Origin: a virus
Length of the DNA stretch: 41,643 nt
Virus record (IMG/VR): IMGVR_UViG_3300050821_012623
Coordinates: 1 to 41,643 of that record
Strand: one strand, 5' to 3'
Of the stretch, positions 1-41,643 are shown piece after piece. Under the pieces are notes generated by a model that had not been told where the DNA came from, did not search any database, and worked only from the letters and a program-made list of their open reading frames with translations. The position numbers and the translations under genes were made by a program. Each line of letters starts with the position of its first letter. Position 1 is the stretch's first letter.

Positions 1-512
<512 letters not shown>

Positions 513-519
<7 letters not shown>

Positions 520-674
520 TTCGGGTCTCCAGCGAGTTTCAGTTGAGCGCGGCGGCGCTTGATGTAATCCGGCATGTAGGTCTTCAGGTATGCGTAATTC
601 GCCGCCTTACAGGCCTTGCACCGGCATTTCAGGAGGTTGTAGCAGCTGCGGGTGCCATGCTGGATCGGTTTCAT
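513..674 (-). CDS. Small HGTRS-type zinc-binding protein (53 aa)
   Basis: ATG at 674-672, TGA at 515-513; too short for common ORF cut-offs. The protein has HGTRSCYNLLKCRCKACKAA near its start: a conserved His-Gly-Thr followed by a CxCxxC cluster, then a basic tail (YIKRRRAQLK). This HGT..GCRC..C pattern is a small, probably zinc-binding domain common in phages. A second gene at 41309-41518 has the same signature, so these are likely paralogues. There is no Shine-Dalgarno sequence before the ATG. A strong sigma70-like promoter ends about 8 bases upstream, suggesting leaderless expression. The stop overlaps the start of the Ala-repeat gene. Confidence 0.75.
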
Positions 675-682
675 GGGAGGGA

Positions 683-711
683 ATGTTATTGTCGGGTTAA
701 GTCTGTGTCAA
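683..711 (-). promoter_or_regulatory. Sigma70-like promoter, probably leaderless
   Basis: On the minus strand there is a perfect -35 (TTGACA, 711-706), a 17-base spacer and a -10 TAACAT (688-683). The ATG of the downstream gene is at 674, about where transcription should begin, and no Shine-Dalgarno sequence lies between. It would drive the 53-aa gene, the Ala-repeat protein and possibly genes beyond the circle junction. Confidence 0.6.
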
Positions 712-770
712 GTCTTTGTCGCGGCGAGCCTCAAAGGCCTTCTCGGGCGTTGTCTTCACGGAGGTGTGTC

Positions 771-950
771 ATGCAAATCATCCCCTTGATCCTGCAGTTA
801 TTCGCACTGGCGTTCCTGCTGTTCGCAAGCTTCAATCTCTTCGGAGGTCCCCCGGGACGGCCGAGCTGGGGCTTGCTGGGCCTGTTCCTGTGGCTCCTGT
901 CTCTGATGGTGAGCGGGATCAGCCTGCATGCCACCAGTGGGGTTCATTGA
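771..950 (+). CDS. Small two-helix membrane protein, antisense to the surrounding operon
   Basis: 59 residues, ATG at 771 preceded by a good Shine-Dalgarno sequence (GGAGGTG, about 7 bases upstream). The sequence is strongly hydrophobic: helix 1 at about residues 3-24 (IIPLILQLFALAFLLFASF), a Gly/Pro turn (GGPPGRP), then helix 2 at about 33-50 (GLLGLFLWLLSLMVSG). Small proteins of this pattern are frequent in phages; the function is unknown. It overlaps antisense the last half of the minus-strand gene 798-1064, and everything around it is on the minus strand. Either strand could be the coding one in the overlap. The coherent membrane topology plus ribosome site favours this ORF. Confidence 0.6.
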   Translation: MQIIPLILQLFALAFLLFASFNLFGGPPGRPSWGLLGLFLWLLSLMVSGISLHATSGVH

Positions 951-1064
951 TTCCACCGGCCGTTTGCGCTCGAACAATTGACGGCGGCCGCAGGCGTTAC
1001 AGGTCTGCACCCAGCCTGCAATGACCTCGTGCTCGCGACAGACTCCACCGCAGGGACAGATCAT
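798..1064 (-). CDS. Small zinc-ribbon-like protein
   Basis: ATG at 1064-1062, two bases after the stop of the upstream gene. The N-terminus carries CPCGGVC and, after about 20 residues, CNACGRRQLF, a two-pair Cys arrangement expected of a zinc ribbon. The second half (about residues 40-88) is Gln/Glu/Pro/Ala-rich and is exactly the antisense of the hydrophobic ORF at 771-950, so its composition may only reflect that. The zinc-binding half is convincing. Whether translation really continues to 798 is uncertain. Function unknown; a nucleic-acid or protein-binding role is an inference. Confidence 0.6.
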   Translation of the reverse strand: MICPCGGVCREHEVIAGWVQTCNACGRRQLFERKRPVESMNPTGGMQADPAHHQRQEPQEQAQQAPARPSRGTSEEIEACEQQERQCE

Positions 1065-1066
1065 TG

Positions 1067-1285
1067 CTAGACCTCGCTCACTTCTTTGAGTGTTGCATAC
1101 GTCAAACTGTCGAAGGTCTTGCAGAAGTTGATAACGACGCGGCAGCTGGGACAATTCACATGTTGGCGCGGTTTGGCCAGATTTACCGGCAACGTTTCAT
1201 TTCCCTCGTGCGTAACACCACACAGGGAATAGCGCTCGATAGTCGGGTGCGGGGCATGGCGCGGTCGTTTCGGTCGTTTCTTCAT
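1067..1285 (-). CDS. Small Cys-containing phage protein (72 aa)
   Basis: Starts MKKRPKRPRHAPHPTIERYS, very basic, followed by LCGVTHEG and NCPSCRVV, which could form one zinc site (C, CxxC). It sits two bases downstream of the replication-organizer-like gene and two bases upstream of the zinc-ribbon gene, so it is co-transcribed with both. A purine-rich AAGAAGG upstream can act as ribosome site. No function is recognised. Confidence 0.65.
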   Translation of the reverse strand: MKKRPKRPRHAPHPTIERYSLCGVTHEGNETLPVNLAKPRQHVNCPSCRVVINFCKTFDSLTYATLKEVSEV

Positions 1286-1287
1286 TG

Positions 1288-1875
1288 CTAAACCTTCTTT
1301 TTCTGAGCCAGGGTTCTGGCGGTGGAGCGAAAACGAGCGGCGTTCTTCTCCGTCTCCCCACGACTTTGTAAGTCGTCCGAGTCCTTCTGAGTAAGAGAAG
1401 ACGACTTACGTTGAGAGTTAAGAGAACTGAGGGCCTCACTACGCTCTGATTCTGTATCTGCTTCTGCCTCTGCATTGGTCGACGCCGGTCGACTGCGGTC
1501 GACAGTCGATTCTTTCTGTCGACGCTTCTTAACCCACTCCCGTTGATAAGCTTTGCGAGATTCTTCGTCGCGAAGCTCGCGATATTTGGCATGGTTCAGA
1601 AGCCGCCATCCCCCATCGATTTCTTCGATGCGGCGTCCTTCGAATTCTTTCGTACGGGAATCAGCGTCTGGGGATAAGAAGCACTTCAAAGCTTCTCTGG
1701 TGGCCTGCAAAGACACCCTGGCCCGACCTGCTAAACCTGGGACGGAACCCCATACGCGGCCCTGACGATCCGCCATTGCAAGCATGGTGATCCAGACAAG
1801 ACGGGTAGAGTCAGGTTCGTACCAAACAGTTGACTCGGTGATGCTGGAAAACAGCTTCGTGAATGTCATGCTCAT
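1288..1875 (-). CDS. Phage replication-organizer-like DNA-binding protein
   Basis: 195 residues from ATG at 1875-1873; an upstream ATG at 1896 adds seven residues. I chose 1875 because relatives of this family start close to MTFTKLFSSI. The N-terminal 110 residues (MTFTKLFSSITEST...WYEPDSTRLVWITMLAMAD...GSVPGLAGRARVS) match the winged-helix-like domain of small phage replication/helicase-loader proteins, ending in GGWRLLNHAKYRELRDEESRK. The C-terminal 80 residues are charged, Ser/Glu-rich and probably disordered. No phage helicase or polymerase is present, so it may recruit the host replisome; that is inference. It is in the leftward unit behind the repressor-like gene, and possible origin-like repeats lie just upstream at 2174-2469. 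Confidence 0.7.
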   Translation of the reverse strand: MSMTFTKLFSSITESTVWYEPDSTRLVWITMLAMADRQGRVWGSVPGLAGRARVSLQATREALKCFLSPDADSRTKEFEGRRIEEIDGGWRLLNHAKYRELRDEESRKAYQREWVKKRRQKESTVDRSRPASTNAEAEADTESERSEALSSLNSQRKSSSLTQKDSDDLQSRGETEKNAARFRSTARTLAQKKKV

Positions 1876-1928
1876 GTCGACACACTCTATCGACATTTAT
1901 AGACATTACAATAGCAATTTCGGACTTT

Positions 1929-2168
1929 TCATAAGTTCACGTCAAGCCTCAGACCCCGTTGAAAGGATCTGGGGCTTTGTCGTTTCTGGGCTGCTAATTC
2001 TCGTTGTCGGGCCTTCCACTCCTTGAGGCTCACTGAGCATCCGTAAAACTGTTCTGGGAACTCAATTAGCGCGTAACGCGGTATTCCGCATTTCCTGCAA
2101 GAATCGGTGCGTATATCCCACCAATGCTTCGGGGCACTTCCGCGTTTGATTCCATCGGGCCAGCTCAT
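1929..2168 (-). CDS. Unknown small phage protein (79 aa)
   Basis: Start chosen at ATG 2168-2166, one base after the stop of the upstream gene; a longer frame to 2264 would overlap that gene deeply. It contains KHWWDIRTDSCRKCGIPRYA, with a CxxC pair and a Trp pair, and a basic C-terminus (KARQRELAAQKRQ). Only one later Cys (FYGCS) could complete a metal site. The 53 bases between its stop and the next ATG (1875) are AT-rich compared with the surroundings and may hold a promoter, but no good -35/-10 pair is visible. Function unknown. Confidence 0.6.
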   Translation of the reverse strand: MSWPDGIKRGSAPKHWWDIRTDSCRKCGIPRYALIEFPEQFYGCSVSLKEWKARQRELAAQKRQSPRSFQRGLRLDVNL

Positions 2169-2169
2169 C

Positions 2170-2442
2170 TCAGTTATCCCCAGTTCTATCCACAGGCGGA
2201 AGGGGCAATGGCATCCAGCCGTCACCACCCCATCCGCCGCCATCCCACTCATCCTTCCGAACATCGCGTCTCTCGTAGGTTCGCCGGTTTCCCTTCTCGC
2301 TCACCAGGACATCCTCACGTTCGATGAGGACGCGGCGCCTTCCCACGTACATGTTGGCATCACGCTCCCCACCCATCCAAGGAGCATAGAGCAGCACCCA
2401 AGTATCGACAGGACATGTTTCCATCGGTTGCCACTCACTCAC
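2170..2442 (-). CDS. DUF551-like protein (second copy)
   Basis: Proposed GTG start at 2442-2440 overlaps the stop of the upstream gene (2437-2435) and has GGAGAG a few bases upstream; a longer ATG start at 2505 is possible. Begins with VSEWQPMETCPVDTWVLLYA and ends with GWGGDGWMPLPLPPVD. This is the usual DUF551 layout (W.P....P..G..VL ... W.PLP.PP). DUF551 proteins are small phage and prophage products with unknown role. A second DUF551-like gene lies at 2658-3035. The last codons contain one copy of a 16-base repeat found in the 3' end of the neighbouring gene. Confidence 0.65.
   Translation of the reverse strand: MSEWQPMETCPVDTWVLLYAPWMGGERDANMYVGRRRVLIEREDVLVSEKGNRRTYERRDVRKDEWDGGGWGGDGWMPLPLPPVDRTGDN
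2180..2195. repeat. 16-bp direct repeat, copy 1, with DnaA-box-like 9-mers
   Basis: CCAGTTCTATCCACAG is identical to 2454-2469. It contains CTATCCACA, one mismatch from the DnaA box TTATCCACA. Immediately upstream is TTATCCCCA (2174-2182), also one mismatch from that box. It lies inside coding sequence near the replication-organizer-like gene. Confidence 0.6.
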
Positions 2443-2638
2443 GATCTGACTCTCCAGTTCTATCCACAGCTTCAGAGCGCGCCTCGTGAAGTGCGCCGAC
2501 CGCATCGTCGTAGCTCAATATCTGCGGATGGCCCCATTCCCATTCACAGGGATCGCAGCAAAAGCGCCAGCCTTGTGATATTCGGGTGGCTGGTTTATGA
2601 CAGTTAGGACACAATGCTTGTTTGGAAAACTCACTCAT
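2435..2638 (-). CDS. Small zinc-ribbon protein (67 aa)
   Basis: ATG at 2638-2636 is preceded by AGGTGAG at good spacing; a GTG at 2650-2648 would add four residues. The sequence holds ALCPNCHKPATR and, ten residues later, FCCDPCEWEW, a CxxC/CxxC zinc-ribbon pattern. The C-terminus (YDDAVGALHEARSEAVDRTG) is helical and acidic. It overlaps the start of the DUF551-like gene that follows. Function unknown. Confidence 0.65.
   Translation of the reverse strand: MSEFSKQALCPNCHKPATRISQGWRFCCDPCEWEWGHPQILSYDDAVGALHEARSEAVDRTGESDRE
2454..2469. repeat. 16-bp direct repeat, copy 2
   Basis: Identical to 2180-2195, including the DnaA-box-like CTATCCACA. It is in the 3' end of the zinc-ribbon gene at 2435-2638, so both copies encode VDRTG near a C-terminus. 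Confidence 0.6.
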
Positions 2639-2657
2639 GGTTTCGCTCACCTAGCCT

Positions 2658-3035
2658 TCAGATCCCAGGGGGGATGGGAGGAAGACGCATCCAATGCGTT
2701 GGCTCGACGTATTCGTCGTCCTCATTTTCAGGATTGCGGAATACATGTTGCTCGAACACTGCTGTTGCTATCTCGTGGTAACCATCTTCGGATGGCCAGA
2801 AGCACAGAACAGTGCTGCCCTCTCGTGGCAGAGTGTCGCAACTCAAACGAATCCAGCATAGCCGGCTCATTTCGGACAAGTCGTGGCGCAGCTCTGCCAT
2901 CTCCTGGTCGCGCTTCTGGAGGGCGGCGCGCAGTGCTGTAGTGATGATTTCGTGATCCTCATAGATCACCCAGTCGCCTAGCAGATGCTCCTCAGCCTCA
3001 TCTGCGGGCAGATCCCAACGTCGAATCTCGCTCAC
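2658..3035 (-). CDS. DUF551-containing phage protein
   Basis: 125 residues. The N-terminal half is acidic and helical (residues 10-55, LRAALQKRDQEMAELRHDLS, possible coiled coil). The C-terminal half is a DUF551-type domain: WIRLSCDTLPREGSTVLCFW at about 61-80, closing with THWMRLPPIPP. The start shares ATGA with the stop of the upstream gene, indicating translational coupling in the repressor-proximal unit. No biochemical function is known for DUF551. Confidence 0.7.
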   Translation of the reverse strand: MSEIRRWDLPADEAEEHLLGDWVIYEDHEIITTALRAALQKRDQEMAELRHDLSEMSRLCWIRLSCDTLPREGSTVLCFWPSEDGYHEIATAVFEQHVFRNPENEDDEYVEPTHWMRLPPIPPGI

Positions 3036-3280
3036 AGTGATCTCCCCAGCTCACGCAACCGCGCCTCGCTCACCTCGAGCAGTCCCGATTCCACCCGCTG
3101 GGCGAGCAGGCGGAGCAGGCTTGCCGAGGTCATATCCACCCCGTCCGTACTGCGGTGGATCGTCACCTTCACGCCCTGGTCCCAATAGTCACCGATCTCG
3201 GTGAGGTTGGTATAGCGCTTCAAGGTGGAGGAGTAGAACCGGCGGTTGCCGGGGTATTTCGTCACATCTAGGTTCGTCAT
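3032..3280 (-). CDS. Unknown protein downstream of the repressor (82 aa)
   Basis: ATG at 3280-3278 overlaps the TGA of the HTH gene (ATGA), which decides the start; the open frame upstream is in the HTH gene's shadow. N-terminal part is Tyr/Asn-rich and polar, the middle VKVTIHRSTDGVD looks like beta strands, and the C-terminus (SASLLRLLAQRVESGLLEVS) is an amphipathic helix. Its tight coupling to the HTH gene suggests a role in the same switch, but I do not recognise a family. Confidence 0.65.
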   Translation of the reverse strand: MTNLDVTKYPGNRRFYSSTLKRYTNLTEIGDYWDQGVKVTIHRSTDGVDMTSASLLRLLAQRVESGLLEVSEARLRELGRSL

Positions 3281-3477
3281 GATCCGTTGACCTTCCATAC
3301 ATAGGTGATGCGTCTCTCCAGACCCAGCGCAGCCAACACTTCGTCGCTTGGGTCGATTTTCTCTGCGGTCGCCAAGCGCTGGAGATACGCGTAGTTGATA
3401 CCCGTGGCAGCTCCCATCTTGCGATAACTGCCGTACTTTTTTCGCAGCCGATCGACCGCTTCTTGGATTTTCGTCAT
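3277..3477 (-). CDS. HTH (Cro/CI-like) regulator, probable lysis/early-switch repressor
   Basis: 66 residues beginning MTKIQEAVDRLRKKYGSYRK. A helix-turn-helix is visible at about 15-50: GSYRKMGAATGINYAYLQRL, followed by the capping helix DPSDEVLAALGLE. It has Cro size, with no dimerisation domain. It is the first gene leftward of the divergent control region, which holds palindromes and promoters in both directions, so it most likely represses the rightward cassette and/or itself. The ATG is only six bases from the end of a -10-like hexamer and has no Shine-Dalgarno sequence, so the mRNA may be leaderless, like lambda cI made from PRM. Whether the phage is temperate is open: no integrase was found. 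Confidence 0.8.
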   Translation of the reverse strand: MTKIQEAVDRLRKKYGSYRKMGAATGINYAYLQRLATAEKIDPSDEVLAALGLERRITYVWKVNGS

Positions 3478-3483
3478 GATGGA

Positions 3484-3512
3484 AGCATGTCACAGAATTC
3501 TGTCGCTGTCAA
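3484..3512 (-). promoter_or_regulatory. Leftward promoter of the HTH gene
   Basis: Minus strand: perfect -35 TTGACA (3512-3507), 17-base spacer, weak -10 CATGCT (3489-3484), then the ATG at 3477. The expected transcription start coincides with the start codon. The palindrome at 3492-3503 lies between -35 and -10, where a bound repressor would block the promoter. Confidence 0.55.
3492..3503. promoter_or_regulatory. Candidate operator: perfect 12-bp palindrome
   Basis: ACAGAATTCTGT is a perfect inverted repeat located in the spacer of the leftward promoter. Its size and place fit an operator for a Cro/CI-type dimer. A nearby interrupted inverted repeat, GTCAA-AA-TTGAC (3508-3519), covers the leftward -35. 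Confidence 0.55.
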
Positions 3513-3519
3513 AATTGAC

Positions 3520-3535
3520 GTTGACGCGCGTTAAC
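3520..3535. promoter_or_regulatory. Candidate operator: imperfect 16-bp palindrome over the rightward -35
   Basis: GTTGACGCGCGTTAAC matches its own reverse complement at 14 of 16 positions and contains the rightward -35 hexamer. It differs in sequence from the 12-bp palindrome, so the two may bind different proteins. Confidence 0.5.
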
Positions 3536-3548
3536 AGGCATGTATACT
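3521..3548 (+). promoter_or_regulatory. Rightward sigma70-like promoter
   Basis: -35 TTGACG (3521-3526), 16-base spacer, -10 TATACT (3543-3548), each matching consensus at five of six positions. The first rightward gene starts at 3574 with GGAG at 3564-3567, so unlike the leftward transcript this one has a normal leader. It drives the 3574-7437 cassette. Confidence 0.7.
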
Positions 3549-3573
3549 GTCTCCCATCGAACCGGAGCCAACC

Positions 3574-3738
3574 ATGCAACCCAAGCTCACACCCGAAATC
3601 GCCATGCTCTTCAACCAGCAGCTCTCGGAGTTCCATGAAATACAGGACCTGCGCAAGAAGCTGGCGGTCACTGAGGCGCGGCACCTGGCGCTGGCTGAGA
3701 AGATCCAGGGGCTGTTGAAAGCGCAGGAGACCACATGA
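3574..3738 (+). CDS. First gene of the rightward cassette, small helical protein (54 aa)
   Basis: ATG at 3574 with GGAG seven bases upstream, stop overlapping the next start (ATGA at 3735-3738). Predicted to be mostly helical and coiled-coil-like (NQQLSEFHEIQDLRKKLAVT, then AEKIQGLLKAQE). It is the promoter-proximal gene, so it should be made early and strongly. No family recognised. Confidence 0.65.
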   Translation: MQPKLTPEIAMLFNQQLSEFHEIQDLRKKLAVTEARHLALAEKIQGLLKAQETT

Positions 3739-4031
3739 AGACCATCTGGAAGTTCCCGCTGCAGGTCACTAACGACCAGATTCTGCAGATGCCACACGGC
3801 GCCGAGATCCTATGCGTTCAGGTTCAGGGTGACAATAACGCCCCATGCCTGTGGGCAATCGTCGAGGATACGAAATTCACATATCCCCGCACAATCCATA
3901 TGTACGGGACAGGTCACAAGTTGGCTTCTCATCCAGGACGTTTCATCTCAACATTCCAGATGGATGGTGGAAGACTTGTTTTCCATGTATTTGAGCCACC
4001 TCAGGAGGTGTCATGCACCACCTCTACCTGA
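3735..4031 (+). CDS. DUF7352-like phage protein
   Basis: 98 residues starting MKTIWKFPLQVTNDQILQMP, then GAEILCVQVQGDNNAPCLWA, YGTGHKL and GRLVFHVFE near the end. This is the pattern of the small beta-rich phage family DUF7352 (MKTIWKF.L...Q...MP.GA..L.VQ.Q). Function is unknown. The start overlaps the previous stop, and the 3' end overlaps the following gene by 19 bases. The strong AGGAGGT for that next gene lies inside this one. Confidence 0.75.
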   Translation: MKTIWKFPLQVTNDQILQMPHGAEILCVQVQGDNNAPCLWAIVEDTKFTYPRTIHMYGTGHKLASHPGRFISTFQMDGGRLVFHVFEPPQEVSCTTST

Positions 4032-4175
4032 ACCCCGGCGACATCGTGTTTGTCGTCTTCGTGGTGGGCCTGTCTGCTGGGTATCGCCTACTACATCGGC
4101 AAGGCCCGGGGCATCCAGGCGGAGCGCCGACTGATGGGCGATGCGCTGTTGAACTTGAGGAACATGATTCCATGA
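4013..4175 (+). pseudogene. Small single-span membrane protein, frameshifted as given
   Basis: ATG at 4013 follows a strong AGGAGGT and encodes MHHLYLNPGDIVFVVFVVGL. In the given frame the sequence then turns into SAGYRLLHRQG..., typical out-of-frame residues. One base further on, the +1 frame reads LLGIAYYIGKARGIQAERRL, completing the membrane helix and a charged tail. It stops at TGA 4173-4175, overlapping the next ATG (4172) as ATGA, exactly as neighbouring genes do. An extra base near 4071-4074 (CTG-T-CTG) would explain it. The alternatives are a sequence or assembly error, a real mutation, or programmed frameshifting; no clear slippery site is visible. The intact product would be about 53 residues. 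Confidence 0.6.
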
Positions 4176-4459
4176 GTGAGAGCAAATCCGCTGATCCGGT
4201 AATTACTCGAAACAAACATTGCCTGGAAGATGGTAAGCCCTGCGTTCCTGCTGGAGATGGTGGCTGCATGGCGTGCGATGACAGTCAAGGTAACTACAAC
4301 CAGGAACCAGTGGATTGCAACGACTGGCCTGCACCCTACACCGCGCTCGACTTCCTCGTGGACAGCCTCGAGCAGGTACGGCAGATGGAAGCGGCGCGGC
4401 ACCAGGTTCATGCGCAGTTCGAGGCGGATCAGAAGCGTATCGAGGAGTGGAAGCTGTGA
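4172..4459 (+). CDS. Unknown Cys-rich acidic protein (95 aa)
   Basis: Start set at ATG 4172, which shares ATGA with the stop of the frameshifted membrane-protein gene. The open frame extends upstream only because of that frameshift. Residues 10-45 contain five Cys (KHCLEDGKPC, GGCMACDDS, DCNDW), which could bind metal or form disulphides. The C-terminal half is a long helix (FLVDSLEQVRQMEAARHQVH). Stop overlaps the next GTG. Unknown function. Confidence 0.65.
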   Translation: MSESKSADPVITRNKHCLEDGKPCVPAGDGGCMACDDSQGNYNQEPVDCNDWPAPYTALDFLVDSLEQVRQMEAARHQVHAQFEADQKRIEEWKL

Positions 4460-4764
4460 GTTCCCGATGTACTGTCGAGATTCTAACCTCGGGTCAACCG
4501 CGCGCTTATGCTGATTCGAGAAGTCACGTACGTGTGACCATTGAATGGTTCTTTGCATGGCTTGGTGATCCGAAAGACCCGCGCTCGGTATGGAAGCCGA
4601 ATGAGACCTGGACTGAGGAAGAGATCCGTAAATTACTGCCTCACTTGCGATGCGGATTTACCGAAAACACCGAGTGGCGGCTCGGGCGCGTCAAACTGGA
4701 TTGGTTGAAACAGGTGAGTCCTGGCGTATGGGAGTTCCATACCAGTGAGCCCTACAATGACTAA
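4456..4764 (+). CDS. Unknown protein (102 aa), GTG start
   Basis: GTG at 4456 overlaps the previous stop (GTGA) with GAGGAG upstream; earlier in-frame starts would be shadows of the preceding gene. The middle reads WFFAWLGDPKDPRSVWKPNE followed by TWTEEEIRKLLPHLR, suggesting a compact helical domain, and the end KQVSPGVWEFHTSEPY is strand-like. No known family recognised. It lies three genes upstream of the SSB. Confidence 0.6.
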   Translation: MSSRCTVEILTSGQPRAYADSRSHVRVTIEWFFAWLGDPKDPRSVWKPNETWTEEEIRKLLPHLRCGFTENTEWRLGRVKLDWLKQVSPGVWEFHTSEPYND

Positions 4765-4927
4765 GTATGAAGTCCGTAAAGACTTCAACCGCTACCTCGG
4801 TTACTTCATCGAACTCGTGGATACCCGCGTGCATCCGAAGGACTGCGCGTGCGTGATCTGCAAGCCCCGGCCGGCGAAGGTGTATCGCGAACGGAATGAC
4901 AAAGAAAACCGACTTTTCTGGAGATAG
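4757..4927 (+). CDS. Small basic protein with a CxCxxC motif (56 aa)
   Basis: ATG at 4757 overlaps the last codons of the previous gene. Contains HPKDCACVICKPRPAKVY, three Cys with one His nearby that could form a zinc site, and many basic residues. It ends two bases before the SSB start. Function unknown. Confidence 0.6.
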   Translation: MTKYEVRKDFNRYLGYFIELVDTRVHPKDCACVICKPRPAKVYRERNDKENRLFWR

Positions 4928-4929
4928 CA

Positions 4930-5412
4930 GTGAGCACAGTTCAGAAGAAAGAATTCACCAAGAACGGGGCAGCGAAGTACCAGATCGACGGTGGTTGGTA
5001 CTTCCTGTCCCGGGGGGTGCAGAACCAGGGCCTGGAACCCGGTGCCTCCATCAATTTCAAGTGGGAGGAGTTCGGCGACGACCGGGGACGGGGGCGTCCG
5101 CGCACGATTACCTCATGGGCGCCGGCACAGCAGCAGTCCTCCGGGCGCTCCAACGGTTCATCGTCGGCATCTACACCGGATGCATTGATCCTGCCGTTCA
5201 TCTCCAATACCGTGGCGCATGCCATTCAAGCCGGCCTGATCAAGACTCCTGCAGATTTACTGCCATGGGTGATTGGCGCAAAGCTGGCGATTACGGCGCC
5301 CCCACCGCGTAAGGCTCCCGAACAGACTACGACAGATTCCTATGCGGATTACACCGGTCCTGAGACCGGCGGCAACCAGGCACCGGATTTTGACGATGAC
5401 ATCCCTTTCTAG
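4930..5412 (+). CDS. ssb: Single-stranded DNA-binding protein (SSB-like)
   Basis: 160 residues, GTG start with TGGAGA upstream. The last eight residues, DFDDDIPF, are the classic acidic C-terminal tip by which bacterial and phage SSBs recruit partner proteins. The N-terminal 65 residues (GWYFLSRGVQNQGLEPGASI, KWEEFGDD) look like a small OB-type fold rather than the E. coli SSB sequence. A Gln/Ser-rich linker and a helical segment (LILPFISNTVAHAIQAG) follow. It would coat single-stranded DNA during replication or recombination and could cooperate with the Ref-like nuclease two genes downstream. The call rests mainly on the tail and context. Confidence 0.7.
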   Translation: MSTVQKKEFTKNGAAKYQIDGGWYFLSRGVQNQGLEPGASINFKWEEFGDDRGRGRPRTITSWAPAQQQSSGRSNGSSSASTPDALILPFISNTVAHAIQAGLIKTPADLLPWVIGAKLAITAPPPRKAPEQTTTDSYADYTGPETGGNQAPDFDDDIPF

Positions 5413-5734
5413 TCCTGAAGACAAAATGGACCGCGCGCTTCGGTTTCTCGCCGAGACTGACGCCGAACATGCTGACGCGAGGGTCATGATGCTGCGCTGT
5501 GAGTATCTGCTCGAGGTAGCCGAGTGCTTGGTCTATAAACACCAGGAAGGTACGGTGGAGGATCGCAAGCGCATCGCCAAATCCTCTCCTGAAGTCGCCA
5601 AGGCAATGGAGGATTATCTGCAGGCTGTGCGTCATTATGAATTCCTGAAGGCCCGGCGCAAGCGGGCGGAGCTCACTTTCGAGGCCGCGCGTTCGATCAA
5701 TGCGAACCGGCGTCAGGGAGGTGGAAACCTGTGA
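5396..5734 (+). CDS. Helical phage protein next to SSB (112 aa)
   Basis: Two starts are plausible: ATG 5396, overlapping the SSB end by 17 bases, or ATG 5426 after a weak TGAAGA. The product is almost all helix: DRALRFLAETDAEHADARVM ... LEVAECLVYKHQEGTVEDRK ... HYEFLKARRKRAELTFEAAR, ending INANRRQGG. Proteins of this size and ending are common in phages between SSB/recombination genes, without known function. A role with SSB is an inference from its place. Confidence 0.7.
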   Translation: MTSLSSPEDKMDRALRFLAETDAEHADARVMMLRCEYLLEVAECLVYKHQEGTVEDRKRIAKSSPEVAKAMEDYLQAVRHYEFLKARRKRAELTFEAARSINANRRQGGGNL

Positions 5735-6111
5735 TGCATGCTCACTATGTCGGCTGGACCAAGGCCCAGAAAGAGCGCATTGCACGTGTACTGGCGTTAG
5801 GATGTTGTATCTGCGGGCTGGAGACTCACGGCTCACCGCTGGAAGTGCATCATCTGATCAGCGGTGGGAAACGGATGGGACACGACTTCACTGTCTGCCT
5901 ATGTCGTTATCATCACCGTGGGATTGGATATCACCGCCGGCTCATGATCGATCGCGGCCCCTCACTCGCGCACGGAAGCAAACTGTTCACCGAAGCCTAT
6001 GGCTCTCAACAGAACCTGTGGATGCGGACCCAGACCCGGCTTGGCCTTCCCTGCAACTGGCCGACCAGCAAGATTGTCCCCCGTCAATCACTCATTGAAG
6101 GAAACACATGA
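5731..6111 (+). CDS. Ref-like HNH nuclease (RecA-dependent family)
   Basis: 126 residues. Metal-site features are visible: LGCCICGLETHGSPLEVHHL at about 25-44 (CxxC and the His-His of the HNH turn), then HDFTVCLCRYHHRG at about 50-63 (Cys plus His-His) and GPSLAHGSKLFTEAYG near 75-90. This is the signature of the Ref family, first known from phage P1, whose nuclease acts on DNA bound by RecA. It starts at GTG 5731, overlapping the previous stop, with GGGAGGTGG upstream; ATG at 5734 is the alternative. It probably processes recombination intermediates with host RecA and phage SSB. Confidence 0.85.
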   Translation: MMHAHYVGWTKAQKERIARVLALGCCICGLETHGSPLEVHHLISGGKRMGHDFTVCLCRYHHRGIGYHRRLMIDRGPSLAHGSKLFTEAYGSQQNLWMRTQTRLGLPCNWPTSKIVPRQSLIEGNT

Positions 6112-6365
6112 AATCACTGCTCGCATTGCTCGCCCTCCTGGTCTGCGCCATAGTCCACGCCGGCACCGTCCAGACCTGCTACGCCGCCCGGCTCTACGTG
6201 AACCTTCCCGCCGAGGCCGCCGGGCATGACCTCTACATGAACATCTACTACTACAACGGCGATGGCGTGAAAACACACGTGGGAGCGGTCCTCACCCAGG
6301 GCCATCTCATCGCCGGCTATGCCCCGCGCTGGTCGGGTACACCGGAGAGCGAGTCAGGACTATGA
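6108..6365 (+). CDS. Exported small protein with signal peptide
   Basis: 85 residues. N-terminus MKSLLALLALLVCAIVHAGT is a textbook signal peptide with likely cleavage after VHA. The mature part of about 67 residues has one Cys and several aromatic residues (HDLYMNIYYYNGDGVK), likely beta-rich. Start and stop overlap both neighbours (ATGA). It lies between a nuclease and unknown genes, so context does not give a role. A periplasmic or envelope-acting phage factor is an inference. Confidence 0.75.
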   Translation: MKSLLALLALLVCAIVHAGTVQTCYAARLYVNLPAEAAGHDLYMNIYYYNGDGVKTHVGAVLTQGHLIAGYAPRWSGTPESESGL

Positions 6366-6580
6366 TTTTCAGATCCAAGAAGGCCATTGAGAATGAGCTG
6401 GCGGAAGCTCTTCGAGCCCTTCATGGTTTGGTTACTGCGCACAATGGTTACCAACATGGCATGGGGCCGTGCATCTGCGCGGCGCACGAAGAAGCTCGGC
6501 GAGTCTTGGGCATTACTCGCGCCGATGAGTCGTCTCGCCGCGCGCAACCGGAGGGCAAGGAGGGCAAGCATGTCGGCTGA
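6362..6580 (+). CDS. Unknown small protein (72 aa)
   Basis: ATG overlaps the previous stop. Helical N-terminus (SKKAIENELAEALRALHGLV), then HNGYQHGMGPCICAAHEEAR, with CIC and four His that could bind metal. The tail is charged and probably disordered. It overlaps the methyltransferase start, whose AAGGAGG lies in this gene. Unknown function. Confidence 0.65.
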   Translation: MIFRSKKAIENELAEALRALHGLVTAHNGYQHGMGPCICAAHEEARRVLGITRADESSRRAQPEGKEGKHVG

Positions 6581-7115
6581 GCAGCTCGACATTGCGCTTC
6601 CGCCAGTGCTCGACGCCTGCTGCGGTCCCCGAATGTTCTGGTTCGACAGCCACGACCGCCGAGCTCTGTTCATCGACAAGCGCCAAGAGACGCACCCGAT
6701 GGACCTCGGTACCGAGTCCACGCGCGGCCGCGCCCCGGCGGTGATCGCGCCGGACATTGTCGCAGACTTCACGGCGATGCCATTCGCCGATGAGTCCTTC
6801 TACCTGGTGGTGTTCGATCCGCCGCACATCATGCGCCATCGCGGAGGACTCAGCGGCTGTTTCTCGAAGAAGTACGGAATGCTGCCCAGCAAGTGGACCG
6901 AGGTATTGCGCGCTGGGTTTTCGGAATGCTTCCGAGTTCTGAAGCCCCATGGGACGCTGATCTTCAAGTGGGCCGACACGAATATCCCCGTCTCTCACGT
7001 GCTGATGACCACGCCGCACAAACCTCTGTTCGGCACGCGAGTCGGTCGGCATACCCATTGGTATACCTTCATGAAGGAACCGACACAGGTTTCCATAGAC
7101 GGACGTACACCATGA
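6570..7115 (+). CDS. DNA methyltransferase-like SAM enzyme
   Basis: 181 residues from ATG 6570, with AAGGAGG six bases upstream. Order of motifs: LDACCGPRMFWFD at about 10-22 (SAM-binding motif, as in F.GxG), LFIDKR near 30, DFTAMPFADESFYLVVFDPPH at about 60-80 containing the catalytic-type DPPH (compare DPPY/DPPF of amino-methyltransferases), and FRVLKPHGTLIFKWAD near 125. Small phage methyltransferases of this kind are thought to modify adenine or cytosine amino groups. There is no restriction partner nearby, so protection of phage DNA or an epigenetic role is likely. Substrate base and site cannot be read from the sequence. Confidence 0.85.
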   Translation: MSAEQLDIALPPVLDACCGPRMFWFDSHDRRALFIDKRQETHPMDLGTESTRGRAPAVIAPDIVADFTAMPFADESFYLVVFDPPHIMRHRGGLSGCFSKKYGMLPSKWTEVLRAGFSECFRVLKPHGTLIFKWADTNIPVSHVLMTTPHKPLFGTRVGRHTHWYTFMKEPTQVSIDGRTP

Positions 7116-7237
7116 TTTTCCACCGTCCATACCCCGACCAACGGCCGGCACGCTCGCCGCGGGGTGCTCCTGGGCCTACGCTGCGGGTCGAGGAGCCGGT
7201 GGACGCTGTTACATCCGGAGCGGAGCATAGGAAGTGA
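7112..7237 (+). CDS. Possible small Arg/Pro-rich protein (41 aa)
   Basis: ATG at 7112 overlaps the methyltransferase stop (ATGA) and its stop overlaps the GTG of the following gene. That positional pattern is the main support. Composition is Arg/Pro/Ala-rich (DQRPARSPRGAPGPTLRVEE) with no recognisable fold, and no ribosome site stands out. Confidence 0.45.
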   Translation: MIFHRPYPDQRPARSPRGAPGPTLRVEEPVDAVTSGAEHRK

Positions 7238-7437
7238 AGAAGATAGCGAAACTTCCGCGCAACAAACTGGATCCCGCCGCCATCCGAGGGTTGCCGGGCA
7301 CAGACGAAGGATGGTTCTACGTGAATGGCACATCGATCGACGTATTTGCCTATGCGGCAAACAAAGGATCTTTGTGTGTTCGCATCACAAAGCAACAGTT
7401 ACAGAAAGCGCTTGCCGTCATGGCGAAGCGCTCTTAG
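7234..7437 (+). CDS. Last gene of the rightward cassette (67 aa)
   Basis: GTG at 7234 overlaps the preceding stop. Sequence: basic N-terminus MKKIAKLPRNKLD, GWFYVNGTSIDVFAYAANKG (strand-like), then helix ITKQQLQKALAVMAKRS. Unknown function. It ends 50 bases before the convergent LuxR-type gene. Confidence 0.65.
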   Translation: MKKIAKLPRNKLDPAAIRGLPGTDEGWFYVNGTSIDVFAYAANKGSLCVRITKQQLQKALAVMAKRS

Positions 7438-7462
7438 TGCGACGGCGATATCGAGCGCGCGA

Positions 7463-7482
7463 TAGCTGTGGAACCACAGTCG
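7463..7482. terminator. Weak hairpin at the convergent gene junction
   Basis: The only 50 bases between the converging transcription units contain CTGTGGAACCACAG, a short inverted repeat (6-base arms around AA), followed by GGAAAC...TTTTCC. Neither has a convincing U-tract on either strand. It may slow convergent transcription, but a true terminator is not evident. Confidence 0.25.
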
Positions 7483-7487
7483 GGAAA

Positions 7488-7772
7488 CTAAATATTTTCC
7501 ATGACCCCGTCGTTTTTGCCCCGCTGGTTTGTCCTTCCTGGTAGGAGAGCGCGCGACAGGGATGTCTTGCGGGGGTCGATGATCTCGTGGACCACGGCCC
7601 AGAGAACCAGGAGCGCTATCCGGTTCTGACCGGTTTTGACCTTCAGGCGCGTCGTATAGCATACGATGGTATGCAGACTGAGATCCATCATCCGGGCGAT
7701 CTCCTTGCCCGTCCAGCCCTCGCAGATCAGGCAGAGGATCTGCTCCTCACGGACACTCAGTTTACGGCGCAC
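7488..7772 (-). CDS. LuxR/GerE-type HTH protein
   Basis: 94 residues, GTG start overlapping the upstream stop region. Residues 5-65 (LSVREEQILCLICEGWTGKE, IARMMDLSLHTIVCYTTRLK, VKTGQNRIALLVLWA) form the four-helix LuxR/GerE DNA-binding domain. There is no receiver or ligand domain, and the C-terminal 25 residues are basic and disordered. It is the last gene of the long leftward unit, an odd place for a regulator of that unit. It could act on late genes or the host. Confidence 0.8.
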   Translation of the reverse strand: MRRKLSVREEQILCLICEGWTGKEIARMMDLSLHTIVCYTTRLKVKTGQNRIALLVLWAVVHEIIDPRKTSLSRALLPGRTNQRGKNDGVMENI

Positions 7773-8022
7773 GCGGCTCCGTAGGCGGTATGGGGGCCAT
7801 CTTCAGGGGCGTGGGAGCCAGCAGCGTATCTGTCACGCCCTTGTCGTAGGCGTTCGAGGTCACCTGGCCGCGCCAGTACGTCAGCACCGCAACGGCCGCC
7901 ATCATGTACTTGGCATAGCTGTCGGGTATGACCCCTGCGCCCAGTAGCGCTACCAGGGTTCCCTGTAGTCCGGCTATGAGCCGGGTGCCATGGGAGCCGA
8001 TCAGGGCGAGTACGGATTGCAT
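7762..8022 (-). CDS. Small membrane protein, holin candidate
   Basis: 86 residues with two hydrophobic stretches: about 14-33 (RLIAGLQGTLVALLGAGVIP) and 39-50 (YMMAAVAVLTYWRG), then a polar Pro/Thr-rich tail. Together with the neighbouring coiled-coil/membrane proteins it forms a membrane cluster after the tailspike, where lysis genes are often found. Calling it a holin is an inference; no endolysin is seen beside it. Confidence 0.6.
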   Translation of the reverse strand: MQSVLALIGSHGTRLIAGLQGTLVALLGAGVIPDSYAKYMMAAVAVLTYWRGQVTSNAYDKGVTDTLLAPTPLKMAPIPPTEPRAP

Positions 8023-8036
8023 TGGTTCAGCTTACG

Positions 8037-8360
8037 CTACTTCGTGTTCTTCCAGAACACAAACATGAGAGATGCCAGGAACTGGAGTGCGAGGATCACG
8101 CCGAGACCTACCCAGAGCATCTTCTGCAGGCTCTCGACCTTCTCTACCATCGCCTGGTGAGCTGCCTCGTATTCGGTCCGGGGCATGAAGCGGGAGGCGG
8201 CATCCGTGACCATGCCGCGCATCTCATTGATCGACTCGAAGCGCTTCTCCGCTGCACTCTCGGCCTTATCCACGGCCTGCGCGATCGACTGAAACCGCAC
8301 ATCAACATACTCTCTCAATGAGATGTAACCGTGTGGACTCAGTTCGCGCGCCTCGTCCAT
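8037..8360 (-). CDS. Coiled-coil protein with C-terminal membrane anchor
   Basis: 107 residues. Residues 18-80 are heptad-like (AQAVDKAESAAEKRFESINE, YEAAHQAMVEKVESLQKM), and residues 82-103 form a transmembrane helix (LWVGLGVILALQFLASLMFV). The order (coiled coil with the KRFESINE motif, an EY segment, then a membrane segment) is common in a group of phage proteins of unknown role found near holins. It probably sits in the inner membrane and may take part in lysis. Confidence 0.7.
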   Translation of the reverse strand: MDEARELSPHGYISLREYVDVRFQSIAQAVDKAESAAEKRFESINEMRGMVTDAASRFMPRTEYEAAHQAMVEKVESLQKMLWVGLGVILALQFLASLMFVFWKNTK

Positions 8361-8366
8361 CGAGCA

Positions 8367-8558
8367 TCAACAGAACGTGAGATCGGCCAGCTTCTGTGCC
8401 ATCCAATGCACATCCGCGCTGGAGGCTGCAGCAGCGCCCGCTACGGAAATCAGCTCGGCGCGGTTCTTGTCATCCGTCGAGAGCTCGTTATAGAAGCTCG
8501 GGTCCATGATCGCGGGAATCAGTTTCACCGCACGTTGAATGATGATGCCGGAAGACAT
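8367..8558 (-). CDS. Unknown small helical protein (63 aa)
   Basis: ATG at 8558-8556, six bases before the next coding region begins. Helical throughout (MSSGIIIQRAVKLIPAIMDP, AELISVAGAAAASSADVHWM). It is weakly hydrophobic in the middle but not clearly membrane-spanning. The insertion of the endonuclease gene separates it from the gene at 9104. Confidence 0.55.
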   Translation of the reverse strand: MSSGIIIQRAVKLIPAIMDPSFYNELSTDDKNRAELISVAGAAAASSADVHWMAQKLADLTFC

Positions 8559-8583
8559 TGATGATAATTCCTCTCTGCTAGTT

Positions 8584-8589
8584 TATACT
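8584..8589 (+). promoter_or_regulatory. -10 element for the antisense endonuclease gene, probably leaderless
   Basis: TATACT lies six bases before the ATG at 8596, so the expected transcription start is at the start codon. No Shine-Dalgarno sequence is present. No good -35 at 16-18 bases is seen; TTGATG at 8558-8563 is 20 bases away. Confidence 0.4.
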
Positions 8590-8595
8590 GTGTAA

Positions 8596-9102
8596 ATGCC
8601 AAACAAGTTGAATCCCGATATGAATCCCGGCACCCGTTGGGCCAATCTGACCGTCATTGAGCGCGGACCCAACGGTGGCAGAATGCCACGAGTGTATTGT
8701 CTTTGCGATTGCGGGACAAAAACCCTCGTCTATGTGTGTTCCTTAAGGACTGGCAATACTAAAAGTTGCGGCTGTTTGCGCGGGGAGTCTCACGGACTTT
8801 CCGGTCGCCGTCTCAAAGGTGAAATACGGGAATACAGAATTTGGTGTCATGCCAAGGGGCGCTGCCAAAATCCGAAAGACCCAAAATATCCTGCATATGG
8901 TGGACGAGGGATACGAATGTGTGACGCGTGGGAAAATTCATTCACCGCTTTTCTGGCAGATATGGGCCGTTCCCCGCCGGGTCTGACTCTCGACAGGATC
9001 GACGTGAACGGAAATTACGAGCCCGGCAATTGCCGTTGGGCAACATGGGAAGTTCAACGAAAGAACAGACGCCCCTCAACTGAGTGGAAAAGAAAAGCGT
9101 AA
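8596..9102 (+). CDS. Free-standing HNH-type homing endonuclease-like protein
   Basis: 168 residues on the plus strand inside a minus-strand operon. N-terminal half has two Cys pairs (YCLCDCGTKT, KSCGCLRGE), a zinc-ribbon typical of phage DNA-binding proteins. The C-terminal half carries YRIWCHAKGRCQNP, YGGRGIRMCDAW and TLDRIDVNGNYEPGNCRWAT followed by KNRR, the signature of a common family of phage endonuclease-like selfish genes. Base composition is more AT-rich than the flanking genes, and it has its own promoter-like element. It is most likely a mobile endonuclease gene that inserted between two membrane-protein genes without breaking them. Confidence 0.8.
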   Translation: MPNKLNPDMNPGTRWANLTVIERGPNGGRMPRVYCLCDCGTKTLVYVCSLRTGNTKSCGCLRGESHGLSGRRLKGEIREYRIWCHAKGRCQNPKDPKYPAYGGRGIRMCDAWENSFTAFLADMGRSPPGLTLDRIDVNGNYEPGNCRWATWEVQRKNRRPSTEWKRKA

Positions 9103-9103
9103 T

Positions 9104-9400
9104 TCACTTCCTACAGGTTATTTCAAGGGCCAGAACGTGAGCTTTCAGATCCGCGTAGGGACCCTGCTCGAATTTAGTCAGCGCATCATCGCGCAACCAG
9201 ACCTGGGTCTGAATGTCCTTGTCCGCATCGTGGATTTTACTCCACAGCCATAGGTTGGTCAGCAGTGACAGAGCCACCACCACGGCAATGATCAGATCAC
9301 GCGCATCTTTCGGAAGTGTGAAGCGGTTCACATTGACGTGCGAATGGGGATGCGCCTCAATCGACTCGTCGCGGCAGTTTTCCGGGTGGATCTGGGTCAC
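9104..9400 (-). CDS. Membrane-anchored small protein, spanin/lysis candidate
   Basis: 98 residues from GTG 9400-9398, which overlaps the upstream TGA (GTGA); a longer frame to 9568 is the shadow of the upstream gene. Residues 33-53 (ARDLIIAVVVALSLLTNLWL) form one membrane helix, followed by a charged helix (DADKDIQTQVWLRDDALTKF) and a final Cys. This topology resembles an i-spanin or a membrane-anchored adaptor. The N-terminal His-rich segment (EAHPHSHVNVNRF) is unusual. Role inferred only. Confidence 0.6.
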   Translation of the reverse strand: MTQIHPENCRDESIEAHPHSHVNVNRFTLPKDARDLIIAVVVALSLLTNLWLWSKIHDADKDIQTQVWLRDDALTKFEQGPYADLKAHVLALEITCRK

Positions 9401-9873
9401 GGAGTGCCCCGATACCGCGGCTCGACCAGTTTTTTGATATCGTTCACTTCGGCCTTCAGGTCCGTCACTTCCTGGCGCAGCGCCGAGACCTGCATGGCCT
9501 GCACCACATTCCCGATGATCCCCGAGACTGCCAGCGTCACGAGGCCCGGAATCGCATACTTGTCCCACTTGCTGCCTCCTTTCTCGTGATAATCGCCCAT
9601 GCGGAAGCCGCGCAGCTCCCTGTCATTCAACTGGCCCTCGAGCTCACGCAGCCGCAGTTCGTAATCGACTTCCTCGTGGGTATCCGGATGACGGCGCGTC
9701 TCGAGCGCCTTGTTCCATCCCAGCCAGGTCCGATGCTCGAAGAGAATCTGCGGCATCTTCTTGAGGGATTCAGCAATGCTCTTCAGTACTTCCTTGAAGG
9801 TCAGTTCGGTCGGCTTGCCTCCGACAGTCACCGTCAGTTCCTCGCGCTGGGTATCAAAGAGGGGCGTGCTCAT
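9397..9873 (-). CDS. Unknown membrane/coiled-coil protein (158 aa)
   Basis: Polar N-terminal half, partly helical (LTFKEVLKSIAESLKKMPQI; VDYELRLRELEGQLNDRELR), one hydrophobic helix at about 108-127 (YAIPGLVTLAVSGIIGNVVQ), then a coiled coil (SALRQEVTDLKAEVNDIKKL). The stop overlaps the GTG of the next membrane gene. It lies directly downstream of the tailspike, so it may belong to the lysis/membrane group or to the virion. No family recognised. Confidence 0.65.
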   Translation of the reverse strand: MSTPLFDTQREELTVTVGGKPTELTFKEVLKSIAESLKKMPQILFEHRTWLGWNKALETRRHPDTHEEVDYELRLRELEGQLNDRELRGFRMGDYHEKGGSKWDKYAIPGLVTLAVSGIIGNVVQAMQVSALRQEVTDLKAEVNDIKKLVEPRYRGTP

Positions 9874-9885
9874 GGTCCATTGATC

Positions 9886-11685
9886 TCAGTTTGGTATATC
9901 CACGCCCGTCTGGCTGATCTGATACCAGTTGGTGCCGTTGTACTCAAGATCCACACTGCGATTGAAACCGGTCGCCGGCTGCGTCCATGTGGACATCTTA
10001 TATTGCGTTCCGAAGGTTACGGCTCCGAGCGCACCTCCCGAGGTGTTGATAATGCGCAACGTGATGCGTTGGCCATCCACCGGATCGGTGGGATTCGAGA
10101 TCGAGAAAGCAGTCCCATTGGTGGCCGTGACCTCGAACTCATTGCCCAGGCTGGCCTCGAACACCATCGCGGCGGAATAGGGAACCGTCACCCGCACGCG
10201 ACTCGCCTCCCGCCCTGACATCGTGTAGGTGGAGGTGACGATACTGACCGGTACGATGGAATTCGAAGGATTGTTATTTTCTGTCAAGGCCGTAATGGTT
10301 GAGCCACTGATCAGAATATGATTGTTGCCGGTGCTCGATTGCACGCCGCTGTTTCCGGTGATACTTACCGTATCCCCGCTGACGTTCTGAAGTCTGATAC
10401 CGCCCCGCGGATAGCTCTGTCCCTGAATACTGTTACCGTTGATGGTCAGACGATTGACCGTGCCGGTCACGAAAATCCCCGTGCTCTGCGGAGTTCCTCC
10501 CGTGCCGCCACCGGTGATCACATTGCCTGTGACATTGGCATCGTCCGCGTTGGCAATGCAAATGCATCCCGCGCCGTTTCCCGCTCCTACCATCCCCACG
10601 ACATTGAAGAATCCCCGGATCACATTGCCCGTGACCGTAACGCCCAATACCCGGTGCGTCGCATCGGCTCCGGCGATCAGGATGCCGCCAATTTCCTGGG
10701 CCGCCCCCCCATAAGTGTCTGTTCCGGTGCCTTCCACGTAATTGTTGGCCACCACTATGTTTTTGACGATGTTGGAGGTGGTCAGATGCCCAATGTCGAT
10801 TCCGTGGCGAACGTTACGGCAGTCATTGCCAATGACTCTCAGTCCATCGATATCATGTGTTCCAATGGCATCCCACGATGGAATTCCATTGATGCGGTTG
10901 TTGGTGATGGAATTGTATTGAGACGGAAATCCTCCCGCCTGATTTCCCGTGCACTGGATACCATAGGCCACTGCTGCGCCGGCTTGCGTGCAGTTCGAGA
11001 TATCGTTCTGATCAATATCGAAACTGGTGGTCTGAGGGACCAGAATCCCGGTATAAAGAAAGCTGGCGACCTTGCAGCGGCTGATCCATACCCGGGTGCA
11101 TAATGCGGTGCAGACGCCGCTGTAGAAGGTGGAGAATTCGCAATTCTCCACGCGCACATCCGAACAACTGGTGATATTCAACAAGGCCGTGGCCGTCACT
11201 CCCAATCCTGTGGGGTTGTTTACCGGAGTGGTATTGGCATTGGTCCCCGTGAAAAGGATATTGCGAATAGTGATCTCACCGGCCACGGACAGCGCTGAGC
11301 AGATCTCTACTCCGTTGGTGGTGGCGAACAGATTCGGCCGACTCTCCCCATAACCGATCATCGTAGCGTTCGCAGGCAGCGTGAACGGCGTACTGACTTT
11401 GTAGCCCCCGGATGTCCAGGGAATCAGCATCGGGTGAGTGCCGCTCACCTTGGCGGCATTGACCAAGGCTGTGGAATCATCCGTGGTTCCGTTACCAGTA
11501 GCGCCATACCGCCTCACATCCCCCGGCGCATACGCATAGTTGACCGGCGTCACCCCGGCTGCGATCTCGGCGGCGGTCTGCGTGAAAGAGCCGATGGTCG
11601 CGAACAGATCCGAATCTGACTGGGCCGATCCCTGGCGATGCAGGATGGCATTGAGCACGTCACTGATATTGGCCGGCGTCAGCAT
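9886..11685 (-). CDS. Tailspike with right-handed beta-helix (pectate-lyase-like)
   Basis: 599 residues. A short N-terminal head (1-50) is followed at about 53-72 by PGDVRRYGATGNGTTDDSTA, the start signature of the pectate-lyase-3/beta-helix superfamily. Over residues 150-430 there are many short repeats of N and V/I strands with turns (VRVENCEFS, VWISRCKVAS, NNYVEGTGTD, VTGNVIRGF, NVTGNVITGG), as expected for a parallel beta-helix. The C-terminal 130 residues look like a separate receptor-binding or trimerisation domain. It probably forms the host-surface polysaccharide-binding or -degrading spike. Catalytic residues cannot be assigned by eye. Confidence 0.85.
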   Translation of the reverse strand: MLTPANISDVLNAILHRQGSAQSDSDLFATIGSFTQTAAEIAAGVTPVNYAYAPGDVRRYGATGNGTTDDSTALVNAAKVSGTHPMLIPWTSGGYKVSTPFTLPANATMIGYGESRPNLFATTNGVEICSALSVAGEITIRNILFTGTNANTTPVNNPTGLGVTATALLNITSCSDVRVENCEFSTFYSGVCTALCTRVWISRCKVASFLYTGILVPQTTSFDIDQNDISNCTQAGAAVAYGIQCTGNQAGGFPSQYNSITNNRINGIPSWDAIGTHDIDGLRVIGNDCRNVRHGIDIGHLTTSNIVKNIVVANNYVEGTGTDTYGGAAQEIGGILIAGADATHRVLGVTVTGNVIRGFFNVVGMVGAGNGAGCICIANADDANVTGNVITGGGTGGTPQSTGIFVTGTVNRLTINGNSIQGQSYPRGGIRLQNVSGDTVSITGNSGVQSSTGNNHILISGSTITALTENNNPSNSIVPVSIVTSTYTMSGREASRVRVTVPYSAAMVFEASLGNEFEVTATNGTAFSISNPTDPVDGQRITLRIINTSGGALGAVTFGTQYKMSTWTQPATGFNRSVDLEYNGTNWYQISQTGVDIPN

Positions 11686-11759
11686 GACGTGACGTATTCC
11701 CCTTTACATCCAGTGGTCATACAGGAGCAGACTCTAGCGTAACTGTATGGAGAATACCC

Positions 11760-11927
11760 ATGGGCCTTGAGGAATTACTCTGGATTATCGCTATAGGTGG
11801 CTTCTCGTACGGCTGCTCGATATGCACTGGCGCCGAGATCCGGGAATGGCTCAAATCAGCTGCCGTGGTAACCATCGTCATGATCATCCTGATCGCTGTG
11901 GGCTACTGGCTGTTGTTGGCATTGTAG
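11760..11927 (+). CDS. Small membrane protein on the opposite strand (55 aa)
   Basis: ATG at 11760, GGAG about seven bases upstream, TAG at 11925-11927. The product has an N-terminal hydrophobic stretch (LLWIIAIGGFSYGCSICTG) and a clear C-terminal membrane helix (AAVVTIVMIILIAVGYWLLL). It fills the 217-base gap between the tailspike and the internal virion protein gene, the longest gap in the late unit, and its 3' end overlaps that gene by 25 bases. The gap would otherwise be empty, which supports it. Function unknown; with 771-950 it is one of two such antisense membrane genes. Confidence 0.65.
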   Translation: MGLEELLWIIAIGGFSYGCSICTGAEIREWLKSAAVVTIVMIILIAVGYWLLLAL

Positions 11928-13459
11928 CCTGCGCTGGCGTTATAGCCGGCGGCCATGACCGAGGGTTTCGACAAGGCCTTGGCCAGCGCGGAAGCCTTCG
12001 AAGCTCTTCCCGGAAGCGCGCCGGCTTGGCCCCATTCGCTCAACAGGGTGGAGCGCGCTCCTGATCGAACCAGCGGCAATGCGGCGCCTGCAGCGAGCCC
12101 AAAGGGACTTCCCGTTGCATGCTCGGCCAGCAGACTCAATGCCGGCGCACCGTACATATTCAGATGACTGATGTTGCTGCTGTTGGCAGGCAGGTTCGCT
12201 TTCGGATAGTTCACCGCATGCTCAGCCGCCGTCAGAGTGCCGCCCGACAGCGGTTCCCCACGTTTCCAGGCCGCCGCCAGTTTCTGCCCACTCACATCTC
12301 CCTGCGGGCTCATGGCATCCTCGATGGTCGAGGCCTTCGCATAGGTCTGCCGGGACTGACGCAGTGCACTCACCAGATCGGTGTAAGGGCCACCCGCGTT
12401 CTGAGCACCTCGCTCGAGCTGACTCTCCAGAGCACCTGCCACGCCCTTATAAGTCATACCCAGTTCGCTGTTTCCGGTCCGATAGGCGTCGCTCGCTTTC
12501 GTACGGAGCTGCTTCAGAGCCGACACCGCAGAATCACCCGTGAACTCAGGTTGCAGATAGGTATCGACGATGCGCGCAGCATCCGGATTGGCAGAGCCGG
12601 GAAAGGAGGAATTCGAGCCATGCGTGGTCTGCAATACTTTCGTAAGGTCATCGACGTACTGACTGTCGGTTTTGACCGTGGGAATGGTCCGCGCCGCCTC
12701 AAAGCCCTGGCCGGCTTCCTGTTTGACCGCGGCTACCGCTTCGGGGGTGAAGACTTCAGGTCTGAGGCCCAGATCGTTCGCGGCCGCCGCATTTCGTGCA
12801 GTCTGGTTGATGACGCGCGCTTGGTTCTGAGTGGCTTCCTTGCCGCCGATGGTCTCGAGCGTCTTGTTGAACCAGGAGGGGTTGGTCGTCGAGGGCGGCA
12901 CAACGAACCCTTGCTCCTGGGATTTCTGCAAGGAGGCCGCCAGTCGCTGGGATTGTTGTTGAGCAGGCGTCACGAAATTCGCCGGGGCGCCTGCGACTTC
13001 AGGGTTGGGGACTTTACTGCCGGCTACCATGGACATGAGCGCGCCCGCAATGGCTTCGCTCCGATTCTGAGGTTCCGGCAGACCTAACGCGGTGAGCCCC
13101 TGATTGAAACTGTGGGAAGGCAGTTCGTATTCGTAATGACTTCCTCCCGAAGTGGCGAAAGGGTTGAAGTCCGCCAGCTTCGGCATCTCCCCATGGGAGA
13201 GATTGTAGGCGAGATTCCGGGTGGAGACACCGACATCGGCCGCCATCTCCGGGATACCGGCCACAGCATTGATCACCGCGCGCCCTGCAAGTCCGGCCTG
13301 GCGTCCTACCTGGTGGACCCAATCACCCTGATCGGTGGCCGGCTGCGTGGCGCTCGATGACTTGTCAGCTTGCGGCATCAGATCCGCATAGGCATTCGCC
13401 TTGGGCCCGTTCTGTGTCGGATCGGCAGGCGTCAGCAGATCATCGTACGCATTGGCCAT
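11903..13459 (-). CDS. Internal virion (ejection) protein candidate
   Basis: 518 residues from ATG 13459-13457, sharing TAATG with the upstream stop; an upstream in-frame start at 13480 is less likely. It begins with a duplicated short motif (MANAYDDLLTPAD and KANAYADLMPQAD). The rest is Ala/Gln/Ser/Thr-rich and mainly helical, without enzymatic motifs; the C-terminus has small-residue helices (PALSLLAEHATGSPFGLAAG). Large, low-complexity, helix-rich proteins between tail-fibre and tailspike genes in podoviruses are usually ejected with the DNA. The call is from context and composition. Confidence 0.6.
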   Translation of the reverse strand: MANAYDDLLTPADPTQNGPKANAYADLMPQADKSSSATQPATDQGDWVHQVGRQAGLAGRAVINAVAGIPEMAADVGVSTRNLAYNLSHGEMPKLADFNPFATSGGSHYEYELPSHSFNQGLTALGLPEPQNRSEAIAGALMSMVAGSKVPNPEVAGAPANFVTPAQQQSQRLAASLQKSQEQGFVVPPSTTNPSWFNKTLETIGGKEATQNQARVINQTARNAAAANDLGLRPEVFTPEAVAAVKQEAGQGFEAARTIPTVKTDSQYVDDLTKVLQTTHGSNSSFPGSANPDAARIVDTYLQPEFTGDSAVSALKQLRTKASDAYRTGNSELGMTYKGVAGALESQLERGAQNAGGPYTDLVSALRQSRQTYAKASTIEDAMSPQGDVSGQKLAAAWKRGEPLSGGTLTAAEHAVNYPKANLPANSSNISHLNMYGAPALSLLAEHATGSPFGLAAGAALPLVRSGARSTLLSEWGQAGALPGRASKASALAKALSKPSVMAAGYNASAGYNANNSQ

Positions 13460-15111
13460 TATTGCTGCGTCGGATCCCACCCGAAGGCTGACTTGAAGTC
13501 ACTCAGGGTTTCAGGATGCTGTTTGAATCGCTCCAAGGCCGCTGGCGGAGTAGATTTCTGAGCGAAATACCCGGCCAATGGCTTTTTATTGGCATAAAAA
13601 CTCTCAAATCTAAAAGGATCGCCTCCCTTCTCGATGTACGTCCCGTAATCCTGCGCACGCTGTTTGGTGTACTCGGCCTGCTGATTGTCCAGCTGCACCA
13701 GGCGTGCAAAAACCGGCTTCAACATAGTGGGTGAGGGGCTGGCCTCTTCCTTCAGCACGTTGAACTCACTCGCCGCCGGGCGGCCACCGAAGGTCGGCTT
13801 GAGATTGAGCAGCGGATTGCGCAGCGCGAACTTCTTCAGCAACTGCGTATCGCCCACCGAATCACTCCCCGGAATCCAGCTGTGCGGAACGCCGAGCTCT
13901 TCCGCCTTGGCGCGCAGTTTGGTGAGCTCATCCGACAGGGGTCCGGTCTCAGCACCCTGAAGTACTCCGAGCGCCTCCTTGTTGAAGGCAATACGCGCAT
14001 CGGCCAGATCCGCCTCGGAGCCGTACTTGTTCACCAGCTCCTCATGTTTTGCTGCGGCATCGGTGAGCAGCTTCTGATGGAAGGTGTCCGTGGTACTTCC
14101 CGGAGTGCTGGGAATGGGCAGCTTCGGCACGCTACCCCATATGCCTTGTCCCGATTGAGCTCCTGCGCCAGGCGGCTGCGGACCTCGAGCACTCGGAGGT
14201 GCCTGGGGCAATGGCGGCGTCTGGGGACCGCTGCCGAAGTATTTCCCCGGTGGCGGAGCATTCGTCGGCGGCTGGCGCAGAGCCGGCGGAGTGGGCGGAT
14301 AGCCCAGGCTTTCAACACCACCCCCCTGGGGAATCATGCGTGGCGTATTGGCTTCCTTTGCCGCCGTCACCGCGCCTTCCCGCTGGGTCTCGCCAGCGAT
14401 CAATCCAGGTGATGGATGCGTACCGATGAGGTTTCCCTGGCCATCGAATTCCGGCTCATATCCCGGGGGCAGATTCGGCGCACGGATCATCTGGCCGTTC
14501 GGCAGCCGGATCATGCCGCCCGACCGGAGTTCCATGGCGTTCTGCTTGTTGAAGATCGCACCCGCTGCGGTAGGCGTATCCATGCCGGCCAGGCGCCCGG
14601 TCTGCACGCCTTCAGGTCCGGCTACCAGGGCGGCATACTTGGCTGGATCCGACTGATACAGCCGCATCATGACGTTCGGCGGCAACCCCTGCGGGTTCAT
14701 TGGATTCGGCGGCGTCTGGGTATAGGTCGGCGTGCGGGGAGCCGGCACAGGCCCTTCCGGAGCGCCCTGGGGACCTGCGGTGACCACCGATTGACCGGTG
14801 GGCACGGTCTGCCCTCCGGGGGCGAAGGCCTGCATGCCCTGATTATATTGTTGAGCCATCTGGGGCAATGCACTGTTGAACCCCTTTCGGGCCATCAGCG
14901 CTTCGGCCAGCTTCGAGAGCGCGAGCGTGGGACCGACCCGCGCAGCCTGGTAGTACCTTCCCCCGCCTGCCGGCTGCTGCAGATCATTCTGGGCCGGTGT
15001 GAGCGCCATATTCTGCAGTGCATTCGCCAGAGACAGTTTCCGCTGGGTCTGGAGCCAATCCGAGGGATCGACGCCCGGCGGAATGGAGGCCATGGGGGTT
15101 TGATCAGGCAT
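13459..15111 (-). CDS. Pro/Gln/Gly-rich internal virion protein candidate
   Basis: 550 residues; ATG at 15111-15109 with GAGGG about seven bases before, in preference to a GTG at 15117. Residues 100-350 are Pro/Gly/Gln-rich and probably disordered (PPTPPALRQPPTNAPPPGKY). The C-terminal 180 residues are charged helices (HEELVNKYGSEADLADARIA, DELTKLRAKAEELG). It belongs to the same block of internal proteins and is coupled by TAATG to the next gene. Function inferred from position only. Confidence 0.6.
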   Translation of the reverse strand: MPDQTPMASIPPGVDPSDWLQTQRKLSLANALQNMALTPAQNDLQQPAGGGRYYQAARVGPTLALSKLAEALMARKGFNSALPQMAQQYNQGMQAFAPGGQTVPTGQSVVTAGPQGAPEGPVPAPRTPTYTQTPPNPMNPQGLPPNVMMRLYQSDPAKYAALVAGPEGVQTGRLAGMDTPTAAGAIFNKQNAMELRSGGMIRLPNGQMIRAPNLPPGYEPEFDGQGNLIGTHPSPGLIAGETQREGAVTAAKEANTPRMIPQGGGVESLGYPPTPPALRQPPTNAPPPGKYFGSGPQTPPLPQAPPSARGPQPPGAGAQSGQGIWGSVPKLPIPSTPGSTTDTFHQKLLTDAAAKHEELVNKYGSEADLADARIAFNKEALGVLQGAETGPLSDELTKLRAKAEELGVPHSWIPGSDSVGDTQLLKKFALRNPLLNLKPTFGGRPAASEFNVLKEEASPSPTMLKPVFARLVQLDNQQAEYTKQRAQDYGTYIEKGGDPFRFESFYANKKPLAGYFAQKSTPPAALERFKQHPETLSDFKSAFGWDPTQQ

Positions 15112-15226
15112 GGGCACCCTCTAGGTACCGCCCCATTTTTTGGTGGTGCTCCCAACTTCTGCGGGCACAACAAGCCTCGAAGAAATCTTTTCCAAAGTAA
15201 CTTTTTTTGGTGGATTTCCTGCTCAT
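15104..15226 (-). CDS. Possible 40-aa basic protein
   Basis: ATG at 15226-15224 overlaps the stop of the upstream gene (ATGA) and the stop overlaps the next start, the pattern of real genes here. Sequence MSRKSTKKSYFGKDFFEACC, then RRSWEHHQKMGRYLEG. It is basic and aromatic, with two adjacent Cys. Unknown. Confidence 0.5.
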   Translation of the reverse strand: MSRKSTKKSYFGKDFFEACCARRSWEHHQKMGRYLEGAHA

Positions 15227-15399
15227 GAGTGATCGCCGTCCTCACTCCAGTAATTTGCAGGATAGGAAGGCGCCTGAACCTGCGGGCCCGCCTCATTCGT
15301 CAGCTTGCCCGGCTCGATCTCATCTTTACGCACAGGTTTCTGCCGGGCCTTGCGCAAGGCGGCGATCAGCTGCTGGCGCATGAGATCGGCCCGCATCAT
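15223..15399 (-). CDS. Small protein of the internal-virion block (58 aa)
   Basis: ATG 15399-15397 overlaps the preceding TGA; a second ATG follows directly. A basic amphipathic helix (MMRADLMRQQLIAALRKARQ) is followed by an acidic/Pro segment (VRKDEIEPGKLTNEAG) and ends YPANYWSEDGDHS. Unknown function. Confidence 0.6.
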   Translation of the reverse strand: MMRADLMRQQLIAALRKARQKPVRKDEIEPGKLTNEAGPQVQAPSYPANYWSEDGDHS

Positions 15400-15674
15400 T
15401 GACTGGCCGCTTCCTGGGCCGCCAAGCGCGCGGGCTGCTGTGTGATGGCCTTGGGTGCCGTGGCCCCTGCAATCGCCTTCACCGCATCCTTGATGGCGCC
15501 GCTGACTCCCGGCGTCGCATGCGGTGGAACCATTACAGGAGCGGCGGCTGGCGCCCGGGCTTTGGCCGCCTGAAGGGCCTGGGCGAGCTGCAGGTTCTGC
15601 GGAGTCGCTGCTGGGGGAGCATGGCCGAACAGTTGCTGGTACTGCTGGATGTTCTGGGCTTCAGTGGGGTCCAT
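15396..15674 (-). CDS. Ala/Gln/Pro-rich small structural-type protein (92 aa)
   Basis: Start shares TAATG with the upstream stop. Sequence begins MDPTEAQNIQQYQQLFGHAP; its middle is Ala/Pro-rich (AKARAPAAAPVMVPP) and its end helical (AIKDAVKAIAGATAPKAITQ). Similar composition to the next gene upstream suggests both are virion-internal or assembly proteins. Confidence 0.6.
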   Translation of the reverse strand: MDPTEAQNIQQYQQLFGHAPPAATPQNLQLAQALQAAKARAPAAAPVMVPPHATPGVSGAIKDAVKAIAGATAPKAITQQPARLAAQEAASQ

Positions 15675-16003
15675 TATGCGAGTCCTACGGCAGAAGGATC
15701 AGAAGTGCCTGATAGATTGGCCGGCGCTGGAGGAGGTTGGGCGGTTCCGGCCTGCAACTTGGGCGTCTGCTGTTGGTCCTGCAGATCCCGTTGCTGTTTC
15801 GCTTTGATCAATGCTGCAATCAGTTTATCGGTCTGGGTCGTGATGGCTGAAGTAGTAGGAGGCTGCGTATTGATCTGCGGCTGCGCACCCGTAAACCCGG
15901 AAGCCGGAGGGGGCATGAGAGTCGGAACCGGCTGCGCCCCACCGGGAAACTGCTGCTTGTACATCGCCAGCATCTGCTGCATGGCCTGGGGAGACATGCT
16001 CAT
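15674..16003 (-). CDS. Gln/Pro-rich small structural-type protein (109 aa)
   Basis: ATG overlaps the stop of the diiron-like gene (ATGA). N-terminal helix MSMSPQAMQQMLAMYKQQFP, Pro/Thr-rich linker, then helix TDKLIAALIKAKQQRDLQDQ and a Pro-rich tail. No homologous family recognised. Lies in the internal-protein block. Confidence 0.6.
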   Translation of the reverse strand: MSMSPQAMQQMLAMYKQQFPGGAQPVPTLMPPPASGFTGAQPQINTQPPTTSAITTQTDKLIAALIKAKQQRDLQDQQQTPKLQAGTAQPPPAPANLSGTSDPSAVGLA

Positions 16004-16494
16004 GTGAAAACCTTCAGAAGATAGTGAAGCGTGCGTTCCCGGGTCTGCGCGACAATGGCCTTCTGGGTCGGCGATAACGTCTCGATGATACGGTCAAGTT
16101 CTGCCTGATGCTCACGGTCATGCTCTTCATGGTATTTGAGCGTGCGCAGCAGACTGGCCGGATACTGGGATTCCCATTGGGTCATCAGCGGATGCTCGCC
16201 CCGTTCGAGCACGTGCATGTAGCCCAGAAGCGCACAAGGTTCCACGTGGAACACCATGTAATAGATCGTTCCCACCATTTCCACGGCTTCCAGCGGGATT
16301 TTGGTGTTCTTTACCAGAATGCCGACCGAGGCCAGATCTTCGGCCAGCCAGCAATCATGGCCGCGTTCTTCCTCGAGGTGAGCGGCGAAATAACGCTTCA
16401 GCGTGCCTTCAGCCCGCTTCTCTGCCTCGATCAGCAGCGATTCACTGGCGATCATGCAGTGATAGAGGAATATCAGGTTAGGAATGAGCTCCAT
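16000..16494 (-). CDS. Heme-oxygenase-like diiron (iron-dependent redox) protein
   Basis: 164 residues, nearly all helix. Potential metal ligands are placed as in the heme-oxygenase-like diiron superfamily: HLEEERGHD at 39-47 (E43-x2-H46), VFHVEPCALLGYMH at 81-94 (E85, H94), and YHEEHDREHQAEL at 121-133 (H122-x3-D126-x2-H129). Members of this superfamily include TenA-like folds and N- or C-oxygenases such as SznF and UndA, and commonly bind two irons. The gene is co-translated with virion genes on both sides (TGATG, ATGA). A phage role could be modification of a virion or host component; this is speculation. A metal-free structural use of the fold is the alternative. Confidence 0.65.
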   Translation of the reverse strand: MELIPNLIFLYHCMIASESLLIEAEKRAEGTLKRYFAAHLEEERGHDCWLAEDLASVGILVKNTKIPLEAVEMVGTIYYMVFHVEPCALLGYMHVLERGEHPLMTQWESQYPASLLRTLKYHEEHDREHQAELDRIIETLSPTQKAIVAQTRERTLHYLLKVFT

Positions 16495-17318
16495 CAGTAC
16501 ATGCTCGCGGCAATCGCCAGCGCTCCCACACCCGCGCCGATATCGGCATTGGTCGAGGCCACATTGGAGTTATAGCCGGCCAGCTGGCCCTGATATTGAT
16601 TCTGGAAGGCCTGCATGATGTCCGGAGCGGAGGTCGAGGCACCCGTGGTGGAATTCCCCGAGGCGCCCGTGCTGGTAGCTCCTGGAGAACCGGTGGCGAG
16701 CGACAGGAAGTTGGCGATCTGCCCTCCCTGGGCCTGGTTCACATCGCTGATCTGCTGACCTTGCGCCGAGAGACCCTGGCCGAAAGCCTGGTTCTCGGCC
16801 TGGCCATAGGCGCTCGAGCGGTTGGCCTCGAACGACTTCATAGCATTGTCGTAGGCCGGCGTTCCCGGAGTCGCACCGGAATTGCGCAGGGAGGCATCCA
16901 TGCTTTCCTGCTGCTGACTCCAATAGGGATCCATGGTGGCGGTTTCCGCGCCATAGGCCGCTTTCATGGCCTCCCCGCCGAACTGCCCGTTCTGCTGCTC
17001 GCTCGGAAGCGCCCAGTTGCTGACCGCATTCGAGACATTGCCGCCCTGCGCACCGGCCAGCCCCTGTGCCTCACCGCTCAGACGCTGCGAGCCACTCAGA
17101 AGAGCCTGCTCCGGCGCGGAAAGCTGGGTGGTCGCCGTATATTCCGGAGCGCCCTGAGGACTAGTGCCGGTCTGGGCGTAGGAAGTCGATCCAGTCGGAC
17201 CGACCTGATTCACCTGGTTCAGGCCCGCGTTATACGCAGCCGCCTGGGTCCCAAATTGATATTGGGCTTGGGCTGATTGATAAGGATCGGGCGCTGAGGG
17301 CGCGCTACCCTTCCCCAC
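16494..17318 (-). CDS. Virion-associated protein, Gln/Ala/Gly-rich (274 aa)
   Basis: GTG start at 17318-17316 with AAGGAG upstream; it overlaps the end of the endonuclease VII-like gene by 14 bases. Starts MGKGSAPSAPDPYQSAQAQY, which resembles the N-terminus of phage virion proteins that begin MGK..APxxPDPY. Long Gln/Ala/Ser helices (MDPYWSQQQESMDASLRNSG, QNQAFGQGLSAQGQQISDVN) and a small-residue C-terminal helix (ADIGAGVGALAIAASMY) follow. Likely a tail or ejection protein. No enzymatic motif. Confidence 0.6.
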   Translation of the reverse strand: MGKGSAPSAPDPYQSAQAQYQFGTQAAAYNAGLNQVNQVGPTGSTSYAQTGTSPQGAPEYTATTQLSAPEQALLSGSQRLSGEAQGLAGAQGGNVSNAVSNWALPSEQQNGQFGGEAMKAAYGAETATMDPYWSQQQESMDASLRNSGATPGTPAYDNAMKSFEANRSSAYGQAENQAFGQGLSAQGQQISDVNQAQGGQIANFLSLATGSPGATSTGASGNSTTGASTSAPDIMQAFQNQYQGQLAGYNSNVASTNADIGAGVGALAIAASMY

Positions 17319-17715
17319 GATTCTTCTCCTTCAGATACCTGAGTAAGTGCTCCAACACTGTTGGATCATCTTTGATAGCACCCAGCACTCTATTGCAGCG
17401 GTCGCAGATCCAACCTCTGAATTGGCCGCTTTCATGATGGTGATCCCATACAATCTTGGAAGATTCTCCACAACATTCACATTTTTCAGGCTTTGGACGC
17501 CCGGCCAAAATTTCACGCTGTTTCAGATAATAGGATCGATGGTAAGCATGTACCCTATCCTTATTTCTTTCGTAGGATTGCTTGCAAATCTGCTTCCATT
17601 TCTCAGGGTTAGCCCTACGCCATGCGTACATAGAAGACTTCCCTTCCCCATTTACTCCTTCTTTATATTTTTGCCGTCGAAGCTCTCTCGCTTCTTCAGT
17701 CTTTGGCCTACCCAT
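17305..17715 (-). CDS. Endonuclease VII-like (His-Me finger) free-standing nuclease
   Basis: 136 residues. N-terminal half is basic, with repeated helices (ELRRQKYKEG, AWRRANPEKWKQICKQSYER, YHRSYYLKQRE). The C-terminal half has KCECCGESSKIVWDHHHESG and FRGWICDRCNRVLG, the CxxC...DHxH...CxxCN pattern of recombination endonuclease VII and related homing-type nucleases, then LLRYL. It is noticeably more AT-rich than its neighbours and separates two virion genes. It could be a homing endonuclease or a genuine junction resolvase; its place inside the tail block favours homing. Confidence 0.8.
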   Translation of the reverse strand: MGRPKTEEARELRRQKYKEGVNGEGKSSMYAWRRANPEKWKQICKQSYERNKDRVHAYHRSYYLKQREILAGRPKPEKCECCGESSKIVWDHHHESGQFRGWICDRCNRVLGAIKDDPTVLEHLLRYLKEKNRGEG

Positions 17716-17717
17716 AA

Positions 17718-18035
17718 CTATCTCATCCCGCCGCCCATCTGGGTCAACGCGGTCGCGAGTTGCTGGGGATTTGACCCCTGTTGAGGCATCCCGCCGGCCT
17801 GGGGGGGCGGCATACCGGGCGGGGGCGCGCCCTGGGGAAGCTGGCCCTGCGTCATGCCGGGACGCATCTGCGCCGCGCCCGGATTGGCATAGCGGGGCTG
17901 CATGTTGTTGATGGGTGCTGATCCCATCACAGGATAGGACGCTCCCGGAATCCCGCTAGCGGTGCCTGCCGGTGGAGTGTACTGGGGCGGCCTCGCGCCG
18001 CCACCCATCGGTAGTCGAGTATTGTTTACGCCCAT
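17718..18035 (-). CDS. Pro/Gly/Gln-rich protein (105 aa)
   Basis: ATG 18035-18033 preceded by GAGGTGGGG. Low complexity: MGVNNTRLPMGGGARPPQYT, GQLPQGAPPPGMPPPQAGGM. Probably disordered. It overlaps the last 80 bases of the acetyltransferase gene. Composition matches the other Pro/Gln-rich proteins of the internal-virion block. Confidence 0.6.
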   Translation of the reverse strand: MGVNNTRLPMGGGARPPQYTPPAGTASGIPGASYPVMGSAPINNMQPRYANPGAAQMRPGMTQGQLPQGAPPPGMPPPQAGGMPQQGSNPQQLATALTQMGGGMR

Positions 18036-18468
18036 GATTACGCCCCACCTCAAGCCAACGGCATTCCTCGCGGAGCATGCCATAAATGATCAGGTCATCC
18101 CCATCCGGCAGGATGTCTCGCACCCGCCCTTCCAGCACAAACCCCAGATGTTCGTCGAAATGCTGCGCCTCGAGATTCTTGGCCGGTACTAGCCCCGTCA
18201 CCCGGCGGCATCCCAGTTGTTCGAAGGGATATCGAAAACCCTCGCCGATGAAGGCCCGGCAGCACCAGCGCTTCCCGGGTAGGGCCGCGACATGCATATG
18301 GATATCGGTTTTGGTGTAATTCTGGTACACCACGCCCGCCAGCAACGCGCCGGTCTGGTCGGCCAATCCGATCGCTGTATAAGGCGTCGAGCCGAACTCG
18401 AAGATCGGCATGCGGGCCGCCACCCAGCGGGCCACGCGTTCATCCTGGTTGCCGATGATGCGTCTCAT
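17956..18468 (-). CDS. GNAT-family N-acetyltransferase
   Basis: 170 residues. The core reads GLADQTGALLAGVVYQNYTK (strand beta-2/3), GKRWCCRAFIGEGFRYPFEQ (helix after beta-4; the usual acetyl-CoA loop is degenerate), CRRVTGLVPAKNLEAQHFDE and HLGFVLEGRVRDILPDGDDL (the GF..EG strand typical of RimJ/RimL-type GNATs). A GNAT in the tail region is common in podovirus-like phages and may acetylate a virion or host protein. Stop/start overlaps couple it to the glycine-rich protein upstream. The last 30 residues run into the next gene and may not be conserved. Confidence 0.8.
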   Translation of the reverse strand: MRRIIGNQDERVARWVAARMPIFEFGSTPYTAIGLADQTGALLAGVVYQNYTKTDIHMHVAALPGKRWCCRAFIGEGFRYPFEQLGCRRVTGLVPAKNLEAQHFDEHLGFVLEGRVRDILPDGDDLIIYGMLREECRWLEVGRNHGRKQYSTTDGWRREAAPVHSTGRHR

Positions 18469-19109
18469 GAGTAATGGATATAGAGGACGGCATTACCGCC
18501 CGCAGTCGGTTGCACATTCGGCGGATTATTGTTGGCCCCTCCGGAACCACCGGCATTGCCGTTACCATTGGTTCCGGTCATCGCCGAACCCGGCGCGCCC
18601 CCTCCCGGCCCAGGAGGTGCGATTCCAGTACCGCCGGCATTGCCCGTCGTATTGGTGACATTCCCGCCGCTGGCCGTTCCGCCTGTTCCGCCCGTCCCGG
18701 GAGTGGAGAATCCGGATGCCTGAGCTCCGCCCGCTCCGCCGTTACATGTCTGGGTGGTAATGGTAAAAGTACCGCTGACCACGGATGCCGCAGAGGCGGT
18801 CGTACCGGGTGTGACCGTATTGTTGTTACCTCCAGCCCCCCCTGCGGGAAGGGTGAAACTGATGGTCTTGCCGGCCTGGCTCACCACACTGTCGCTGGAT
18901 TTGGAATATCCCCCTGTTCCTCCGCCACCCCCACCCGCTCCGCCGGCCCCGTCTCCTCCTCCTCCCCCACCCCCTGCTCCGAACAGTTCTCTCACCTGTG
19001 TGGTCGCCCCGCCCGGAATCGTGTCGGTCCCTGAGGAGGTGTAGGTGCGCGTCACTGGAATAAAAGGACCACTTCCGCCTCCCGCCAGCATGTTGAGAAT
19101 ACCGGTCAT
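18465..19109 (-). CDS. Glycine-rich tail appendage protein
   Basis: 214 residues from ATG 19109-19107, sharing TGATG with the tail-fibre stop. N-terminus MTGILNMLAGGGSGPFIPVT, then TQVRELFGAGGGGGGGDGAG, the start of a long Gly-rich sheet-like domain alternating Gly runs with short strands (TISFTLPAGGAGG, TITTQTCNGGAGGAQ), and a short C-terminal strand AVLYIHYS. This is the glycine-rich domain (compare poly-Gly-II sandwiches of tail fibre tips) used in phage receptor-binding adhesins. It follows the fibre gene, so it is likely the fibre tip or a fibre-bound adhesin. A relative with similar layout is at 32849-33826. Confidence 0.75.
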   Translation of the reverse strand: MTGILNMLAGGGSGPFIPVTRTYTSSGTDTIPGGATTQVRELFGAGGGGGGGDGAGGAGGGGGGTGGYSKSSDSVVSQAGKTISFTLPAGGAGGNNNTVTPGTTASAASVVSGTFTITTQTCNGGAGGAQASGFSTPGTGGTGGTASGGNVTNTTGNAGGTGIAPPGPGGGAPGSAMTGTNGNGNAGGSGGANNNPPNVQPTAGGNAVLYIHYS

Positions 19110-20044
19110 CAGCTCAGACCTGAGCCCGCAATGTAGGCTTGTGTTCCGGAGGCCCAGAAAACAGTCGCCAATCCAGCTCCCGTCAATGTCCTGTTCCCGG
19201 TAGCCGATCCATTCCCGGTCCACTGCAGAGTCACTCCCCCTCCTTGCGCGATGGTCAGGGTATTGCCCGGGCCGATAAGAAGGGAAGTGACCGCTCCCGC
19301 AGCAAACACGCCGGCCGGAAGTGTCGCGGTAAGTCCACCGGCTGTGAAACCCACCGTTTTGCCGCGATCACTGGCCACGAGTGTATAATTCACGGTTTGC
19401 ACATTGAACGGAGTATCTTTGTATCCCAGTTCAAACGGGTTGGTTCCGTCGTTACCGAATACGACACCATCCCCTCGGACTTTGAACCAGCTGATGGAGC
19501 CGCTCTGATTCAATGCAGACAGCGAATAATCCGAGGCGGTGGTTCCGGCTAAAGTAGCCAATCCAAAAGAATTACCCGTCGAGCTGCTCCCGACAATATT
19601 CTGGGCATTTGAGCCGGCGAATCCATTGACGACAAGTCCCACCCCCGCGGAGGGAGCATTGGTGACCACATTCCCGGCCCCTGAGATCTGCAGTCGATTG
19701 GCATTGTTAGTGGCCAGTGCCAACTGCTGCGCGGTCGTCAGATTGAGCGTGACCCCTGTGGCATCAGCAAGCGATATCTGGAAGATCGGATTGTTGGACC
19801 CCCCGGTGCGCGAAAGGGTCAGAATTGTTGCATCGACGGCCTTTGACAACGCCAGGGCCTGCGCCCAGGAGAGTGTGGTATTGGGCTTGTTCTGCCCATC
19901 AATCGTCAGACAGTTCTGAATGCCGGCGGCAAAATCATTGTCCTCCAGATCAAACTTCGTCGCCGAGATCGGAAGATTGTTGGTGGCATCCGAAGTCCAG
20001 CTCGGATAGGCCCGCGTATAATTTCCGGTACCGCTCCAGGGCAT
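19109..20044 (-). CDS. Tail fibre protein
   Basis: 311 residues. Start MPWSGTGNYTRAYPSWTSDA followed by LPISATKFDLEDNDFAAGIQNCLT and DGQNKP, the usual N-terminal fibre module of podovirus-like phages that attaches to the tail hub. The rest is beta-rich with trimeric-fibre character (NNANRLQISGAGNVVTNAPS; YKDTPFNVQTVNYTLVASDR) and ends in a beta-sandwich. It lies between the tail nozzle and the glycine-rich adhesin. Confidence 0.8.
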   Translation of the reverse strand: MPWSGTGNYTRAYPSWTSDATNNLPISATKFDLEDNDFAAGIQNCLTIDGQNKPNTTLSWAQALALSKAVDATILTLSRTGGSNNPIFQISLADATGVTLNLTTAQQLALATNNANRLQISGAGNVVTNAPSAGVGLVVNGFAGSNAQNIVGSSSTGNSFGLATLAGTTASDYSLSALNQSGSISWFKVRGDGVVFGNDGTNPFELGYKDTPFNVQTVNYTLVASDRGKTVGFTAGGLTATLPAGVFAAGAVTSLLIGPGNTLTIAQGGGVTLQWTGNGSATGNRTLTGAGLATVFWASGTQAYIAGSGLS

Positions 20045-20045
20045 G

Positions 20046-20210
20046 TCAGCCTCCTACCTGAGCGCGCACGTGCTCACGCAGTTTACGGATCAGATCATCG
20101 CTGACGATGTGCGGCAGTTGACGCAGCCCCGCGATGATGAGGTTGAACTCTTCCGGCGTGACCGGGGGTAAGGAGGCGCTACGGGGCTCCAGTGGTAATA
20201 CATCACCCAT
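20046..20210 (-). CDS. Small tail-region protein (54 aa)
   Basis: ATG 20210-20208 overlaps the end of the nozzle gene by eight bases; the longer frame to 20318 is a shadow. MGDVLPLEPRSASLPPVTPE, then helices FNLIIAGLRQLPHIVSDDLI and LREHVRAQVGG. A short helical protein in this position is common in related phages; unknown role. Confidence 0.65.
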   Translation of the reverse strand: MGDVLPLEPRSASLPPVTPEEFNLIIAGLRQLPHIVSDDLIRKLREHVRAQVGG

Positions 20211-22095
20211 AAAACAGGCCTCCTGAGCGGAAAATATAATTGGTGCTCTGCCACTTTGCCGTGAGATTCGCCACGTTGATCCGCAGCTCCATGGATCCCG
20301 CATAGCCTGAAGCGGCAAGTCCGATCCATGGCTTGACGACCTGCTCGTTATCGCTCCAACCGGAGACGTTCCACATCGCCACGTTCCAGATCGCGGAATT
20401 TCCAGCCGACAATGGCACTACATTGGTCGCAGCAGTAGTGTCGAAATCCACCAGCATGTTGATGGAAAGGGTGAGGCTTCCCGTGACCTGGAAGAAGGGC
20501 TGACACTGACTCCAGATTTTCTGCATCTCGCGTTCGCCCATGTAGGAGAACGCGGGTTTCGCGGTCACGATGTAGGGATTGGCGTCATCCGCCGTCGTGG
20601 TATCACATTGCGCGACCGAATTCACCGTTCCATAGTAGATACTCTGCCCCGCCGTCTCGAAGCAGATCGCATTCCACGGGGAGTTGTAGCGGCCGAAGGT
20701 GCACCAGGCCCCGGAGATGGTGTTCTGCACATACTGGTAACTGGCGAGATTCGCCGAGGTGGGCACATTGAGAATGATCTTGGTACCCATCGGATACAAC
20801 ACAACCTGCCAGCCGAAAATACCCTGGTAGGAACTCGCATCCGTGTTGATATCCGCGCGAATTTTGTCCGTGATCGCAATCAGCGGCTGGGATCGGTCAG
20901 CAACCAATGCTTTGGAAAGGGGAGTGAGGCCATCCGCGCACAATATTGCCGCATCCGATCCCAGTTTGACGTTGCCCCGCCGTCCGAGTGCCAGGGGATT
21001 GCCGATCCGGAAGTGCCCCGCCTCATACCACGTGGCGACCTGGGCCGGATCGTAGCCCTGATACATGACCACCTCTCCCTGGGTGGAGATGAAGGCGAGA
21101 TAATCGTTGATCCCGCCTGCGTTATCCACGCTGTTGGTCGCCATCATGGCCAGCGAACCTCCGAGATTGAAGTTCGGCCCCATCGGCAACAGAGTCAATT
21201 GACCGGCGAATACGTTCTGCGGCAGGTAATATACGTTCATCGAATTCGCCTGCACGAACCATAGACGCGACTTGTAACGGATTACCTGACTCAATGAGGT
21301 GAGCGGGGATGGACCTCCGGTGAGCGCATAGGGAAAAGGAGAGGACAGAATCCCCCCTGAGGTCCAGGCACTGAACCCTGAGGAATTGACATTCAACGTC
21401 ACGGTCCAAGCCCCCGAGGAACCCCCGATGTTGGTCACCTTGGCATTGATGTTGTTGATCTGTGTCATGCCGGCGGCCCCGGTCACACCCACCGTCTCTC
21501 CGATGGCGAACGGGTTGCTACCTGCCACGCTGTTGACCGTCACCACGGCGGAGGCGGCAATGGAGATACCACTGATGGTCGCTGAAATCGGGGACGTGAT
21601 GGGCCACCAGGTGGTGCCGTCGAAGATGAGCGGATTGTCCGCCCCGTTCACCAGCATCAGAATTTCAGCCGAACCGGTCCCGAATTGCAGCCAGTCGTAT
21701 TGGGTATTGGTGATCTGCTGGACCGTGTTACTTCCGCTCCCGACGACCGCCGCCCCGACCGGCCCCCCGCCTGCATTGTCCACCCGGTAGATCGATCCCA
21801 CGCCGGCATTGATCACGCCCGCATACAGTTGATTGGCCCCGGCCAGCGAGTTATAGGCTGCGACGGTCTGACAAGCTCCGGTGAAGGTGGCGAGCGTGAC
21901 TTTCCCGCGCCGCAGCTCCACCCAGGAAGGCTGGGGAAACCAGTTGTCCAACACGATGGCGTCCGTCTCGGGCATGTTGGCCAAAGCATCGCGTGCATTC
22001 AGCCCCCCGATGGGCGCGGCCATGACATAGGCCTGCGCAGCCGGCTGCGCGGCCTGTTGTTTGCGAAGCAACCGCGTGACGGAGGTGCGCGGCAT
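20203..22095 (-). CDS. Tail nozzle/tubular protein B-like
   Basis: 630 residues, start sharing TAATG with the HNH gene. N-terminal MAAPIGGLNARDALANMPET at about 25-44, with LDNWFPQPSWVELRRGKVT following. This is the hallmark opening of podovirus tail nozzle proteins (T7 gp12/P22 gp10 class: P.GG.N..D....MP...A..L.N..P....V..R.G). The remainder is a beta-propeller-like series of strands (LWFVQANSMNVYYLPQNVF, FISTQGEVVMYQGYDP, IIWSQCQ-type repeats). It forms the distal part of the short tail beneath the adaptor. Confidence 0.85.
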   Translation of the reverse strand: MPRTSVTRLLRKQQAAQPAAQAYVMAAPIGGLNARDALANMPETDAIVLDNWFPQPSWVELRRGKVTLATFTGACQTVAAYNSLAGANQLYAGVINAGVGSIYRVDNAGGGPVGAAVVGSGSNTVQQITNTQYDWLQFGTGSAEILMLVNGADNPLIFDGTTWWPITSPISATISGISIAASAVVTVNSVAGSNPFAIGETVGVTGAAGMTQINNINAKVTNIGGSSGAWTVTLNVNSSGFSAWTSGGILSSPFPYALTGGPSPLTSLSQVIRYKSRLWFVQANSMNVYYLPQNVFAGQLTLLPMGPNFNLGGSLAMMATNSVDNAGGINDYLAFISTQGEVVMYQGYDPAQVATWYEAGHFRIGNPLALGRRGNVKLGSDAAILCADGLTPLSKALVADRSQPLIAITDKIRADINTDASSYQGIFGWQVVLYPMGTKIILNVPTSANLASYQYVQNTISGAWCTFGRYNSPWNAICFETAGQSIYYGTVNSVAQCDTTTADDANPYIVTAKPAFSYMGEREMQKIWSQCQPFFQVTGSLTLSINMLVDFDTTAATNVVPLSAGNSAIWNVAMWNVSGWSDNEQVVKPWIGLAASGYAGSMELRINVANLTAKWQSTNYIFRSGGLFYG

Positions 22096-22634
22096 TAGCG
22101 TTCCAAGGCGGCTTTGCGGTAGTTCGCGCGTGAGGCTTCGCGATTGGCTTCCTTATCGACAATGCCTCGATTGAACATGCGGTAATAGGTTGAGCGCCCG
22201 ATATCGAGCGCCCTGCAGATCTCCTCAATACTGGTCCCTACTTGCCTCATTTCACGAACCTTGGCTTCCATTTCCGGGGTTTGCACGAAGTTGTAGCGGT
22301 GGGACCACCGGGAAGTTCGATCCACCGCATCCCGGTCGGCCATGTTTGAAGCTTGGTCGCCGGGATATAGATGGTCGGGATTGACGCATCGCTCATTGCT
22401 GCATTCCCGTTTGTGGCAGAGCATTTTTCCTTCGGGGATTGGGCCACGAAACAGTTCCCATGACACTCGTGCGGCGATCTGAGGGCGGCCATCCTTCCAA
22501 AAATGCGGGCGGCAGCGCGAATCGCCAGAGCCTTTGTTCGCATAAGTGCCATTCCAATCCCAACAGCCATTCTCAAGTTTCTGCACCTTCGACATGAATC
22601 GATCGCGGACTGAAGGCCAAATTCTGGCAGCCAT
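22095..22634 (-). CDS. HNH endonuclease with C-terminal HTH (homing type)
   Basis: 179 residues, ATG with AGGAG upstream. N-terminus RFMSKVQKLENGCWDWNGTY is the standard start of phage HNH-3 proteins. The catalytic region holds MLCHKRECSNERCVNPDHLY (HNH with CxNPxHL zinc/metal residues). The C-terminal part (TSIEEICRALDIGRSTYYRM) is a helix-turn-helix for DNA binding. It is inserted between the adaptor and nozzle genes, has its own 70-base upstream gap and lower GC, and is probably a mobile gene. Confidence 0.85.
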   Translation of the reverse strand: MAARIWPSVRDRFMSKVQKLENGCWDWNGTYANKGSGDSRCRPHFWKDGRPQIAARVSWELFRGPIPEGKMLCHKRECSNERCVNPDHLYPGDQASNMADRDAVDRTSRWSHRYNFVQTPEMEAKVREMRQVGTSIEEICRALDIGRSTYYRMFNRGIVDKEANREASRANYRKAALER

Positions 22635-22704
22635 GAAAGACTCCTGATTTCTTAGGAACCATCATGATACCATACCCCAGCGCATTGAAACCCCTATGAA
22701 ATCA

Positions 22705-23679
22705 CTACGATCCGAAACCAGAATCAGGCACGTTCTGGCTGTTCAACAGTCTGATGCCACTGGCGCGCGCATTGAGTGGCAGGTTGCGCGCCATTGTCTG
22801 CCGTCCTGCGATGCGGTCGAGTTTGTCGGAAAACTCAACATGCTCATCCGCATAGGCCATACCGATGGCCTTCAACACGCGCCATTTGAGCGACAGCGTC
22901 ACGAGATCCTCATCGATCAGACAGACATCACTGTCGTTCTGGAAGCTGGTCTGTACCGCAACCGTGGGCGCGCTGCCCAAGGCGATGAAGTTCTTCGACA
23001 TATACTCCATAACGATCAGGTCGCTGATCGGGCTCGCCTGTCCGGTGGGTACATAGGGGGCCGGATTGATGTAGATCTGATTGTTCATGAGCCGGTAACG
23101 TAGTCGAGGACCGACCGGGGAGATGCCGGACTTCAACACCTGCCATTCCTGCGCATCCACCGGACCCAGCAGTTGCCAGCGGAAGTTTCGGTCCCAGCCC
23201 GTCTGGGGGATGAAGTGGTCCAGATCCGTAGGTTGCGCGTAGGCTTCCTGGCCGAAGGCAAGACTCGAATCGATGCCGGTCCCGTTCGCCTGGGTGACGT
23301 TGGAATTCTGGCTCATTGTGACAGTACCGGCACCGGCGTTCACCGCCGTCACCATCATGTCATTCACTGCGAATTTGGAAGCGATCTGCCATCCGACTTG
23401 CACACCAGCGAGATTGGTCCCGGTGATGTTGGTGATTACATTGGAGTTGTAGGTAAAGGTCCCGGTGAACGGCCCGATACCGAGCAGGTTGAAGAGGAAC
23501 TGTTGCCGCAGAGCAGGCCAGTAATCGGCCGCCAAGGGCTCACTGCGCAGTTCGCTGGCAGCCCGGTTGGCGAGGTAATAGCCCTTGATGACATTGGCAT
23601 CGGAATTGCCGATGACACCAGCCGGCGGCGGTAAGCCGATCTCACCAAATGCCTGCTGGAGGATGGTGAGCAACGACAT
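22705..23679 (-). CDS. Tail adaptor (tail tubular protein A-like)
   Basis: 324 residues. MSLLTILQQAFGEIGLPPPA opens it, with ANVIKGYYLANRAASELRSE and YWPALRQQFLF following, the helical pattern of podovirus adaptor proteins (gp11/gp4 class). A beta-rich insertion (TGTFTYNSNVITNITGTNL) sits in the middle. The final 60 residues (LSLKWRVLKAIGMAYADEHV, FSDKLDRIAGRQTMARNLPL) are typical of the family's C-terminal helix bundle. It connects portal and nozzle. Gene order adaptor-nozzle-fibre is as expected. Confidence 0.8.
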   Translation of the reverse strand: MSLLTILQQAFGEIGLPPPAGVIGNSDANVIKGYYLANRAASELRSEPLAADYWPALRQQFLFNLLGIGPFTGTFTYNSNVITNITGTNLAGVQVGWQIASKFAVNDMMVTAVNAGAGTVTMSQNSNVTQANGTGIDSSLAFGQEAYAQPTDLDHFIPQTGWDRNFRWQLLGPVDAQEWQVLKSGISPVGPRLRYRLMNNQIYINPAPYVPTGQASPISDLIVMEYMSKNFIALGSAPTVAVQTSFQNDSDVCLIDEDLVTLSLKWRVLKAIGMAYADEHVEFSDKLDRIAGRQTMARNLPLNARASGIRLLNSQNVPDSGFGS

Positions 23680-23680
23680 T

Positions 23681-24523
23681 TCAGGTCTCCGCGGTTTCCG
23701 CCTGTGCGGTGATGGCCTGGGTACGCTTGCTGGTCTTCACGCTTGCCGACTTCAGCTTCTGCGGCTGAGGGGTGAAGTTGGTATTCGCGGTCGAATGGCT
23801 CGTTTGCATGCCCTGCGCGAACTGGGCTTGCATCTGGGCGATCGTGGACTGAAGTTGCTTGATCTGCTCCTCCTGCAAGTTCGACCTCTCCTCAGCCCGC
23901 GCAGCTTTGGCCTGTTCGCTCGCTACGATCTTATTGCGCTGGCGCTCATCCAGAGCCGCTTTGGCCAGATCCCGGTATTTGCGGCCGCCCATGATGGAGG
24001 AGGCATTGTTGTCCGAAAGAGCAGCGAGCGCTTCAACCGTGGGAATGTTGAGCATCTTGAGCGACTCAGCGTAGGAGCGCGTCACCACACCCCATTCCTC
24101 GATCGGCCAGCCGTCATCGGCCTTTTCGCCTTTGCGCATGAACCGGCCCCATGCCGCGGGATACTTCGCAGCATCCGAAGGGTCACCGTTCGCGCACTGC
24201 TCGAGCACGCTCCACGTGGTGTGATACTCGCCCGAGTCCGGATCGATCGCGGTGTCGTAATCGATGCCGGCGGCGAGCGTATCCCACATGGTCTTGGAGT
24301 TGCCCGGTGCCACGATCCGTACCCAGATCCGATCCTGAAAGATGGGGAATCCCATGGACTGAGTCAGATACTCCATGGCGTAGGGCTTGATGTAGAACTC
24401 CACGATGAGCTCACCATCCAGGCCCGCACCGCCTTCGCCCGGCTTGCCATAAAAGACCCGGCTGGCATCGCTTTTCGGGGACTCCAGCATGCGGGGCGGG
24501 GCGAATGAAGTGGCTTCGTTCAT
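23681..24523 (-). CDS. Structural protein of unknown class (280 aa)
   Basis: Start overlaps the stop of the tri-domain enzyme (ATGA). N-terminal domain, about 1-150, includes ELIVEFYIKPYAMEYLTQSM, DYDTAIDPDSGEYHTTWSVL and KYPAAWGRFMRKGEKADDGW. The C-terminal 100 residues are a long coiled coil (EQAKAARAEERSNLQEEQIK, QLQSTIAQMQAQFAQGM) with a basic Thr/Ala tail. The pairing with the head and adaptor genes suggests a head-completion or internal protein. No family I can name. Confidence 0.65.
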   Translation of the reverse strand: MNEATSFAPPRMLESPKSDASRVFYGKPGEGGAGLDGELIVEFYIKPYAMEYLTQSMGFPIFQDRIWVRIVAPGNSKTMWDTLAAGIDYDTAIDPDSGEYHTTWSVLEQCANGDPSDAAKYPAAWGRFMRKGEKADDGWPIEEWGVVTRSYAESLKMLNIPTVEALAALSDNNASSIMGGRKYRDLAKAALDERQRNKIVASEQAKAARAEERSNLQEEQIKQLQSTIAQMQAQFAQGMQTSHSTANTNFTPQPQKLKSASVKTSKRTQAITAQAETAET

Positions 24524-26460
24524 GACAGATCCTTGATGGCTTTGCGCCAGCAGTAATTGGCTCCGACCTCGACCGGTCCCAGTACTTCTTCCACCGCGCG
24601 CTTCACGCCCCAGGTGGGATAGCCGGGATTCTCATAGTCGTGGCCGGAAATGAATCCGGTATGTTTGACCTTCGGTAACCAGGCAAGCACATCGGCCCGA
24701 CAGGCCTCGTAGGTGTGATTCGCATCGATGAAGACGAAGTCGAGACTGCCGTCCGGCACTTCCCGAGCGGCTTCGACCGAATCCTTCACTAGAATCCGCG
24801 CACGTTCCCCGGCAAAGGCCGTGGCGGCCCGGGTGGCCCCCAGGTAATAGTCCTGCTGGGTCTGGCTGAGGTTGGCATGGAAGTCATCCCCACCATCGCC
24901 CTGTTTCCAGGAATCCACCATGTAGAGCGTTAGATCCGGTTTCTGAAGCAGCCGGCAGGAGAGCTCACCGGCGAATACACCGATCTCGGCACCTACCGGC
25001 GCTTCCATACCCTCAAGCCAGGTCGAGAGCTGAATCCAGCGTTCGTCTACATCCCGCGGCTTCATGAGGCTGGCAAGATAGGGAATCAGCCCTTCCCCAT
25101 AAACGCGCAACACGCATCCGCAGGAAACTAGGACAGGCGCCATTTCCTTAAACTCTTCGGCCTGCGTAATCATCCAGGGGGCGCAGCGGAATTTCTCGCC
25201 CGCCATGCTCACTTCGAGGACTCTTTCCCCCTCGTTGAGTCGTTGAGGGTAAGCGTGATGGGTATCCGCATAACAGGAGTCGAAGCCGAACAGGCGTAAG
25301 TGTCGATGGCCCAATAAGTAGGCGAGCGACAGCGCTTTCATGCCCACCGTGGTCCCGCCGCCGAGACTTATCGCCTGGGGATGCTCACGCTCGATCAGGC
25401 TCTGGTAGCACGTCATGGCGGCATGCCAGCACACGAGGTCATTACCGGCGGCTTTCAGCACGGCCGGATGGCACTGGGAAGCGTAGTACTTGATGCAGTG
25501 GTCGGCGGGCACGAAGTCCAGATTTCCCCACCGTGCATCGAGCATCACGTGCGCATCGGCCTGGATGCCGTGCTCTTTTAGGTAGGCGTAGGCGTTGTTC
25601 AGCGCGTAGACCACGGCACCGGATAGTTGCATGCCGCGGATATAGAATAGATTCTCTTTGAGGCTCGGGCCACCGCCGACAATCACTGCGGTACGCGTAT
25701 CGGTGCCGCCCTTGAGCCATTGGCAGGCCAGCTTCAGCGCCGATCGCACATGATCATGCAAGGTCGCATCGTCGGTATTGGCCTGCACGATGAATTCTGT
25801 GCCGGAGCCACCGCCGACCTTCCACACCTCGGGCACCCAGCCCTCAATCACCTCATGCGGGCGGGGGTGACCATGGAAGAAGACGACCGACGTGTTTTTC
25901 GGAATGCCATGGCGGCAATCCACCTTGTAGCTGCGCAGCCGGCCCGGATAGAGGTCCTGGAGGATAGCAGCCGTTTCCCATGCGGGATGTTCCGCCAAGA
26001 TGGCCAACTCGATCACTTCCTGATCACCGCCGCTCAGCCGGCGGTCTCGCCAGTCATCCCAGATGAAATTGCACTTCCCTGCTTCCCAAGCCATTACCCC
26101 CGAACCAAGTCCACCTGGTCGGTAGACATCCCGCAGCATGGCGAAGTCCACCGAGCACATGGCCAATGCATCCAGCGGACCGGTAATCACCGTGTCGAGA
26201 TCGAAATAAAGGACGCGATCACCTTCCGGGAAAGCATCCTTTGAGAAGAGATAGAGCTTGGCCCACCAGCCCCGGTCCGAGAGGTCTTTCGGCACCTCCC
26301 GGACCTTGATGCCTGGATCCAGGCCCGTCGCATCGTCAGTGAAGCAGACGAACTGCCCCGGAAAACCGGCCTGCAGGTTGCGCACCACGCCATCATAAAG
26401 CCGATTGACGTAATCCGCCCCATAGAGCGTGCCGACCTTGACGCATGCGACGTTGAGCAC
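24520..26460 (-). CDS. Tri-domain enzyme: glycosyltransferase / DUF115 (Maf-like) / SAM methyltransferase
   Basis: 646 residues, GTG start directly after the previous stop with GGAAGGGG upstream. Domain 1 (1-225): GT-A glycosyltransferase with WAKLYLFSKDAFPEGDRVLY, the metal-binding FDLDT (D87, D89) and FHGHPRP at 195-201, like GT8-type sequences. Domain 2 (about 235-470): TAVIVGGGPSLKENL at 257-271, VVYALNNAYAYL, ADAHVMLDAR, GGGTTVGMKALSLAYLLGHR and LRLFGFDSCYADTHH, the pattern of DUF115/MptE-like domains found in Maf flagellin-glycosylation proteins. Domain 3 (485-646): GAEIGVFAGELS (SAM motif I), YMVDSWKQGD, FIDANHTYE and GFISGHDYE, a class I methyltransferase. It lies between head and adaptor genes, so it likely glycosylates (and O-methylates sugars on) a virion or host-surface target; that is inference. 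Confidence 0.8.
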   Translation of the reverse strand: MLNVACVKVGTLYGADYVNRLYDGVVRNLQAGFPGQFVCFTDDATGLDPGIKVREVPKDLSDRGWWAKLYLFSKDAFPEGDRVLYFDLDTVITGPLDALAMCSVDFAMLRDVYRPGGLGSGVMAWEAGKCNFIWDDWRDRRLSGGDQEVIELAILAEHPAWETAAILQDLYPGRLRSYKVDCRHGIPKNTSVVFFHGHPRPHEVIEGWVPEVWKVGGGSGTEFIVQANTDDATLHDHVRSALKLACQWLKGGTDTRTAVIVGGGPSLKENLFYIRGMQLSGAVVYALNNAYAYLKEHGIQADAHVMLDARWGNLDFVPADHCIKYYASQCHPAVLKAAGNDLVCWHAAMTCYQSLIEREHPQAISLGGGTTVGMKALSLAYLLGHRHLRLFGFDSCYADTHHAYPQRLNEGERVLEVSMAGEKFRCAPWMITQAEEFKEMAPVLVSCGCVLRVYGEGLIPYLASLMKPRDVDERWIQLSTWLEGMEAPVGAEIGVFAGELSCRLLQKPDLTLYMVDSWKQGDGGDDFHANLSQTQQDYYLGATRAATAFAGERARILVKDSVEAAREVPDGSLDFVFIDANHTYEACRADVLAWLPKVKHTGFISGHDYENPGYPTWGVKRAVEEVLGPVEVGANYCWRKAIKDLS

Positions 26461-27249
26461 TTACGCCCCTTCCAGCTGACCGCGATTGGCGTAGTACACC
26501 AGAGCCAGACTCTGCGTACTGGTCGTGGTACCCGTTGCGGCCCGGGCGCCCAGGATCTGCGCACCGACCGAGCTCACTACCTTGAACCGGCCCGCCGTAC
26601 CCGATACGTACGCCGCCACGCCAGGCGTGACCTGCACTGCGGTCTTCAGCGTCCAGGCCCGCCCCGAGAGCTGGTACCAAGCCACCGTCTGCTGGTTCGC
26701 CTGGGAGGCCAGTCCCGAGCCGTCATACAGTTTGGTGATCGGGTAGACCGTGCCCTGGGTGAGGGACTGCGCTGTCGCACCCACCGCCGCGCTGGAGACC
26801 GCCACGGCCACCGGGAAGCCGGTGTTCTTGGTGGTGGGTAGCGTGGTGATCAGGTATGTCGCATCCCAGATGACCAGGGTGCCCACAGGGAGCGCATTGG
26901 AGACCGGATTGCGCAGGGCGATGAATTCCGCCCAGCCCAGCGTCGGTTCCCAGGCCGAAATGATCTGGCCCGGCGAAACGGTGAAGATCGGCGCCGGCAG
27001 TACCGGACTCGTGACGGTTCCCGCCGTGGTCGCGGCCGACTCAGGTTTCTGGAAGACCGTATTGAATCCGGCATACGGACCGGGCATATCCGCCCAGACG
27101 TTGCCGATATCGTAGTCGCCCAGCTGGTTGTTCTGCGCAACCCAGTTGTAGGCAACACCATTGGTGACCGTCGTCGGAAACCCCGGCGGCACATAGGTCT
27201 GTGCGGCAAAGGGCGAGACGGGAGTGGCTTTTACCGTGACAATTCCCAT
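26461..27249 (-). CDS. Head-associated/decoration protein candidate
   Basis: 262 residues, immediately downstream of the coat gene (two bases). Predominantly beta-sheet: MGIVTVKATPVSPFAAQTYV, TPGVAAYVSGTAGRFKVVSS, QSLALVYYANRGQLEGA, with Thr/Val/Ala-rich strands. No known motif. Position and composition suggest a capsid decoration or head-completion protein; direct evidence is lacking. It is a plausible substrate for the glycosyltransferase encoded next to it. Confidence 0.6.
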   Translation of the reverse strand: MGIVTVKATPVSPFAAQTYVPPGFPTTVTNGVAYNWVAQNNQLGDYDIGNVWADMPGPYAGFNTVFQKPESAATTAGTVTSPVLPAPIFTVSPGQIISAWEPTLGWAEFIALRNPVSNALPVGTLVIWDATYLITTLPTTKNTGFPVAVAVSSAAVGATAQSLTQGTVYPITKLYDGSGLASQANQQTVAWYQLSGRAWTLKTAVQVTPGVAAYVSGTAGRFKVVSSVGAQILGARAATGTTTSTQSLALVYYANRGQLEGA

Positions 27250-27251
27250 GA

Positions 27252-28235
27252 TTACGCTCCCAGCAAGCCCTGAAGGAACCGGTTGCTCGTGGTCATGTTG
27301 CCGGCAAACCCGACGAGCTTGACCATCGCATCCTGGTTGACCGCGAAACGCTCATCCCCGAGCGGGGCGAAGTTCCGATCCTGGTGCGGGCGGAAGAACA
27401 GGTACTTACTGTTCAGGAAGAACATGGTGTTCGTGGGCGCACCGCCCCCGAACCCGCCATCCAGCACCACGTCGGCGTTCATGTACTTGAGCGTCTGGAA
27501 TCCCAGCTCCGCCAGGTCCTCATCACCCACGCGCTGCAGGGCCTGCATGGACTCGAGGTAGTACCGGTAGAAGTTGTTATCCGCGACGATCAGATCCGGC
27601 GCATCCGCACCACGGACCAACTGCAGGTACACCCGGTTCATGTAGGTCTGGATCGTGGCCGTGCTGACTGCCGCGCCTCCAGTCGTGACCCCGGAGAAGA
27701 ATACGTTGCGCCAGAAGGCCCAGACCGAAGGATCGATACCCCCTACGATACCGGAAGACGGTGTCGCGCTGATGAGCAGCTGCAATCCGCCGATCTGGCG
27801 GCCCCCATCCGCAGTGCCGTTGGAGTAGATGTCCAGGGCCACGTTGTTGGTGAGGGTCTGCTCGGCGTTCTCGATACGCCCTTCCAGCAGATCGATGATG
27901 GCCTCTTCGCCCGAGTTCTGCAGCATCTCAAGACCGGAGATCGATACCGCCACAGCAGCCTGAGCATAGTTGTACTCGGCTCCTGTGAAGACATCGGACG
28001 GCGAGATGTTGAGGACCTCATACCCGGAATAGCGCTTGTAGGTACCGTTCTCCTGGTAGTTGAGTTCCTGAACGATCGTGCGACCTCCACTGACCGGTTT
28101 GACCCGGCCGCGCGCTCGGAGGCGATAGAGCAATGCGTTGTTCTTGGTAACGTTGTCGGCCAGCTTCCCTGTGCGGTTGCGCAGGGTGGTGGTCACGATT
28201 TCCGTTACCGTGGCTGATGGATTGATCAGAGCCAT
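27252..28235 (-). CDS. Major capsid (coat) protein
   Basis: 327 residues. N-terminal helix MALINPSATVTEIVTTTLRN, then the basic arm RARGRVKPVSGGRTIVQELN and YKRYSGYEVLNISPSDVFTG, the extended-strand region of HK97-fold coats. Later DLIVADNNFYRYYLESMQAL and KYMNADVVLDGGFGGGAPTN (the P-domain strands and loop) and FLNSKYLFFRPHQDRNFAPL. No protease gene or N-terminal propeptide is seen, so maturation is probably scaffold-based as in P22-like phages. It follows the scaffold gene by 18 bases and should be the most abundant late product. Confidence 0.8.
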   Translation of the reverse strand: MALINPSATVTEIVTTTLRNRTGKLADNVTKNNALLYRLRARGRVKPVSGGRTIVQELNYQENGTYKRYSGYEVLNISPSDVFTGAEYNYAQAAVAVSISGLEMLQNSGEEAIIDLLEGRIENAEQTLTNNVALDIYSNGTADGGRQIGGLQLLISATPSSGIVGGIDPSVWAFWRNVFFSGVTTGGAAVSTATIQTYMNRVYLQLVRGADAPDLIVADNNFYRYYLESMQALQRVGDEDLAELGFQTLKYMNADVVLDGGFGGGAPTNTMFFLNSKYLFFRPHQDRNFAPLGDERFAVNQDAMVKLVGFAGNMTTSNRFLQGLLGA

Positions 28236-28253
28236 GGTAACTCCCGATAAGGT

Positions 28254-29414
28254 TTAAACCCGGCTGCTGGCTTCTGCCATGGCAGCCCGTATTTCATCAC
28301 GAAGCGTCAGATCCTTGCCGTTCGGCACCGGAGCGTTGCCCGGGCCAGTTCGCAAAGAACCTGCTTTGCGACGGGCAGCTTCTGCCCTGCGTCGCTTGTC
28401 CTCTTCCACCTTTCGGGCTTGCGTTTCCGCCTGCGCGATCAGCTTGGAGGTTTCGGGATGAGCCCTGACGGCGAGTTGATAGGCTTCTTCCAACGTAGAT
28501 GCGTTCCCTGCGCCAAGGAGGGCAGCCATGAGGCTGTTCACATGGTCGAAGTAGGGATAGGCCGGCTGGCCGTTCGCATCCATCTTGGAGCGGAATGTCT
28601 CAATCTCACTGTTGACTGCTGTCATCTCCGCACGTTCACGCTCCTGGGCCTGTCGTCTCTGCTCAGCCTGAAACGCTTCGTTGACCTGCCGTTGCACGAG
28701 CTGGTCAATGGGAATGTTGGGCTGCTGAGGCTGACCCTGAGCGGGAGCGCCGGCCTGTTGGCCGATCAAACTGCGTAGATCCACGCCATTGGCGTTGGCG
28801 ATCTGTCGAATGGTGTTGGCCCGGACATTCATGTCGGGGCTGTTCAACTGGCTGATGATCCCTAGGGATTCACGCCAGAGATCGACAGGGGACAAACCGC
28901 GCGCCTGAATGAGCGGCGCATGCTGGTTCGACACCTGCATGAAATTGTTGCCGATGAGCCGCACTTCGTCCTGCGCACTGATGGCGCGGGCGACATCGCG
29001 TTCACGGCGATCGACGATATGCTGGACTTCGGGAGGGACCTTGGCCCACAGGGCTTTCTCTTCAGGCTTCCAGGTGGCTGGAGCGGGAAGGGCTACAGGC
29101 GCTATTGCGCCAGTATTTCCCGGGGAGGCTGATGCGTCTGTTCGAACGCCTTCTGGAACCGGCGCAGTCGTTCCAGCTATTCCGGTGTCAGCTCGTGCGG
29201 CGAACTTTCCATCTGGACCCCGGGATCGGGTTCCATCGGTTCCACCGGCGGCATCGGTTCGCTCGCCCCGGTCTGATAACACTCGCTCGTGCCCAGATAC
29301 ATTTTCATTCTCCTGCCGTGACTGAACCTCCTCGAGGGAGGATTGCAACTGCTCCCGCAAGGTCGGTTCGGGTTTGGTGTCATCTGCAACGACTTCTTCT
29401 TCAACGGCGCTCAA
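28254..29414 (-). CDS. Scaffolding protein
   Basis: 386 residues; the open frame starts with TTG at 29414-29412 preceded by GGGGGT, since there is no early ATG. Acidic, Gln-rich, mainly helical: LREQLQSSLEEVQSRQENEN, TWKPEEKALWAKVPPEVQHI (the W..EEKA.W...PPEVQ motif common in podovirus scaffolds), VDRRERDVARAISAQDEVRL, then long charged helices ending with VEEDKRRRAEAARRK. It precedes the coat gene, as expected for a protein that organises the procapsid and leaves before packaging. Confidence 0.75.
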   Translation of the reverse strand: MSAVEEEVVADDTKPEPTLREQLQSSLEEVQSRQENENVSGHERVLSDRGERTDAAGGTDGTRSRGPDGKFAARADTGIAGTTAPVPEGVRTDASASPGNTGAIAPVALPAPATWKPEEKALWAKVPPEVQHIVDRRERDVARAISAQDEVRLIGNNFMQVSNQHAPLIQARGLSPVDLWRESLGIISQLNSPDMNVRANTIRQIANANGVDLRSLIGQQAGAPAQGQPQQPNIPIDQLVQRQVNEAFQAEQRRQAQERERAEMTAVNSEIETFRSKMDANGQPAYPYFDHVNSLMAALLGAGNASTLEEAYQLAVRAHPETSKLIAQAETQARKVEEDKRRRAEAARRKAGSLRTGPGNAPVPNGKDLTLRDEIRAAMAEASSRV

Positions 29415-29775
29415 TGAGACCCCCGCGTTTCATATCCGGCATCGTATGCTGAGCAATAGCGGCTTTCAATGATTCCCGCACATCCTTGCGCGTCGTGGTC
29501 TTACGGAATTGCTTCGTATCCTTGACCGGCGCGTCGCCCAGCTCGATCAGCCGGTTCCGCTTGAGGAACTGCTTGTGCTGCACGCGGCTGGTGATCGGTT
29601 TGCCCGCCATGTCACCGGCCCTGGCGATGTAGGGCTTGATGTCTCCGAAGCCCACGCAGGGGGATATGACCCGCGTCACCGGATGAGGGTGCTCGGGAGG
29701 CACTTTATAGTCCGCCATGGAGCGCCAGACCTCGATCGGGCCGCACTGTTCACAGTGGTATTCGTAGGTTGGCAC
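29401..29775 (-). CDS. FmdB-like zinc-ribbon protein
   Basis: 124 residues starting MPTYEYHCEQCGPIEVWRSM, the standard opening of the FmdB family. Only the first CxxC pair is present; the second pair is replaced by VISPCVGFGD, so a complete zinc ribbon may not form. The rest is basic and polar (RVQHKQFLKRNRLIELGDAP, DVRESLKAAIAQHTMPDM). FmdB-type genes between portal and scaffold are seen in other phages with unknown role. Overlaps the scaffold start by 14 bases. Confidence 0.75.
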   Translation of the reverse strand: MPTYEYHCEQCGPIEVWRSMADYKVPPEHPHPVTRVISPCVGFGDIKPYIARAGDMAGKPITSRVQHKQFLKRNRLIELGDAPVKDTKQFRKTTTRKDVRESLKAAIAQHTMPDMKRGGLIERR

Positions 29776-32330
29776 TACTTGCTCGCATGCCCGTTGGGCT
29801 TGGCCTTGGCCATTTTACCCTCATGCTCGCGCTGTTTGTCGCCTTCCTGTGACTGATGCTGCAAGTCCTGCTCATGCGTGGCGGCCTGGTGGTCGAGGTC
29901 CATCCGTCCTTTGGTCAGCTGCACATGCGCATCCATCTGCGCGATGTAGATCTTCGCTTGGGTCTCGTACTGCACGCGCTGCGCATCGAACTGATTCTTC
30001 ATTTCCTGGATCTGCATGTCACTCGCAGCCTTCAATTGGGCCTTATGCGCCTCCAGATTGGCCTGCATCTGCAAGTCATGGTCGGCGCGCGTCTGCTCCA
30101 TCTGGTTCTCGATGGCTTCCTGCTGCGCTTCCGCCTGCTGTTTGGCCTGTGCAATCTGAGCATCCAGCTTGGCCTGCTGGGCGGCGATAGTGAGTTTGAC
30201 CTGGCCCTCCGCCATGGCCTTCTGGACCTCGGGCGGCGGACCTTTGGGCTGGCTCGCGGCCTTCTGCAGCGCATCCATGGCGTCTTCGAAAGCCTGCTCG
30301 ATCGGCCGCGCGCTCTTGAAGCTGCGGATCGCGAACATCATCAGTTCGCCAAGCATCGGAATGATCTCGGGCGCCGTGCTGCCGGCCATGACGGCCTTGT
30401 CGAGGAACCCCCCCACCGCGGTGACGAGCTCAACCCGAGAGTTCTTCTCGGCATCATCGTCCATCCGCACGGTGGAATCGGTCTCGATGTCGAGCCGGAA
30501 CTCACGGTGAACAGGGTTCTGGAGCAGGTTTTCCACCTCTTCCCAGGTTGGCAGCTCGAGCAGTGCCAGTTTGTCCGGGCTGGGCGGGGCCTGGCCGGCG
30601 GCGGGAGCGCCCGGGGTGGGGGCAGCTCCCGGGTGCATCATCCCCGGGGCAGCTTGCCCCTGAGGTGACTGAGCCCCCCCGCCAGCCATTGCCATTTGAG
30701 GAGGTGCAGCCCCCGGAGGATTTCCTCCTTGCGGTGAGGACGGGGCGGCCTGTTGAGCCTGAGCAGCGGCCTGTTGCTGGAGGGCAAGCTGCTGCTGGAG
30801 CTGCTGCTTTTCAGCGTTGGTGAGGAGCTTGACACCACTGATCTGTTTGAGGGTTTCGATGTCATAACCGGCGACGATCTCCCCCACGATGCGGATCACA
30901 TCGCGGGCAAAGCGTTGAACCTCGAACTGCGCATCCTGAATCCGCAGGATGTGAAATGAGCCCTTCATCTCCTGAGCGGTCGCGGTCTCGGTCGGATCAC
31001 TCATGCCACGCACGATGTCGGGGATGCCGGTCAGCTGATACACATCCTCGATCAACTCCTTGCGCTGTTCCCGCAGGAAACCGAGCGTCTCGGCGATCTC
31101 CTTCATGGGCAGGAGTTCGAACGAGCCGGCCAAACCGCCTTTGTCCTTCGCCGCCGCCCACCCCGATATCGGGACTAACTGGTTCTCCACCCCTTCAGAT
31201 AGAAGTCGATCAAGCCCCTCGGCACTCGTGTCGCGCACACCCGCAACCTTGAGCGCCTTCGTAATCTGCACAATACGCGTGGAAAGTTCGTCGATCTCAT
31301 TCGCCTGATCTTGGTAGAACGTGTAGTTCGGCGTCGGCAACAGCTCATCACTGAGCGTGTTGGCCATGAGAGGACGTGGGGCGGGAAAGAAGCGATGCAA
31401 GCCCAGATCATCATCACGCTCATCCAACAGCTTGTGAAAGTTCTTCACCAGCCAATAGCGGCAGCGTTTGTGCTTGTCATGGATCTCATAAACCACCGCT
31501 TTCTTGCGGGTGATCTTGATCTGCGTGTCAGTAAGGTTCTTCGGTGACCAGTCGAGCGGGATCTGGAGGATTTCCTCCTCAGTCAGATTGGTGAATCGTT
31601 CTCGCAACTCGTCCCGGTCCATGTACGCGCGCTTCCAGAGCAACCGGACTTCCTGCCAGGTGCGCGCCCAGCTCCATCCACAATCCTCCCAGGAGACGTA
31701 ATCGACAATCGTCTCCTCATACTTCAGCTGCTCTTCTTCGACTTCATCTTCTTCGTCAGACGTGATGTCGGAGCCTTCGGACTTGGTTTCGGCGTTCTGC
31801 TTGCCCTCTTGCGCGCCTTCTTCCTTGGCCGCGTCGAGTTCGGGTTTGTGGAAATGCGGCTCATACCGACACCACACCATGGCGAGTCCAGGCAGTTCGT
31901 AGTCCTGGATCGCAAGGCGCATCACATAGAAGAAGTCATTGACGTTGTCTAACGTGAATTCGATTGATCTCTCGAGGATCTCCGCTGCAGTACGACCGAT
32001 AGGATCTCGATCTTTGTATCGTCGCTCGACGATGGGCTTCGGGTTTCGGGCGTAGAGAGCAGGTAGTCGAGTCTGGACATTGGCCCATAGGATGTTATAG
32101 CGAGTAATCGCATCTTCCCTCGGGCTTCTAACGTCGCGGTACTTCTTGAGGATCTTTCGCCCGCGTCTGAGGAATTTGTCGAACAATCGTTCATGGGTAT
32201 CAATCTCGTCTTTGAGCCAGCCCACGATGGGCATGAGCTGCAGGCCAGGATGGGGGTTGACAGTGCCGCCCTGCTCCTCGCGCTTCTTGCGCTTGGCGGG
32301 CGAGCCATCGGGCATCAGAATACGGGCCAT
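29775..32330 (-). CDS. Portal protein with long Gln-rich C-terminal extension
   Basis: 851 residues. Residues 1-560 match the podovirus portal architecture: LKDEIDTHERLFDKFLRRGR, RYNILWANVQTRLPALYARN, FTLDNVNDFFYVMRLAIQDY, TAKDKGGLAGSFELLPMKEI-like stem region, VYQLTGIPDIVRGMSDPTET and QEMKGSFHILRIQDAQFEVQ. The final 290 residues include a Pro/Gln/Ala linker and an extended coiled coil (AQQAKLDAQIAQAKQQAEAQ, QEMKNQFDAQRVQYETQAKI) comparable to the P22 portal barrel. It is the vertex through which DNA enters and leaves. Located between the terminase side and the scaffold. Confidence 0.85.
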   Translation of the reverse strand: MARILMPDGSPAKRKKREEQGGTVNPHPGLQLMPIVGWLKDEIDTHERLFDKFLRRGRKILKKYRDVRSPREDAITRYNILWANVQTRLPALYARNPKPIVERRYKDRDPIGRTAAEILERSIEFTLDNVNDFFYVMRLAIQDYELPGLAMVWCRYEPHFHKPELDAAKEEGAQEGKQNAETKSEGSDITSDEEDEVEEEQLKYEETIVDYVSWEDCGWSWARTWQEVRLLWKRAYMDRDELRERFTNLTEEEILQIPLDWSPKNLTDTQIKITRKKAVVYEIHDKHKRCRYWLVKNFHKLLDERDDDLGLHRFFPAPRPLMANTLSDELLPTPNYTFYQDQANEIDELSTRIVQITKALKVAGVRDTSAEGLDRLLSEGVENQLVPISGWAAAKDKGGLAGSFELLPMKEIAETLGFLREQRKELIEDVYQLTGIPDIVRGMSDPTETATAQEMKGSFHILRIQDAQFEVQRFARDVIRIVGEIVAGYDIETLKQISGVKLLTNAEKQQLQQQLALQQQAAAQAQQAAPSSPQGGNPPGAAPPQMAMAGGGAQSPQGQAAPGMMHPGAAPTPGAPAAGQAPPSPDKLALLELPTWEEVENLLQNPVHREFRLDIETDSTVRMDDDAEKNSRVELVTAVGGFLDKAVMAGSTAPEIIPMLGELMMFAIRSFKSARPIEQAFEDAMDALQKAASQPKGPPPEVQKAMAEGQVKLTIAAQQAKLDAQIAQAKQQAEAQQEAIENQMEQTRADHDLQMQANLEAHKAQLKAASDMQIQEMKNQFDAQRVQYETQAKIYIAQMDAHVQLTKGRMDLDHQAATHEQDLQHQSQEGDKQREHEGKMAKAKPNGHASK

Positions 32331-32336
32331 GTCGGG

Positions 32337-32849
32337 TTACAACCGGACCCAGCTGGAGAGACGTGCAATCCAGACAATATGCTCGCGTACTCCTGCGGCC
32401 AGAGCAAACGGGGAAGGGATATTACGCAATATCTGTCCCGGTGCGGGGACGGGTGTCACCGTGGTTACCGCCTTGGTGGAGTAGATATAGACCTCATCCC
32501 CGTCCGCAGGTGTCAGAGGCAGGGGTAAAATGAGCGTCGTCAGTGTGATCAGCGGCTCCAGGACTACATACAACACTGACCGGGCTGGCGGAGGCTGCGG
32601 AGGATTAGGGAGCGTTACTGTTGCCCCGGTGGCAGGAGAGTTCAGAAAGAGGGTGTCTTGCGCAATCCCTGGAGCGGCCGGCGCGGTGAAGACCCCACCG
32701 ATGTAAGTTCCCCCGATCTGAGCGGAAGCATTGCCTGCGGCGGCCACCAGCGTGTTGGGAGCGACTGACAGCGCCGTGACGCCGTCCCAGAGAATCATGT
32801 TGAGAACATTCCCTGTGGGGCTGACAACAGCATAGATCTGAGTAGCCAT
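32337..32849 (-). CDS. Unknown structural protein (170 aa)
   Basis: Start shares TGATG with the glycine-rich gene upstream. Beta-rich and hydrophobic: MATQIYAVVSPTGNVLNMIL, VLYVVLEPLITLTTLILPLP, DEVYIYSTKAVTTVTPVPAP. The first 25 residues resemble the small domain often found at the start of phage fibre-accessory proteins. Its place after a collagen/glycine-rich protein suggests a paired appendage. Unproven. Confidence 0.55.
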   Translation of the reverse strand: MATQIYAVVSPTGNVLNMILWDGVTALSVAPNTLVAAAGNASAQIGGTYIGGVFTAPAAPGIAQDTLFLNSPATGATVTLPNPPQPPPARSVLYVVLEPLITLTTLILPLPLTPADGDEVYIYSTKAVTTVTPVPAPGQILRNIPSPFALAAGVREHIVWIARLSSWVRL

Positions 32850-33826
32850 CAGAACCTCGTGATCACTACAGCGAATCCGTTGCCGCCGTTGCCGCCTGCA
32901 CCGCTCAAAGCCCCGATGCCTGCGCCTCCCCCTCCTCCGCCTCCACCACGTACGCCATTGCCGCCGTTTCCCCCGGCTCCTGTAGCGTTACCCCCACCAC
33001 CACTTCCTCCGGGGCCTCCCACCCAGCCTGCCGGGGCACTCCCGGTAGATCCGTTGGCTCCCGTGGCGACGCCGCCGGTAAGACCTGCAGGGGTACCGGA
33101 ATTCAACCCGGTGTTTCCGCCGGAGAAGGCTGTGGTGAGACTCACCCCGCCGCCCGCCGCACCACCGATCGCGCCACTTCCGACAGTGACAGACAACCCC
33201 CCCGCGGCGCCTAAAAACCCGACTGCGCCTATCCCGCCTCCAAACACGCCGGTAGCGGCGCCTGTCCCGCTGGTACTTCCGCTGGCGTTGCCCCCTGCGG
33301 CGCTAAAGCCGCCACCACCCCCACCTCCTGATGCAGCAGTGACCTGGCCACCTGCGCCCGCCCCGCCGGGATAGGCAATTAATTTGTACGGACTGCCGAA
33401 CGTAGTAATGCCACCGACTGCGCCGTTGTTGCCCGGCCCTGTCACGGTAACCGCAGCGCCCCCTGCGCCACCTGCGCCGATGACGACCGGCTCAGTAGCG
33501 CCCAATGTCGCCGGGTCAAATGTTGCCTCCTCAAACGCGGTCGCCCCGCCGCCGCCGCCGCCGGAAAGCGAGGCGACTCCCAATGTCGCCTCAAGCGCCC
33601 CCGATCCTCCGCCGGCGCCGCTCGAAAACAGAATGACCTTAACCACGGTAGGCGTTGCGACAACGGGCTTGGTCCACGTCCCGGATGCGTTGAAGACTTG
33701 GATATCGATCGGAGTGATGGGCCCTGCAGCCCCTGTACTGCCAGTGGATCCCGTGGACCCGGTCGCACCGGTGCTTCCGGTCGAGCCCGTTGCTCCGACG
33801 CCGCCGGTCGCGGGAGAGGTTTCCAT
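32849..33826 (-). CDS. Collagen-like/glycine-rich virion appendage
   Basis: 325 residues. N-terminus METSPATGGVGATGSTGSTG is followed by further G-x-T/S/A triplets (collagen-like, about residues 9-36). Then FNASGTWTKPVVATPTVVKV at about 45-64 (the usual W-T-K-P strand before glycine-rich domains), and a long Gly domain (GGGGGGATAFEEATFD, AYPGGAGAGGQVTAASG, GGNGVRGGGGGGG) ending in FAVVITRF. Its layout resembles the 18465-19109 product but it lies with the portal and terminase genes rather than with the tail. It may be a head fibre or decoration, in contrast to the tail adhesin. Confidence 0.7.
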   Translation of the reverse strand: METSPATGGVGATGSTGSTGATGSTGSTGSTGAAGPITPIDIQVFNASGTWTKPVVATPTVVKVILFSSGAGGGSGALEATLGVASLSGGGGGGATAFEEATFDPATLGATEPVVIGAGGAGGAAVTVTGPGNNGAVGGITTFGSPYKLIAYPGGAGAGGQVTAASGGGGGGGFSAAGGNASGSTSGTGAATGVFGGGIGAVGFLGAAGGLSVTVGSGAIGGAAGGGVSLTTAFSGGNTGLNSGTPAGLTGGVATGANGSTGSAPAGWVGGPGGSGGGGNATGAGGNGGNGVRGGGGGGGGAGIGALSGAGGNGGNGFAVVITRF

Positions 33827-34140
33827 CAGCCGAACGCCAGAACGTTGACGATGGCCCCGGCCACTTGGGAAATAACCTTCAGATTCTGCTGGCCCTGACC
33901 GGTATAGCGCAACTCAGCCCCCACAGCCAGCGGATAGCCCACCGTAGCGGTAGGCGCCACGCCATCATCCCGCCAGCGGATGGCCTGGGTCTGCGGCTGG
34001 ATGAGCAGCAACCAGGTGCCGATCGGAATACCGGCAGTCGCAGCCGATCCGAAAGTCAGTGAACTGATGGCCACGCCGGCATCCACCGCACCGGACTGGG
34101 CATAACCCAGAGGAACCTCGTCTTTAAACCCCTGCTGCAT
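33826..34140 (-). CDS. Small beta-rich virion protein (104 aa)
   Basis: Starts MQQGFKDEVPLGYAQSGAVD, all-beta pattern with VAISSLTFGSAATAGIPIGT and ELRYTGQGQQNLKVISQVAG. The size and pattern resemble small decoration or head-fibre-associated proteins. Shares TGATG with the collagen-like gene downstream. No family recognised with certainty. Confidence 0.55.
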   Translation of the reverse strand: MQQGFKDEVPLGYAQSGAVDAGVAISSLTFGSAATAGIPIGTWLLLIQPQTQAIRWRDDGVAPTATVGYPLAVGAELRYTGQGQQNLKVISQVAGAIVNVLAFG

Positions 34141-34149
34141 GGATTGACC

Positions 34150-34389
34150 TCATGGCGCCCACTGGCCGCCAAACTTGGGTTCTTCATTCTTGGACCGGGC
34201 TTCCAGTTCAGCCTGAGCCTCAGGGGACAGGTTAGTCTTCCAGTGGAAAAGACTCCACTCCGGACCGCGCTTCTTGGCGAGCGCCTTGGCGCGGGTCAGG
34301 CTGAAGACCGATTGCGCACCATCGCGCGTAAAGGTCAGCCGGCCGTCCTCGTCATGGCGACCGACCTGCCATTCGACGCGCTCGGTCAT
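34150..34389 (-). CDS. Unknown small protein (79 aa)
   Basis: MTERVEWQVGRHDEDGRLTF begins a short beta sheet, then helix FSLTRAKALAKKRGPEWSLF and polar C-terminus EARSKNEEPKFGGQWAP. Start overlaps the stop of the upstream gene (ATGA). Unknown function. Confidence 0.6.
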   Translation of the reverse strand: MTERVEWQVGRHDEDGRLTFTRDGAQSVFSLTRAKALAKKRGPEWSLFHWKTNLSPEAQAELEARSKNEEPKFGGQWAP

Positions 34390-34871
34390 ATATCGCCCGC
34401 AACAGCTTTCCGCTTCTTGTAAGTGAATTTAGCGCGATCCGGGTGTGGCTTATCAATATAAGGGCGGGGCGCAGATCGAGCTACATAAGCGCCTCCGTGT
34501 CTTTCGAATGAAAGCACTAAAGCGCGTGCGCCATTCGCCACTATCCTGAGAATTTCCCCAATTTGACGGTAAGTCAATCCTTCTTGCCTTCTCCTCCAAG
34601 CGTAAGCTTCTCGCACGAAACCACTCCCCGGAACGCCCCGTTTACCAGGAGGAGGAATATCGCCTGCGGACTTAGCTTGGTCATTGCAATCTCCTGCGCC
34701 TGCAGCGTAGGGCCCACGAGTGTGGACCGAAGTCTGCGGCGGTAATTCACAGAATTCGTGCGCACCCTCATGGCCTTTGACCAAGTGACAGCGAGCGGAT
34801 AGACCGTATTCGAGACACCACGCAACTTCATTGCTCGCGGAGTCGCTGTCCGATGTAATTTCGTTGCTCAT
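34386..34871 (-). CDS. Unknown protein with HTH-like segment and Cys cluster (161 aa)
   Basis: N-terminal part has WCLEYGLSARCHLVKGHEGA and HEFCELPPQTS: C..C..H..H..C spacing, as in small zinc-binding phage proteins that read C...H..H-E-GAH. Then FVREAYAWRRRQEGLTYRQI followed by GEILRIVANGARALVLSF, a helix-turn-helix-like segment. Base composition is more AT-rich than the terminase gene that precedes it by an ATGA overlap. Its place just downstream of the terminase is unusual for a regulator. Possibly a recently acquired gene. Confidence 0.6.
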   Translation of the reverse strand: MSNEITSDSDSASNEVAWCLEYGLSARCHLVKGHEGAHEFCELPPQTSVHTRGPYAAGAGDCNDQAKSAGDIPPPGKRGVPGSGFVREAYAWRRRQEGLTYRQIGEILRIVANGARALVLSFERHGGAYVARSAPRPYIDKPHPDRAKFTYKKRKAVAGDI

Positions 34872-36331
34872 AACCGCTCCATTTTGGAACGTTGTTGCTC
34901 TTTCGGAAAGAATACGTCGTCCGCCGTCAGTTCATGCAGGAACTTAGGCTTCGGTTTGTCCTCAGCGGCCTTCACCGGCTGCCAGACCTGACCGATGATC
35001 TCGAAGGCGTCACTCGGATGGCTGGACCAGTCATGATAAGGCTCGTCCGCCAGCATCTTCTTCTTATCGTCCCAGGCATAGTGATAGCTGGATAGGCCAT
35101 CACGGCCCTTCTCGGTCATCTTCTCGTCAAACCAGCACGATTCGAGGGTTTTGCGAGCGCCATTGATCTGATCGGCTTGGTTCGTGGCCGGGATGACGTT
35201 CATCGAGTAGCCAAAGTCATTCATCTGATCACCGAACGAGCGCCCTCCGGCGGCGAGCGTCTTGGCAGCGGTGTCATGGGGTCCATGGTGCTGGCCATAG
35301 CGATATCGTTGGCGGTGCTCGGCGCCGATGACCGGATTACCTCGCCAGAGGCGTCCATTACGCAATTCCAGTTCTTGGCCAGCGAGAGCACTCGCATAGA
35401 ACCGTGCATCTTTGCCCGTATTCTGAACGTAATCGATCAAATGGACCTCAGCCCGGGCGATCTGGAAGAACCAGATGGCGGTCGCATCCCCGTAGCCGAG
35501 GTCCCAGGCCGTGTGGACTTCGAGTGTGGGATCGTGGGGAACAGCGGTAATCCGGCCTGCCTCAGTGAGCTTGCGCATCTGGCGGGCGTAGATCGCGCCC
35601 ATGATGGCCGCTTCGAACGAACACATATACTCCTGCTCGAAGAGGTTCTGGCCCATTTCCTCGCCGTATTCGCTGATCAGCTCGAGACGCTCTTCCTCGA
35701 GCTCAGCCTGTGTGAAGACTCCGGTCTGATCTGCGCTCAGGACCTGGTGGAACCAGCCTTTGGCGGCTTTGGCGGCCTGCAGAAGCTTCCAGCCGTGATT
35801 CTTACCTCGAGGCGTGGTGATGAAGATGGCCCAGCCGCCGTTCTCTCGAAGAATGGGGCGCATGTATGCCCAGGCGTGAGGATCAGCCAGAGCCCATTCG
35901 GAAAACACAATGCCGACAGGGGGTGAACCGACCAGGGCGTTGAAGTTGTCACTGCCGACTACCTGCCAGAACGAGCCGCACTTGAGCTCTATCTTCATCT
36001 CGTTGTTCAGCGTGCGCTTGCGTAGCGGGAGCGGGAAGGCTTCATCGATACGACGGATACCGGTGTGGGGGTTGATGGCGTCCCAGATGGCCTTTCGCGC
36101 CTGCTCGGCCTGAGGAAGCATATGCCAGTAGTTGCCGCGGCGCTTGTGGGCGGCTTTACAGGCCCAGTGCATGGCGACATCGTCTTTACCCGCCCGCCGG
36201 TGCCAGATGGCGGTGGCTCTCAGTCCACCGGCTTCAAGATAGCGCCAGAGGTCGTCCTGATGGGGTTCCGTGTACCAGCCACCGAGGCCATCAATCTCGG
36301 TCGGTGAGCTGGGGCTTGCGGTGGTAGCCAT
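34868..36331 (-). CDS. terL: Terminase large subunit
   Basis: 487 residues. ATPase domain: Walker A-like WHRRAGKDDVA at about 43-53, LPQAEQARKAIWDAI, Walker B-like VGIVFSEWALADP with Glu145, and ITTPRGKNHGW at about 171-181 (coupling motif). Nuclease domain: AWDLGYGDATAIWFF at about 275-289, with the first catalytic Asp, later GPHDTAAKTLAAGG, and HPSDAFEIIGQVW near the end, with the last Asp. It packages DNA through the portal. The start lies inside the small-subunit gene (41-base overlap). No cos or pac site can be recognised by eye. Confidence 0.9.
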   Translation of the reverse strand: MATTASPSSPTEIDGLGGWYTEPHQDDLWRYLEAGGLRATAIWHRRAGKDDVAMHWACKAAHKRRGNYWHMLPQAEQARKAIWDAINPHTGIRRIDEAFPLPLRKRTLNNEMKIELKCGSFWQVVGSDNFNALVGSPPVGIVFSEWALADPHAWAYMRPILRENGGWAIFITTPRGKNHGWKLLQAAKAAKGWFHQVLSADQTGVFTQAELEEERLELISEYGEEMGQNLFEQEYMCSFEAAIMGAIYARQMRKLTEAGRITAVPHDPTLEVHTAWDLGYGDATAIWFFQIARAEVHLIDYVQNTGKDARFYASALAGQELELRNGRLWRGNPVIGAEHRQRYRYGQHHGPHDTAAKTLAAGGRSFGDQMNDFGYSMNVIPATNQADQINGARKTLESCWFDEKMTEKGRDGLSSYHYAWDDKKKMLADEPYHDWSSHPSDAFEIIGQVWQPVKAAEDKPKPKFLHELTADDVFFPKEQQRSKMERL

Positions 36332-36605
36332 TCATCTCGACGGGCCGGTCGGTGGGGTCCCGGAAAACACAGGTGAGATTGCCGTTGATGTTCAGGTCTT
36401 GAGGCAACACGGCCTTCGCGATCGTGCGCTCGATGAGAAACTTGGCGCAGTCAATCTCCGATTGCGTCATGGAGATTACTTCATTGAGGTCATTCGGATT
36501 TTTGAGCTGACGTAGCGCGTTCTTTTGTAGTCTCGTGACGAGATTGCTGACCTGAATGCGCTTCAGGACGAGTTCGCTGTGGTTGCGGTTCAGTCGAGCA
36601 GCCAT
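36291..36605 (-). CDS. Terminase small subunit candidate
   Basis: 104 residues directly upstream of and overlapping TerL. Helical and basic N-terminus (RNHSELVLKRIQVSNLVTRL, LKNPNDLNEVISMTQSEIDC) and KFLIERTIAKAVLPQDLNIN, then a strand-like C-terminus (GNLTCVFRDPTDRPVEMNGY). Position and size fit TerS, and the C-terminal DPT...PV segment resembles some short phage TerS-like proteins. No certain DNA-binding motif is visible. Confidence 0.65.
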   Translation of the reverse strand: MAARLNRNHSELVLKRIQVSNLVTRLQKNALRQLKNPNDLNEVISMTQSEIDCAKFLIERTIAKAVLPQDLNINGNLTCVFRDPTDRPVEMNGYHRKPQLTDRD

Positions 36606-37012
36606 TAAGCGCCAGCATCCACCGTCCAGACCGAGGTTGTGGCGGTGAAGCTCACCAAGTAATAGTTGTTCACCTTGTTATTGGTCAGCGTACTGGCGGT
36701 ATTGGCGCCGGCGTTACTGATGTTCCCGCCCGTGGGAGGGTAAACGCTGACATTCTGACCCGAATTGGCATTGACGGTTACCCAGATATCCCCGGGAGCA
36801 CCTCCGTACTTATTGGGATCCGGGAGTGTCACGCCTTTATTCGTCCCATCTGCGGTGGTGATGAGCACCAGATCGCTGGGGAGAAGAGATCCGGCCGCGT
36901 TCTGCGAATTACCGGAAGTCAGTGCAGTGAGATTCATGGCGACAGCAGTACCCTGAACCGCATTCATCATGCCGATCGGGACGCCACCTTGGGGGATACC
37001 GCGTAATGTCAT
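36605..37012 (-). CDS. Unknown beta-rich protein (135 aa)
   Basis: Start at ATG 37012-37010 with TGAGGAC upstream; the longer frame to 37132 is a shadow of the preceding gene. MTLRGIPQGGVPIGMMNAVQ opens it, followed by Thr/Asn-rich strands (NSGQNVSVYPPTGGNISNAG, NNYYLVSFTATTSVWTVDAG). Thr/Asn-rich, all-beta composition suggests a virion surface protein. Its stop shares TAATG with the TerS candidate. Not recognised. Confidence 0.6.
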   Translation of the reverse strand: MTLRGIPQGGVPIGMMNAVQGTAVAMNLTALTSGNSQNAAGSLLPSDLVLITTADGTNKGVTLPDPNKYGGAPGDIWVTVNANSGQNVSVYPPTGGNISNAGANTASTLTNNKVNNYYLVSFTATTSVWTVDAGA

Positions 37013-37019
37013 GGTGTCC

Positions 37020-37598
37020 TCAATACATGCTGGATTTGCGACGGCCTTCGTAGGAGGTCTTCGCCCTACCGGCCAGTTTCTCCATGCGACCTGCATGCCC
37101 GATCGTGGCTTGGAAACCTGAGCTGCGCTCATTGCGCTTCACATCGAGGCCCGCGCGTCTCACGGTGCCCCCGAGAATACCCTTGGAGGTCGGCGGAGGC
37201 TTCTGACCAGGCATGGGTCCGCCTCTGGATTTCGTATGAACATGATGACCCCCCGTATTGCTGTTGCCATGCAGAGAGCCGGCGCTGTCGGTGGAGGCAG
37301 ATTTGTAGTTCTTCACCGTGGTGCCCGTCGCGTTACCGGACTTTCCCATGGATTTCGCCCCGGAGCTGCCCCGCTTTCCGACCGGCCCTTCACGGTGAGG
37401 ACCGAAGCCCTTGCCACCCCGGGCGTGATCCATGCTCTCGGTCTGATGCGCGTTGATGTAGCCCGGCATGCCGTTCATGGTGTTGCCGGAACGGGGACCA
37501 TCCACCGAGTGAGTCTTGGGCTCCGATGCCACACGGCGCATGGGCGTGATGGTGCGCGTGCTCCTGATGGAATCGCCTTTGGTGAACTTCGCGCTCAT
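37020..37598 (-). CDS. Basic Gly/Ser/Lys-rich protein (192 aa)
   Basis: ATG with GGGGAGA upstream. Highly basic and polar: MSAKFTKGDSIRSTRTITPM, HARGGKGFGPHREGPVGKRG, HHVHTKSRGGPMPGQKPPPT, ending KTSYEGRRKSSMY. Nearly no hydrophobic core, so probably disordered and nucleic-acid-binding. It could be packaged with DNA or serve as an assembly factor. No family recognised. Confidence 0.6.
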   Translation of the reverse strand: MSAKFTKGDSIRSTRTITPMRRVASEPKTHSVDGPRSGNTMNGMPGYINAHQTESMDHARGGKGFGPHREGPVGKRGSSGAKSMGKSGNATGTTVKNYKSASTDSAGSLHGNSNTGGHHVHTKSRGGPMPGQKPPPTSKGILGGTVRRAGLDVKRNERSSGFQATIGHAGRMEKLAGRAKTSYEGRRKSSMY

Positions 37599-37631
37599 CG
37601 TTTCTCCCCGAATGGCATGGACTTGACTGTA

Positions 37632-37847
37632 TCAATCTTCCAGGAGTGGCGTATAGGGCTTCGGAATGGGATGGCCGGCATGGAGGGGTCTTGGAGAGGA
37701 TACCGGTTCCCCAACGGGAGCCGGTTTCTCCCGGGGGCATCCCCGGGCAACCCATTGAGTCCATGATTCGCGGATCTGCTGGTCAGTAAATCCCTTGCGG
37801 ACCGGGGGACCGGATCGGGACGGGTGTTCGGCGAGGGGAATCTTCAT
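37632..37847 (-). CDS. Small Pro-rich protein (71 aa)
   Basis: ATG overlaps the previous stop (ATGA). MKIPLAEHPSRSGPPVRKGF, then TDQQIRESWTQWVARGCPRE and a Pro-rich tail (GEPVSSPRPLHAGHPIPKPY). Unknown. The 33 bases to the next gene carry only a ribosome site. Confidence 0.55.
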   Translation of the reverse strand: MKIPLAEHPSRSGPPVRKGFTDQQIRESWTQWVARGCPREKPAPVGEPVSSPRPLHAGHPIPKPYTPLLED

Positions 37848-38185
37848 GAGTCGTTCATTGCGACCTGGGCAATCAGAAGATCGGAAGGGGGTACGGCTTC
37901 CTCTTTGGCCACCACGAACAGGAGTTCAATGGTTTCAGCCGAGCGCGCAATATCCTCCTGGAGGATTTCCGCATTTTCCCAAGGCTGTTTACCCGCTTTC
38001 CGGCGCTCATTCGCCCGGAAACTCACCATCATCAGGATCCAGTCGGCGACGCGGTTGGCCAGCTTTGGCGGGATAGGAGAATCCGGCAGGGCGCAGCGGC
38101 CCTGCATCATGCGCCGCAGCTTGTCCCGCTGGCCGTGCAGGACCTGGGGAAGCGGCGCGATCGGAACGACCTTCGCCTTCTCCAT
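37844..38185 (-). CDS. Helical protein (113 aa)
   Basis: Basic N-terminus VLHGQRDKLRRMMQGRCALP, middle LANRVADWILMMVSFRANER, acidic helix C-terminus (ENAEILQEDIARSAETIELL). Coupled by overlaps to neighbours. Resembles a small DNA-binding or assembly protein, but no known family. Confidence 0.6.
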   Translation of the reverse strand: MEKAKVVPIAPLPQVLHGQRDKLRRMMQGRCALPDSPIPPKLANRVADWILMMVSFRANERRKAGKQPWENAEILQEDIARSAETIELLFVVAKEEAVPPSDLLIAQVAMNDS

Positions 38186-38479
38186 CTAGAGCGCCTTGCT
38201 CCAATCCACTTTCGCCAGCGCAGCCAGTTTCGTCTTGGTTTCCGCCGGCACCTGGGAAGCGAGCGCATTCACGACCAGCTCGAGGGCTGCCAGCCGGCCT
38301 TCCGTACTGCGCTGGGCAGGGAGCAGTCCTGTGGAATGCGCAGGAGTTCTGGTATTCAGGCTCTCGCCTGTCTTCACCTGGGCGCGCACGGCGGCGAGCG
38401 GATCGGACTTGGAGGCTGTCGCCGGAGAATGCTTGCCGGCCAGTTTCGCACGCACTGCGGCCAGAGGATCGGTTGTCAT
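38186..38479 (-). CDS. Ala/Leu-rich small protein with internal repeat (97 aa)
   Basis: Contains a duplicated motif: DPLAAVRAKLAGKHSP at about 4-19 and DPLAAVRAQVKTGES at about 26-40. C-terminal helices RLAALELVVNALASQVPAET and LAALAKVDWSKAL. Helical, unknown function. The internal duplication suggests two equivalent binding helices. Confidence 0.6.
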   Translation of the reverse strand: MTTDPLAAVRAKLAGKHSPATASKSDPLAAVRAQVKTGESLNTRTPAHSTGLLPAQRSTEGRLAALELVVNALASQVPAETKTKLAALAKVDWSKAL

Positions 38480-38480
38480 A

Positions 38481-38639
38481 TCAGCTCCTTACGGTGATCG
38501 ATCCGCCCACGGTGGCATGATAGGTCGCAGGCTGCGGCAGGCGCGCAAGGATAGCCTCGAGCACCTGGGTCTGCGCATCCAGAGCGTCAGCAATCAGCTG
38601 TAACGCCTTCAGGATGCGCTCTTCCTGGTCCCAGTCCAT
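38481..38639 (-). CDS. Small helical protein (52 aa)
   Basis: ATG 38639-38637 shares TGATG with the upstream stop. MDWDQEERILKALQLIADAL, then DAQTQVLEAILARLPQPATY, and a short strand HATVGGSITVRS. The last residues (ATVGGSITV) closely match the C-terminus of the upstream gene (ATVGGTITV), suggesting a shared beta-strand tail. Unknown function. Confidence 0.6.
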   Translation of the reverse strand: MDWDQEERILKALQLIADALDAQTQVLEAILARLPQPATYHATVGGSITVRS

Positions 38640-38965
38640 CAGCCCGTGACGGTAATGGTACCGCCGACCGTGGCCAGGAAAGTACCCGTGACGCCGCCGG
38701 AGCCGCTCTCAGTGACCACCACCGGCGTGCCGATTGTGGCGCCCGTGCTGTCGAGGTCGGTAAAGGTCACGGTGGCTTCCTTGGTGCCGTCCGTGCCCGT
38801 GAGGACTGCAGTCCAGGGGGGCGTCTCGGAGCCGTTCAGCGTGCCGGCGGGCAGCGTGGCACCGGAGTTGTCGGTCACCACATAGGCGGTGGCCGCAAAG
38901 GTCTGGCCGGGAGCCAGTGTGGTGGGCGTGGCGGACTTCGTGGCGACGATCGTAATCTGGCTCAT
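38639..38965 (-). CDS. Ig-like beta-sandwich protein (108 aa)
   Basis: All-beta with Thr/Val/Ser periodicity: MSQITIVATKSATPTTLAPG, QTFAATAYVVTDNSGATLPA, TKEATVTFTDLDSTGATIGT, ending ATVGGTITVTG. Looks like a single Ig/FnIII-like domain, often used in phages for weak carbohydrate binding or capsid decoration. Strongly translated position (TGATG coupling) before a small helical gene. Identity inferred. Confidence 0.6.
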   Translation of the reverse strand: MSQITIVATKSATPTTLAPGQTFAATAYVVTDNSGATLPAGTLNGSETPPWTAVLTGTDGTKEATVTFTDLDSTGATIGTPVVVTESGSGGVTGTFLATVGGTITVTG

Positions 38966-38977
38966 GGGAGACTCCGG

Positions 38978-39544
38978 TTATCCGCACTGCGCGAGCAATG
39001 CGGGGATGTTCTTGAAAGGGGCGGAAAGGGTAACAGAGGCGCGTGGCACAACGTAGTACGGCACCCCACTTAGCCACACGACATGCGCATTATCACAAGG
39101 GGTTGTTAGTGGGACTGTACCCACAATGAGCACGCCATAGGTGTCCGCTCCCGGCACCAGCATGTAGGCGATCGTGCTCGTGGTCACAAGCGTCACTGCG
39201 GTCCCGCTGGGTGGCGCCGGCACAGGTCCGATGAGCGTGATGCAGACCGGATTTGTGGGCGTGCTGGGACCGTTGGCCGAGTTCGCGGTGAGCTGACCGC
39301 ACCAGGTCCCAGCGGGCGTGTTCGGCGTCTGCACGGAGGTCAGATTCGGAGCGATCGTACCCCACACCGTCAGGGGCTGGCCTTTGAGGCCTGTCGACAG
39401 CGTGTAGCCCGTGAGCGGGCAATTTGTAATCGGGGTCTTGTCGCTGCAGGTGGTCGGCGCAGTCCAGAACCATGTGGGTGCAAAAACCGTCTGGGCCTGC
39501 AGAGGCAATGCGAACAGAGCGAGCAGCGACCACAGGTGTTTCAT
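38978..39544 (-). CDS. Exported beta-rich protein with signal peptide (188 aa)
   Basis: N-terminus MKHLWSLLALFALPLQAQTV is a signal peptide with likely cleavage after LQA. The mature part has Cys residues that could pair (TTCSDKT, TNCPLTG, GTWCGQL, NPVCITL, TPCDNAH, LAQCG) and FnIII-like strands (YTLSTGLKGQPLTVWGTIAP). Exported proteins are uncommon in phage virion operons; the protein may act in the periplasm or on the cell surface. Function unknown. Confidence 0.75.
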   Translation of the reverse strand: MKHLWSLLALFALPLQAQTVFAPTWFWTAPTTCSDKTPITNCPLTGYTLSTGLKGQPLTVWGTIAPNLTSVQTPNTPAGTWCGQLTANSANGPSTPTNPVCITLIGPVPAPPSGTAVTLVTTSTIAYMLVPGADTYGVLIVGTVPLTTPCDNAHVVWLSGVPYYVVPRASVTLSAPFKNIPALLAQCG

Positions 39545-39921
39545 ACGGTCTCGATCATTATCCCAAAATTCTGGTGGATTAGATCACGTTTCAGCAGCCA
39601 TTTTTCATCAGCATGGCCTTTTGCGTCTACCCAACGGATCCTGCCATCGGGTTCGACCAGAAGGAAATCGATCCGGATACGCCGCTTGTGCCCGGTCAAC
39701 GGCATGCTCACCTGACGTATGACGGCCCGATGAACGCCCGCAATGCGCTCGAGCTCGAACTGCTTGAATTTCTCCAGCTCACGCAGGGAATCGAACTTCA
39801 TCCCCTGCCAGGTGGTTTTCTCGTTGCCGAACTTGGGGGGCTTGGGCGGATCCAGCGGGTGGCGGATCTGCTGGTTCACCTTCGTGATGCGCTTGAGATC
39901 CTCGACCGTCCAGCGGGTCAT
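39541..39921 (-). CDS. DUF1064-type PD-(D/E)XK nuclease
   Basis: 126 residues. FGNEKTTWQGMKFDSLRELE (family start: K.....G..FDS..E), then FKQFELERIAGVHRAVIRQV, RRIRIDFLLVEPDGRIRWVD and AKGHADEKWLLKRDLIHQNF. The IDFLLVEP...WVDAKG pattern supplies the D...(D/E)xK residues (Asp then Asp-x-Lys) of a PD-(D/E)XK nuclease. DUF1064 proteins are small phage nucleases thought to act on recombination or packaging intermediates. With the Ref-like nuclease this phage has two potential DNA-junction processing enzymes. Confidence 0.8.
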   Translation of the reverse strand: MTRWTVEDLKRITKVNQQIRHPLDPPKPPKFGNEKTTWQGMKFDSLRELEKFKQFELERIAGVHRAVIRQVSMPLTGHKRRIRIDFLLVEPDGRIRWVDAKGHADEKWLLKRDLIHQNFGIMIETV

Positions 39922-40100
39922 TTCGGGTAATATCCCTGTGGCCGGTTCCAGAACCAGTGCGTTCCCAGAATCACCGCCTGAGCGACTGAAAACTCGATCA
40001 CCTGCTTCCAGGTGGGTGCCATACCCCAGATGTTCTCAGGAAGCCAGTGAGCGATCACCATCCCCGAAGCAACACAGACCCAGAGCAGCGTGCGCGTCAT
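39918..40100 (-). CDS. Small membrane protein (60 aa)
   Basis: Start ATG 40100-40098 overlaps the upstream stop (ATGA); the longer frame to 40304 is a shadow. Hydrophobic residues 4-24 (TLLWVCVASGMVIAHWLPEN) and 34-51 (VIEFSVAQAVILGTHWFWNR) give two membrane helices. Short two-helix proteins like this are frequent near phage lysis or accessory regions. Function unknown. Confidence 0.65.
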   Translation of the reverse strand: MTRTLLWVCVASGMVIAHWLPENIWGMAPTWKQVIEFSVAQAVILGTHWFWNRPQGYYPK

Positions 40101-40639
40101 GAGGATTTCTCCATATCGGCCTGACAGTGCGCTTTCGCACATTCCGCCGTACTGCATACGGGAGCCAATACGGCGCTTCCCTTGAAGGCGAGGTATTGCC
40201 AGCCCTTTCCCCCCGAAGTCCGCTCTGCGACCACGGTAAAGCGTCCTAGGGTGTCTTTGACGGTGTAATGGCCGGTCGTCGGGTCTTTGACCGGGGCGAG
40301 CCATATCAGGGCGGCAACGGCGGCCGAATCTGCCCCCGGCAACCTCGACTTGTCTACGCCGTGCTCTGCTACAGGTTGAGCTACGCCGCTGCCATTGAGA
40401 GGCGCAGAAGTCCCCAGGGGTTGGGATAGGGCTTCCCTCACGGAGGTCTCGCGATGCTCCGCTTCTGCATTGATCGATGGGGTTTTTCCTGCAGGGGGAT
40501 AACCCAAAACCCCGCCAGCCTCTTGGCCTGCAGGCCCGCTGGCTATGACCTTTTTCGTGCGCTGCGCCAATAGCGCGTTCATCTGCGCTTCCGATTTCAA
40601 GCGGTTTGGCGTGGCGTAGTAACTCGGTACCCGGCTCAC
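40097..40639 (-). CDS. Unknown protein (180 aa), GTG start
   Basis: GTG at 40639-40637 overlaps the stop of the small membrane gene upstream (GTGA). Polar N-terminal 100 residues (EAGGVLGYPPAGKTPSINAE), then a compact C-terminal domain (AAVAALIWLAPVKDPTTGHY, TVKDTLGRFTVVAERTSGGK, WQYLAFKGSAVLAPVCSTAE) ending in a Cys-rich helix. No family recognised. A tRNA-D-arm-like segment is embedded in its coding sequence at 40361-40383. Confidence 0.6.
   Translation of the reverse strand: MSRVPSYYATPNRLKSEAQMNALLAQRTKKVIASGPAGQEAGGVLGYPPAGKTPSINAEAEHRETSVREALSQPLGTSAPLNGSGVAQPVAEHGVDKSRLPGADSAAVAALIWLAPVKDPTTGHYTVKDTLGRFTVVAERTSGGKGWQYLAFKGSAVLAPVCSTAECAKAHCQADMEKSS
40322..40392 (-). other. tRNA-like remnant inside a coding gene
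   Basis: On the minus strand, 40383-40361 reads TAGCTCAACCTGTAGCAGAG followed by CAC, close to a tRNA D-arm (TAGCTCA...TGGTAGAGCAC). About 33 bases later, GATTCGGCC (near 40330-40322) is a poor T-arm. Acceptor and anticodon stems do not form convincingly. The encoded VAQPVAEHGVDKSRLPG resembles the peptide seen when tRNA genes are translated. Best read as a degenerate tRNA-derived segment or coincidence. Confidence 0.3.
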
Positions 40640-40752
40640 GCGCGCCTCACGAACAGCGAGGGAAGGAAGAATATCGCGGTCGCCACGCTCACGGCAAAGA
40701 CGAATACCGCCAGCACCAGGAAGATAGCGAGCTGTTCATACCAAGGCCTCAT
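40636..40752 (-). CDS. Very small membrane protein (38 aa)
   Basis: ATG at 40752-40750 overlaps the upstream stop (ATGA) and its stop overlaps the next GTG. MRPWYEQLAIFLVLAVFVFA, then VSVATAIFFLPSLFVRRA. A single helix at residues 8-32 with a basic end, N-out or N-in undetermined. Supported by overlaps and hydrophobicity; function unknown. Confidence 0.6.
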   Translation of the reverse strand: MRPWYEQLAIFLVLAVFVFAVSVATAIFFLPSLFVRRA

Positions 40753-41009
40753 TTCACGCTGCGATTCAGGATCTCCGTCAGCTTCTCCACCGCACCGCGC
40801 ATCGCATCGTTCTGCAACGATTGCTGCCACCGTCTGACCCTGCCAGCTCCCGGTTTCGTATCCGGTAACTCCGCGATCCTGAACTCCGCCGTCGTCCAGC
40901 GATCCCCGCACACCCTGCACTTGTACCGCCGGCGCACGTAATCGCTCTCCTGACGGGAATCGGTGCACTGCGCCTGTTTTGAACACTTCGGGCATACCTT
41001 GATACTCAC
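40749..41009 (-). CDS. NrdR-like zinc-ribbon protein
   Basis: 86 residues from a GTG start. N-terminal VCPKCSKQAQCTDSRQESDY and VRRRYKCRVCGDRWTTAEFR (two CxxC pairs, DSR and RRRYxC motifs) match the zinc ribbon of NrdR, the repressor of ribonucleotide reductase genes. The ATP-cone domain of NrdR is absent, and the C-terminal half is a short helix (RWQQSLQNDAMRGAVEKLTE). So it is a small stand-alone ribbon, probably DNA- or RNA-binding. Upstream 51 bases (41010-41060) hold no clear promoter. Confidence 0.75.
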   Translation of the reverse strand: MSIKVCPKCSKQAQCTDSRQESDYVRRRYKCRVCGDRWTTAEFRIAELPDTKPGAGRVRRWQQSLQNDAMRGAVEKLTEILNRSVK

Positions 41010-41060
41010 GGGTCTACATATTGCTGATGGGTACCATGACTGGTATTCTACGCCCCGTGG

Positions 41061-41312
41061 TCACTCCAATGAAAGCCCTCGTCGAATTAATTCTTGCGAA
41101 CCCGTTTGCGTTTCAACGCGCTCAGATTCCCTGCGCCCTGTGGGGTCTGTGGGAGCAGTCTCTTGCGGACCGAAATACCGTGCCGCAAAGGCCAGCTCCG
41201 CATCTGAAGGCTGCCTGAGCCAGAAGGGCGCCTCGCATTTGCAGCCCAGCATGTGCTGACAGCCGGGCTGGGTTTTGCGAGGACGGCGATAAGCGTTGAG
41301 TTCCAAAGTCAT
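41061..41312 (-). CDS. Small Cys-containing protein (83 aa)
   Basis: ATG 41312-41310 shares ATGA with the stop of the HGTRS-type gene; the longer frame to 41468 is a shadow. MTLELNAYRRPRKTQPGCQH, then MLGCKCEAPFWLRQPSDAEL; Cys/His cluster GCQHMLGCKC could bind zinc. Polar tail. Unknown function. Confidence 0.6.
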   Translation of the reverse strand: MTLELNAYRRPRKTQPGCQHMLGCKCEAPFWLRQPSDAELAFAARYFGPQETAPTDPTGRRESERVETQTGSQELIRRGLSLE

Positions 41313-41518
41313 GCGATTACCTGCGCTGCTCGCCTTAGAGCCCTGATTCCCGCCTGGCGGTCTCTCTCGCGCTTCAGCTTGGCCTGTCCAGCCGGCGTCA
41401 TGATCCAGCGCCGGTAATGCTCCGGGCCATAGGCACGGTCGGCTTTCACGCATTCCAGGCAGCGGCAACCGCCGAGATACATCGACCTCGTGCCGTGCTT
41501 ACGGAAGACCTTTTTCAC
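41309..41518 (-). CDS. HGTRS-type small zinc-binding protein (69 aa), paralogue of 513-674
   Basis: GTG at 41518-41516 overlaps the TGA of the Ala-repeat gene (GTGA). Sequence MKKVFRKHGTRSMYLGGCRC, then LECVKADRAYGPEHYRRWIM and a basic helix (GQAKLKRERDRQAGIRALRR). The HGTRS.Y...CRC..C pattern equals that of the 513-674 protein, which lies just upstream of the Ala-repeat gene. So two relatives flank that gene. Confidence 0.75.
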   Translation of the reverse strand: MKKVFRKHGTRSMYLGGCRCLECVKADRAYGPEHYRRWIMTPAGQAKLKRERDRQAGIRALRRAAQVIA

Positions 41519-41643
41519 GCTTGGGCCAGCAGTTCAATGAGCTTGTTCGCCATGCGGGTATAGCACTTGGAGCGAGCGGCGTAGGCGGCGGCGTAGGCGT
41601 AGGCGGCGGCGGCGTCGGCGGCGTCGGCGGCGTCGGCGGCGGC
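41515..41643 (-). CDS. Ala-rich repeat protein, C-terminal part (continues at 519-1)
   Basis: 43 codons open to the window end and in frame with the minus-strand ORF at 1-519. The repeat (Ala/Asp/Tyr, 23 residues) is followed by a unique end RSKCYTRMANKLIELLAQA, an amphipathic helix closing at TGA 41517-41515. Together with the left part this is one gene of about 215 residues. The repeat copy number at the junction is uncertain. Confidence 0.85.
   Translation of the reverse strand, partial: AAADAADAADAAAAYAYAAAYAARSKCYTRMANKLIELLAQA
41576..41643. repeat. GCC/GAC/TAC triplet repeat, right end copy
   Basis: Continuation of the low-complexity tract at 1-57. The two ends share the same repeat unit and frame, so they are the two sides of one repeat, not a true terminal repeat. 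This supports a circular assembly. Confidence 0.85.

Follow-up and report, generated by a model that had tools for sequence, protein, structure and literature searches.

We propose that the tri-domain protein encoded between the capsid and tail genes of the window (the whole stretch of 41,643 nucleotides of viral DNA that was analysed) is a virion-glycosylation enzyme made late, together with the capsid proteins, a reading to which we give a probability of about two in three. The virus particle is most likely sugar-coated by this enzyme, because in relatives precisely this place holds exchanged, split or rearranged versions of its parts. The proposal builds on what the data support directly, i.e., the domains and their folds, the purifying selection, the coupling, the fixed site, the decoration fold of the neighbour, the recurrent swapping and the sugar pathway of one relative; the chemistry, the donor, the order of the steps, the acceptor and the benefit are what we infer. 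The features are collected in Table 1.

Table 1. Features of the target gene and its neighbours in the window, all on the minus strand.
Feature	Position	Residues	Basis
Tail protein, bounding the site on the right in relatives	22705..23679		phrog_6013 1.5e-39, synteny
Gene next to the site, conserved there; directly downstream of the target	23681..24523		phrog_20268 2e-6, synteny
Target: GT8-like / DUF115 (Maf central domain-like) / SAM methyltransferase protein	24520..26460	646 aa	
Domain 3, class I SAM methyltransferase, Methyltransf_24	24523..25053	470-646	PF13578, Foldseek
FIDANHTYE, conserved acidic/His methyltransferase motif	24706..24732	577-585	alignment
EIGVFAGE, SAM-binding loop	24964..24987	492-499	EIGVF.G conserved in alignment
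Domain 2, DUF115 / MptE-like, Maf central-domain fold	25063..25788	225-466	PF01973, profile vs PDB, Foldseek
HHAYPQ	25243..25260	401-406	after the LFGFDS motif
GGGPSL, conserved DUF115 loop	25660..25677	262-267	two alignments
Domain 1, GT-A fold, GT8-like glycosyltransferase	25789..26460	1-224	phrog_1962, Foldseek, phmmer
FHGHPRPH	25855..25878	195-202	FHGxPRPH invariant in 19 relatives (alignment)
DLD, DxD-type metal/nucleotide-sugar motif	26194..26202	87-89	alignment of 19 rows
Capsid decoration (cement) protein, directly upstream of the target	26461..27249	262 aa	AlphaFold2 model, Foldseek
Major capsid protein, Mx8-like lineage	27252..28235		phrog_9953 1.3e-125
Portal protein, same operon	29775..32330		phrog_12082 2.8e-173

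The open reading frame begins with a GTG at 26460, immediately after the TAA of the upstream gene (GGGGCGTAAGTG), and ends with the stop codon at 24520-24522, within which the downstream gene starts (ATGA), so that the translational coupling claimed in the earlier note is present at both junctions. A promoter and terminator scan gave matches no more than chance. The three domain assignments of that note are all upheld by the Pfam, PHROGs and NCBIfam profiles, the AlphaFold2 model and Foldseek, and the motifs that it quoted (DLD 87-89, FHGHPRP 195-201, GGGPSL 262-267, EIGVFAGE 492-499 and FIDANHTYE 577-585) lie where it placed them. Full-length homologues exist at 44-83% identity, pN/pS is 0.17-0.37, indicating purifying selection, and the catalytic-type motifs are invariant or nearly so across the 19 aligned relatives; by these three measures the three-domain arrangement is beyond chance. 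In the AlphaFold2 model (pLDDT 86) the mutual packing of the domains is not readable because pTM is 0.48. With this model Foldseek ranks the Magnetospirillum Maf first, followed by GT8 enzymes and sugar O-methyltransferases.

For domain 1, the profile assignment to glycosyltransferases stands with PHROG_1962 ('glycosyltransferase', residues 7-214, E 3.6e-33) but not with Pfam Glyco_transf_8, which reaches only 12 bits against a cut-off of 24.3. The GT-A fold of GT8 is present over about residues 1-216, Foldseek matching Gat1 (6mw5), glycogenin and GlyE, and phmmer relates the domain to 6mw5 with E 0.02. The DLD motif is found in 18 of the 19 aligned rows, with the consensus FDLDT (L020 has GLD). 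FHGHPRPH is presumably the counterpart of the C-terminal His motif of GT8, from whose form, HxxGxxKPW, FHGxPRPH deviates. The same GT-A fold occurs in the GT8 extenders of protein-linked glycans (GlyE of S. pneumoniae, Gat1 acting on Skp1, glycogenin) and in PmgQ of phage P1, 33% identical to the target over the GT domain, and HdmD of phage P7, but all of these are single-domain proteins whereas the target has three domains. The P1 virion paper makes no mention of PmgQ.

Domain 2 matches PF01973 (MptE-like) over residues 255-399 with 76.7 bits (E 2.5e-21, cut-off 34.6). Based on the Pfam name, it might be read as an archaeal MptE-like 6-hydroxymethylpterin diphosphokinase, that is, as a metabolic gene of the phage, and its profile does match MptE 8sd5 with E 1.4e-4. 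However, Maf 5mu5 is far closer (2.8e-15) and is also the top fold match of the target model (Foldseek E 1.4e-8), Cst-II reaches 4.5e-3 in the profile comparison, and the domain is fused to or lies beside glycosyl- and sugar methyltransferases at a capsid site, which makes the pterin reading hardly credible. The LFGFDS motif can be aligned with Maf and, within the range of the profile match, with Cst-II. With Maf (Magnetospirillum AMB-1, PDB 5mu5, and the Clostridium and Campylobacter proteins) the target shares the central PF01973 domain, its fold and the GxGPS and LFGxD blocks. It is not a Maf, however: the N- and C-terminal domains of Maf are absent and GT8 and Methyltransf_24 are fused in their place, and NCBIfam FlagModPseD, whose cut-off is 670 bits, scores 25.9, matching residues 255-412 alone. 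Moreover, Maf is a flagellin glycosyltransferase, whereas the target is a phage product whose gene adjoins those of the capsid, with no flagellin. Long 'MptE-like' proteins of uncultured Caudovirales phages (e.g. A0A6J5PVH5) also match the target model, the two best at 28-37% identity; they are annotated by Pfam name alone, with no function proposed. In the literature searched, no relevant paper links DUF115 or MptE-like proteins to phage glycosylation.

Domain 3 matches PF13578 (Methyltransf_24) over residues 492-609 with 65.8 bits (E 7.6e-18, cut-off 26.3). Its predicted fold is that of sugar O-methyltransferases, Foldseek matching MeT1, CalS11, MycF, SpnH and NovP at 15-20% identity. These matches bear on the reading that the protein takes part in hypermodification of the phage DNA by glycosylating a modified base. 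DNA-glycosylating phage glycosyltransferases are described as common in work cited in PMC12619734; here, however, domain 2 matches Maf, MptE and Cst-II and not DNA glucosyltransferases, the methyltransferase resembles enzymes acting on sugars, and no base-hydroxylating or deaminating partner appears among the genes scanned, which covered part of the early region. We thus regard the DNA reading as very improbable.

The earlier note had placed the gene within the virion operon, and it does lie between the capsid/decoration and tail genes. The major capsid protein is 60% identical to that of Bradyrhizobium phage ppBjS10J-1 and 49% to those of Mx8 and Mx9, and the window virus is a short-tailed (podovirus-type) bacterial virus. 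The product of the gene directly upstream is, with moderate confidence, a decoration protein, as judged by its fold and its place beside the capsid gene: its model matches Pam3 8hdt_G (E 1e-4), T1, TW1 5wk1_K, FCWL1 and Sf11, and the assignment is only moderate because the mean pLDDT is 60 (about 80 in the core). With this decoration-like fold, the order is therefore major capsid, decoration, target enzyme and tail genes. Compared with L089, the target is only 60% identical, versus 98% for the capsid protein, 81% for the decoration protein and 75% for the tail protein; the enzyme is thus changing faster than its neighbours. Enrichment in Ser/Thr, a conceivable sign of glycosylation, is not seen in the decoration protein: phages that have the module and phages that lack it show no difference in this content (p 0.26).

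The relatives were sampled by capsid similarity, giving 58 spanned loci among the matches listed. In this capsid-drawn sample DUF115 is found in 21 of the 58 loci, always in the capsid-tail interval, and all 27 of the DUF115 ORFs lie between the capsid and tail genes. In a PF01973 search of whole records, all 36 module records were matched, with 1-2 matches each, and 0 of the 37 records lacking a copy at the site had DUF115 elsewhere. At this fixed site the parts are exchanged. The C-terminal place is taken by either Methyltransf_24 or the unrelated FkbM-type Methyltransf_21, further methyltransferases accompany DUF115 in other relatives, the order can be reversed to DUF115-GT, and the genes can be split, with Methyltransf_24, DUF115 and GT also occurring as three separate genes. 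A capsid tree with 72 rows shows at least 13 changes in DUF115 presence, at least 11 in GT and at least 8 in methyltransferase type. DUF115 looks like the core, because in intact loci it also occurs without GT while GT is accompanied by DUF115. The earlier note's suggestion that a virion protein may be modified thus gains strong comparative support from a diverse phage lineage in which the module keeps to a single site beside the genes for capsid and decoration proteins, and from a pseudaminic-acid pathway in a relative.

The second option offered by the earlier note, which we consider unlikely, is that the enzyme modifies a surface glycan of the host; it might then mask the receptor or exclude superinfection. 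It is well established that phage glycosyltransferases can alter the O-antigen of the host; GT8 enzymes, transferases of the Kdo/sialic type and sugar methylases are characteristic of LPS and capsule biosynthesis, and the DUF115 of L029 also weakly resembles WaaZ. Host-glycan remodelling fits less well than virion modification, however, with the gene's late position, coupled at both start and stop between the capsid/decoration and tail genes, the site unchanged throughout the lineage, and no gtrA-type membrane partner apparent from general annotation in the target or the site-adjacent genes examined. Note also that co-location links the target to late expression and to virion genes but does not point to the acceptor. 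A tail or adsorption protein could be modified rather than the capsid shell: the remaining neighbours are the downstream gene and the tail protein, and PMC11600133 and PMC12619734 describe mycobacteriophage enzymes as modifying the tail tube besides the capsid. We hold this to be quite unlikely, the decoration gene being directly upstream in the window and generally between capsid and module in the relatives; this adjacency argues weakly in either direction, and the enzyme may act on both targets.

In the virion-glycosylation scheme that we prefer, the DUF115 domain, akin to Maf's central catalytic domain and to sialyltransferases of the Cst-II type, would be the core enzyme and would transfer a nonulosonic-acid-type sugar (of the pseudaminic, legionaminic, sialic or Kdo class), supplied as a CMP-sugar, onto Ser/Thr of a protein on the capsid surface. 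The acceptor would most likely be the upstream-encoded decoration protein, and otherwise the major capsid protein or one of the tail. A nucleotide-sugar would serve the GT8-like domain as donor for adding, or first placing, one more sugar, and O-methylation by the C-terminal domain would cap the glycan, so that the particle surface may be masked or altered. A profile search found no nucleotide-sugar pathway in the window phage, with neither NeuB nor a CMP-sugar synthetase matched, and the phage would therefore rely on the sugar donor of the host. Of the 36 module records only one, the contig of L135, has such a pathway, a pseudaminic-acid operon with PseB, PseI, an N-acetyl sugar amidotransferase and the pseudaminic acid biosynthesis-associated methylase TIGR03587; its module site holds two DUF115 genes, and the contig also has tail, RNR, polymerase and primase genes.

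Two known systems invite comparison. FlmG of Caulobacter, a flagellin pseudaminyltransferase with the domain plan TPR plus GT (PMC7591256), has a GT-B fold unrelated to the target and is absent from the window, but would share its proposed job, namely to O-glycosylate, in the cytoplasm, a surface protein that forms multimers. In the close relatives L120 and L124 the module site is taken, as an analogous replacement, by a protein of this plan with TPR and GT9-like parts. Corndog-type mycobacteriophages (Corndog/cluster O, Che8) carry O-methyltransferase and glycosyltransferase genes inside the virion operon (PMC4351075), and PMC11600133 reports that these enzymes modify capsid and tail tube. 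The window's virion operon includes the same two functions, a likeness at the level of gene description. The mycobacteriophage genes are separate and lie between portal and protease, whereas the target is one fused gene; no Maf-type domain is described in the cited papers, and the phage group and hosts differ.

Virion glycosylation by operon-borne glycosyltransferase and O-methyltransferase genes is thus already known, in mycobacteriophages, while the Maf-type core, the fixed site and the modularity appear to be new. More tentatively, the capsids of a widespread lineage of Mx8-like podoviruses may be coated with O-methylated nonulosonic (sialic-like) glycans by Maf-type enzymes, from a fast-changing 'surface serotype' locus at a fixed capsid site, with at least one phage having its own pseudaminic-acid pathway. 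To our knowledge, experimental work on capsid glycosylation in tailed phages mainly concerns mycobacteriophages. If our proposal is true, capsid glycosylation would be common and exchangeable in a further large group of phages, with flagellin-type (nonulosonic acid) chemistry on phage capsids at a predictable genome address; many phage 'MptE-like' proteins now without a function would gain one, and the reason for sialic-like sugars on particles (stability, matrix adhesion, recognition by bacterial or animal defence) would become testable.

Finally, we note the distribution in isolated and annotated phages, plasmids and bacterial genomes. No module is present at the site in the isolated phages of the same capsid lineage (ppBjS10J-1, Mx8, Mx9, BUCT555 and Mwe-JY13), and the paper on the phiGT1/Mx8 lineage makes no mention of glycosylation or decoration proteins. 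Annotated phages gave no full-length relative, only the GT or methyltransferase domain being matched separately, and no plasmid match covered most of the target, the best ones being to the GT domain. Among the 80 bacterial loci in the matches listed, GT and DUF115 stand together at the phage site in three MAG contigs only, in one further contig, L245, genes for DUF115 and GT are neighbours but there is no capsid gene, and the remaining loci carry GT alone.

The earlier note described a tri-domain enzyme encoded in the virion operon, which may glycosylate and methylate a virion protein or remodel a host surface glycan. The observation is real, with the ORF, its domains and its translational coupling being as described. 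The presence of three domains is borne out by the Pfam matches above the curated cut-offs to DUF115/MptE-like PF01973 (residues 255-399, 2.5e-21) and Methyltransf_24 (MT24) PF13578 (residues 492-609, 7.6e-18) and, for the glycosyltransferase (GT), by the PHROGs family PHROG_1962 'glycosyltransferase' spanning residues 7-214 (3.6e-33), the Pfam Glyco_transf_8 (GT8) match being sub-threshold. The GTG start follows immediately after the TAA stop of the decoration-side gene, and the next gene starts inside the stop of the enzyme gene through an ATGA overlap.

Features and architectures of the module, i.e. the DUF115-bearing enzyme gene(s), in the window and at relatives' loci (L-numbers)
Feature	Position or locus	Strand	Remarks
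Enzyme ORF	24520-26460	minus	GTG start, 646 aa
Apparent pseudaminic-acid operon	L251:5467-13772 = contig IMGVR_UViG_3300025905_000003, ~53.5-61.8 kb		acetamidino-type amidotransferase, Pse-associated methylase; PseC-like ORF a fragment, ~70 residues matching
GT-DUF115-MT24	window and about ten others		
GT-DUF115 + FkbM-type Methyltransf_21			at C-terminal position otherwise taken by MT24
GT-DUF115, then separate FkbM gene	L111		
DUF115 with Methyltransf_23/25-type domains			either side of DUF115
GT2-like + GT-DUF115	L029		
DUF115-GT order	L047, L076		
DUF115 and GT as separate genes	L051		
MT24/DUF115/GT as three genes	L172		

In the AlphaFold2 model of the enzyme (19-row alignment; pLDDT 85.6, pTM 0.48), the individual domains are well predicted, their mutual packing is not. 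Its top PDB match in Foldseek is the Magnetospirillum Maf glycosyltransferase 5mu5 (E 1.4e-8). Then come GlyE, glycogenin and Gat1 on the GT side and, at the C-terminal domain, MeT1, CalS11, MycF, SpnH and NovP, most of which are sugar O-methyltransferases; the domain belonging to each hit is assigned by fold. Moreover, a DUF115 profile built from 23 phage sequences finds, in the PDB, Maf 5mu5 (2.8e-15) and MptE (1.4e-4), and reaches the Cst-I/II sialyltransferases (0.0045-0.03) over the LFGxDS...HAY block; structural similarity to Cst-II has been described for the same Maf domain (PMC11339370). The enzyme is not a Maf, but employs a Maf-type domain.

The window holds one minus-strand series of capsid (phrog_9953), portal, terminase and tail genes. 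The product of 26461-27249, between the capsid gene and the enzyme gene, has no family match, and its model (pLDDT 60, core ~80) resembles capsid decoration proteins of tailed phages (cyanophage Pam3, T1, the TW1 capsid stabilising protein, FCWL1 and Sf11), so that the enzyme gene comes after that of a capsid-surface protein. The module-based search gave full-length and partial relatives, and in those of the same capsid lineage (capsid identity ~42-97%) the genes run capsid, decoration, module, homologue of 23681-24523 and tail homologue, apart from local gaps or additional genes. In a module-independent sample of the best 80 loci by capsid similarity, drawn with a single peptide pattern and with some redundancy, DUF115 is present in 21 of the 58 loci spanning capsid to tail gene, and all 27 DUF115 ORFs lie in this interval, whose median length is 3.6 kb with DUF115 and 1.5 kb without. 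When whole records, many of them fragments, were searched for PF01973, all 36 module records were positive (38 matches, 1-2 each), and none of the 37 records without DUF115 at the site had it elsewhere. It is noted that at L019:2840-3090 a Group I intron (Rfam RF00028, 65 bits) separates two major capsid gene pieces; the capsid gene is also in pieces, with interruptions of ~0.4-1 kb, at L018:405-2372, L023:3092-4936 and L165:5917-7925, where no Rfam intron reaches the gathering threshold.

At this site the parts are swapped (Table). On the capsid-protein tree (72 rows), at least 13 changes are needed for DUF115 presence, at least 11 for the GT and at least 8 for the methyltransferase type, these counts being illustrative for a quick tree and a sample partly selected by module. 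Both methyltransferase types occur within the window's five-row clade, where capsid proteins are ~86-96% identical to that of the window. Between the window and relative L089, identity is 60% for the enzyme, 98% for the capsid protein, 81% for the decoration protein, 75% for the tail protein and 54% for 28254-29414. The enzyme thus diverges faster than most of its neighbours, though not than 28254-29414, and yet it is under purifying selection (pN/pS 0.17-0.37). Note also that a P1 gene of 'putative morphogenetic function' (P1 pmgQ / P7 hdmD) is a homologue of the GT domain (33%).

The contig of L135 (66 kb) carries two DUF115 genes at the site, genes for tail, ribonucleotide reductase, DNA polymerase and primase, and NeuB and a CMP-sugar synthetase. 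Its operon runs PseB (6e-109), PseC-like fragment, PseI (7e-98), WbuX/N-acetyl sugar amidotransferase (3.8e-83), WbuZ/HisF2-like, cytidylyltransferase and TIGR03587 (2.1e-39), a pseudaminic acid biosynthesis-associated methylase; PseB and PseI score slightly below the curated cut-offs, the amidotransferase and methylase above. Because the operon has a baseplate-type gene on one side and a gene of phrog_1909 on the other, a phage genome is favoured over a host flank. The pathway is present in one of the 36 module records, most of them fragments, and the window phage and the other module phages would need a host-supplied donor. Since a C. botulinum Maf accepts Neu5Ac or Kdo when its native sugar is absent (PMC11339370), host CMP-Kdo would by analogy be a possible donor. 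In L120:7055-8443 and L124:3440-4876, neighbours of L135 on the capsid tree, DUF115 is replaced at the site by a TPR protein whose C-terminus is GT9-like and whose TPR part resembles OGT/SPINDLY. Caulobacter FlmG, with TPR + GT-B, attaches pseudaminic acid to flagellins (PMC7591256), the likeness being one of domain plan (TPR + GT).

The domains, folds, location, modularity and selection are the observed part of the case, and virion-protein modification is the best-supported reading. DUF115 would be the protein-modifying core, because at intact sites the GT occurs only together with DUF115 while DUF115 also occurs without the GT. The GT8 domain may act as extender or primer and the methyltransferase domain may add a cap, with the decoration protein as the candidate acceptor because its gene adjoins that of the enzyme. 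A precedent for the outcome is provided by cluster O mycobacteriophages, where the virion operon includes an O-methyltransferase and glycosyltransferases (PMC4351075), enzymes reported in later papers (PMC11600133, PMC12619734) to modify the capsid and tail tube. The strongest new points are the fixed capsid-adjacent site, the exchange of parts and the pseudaminic-acid link.

Within the virion gene series, 17956-18468 is a homologue of GNAT-type acetyltransferases present in most relatives, and possibly a second virion-modifying enzyme; Bradyrhizobium phage ppBjS10J-1 and phage BUCT555 have homologues annotated as GNAT, and Mx8 p53 is recorded as a potential holin. An HNH endonuclease-like ORF (22095-22634), not seen at this position in L002, separates the tail genes at 22705 and 20203, and on the opposite strand 6387-7112 (+) encodes a DNA methyltransferase (phrog_954, 1.2e-64).
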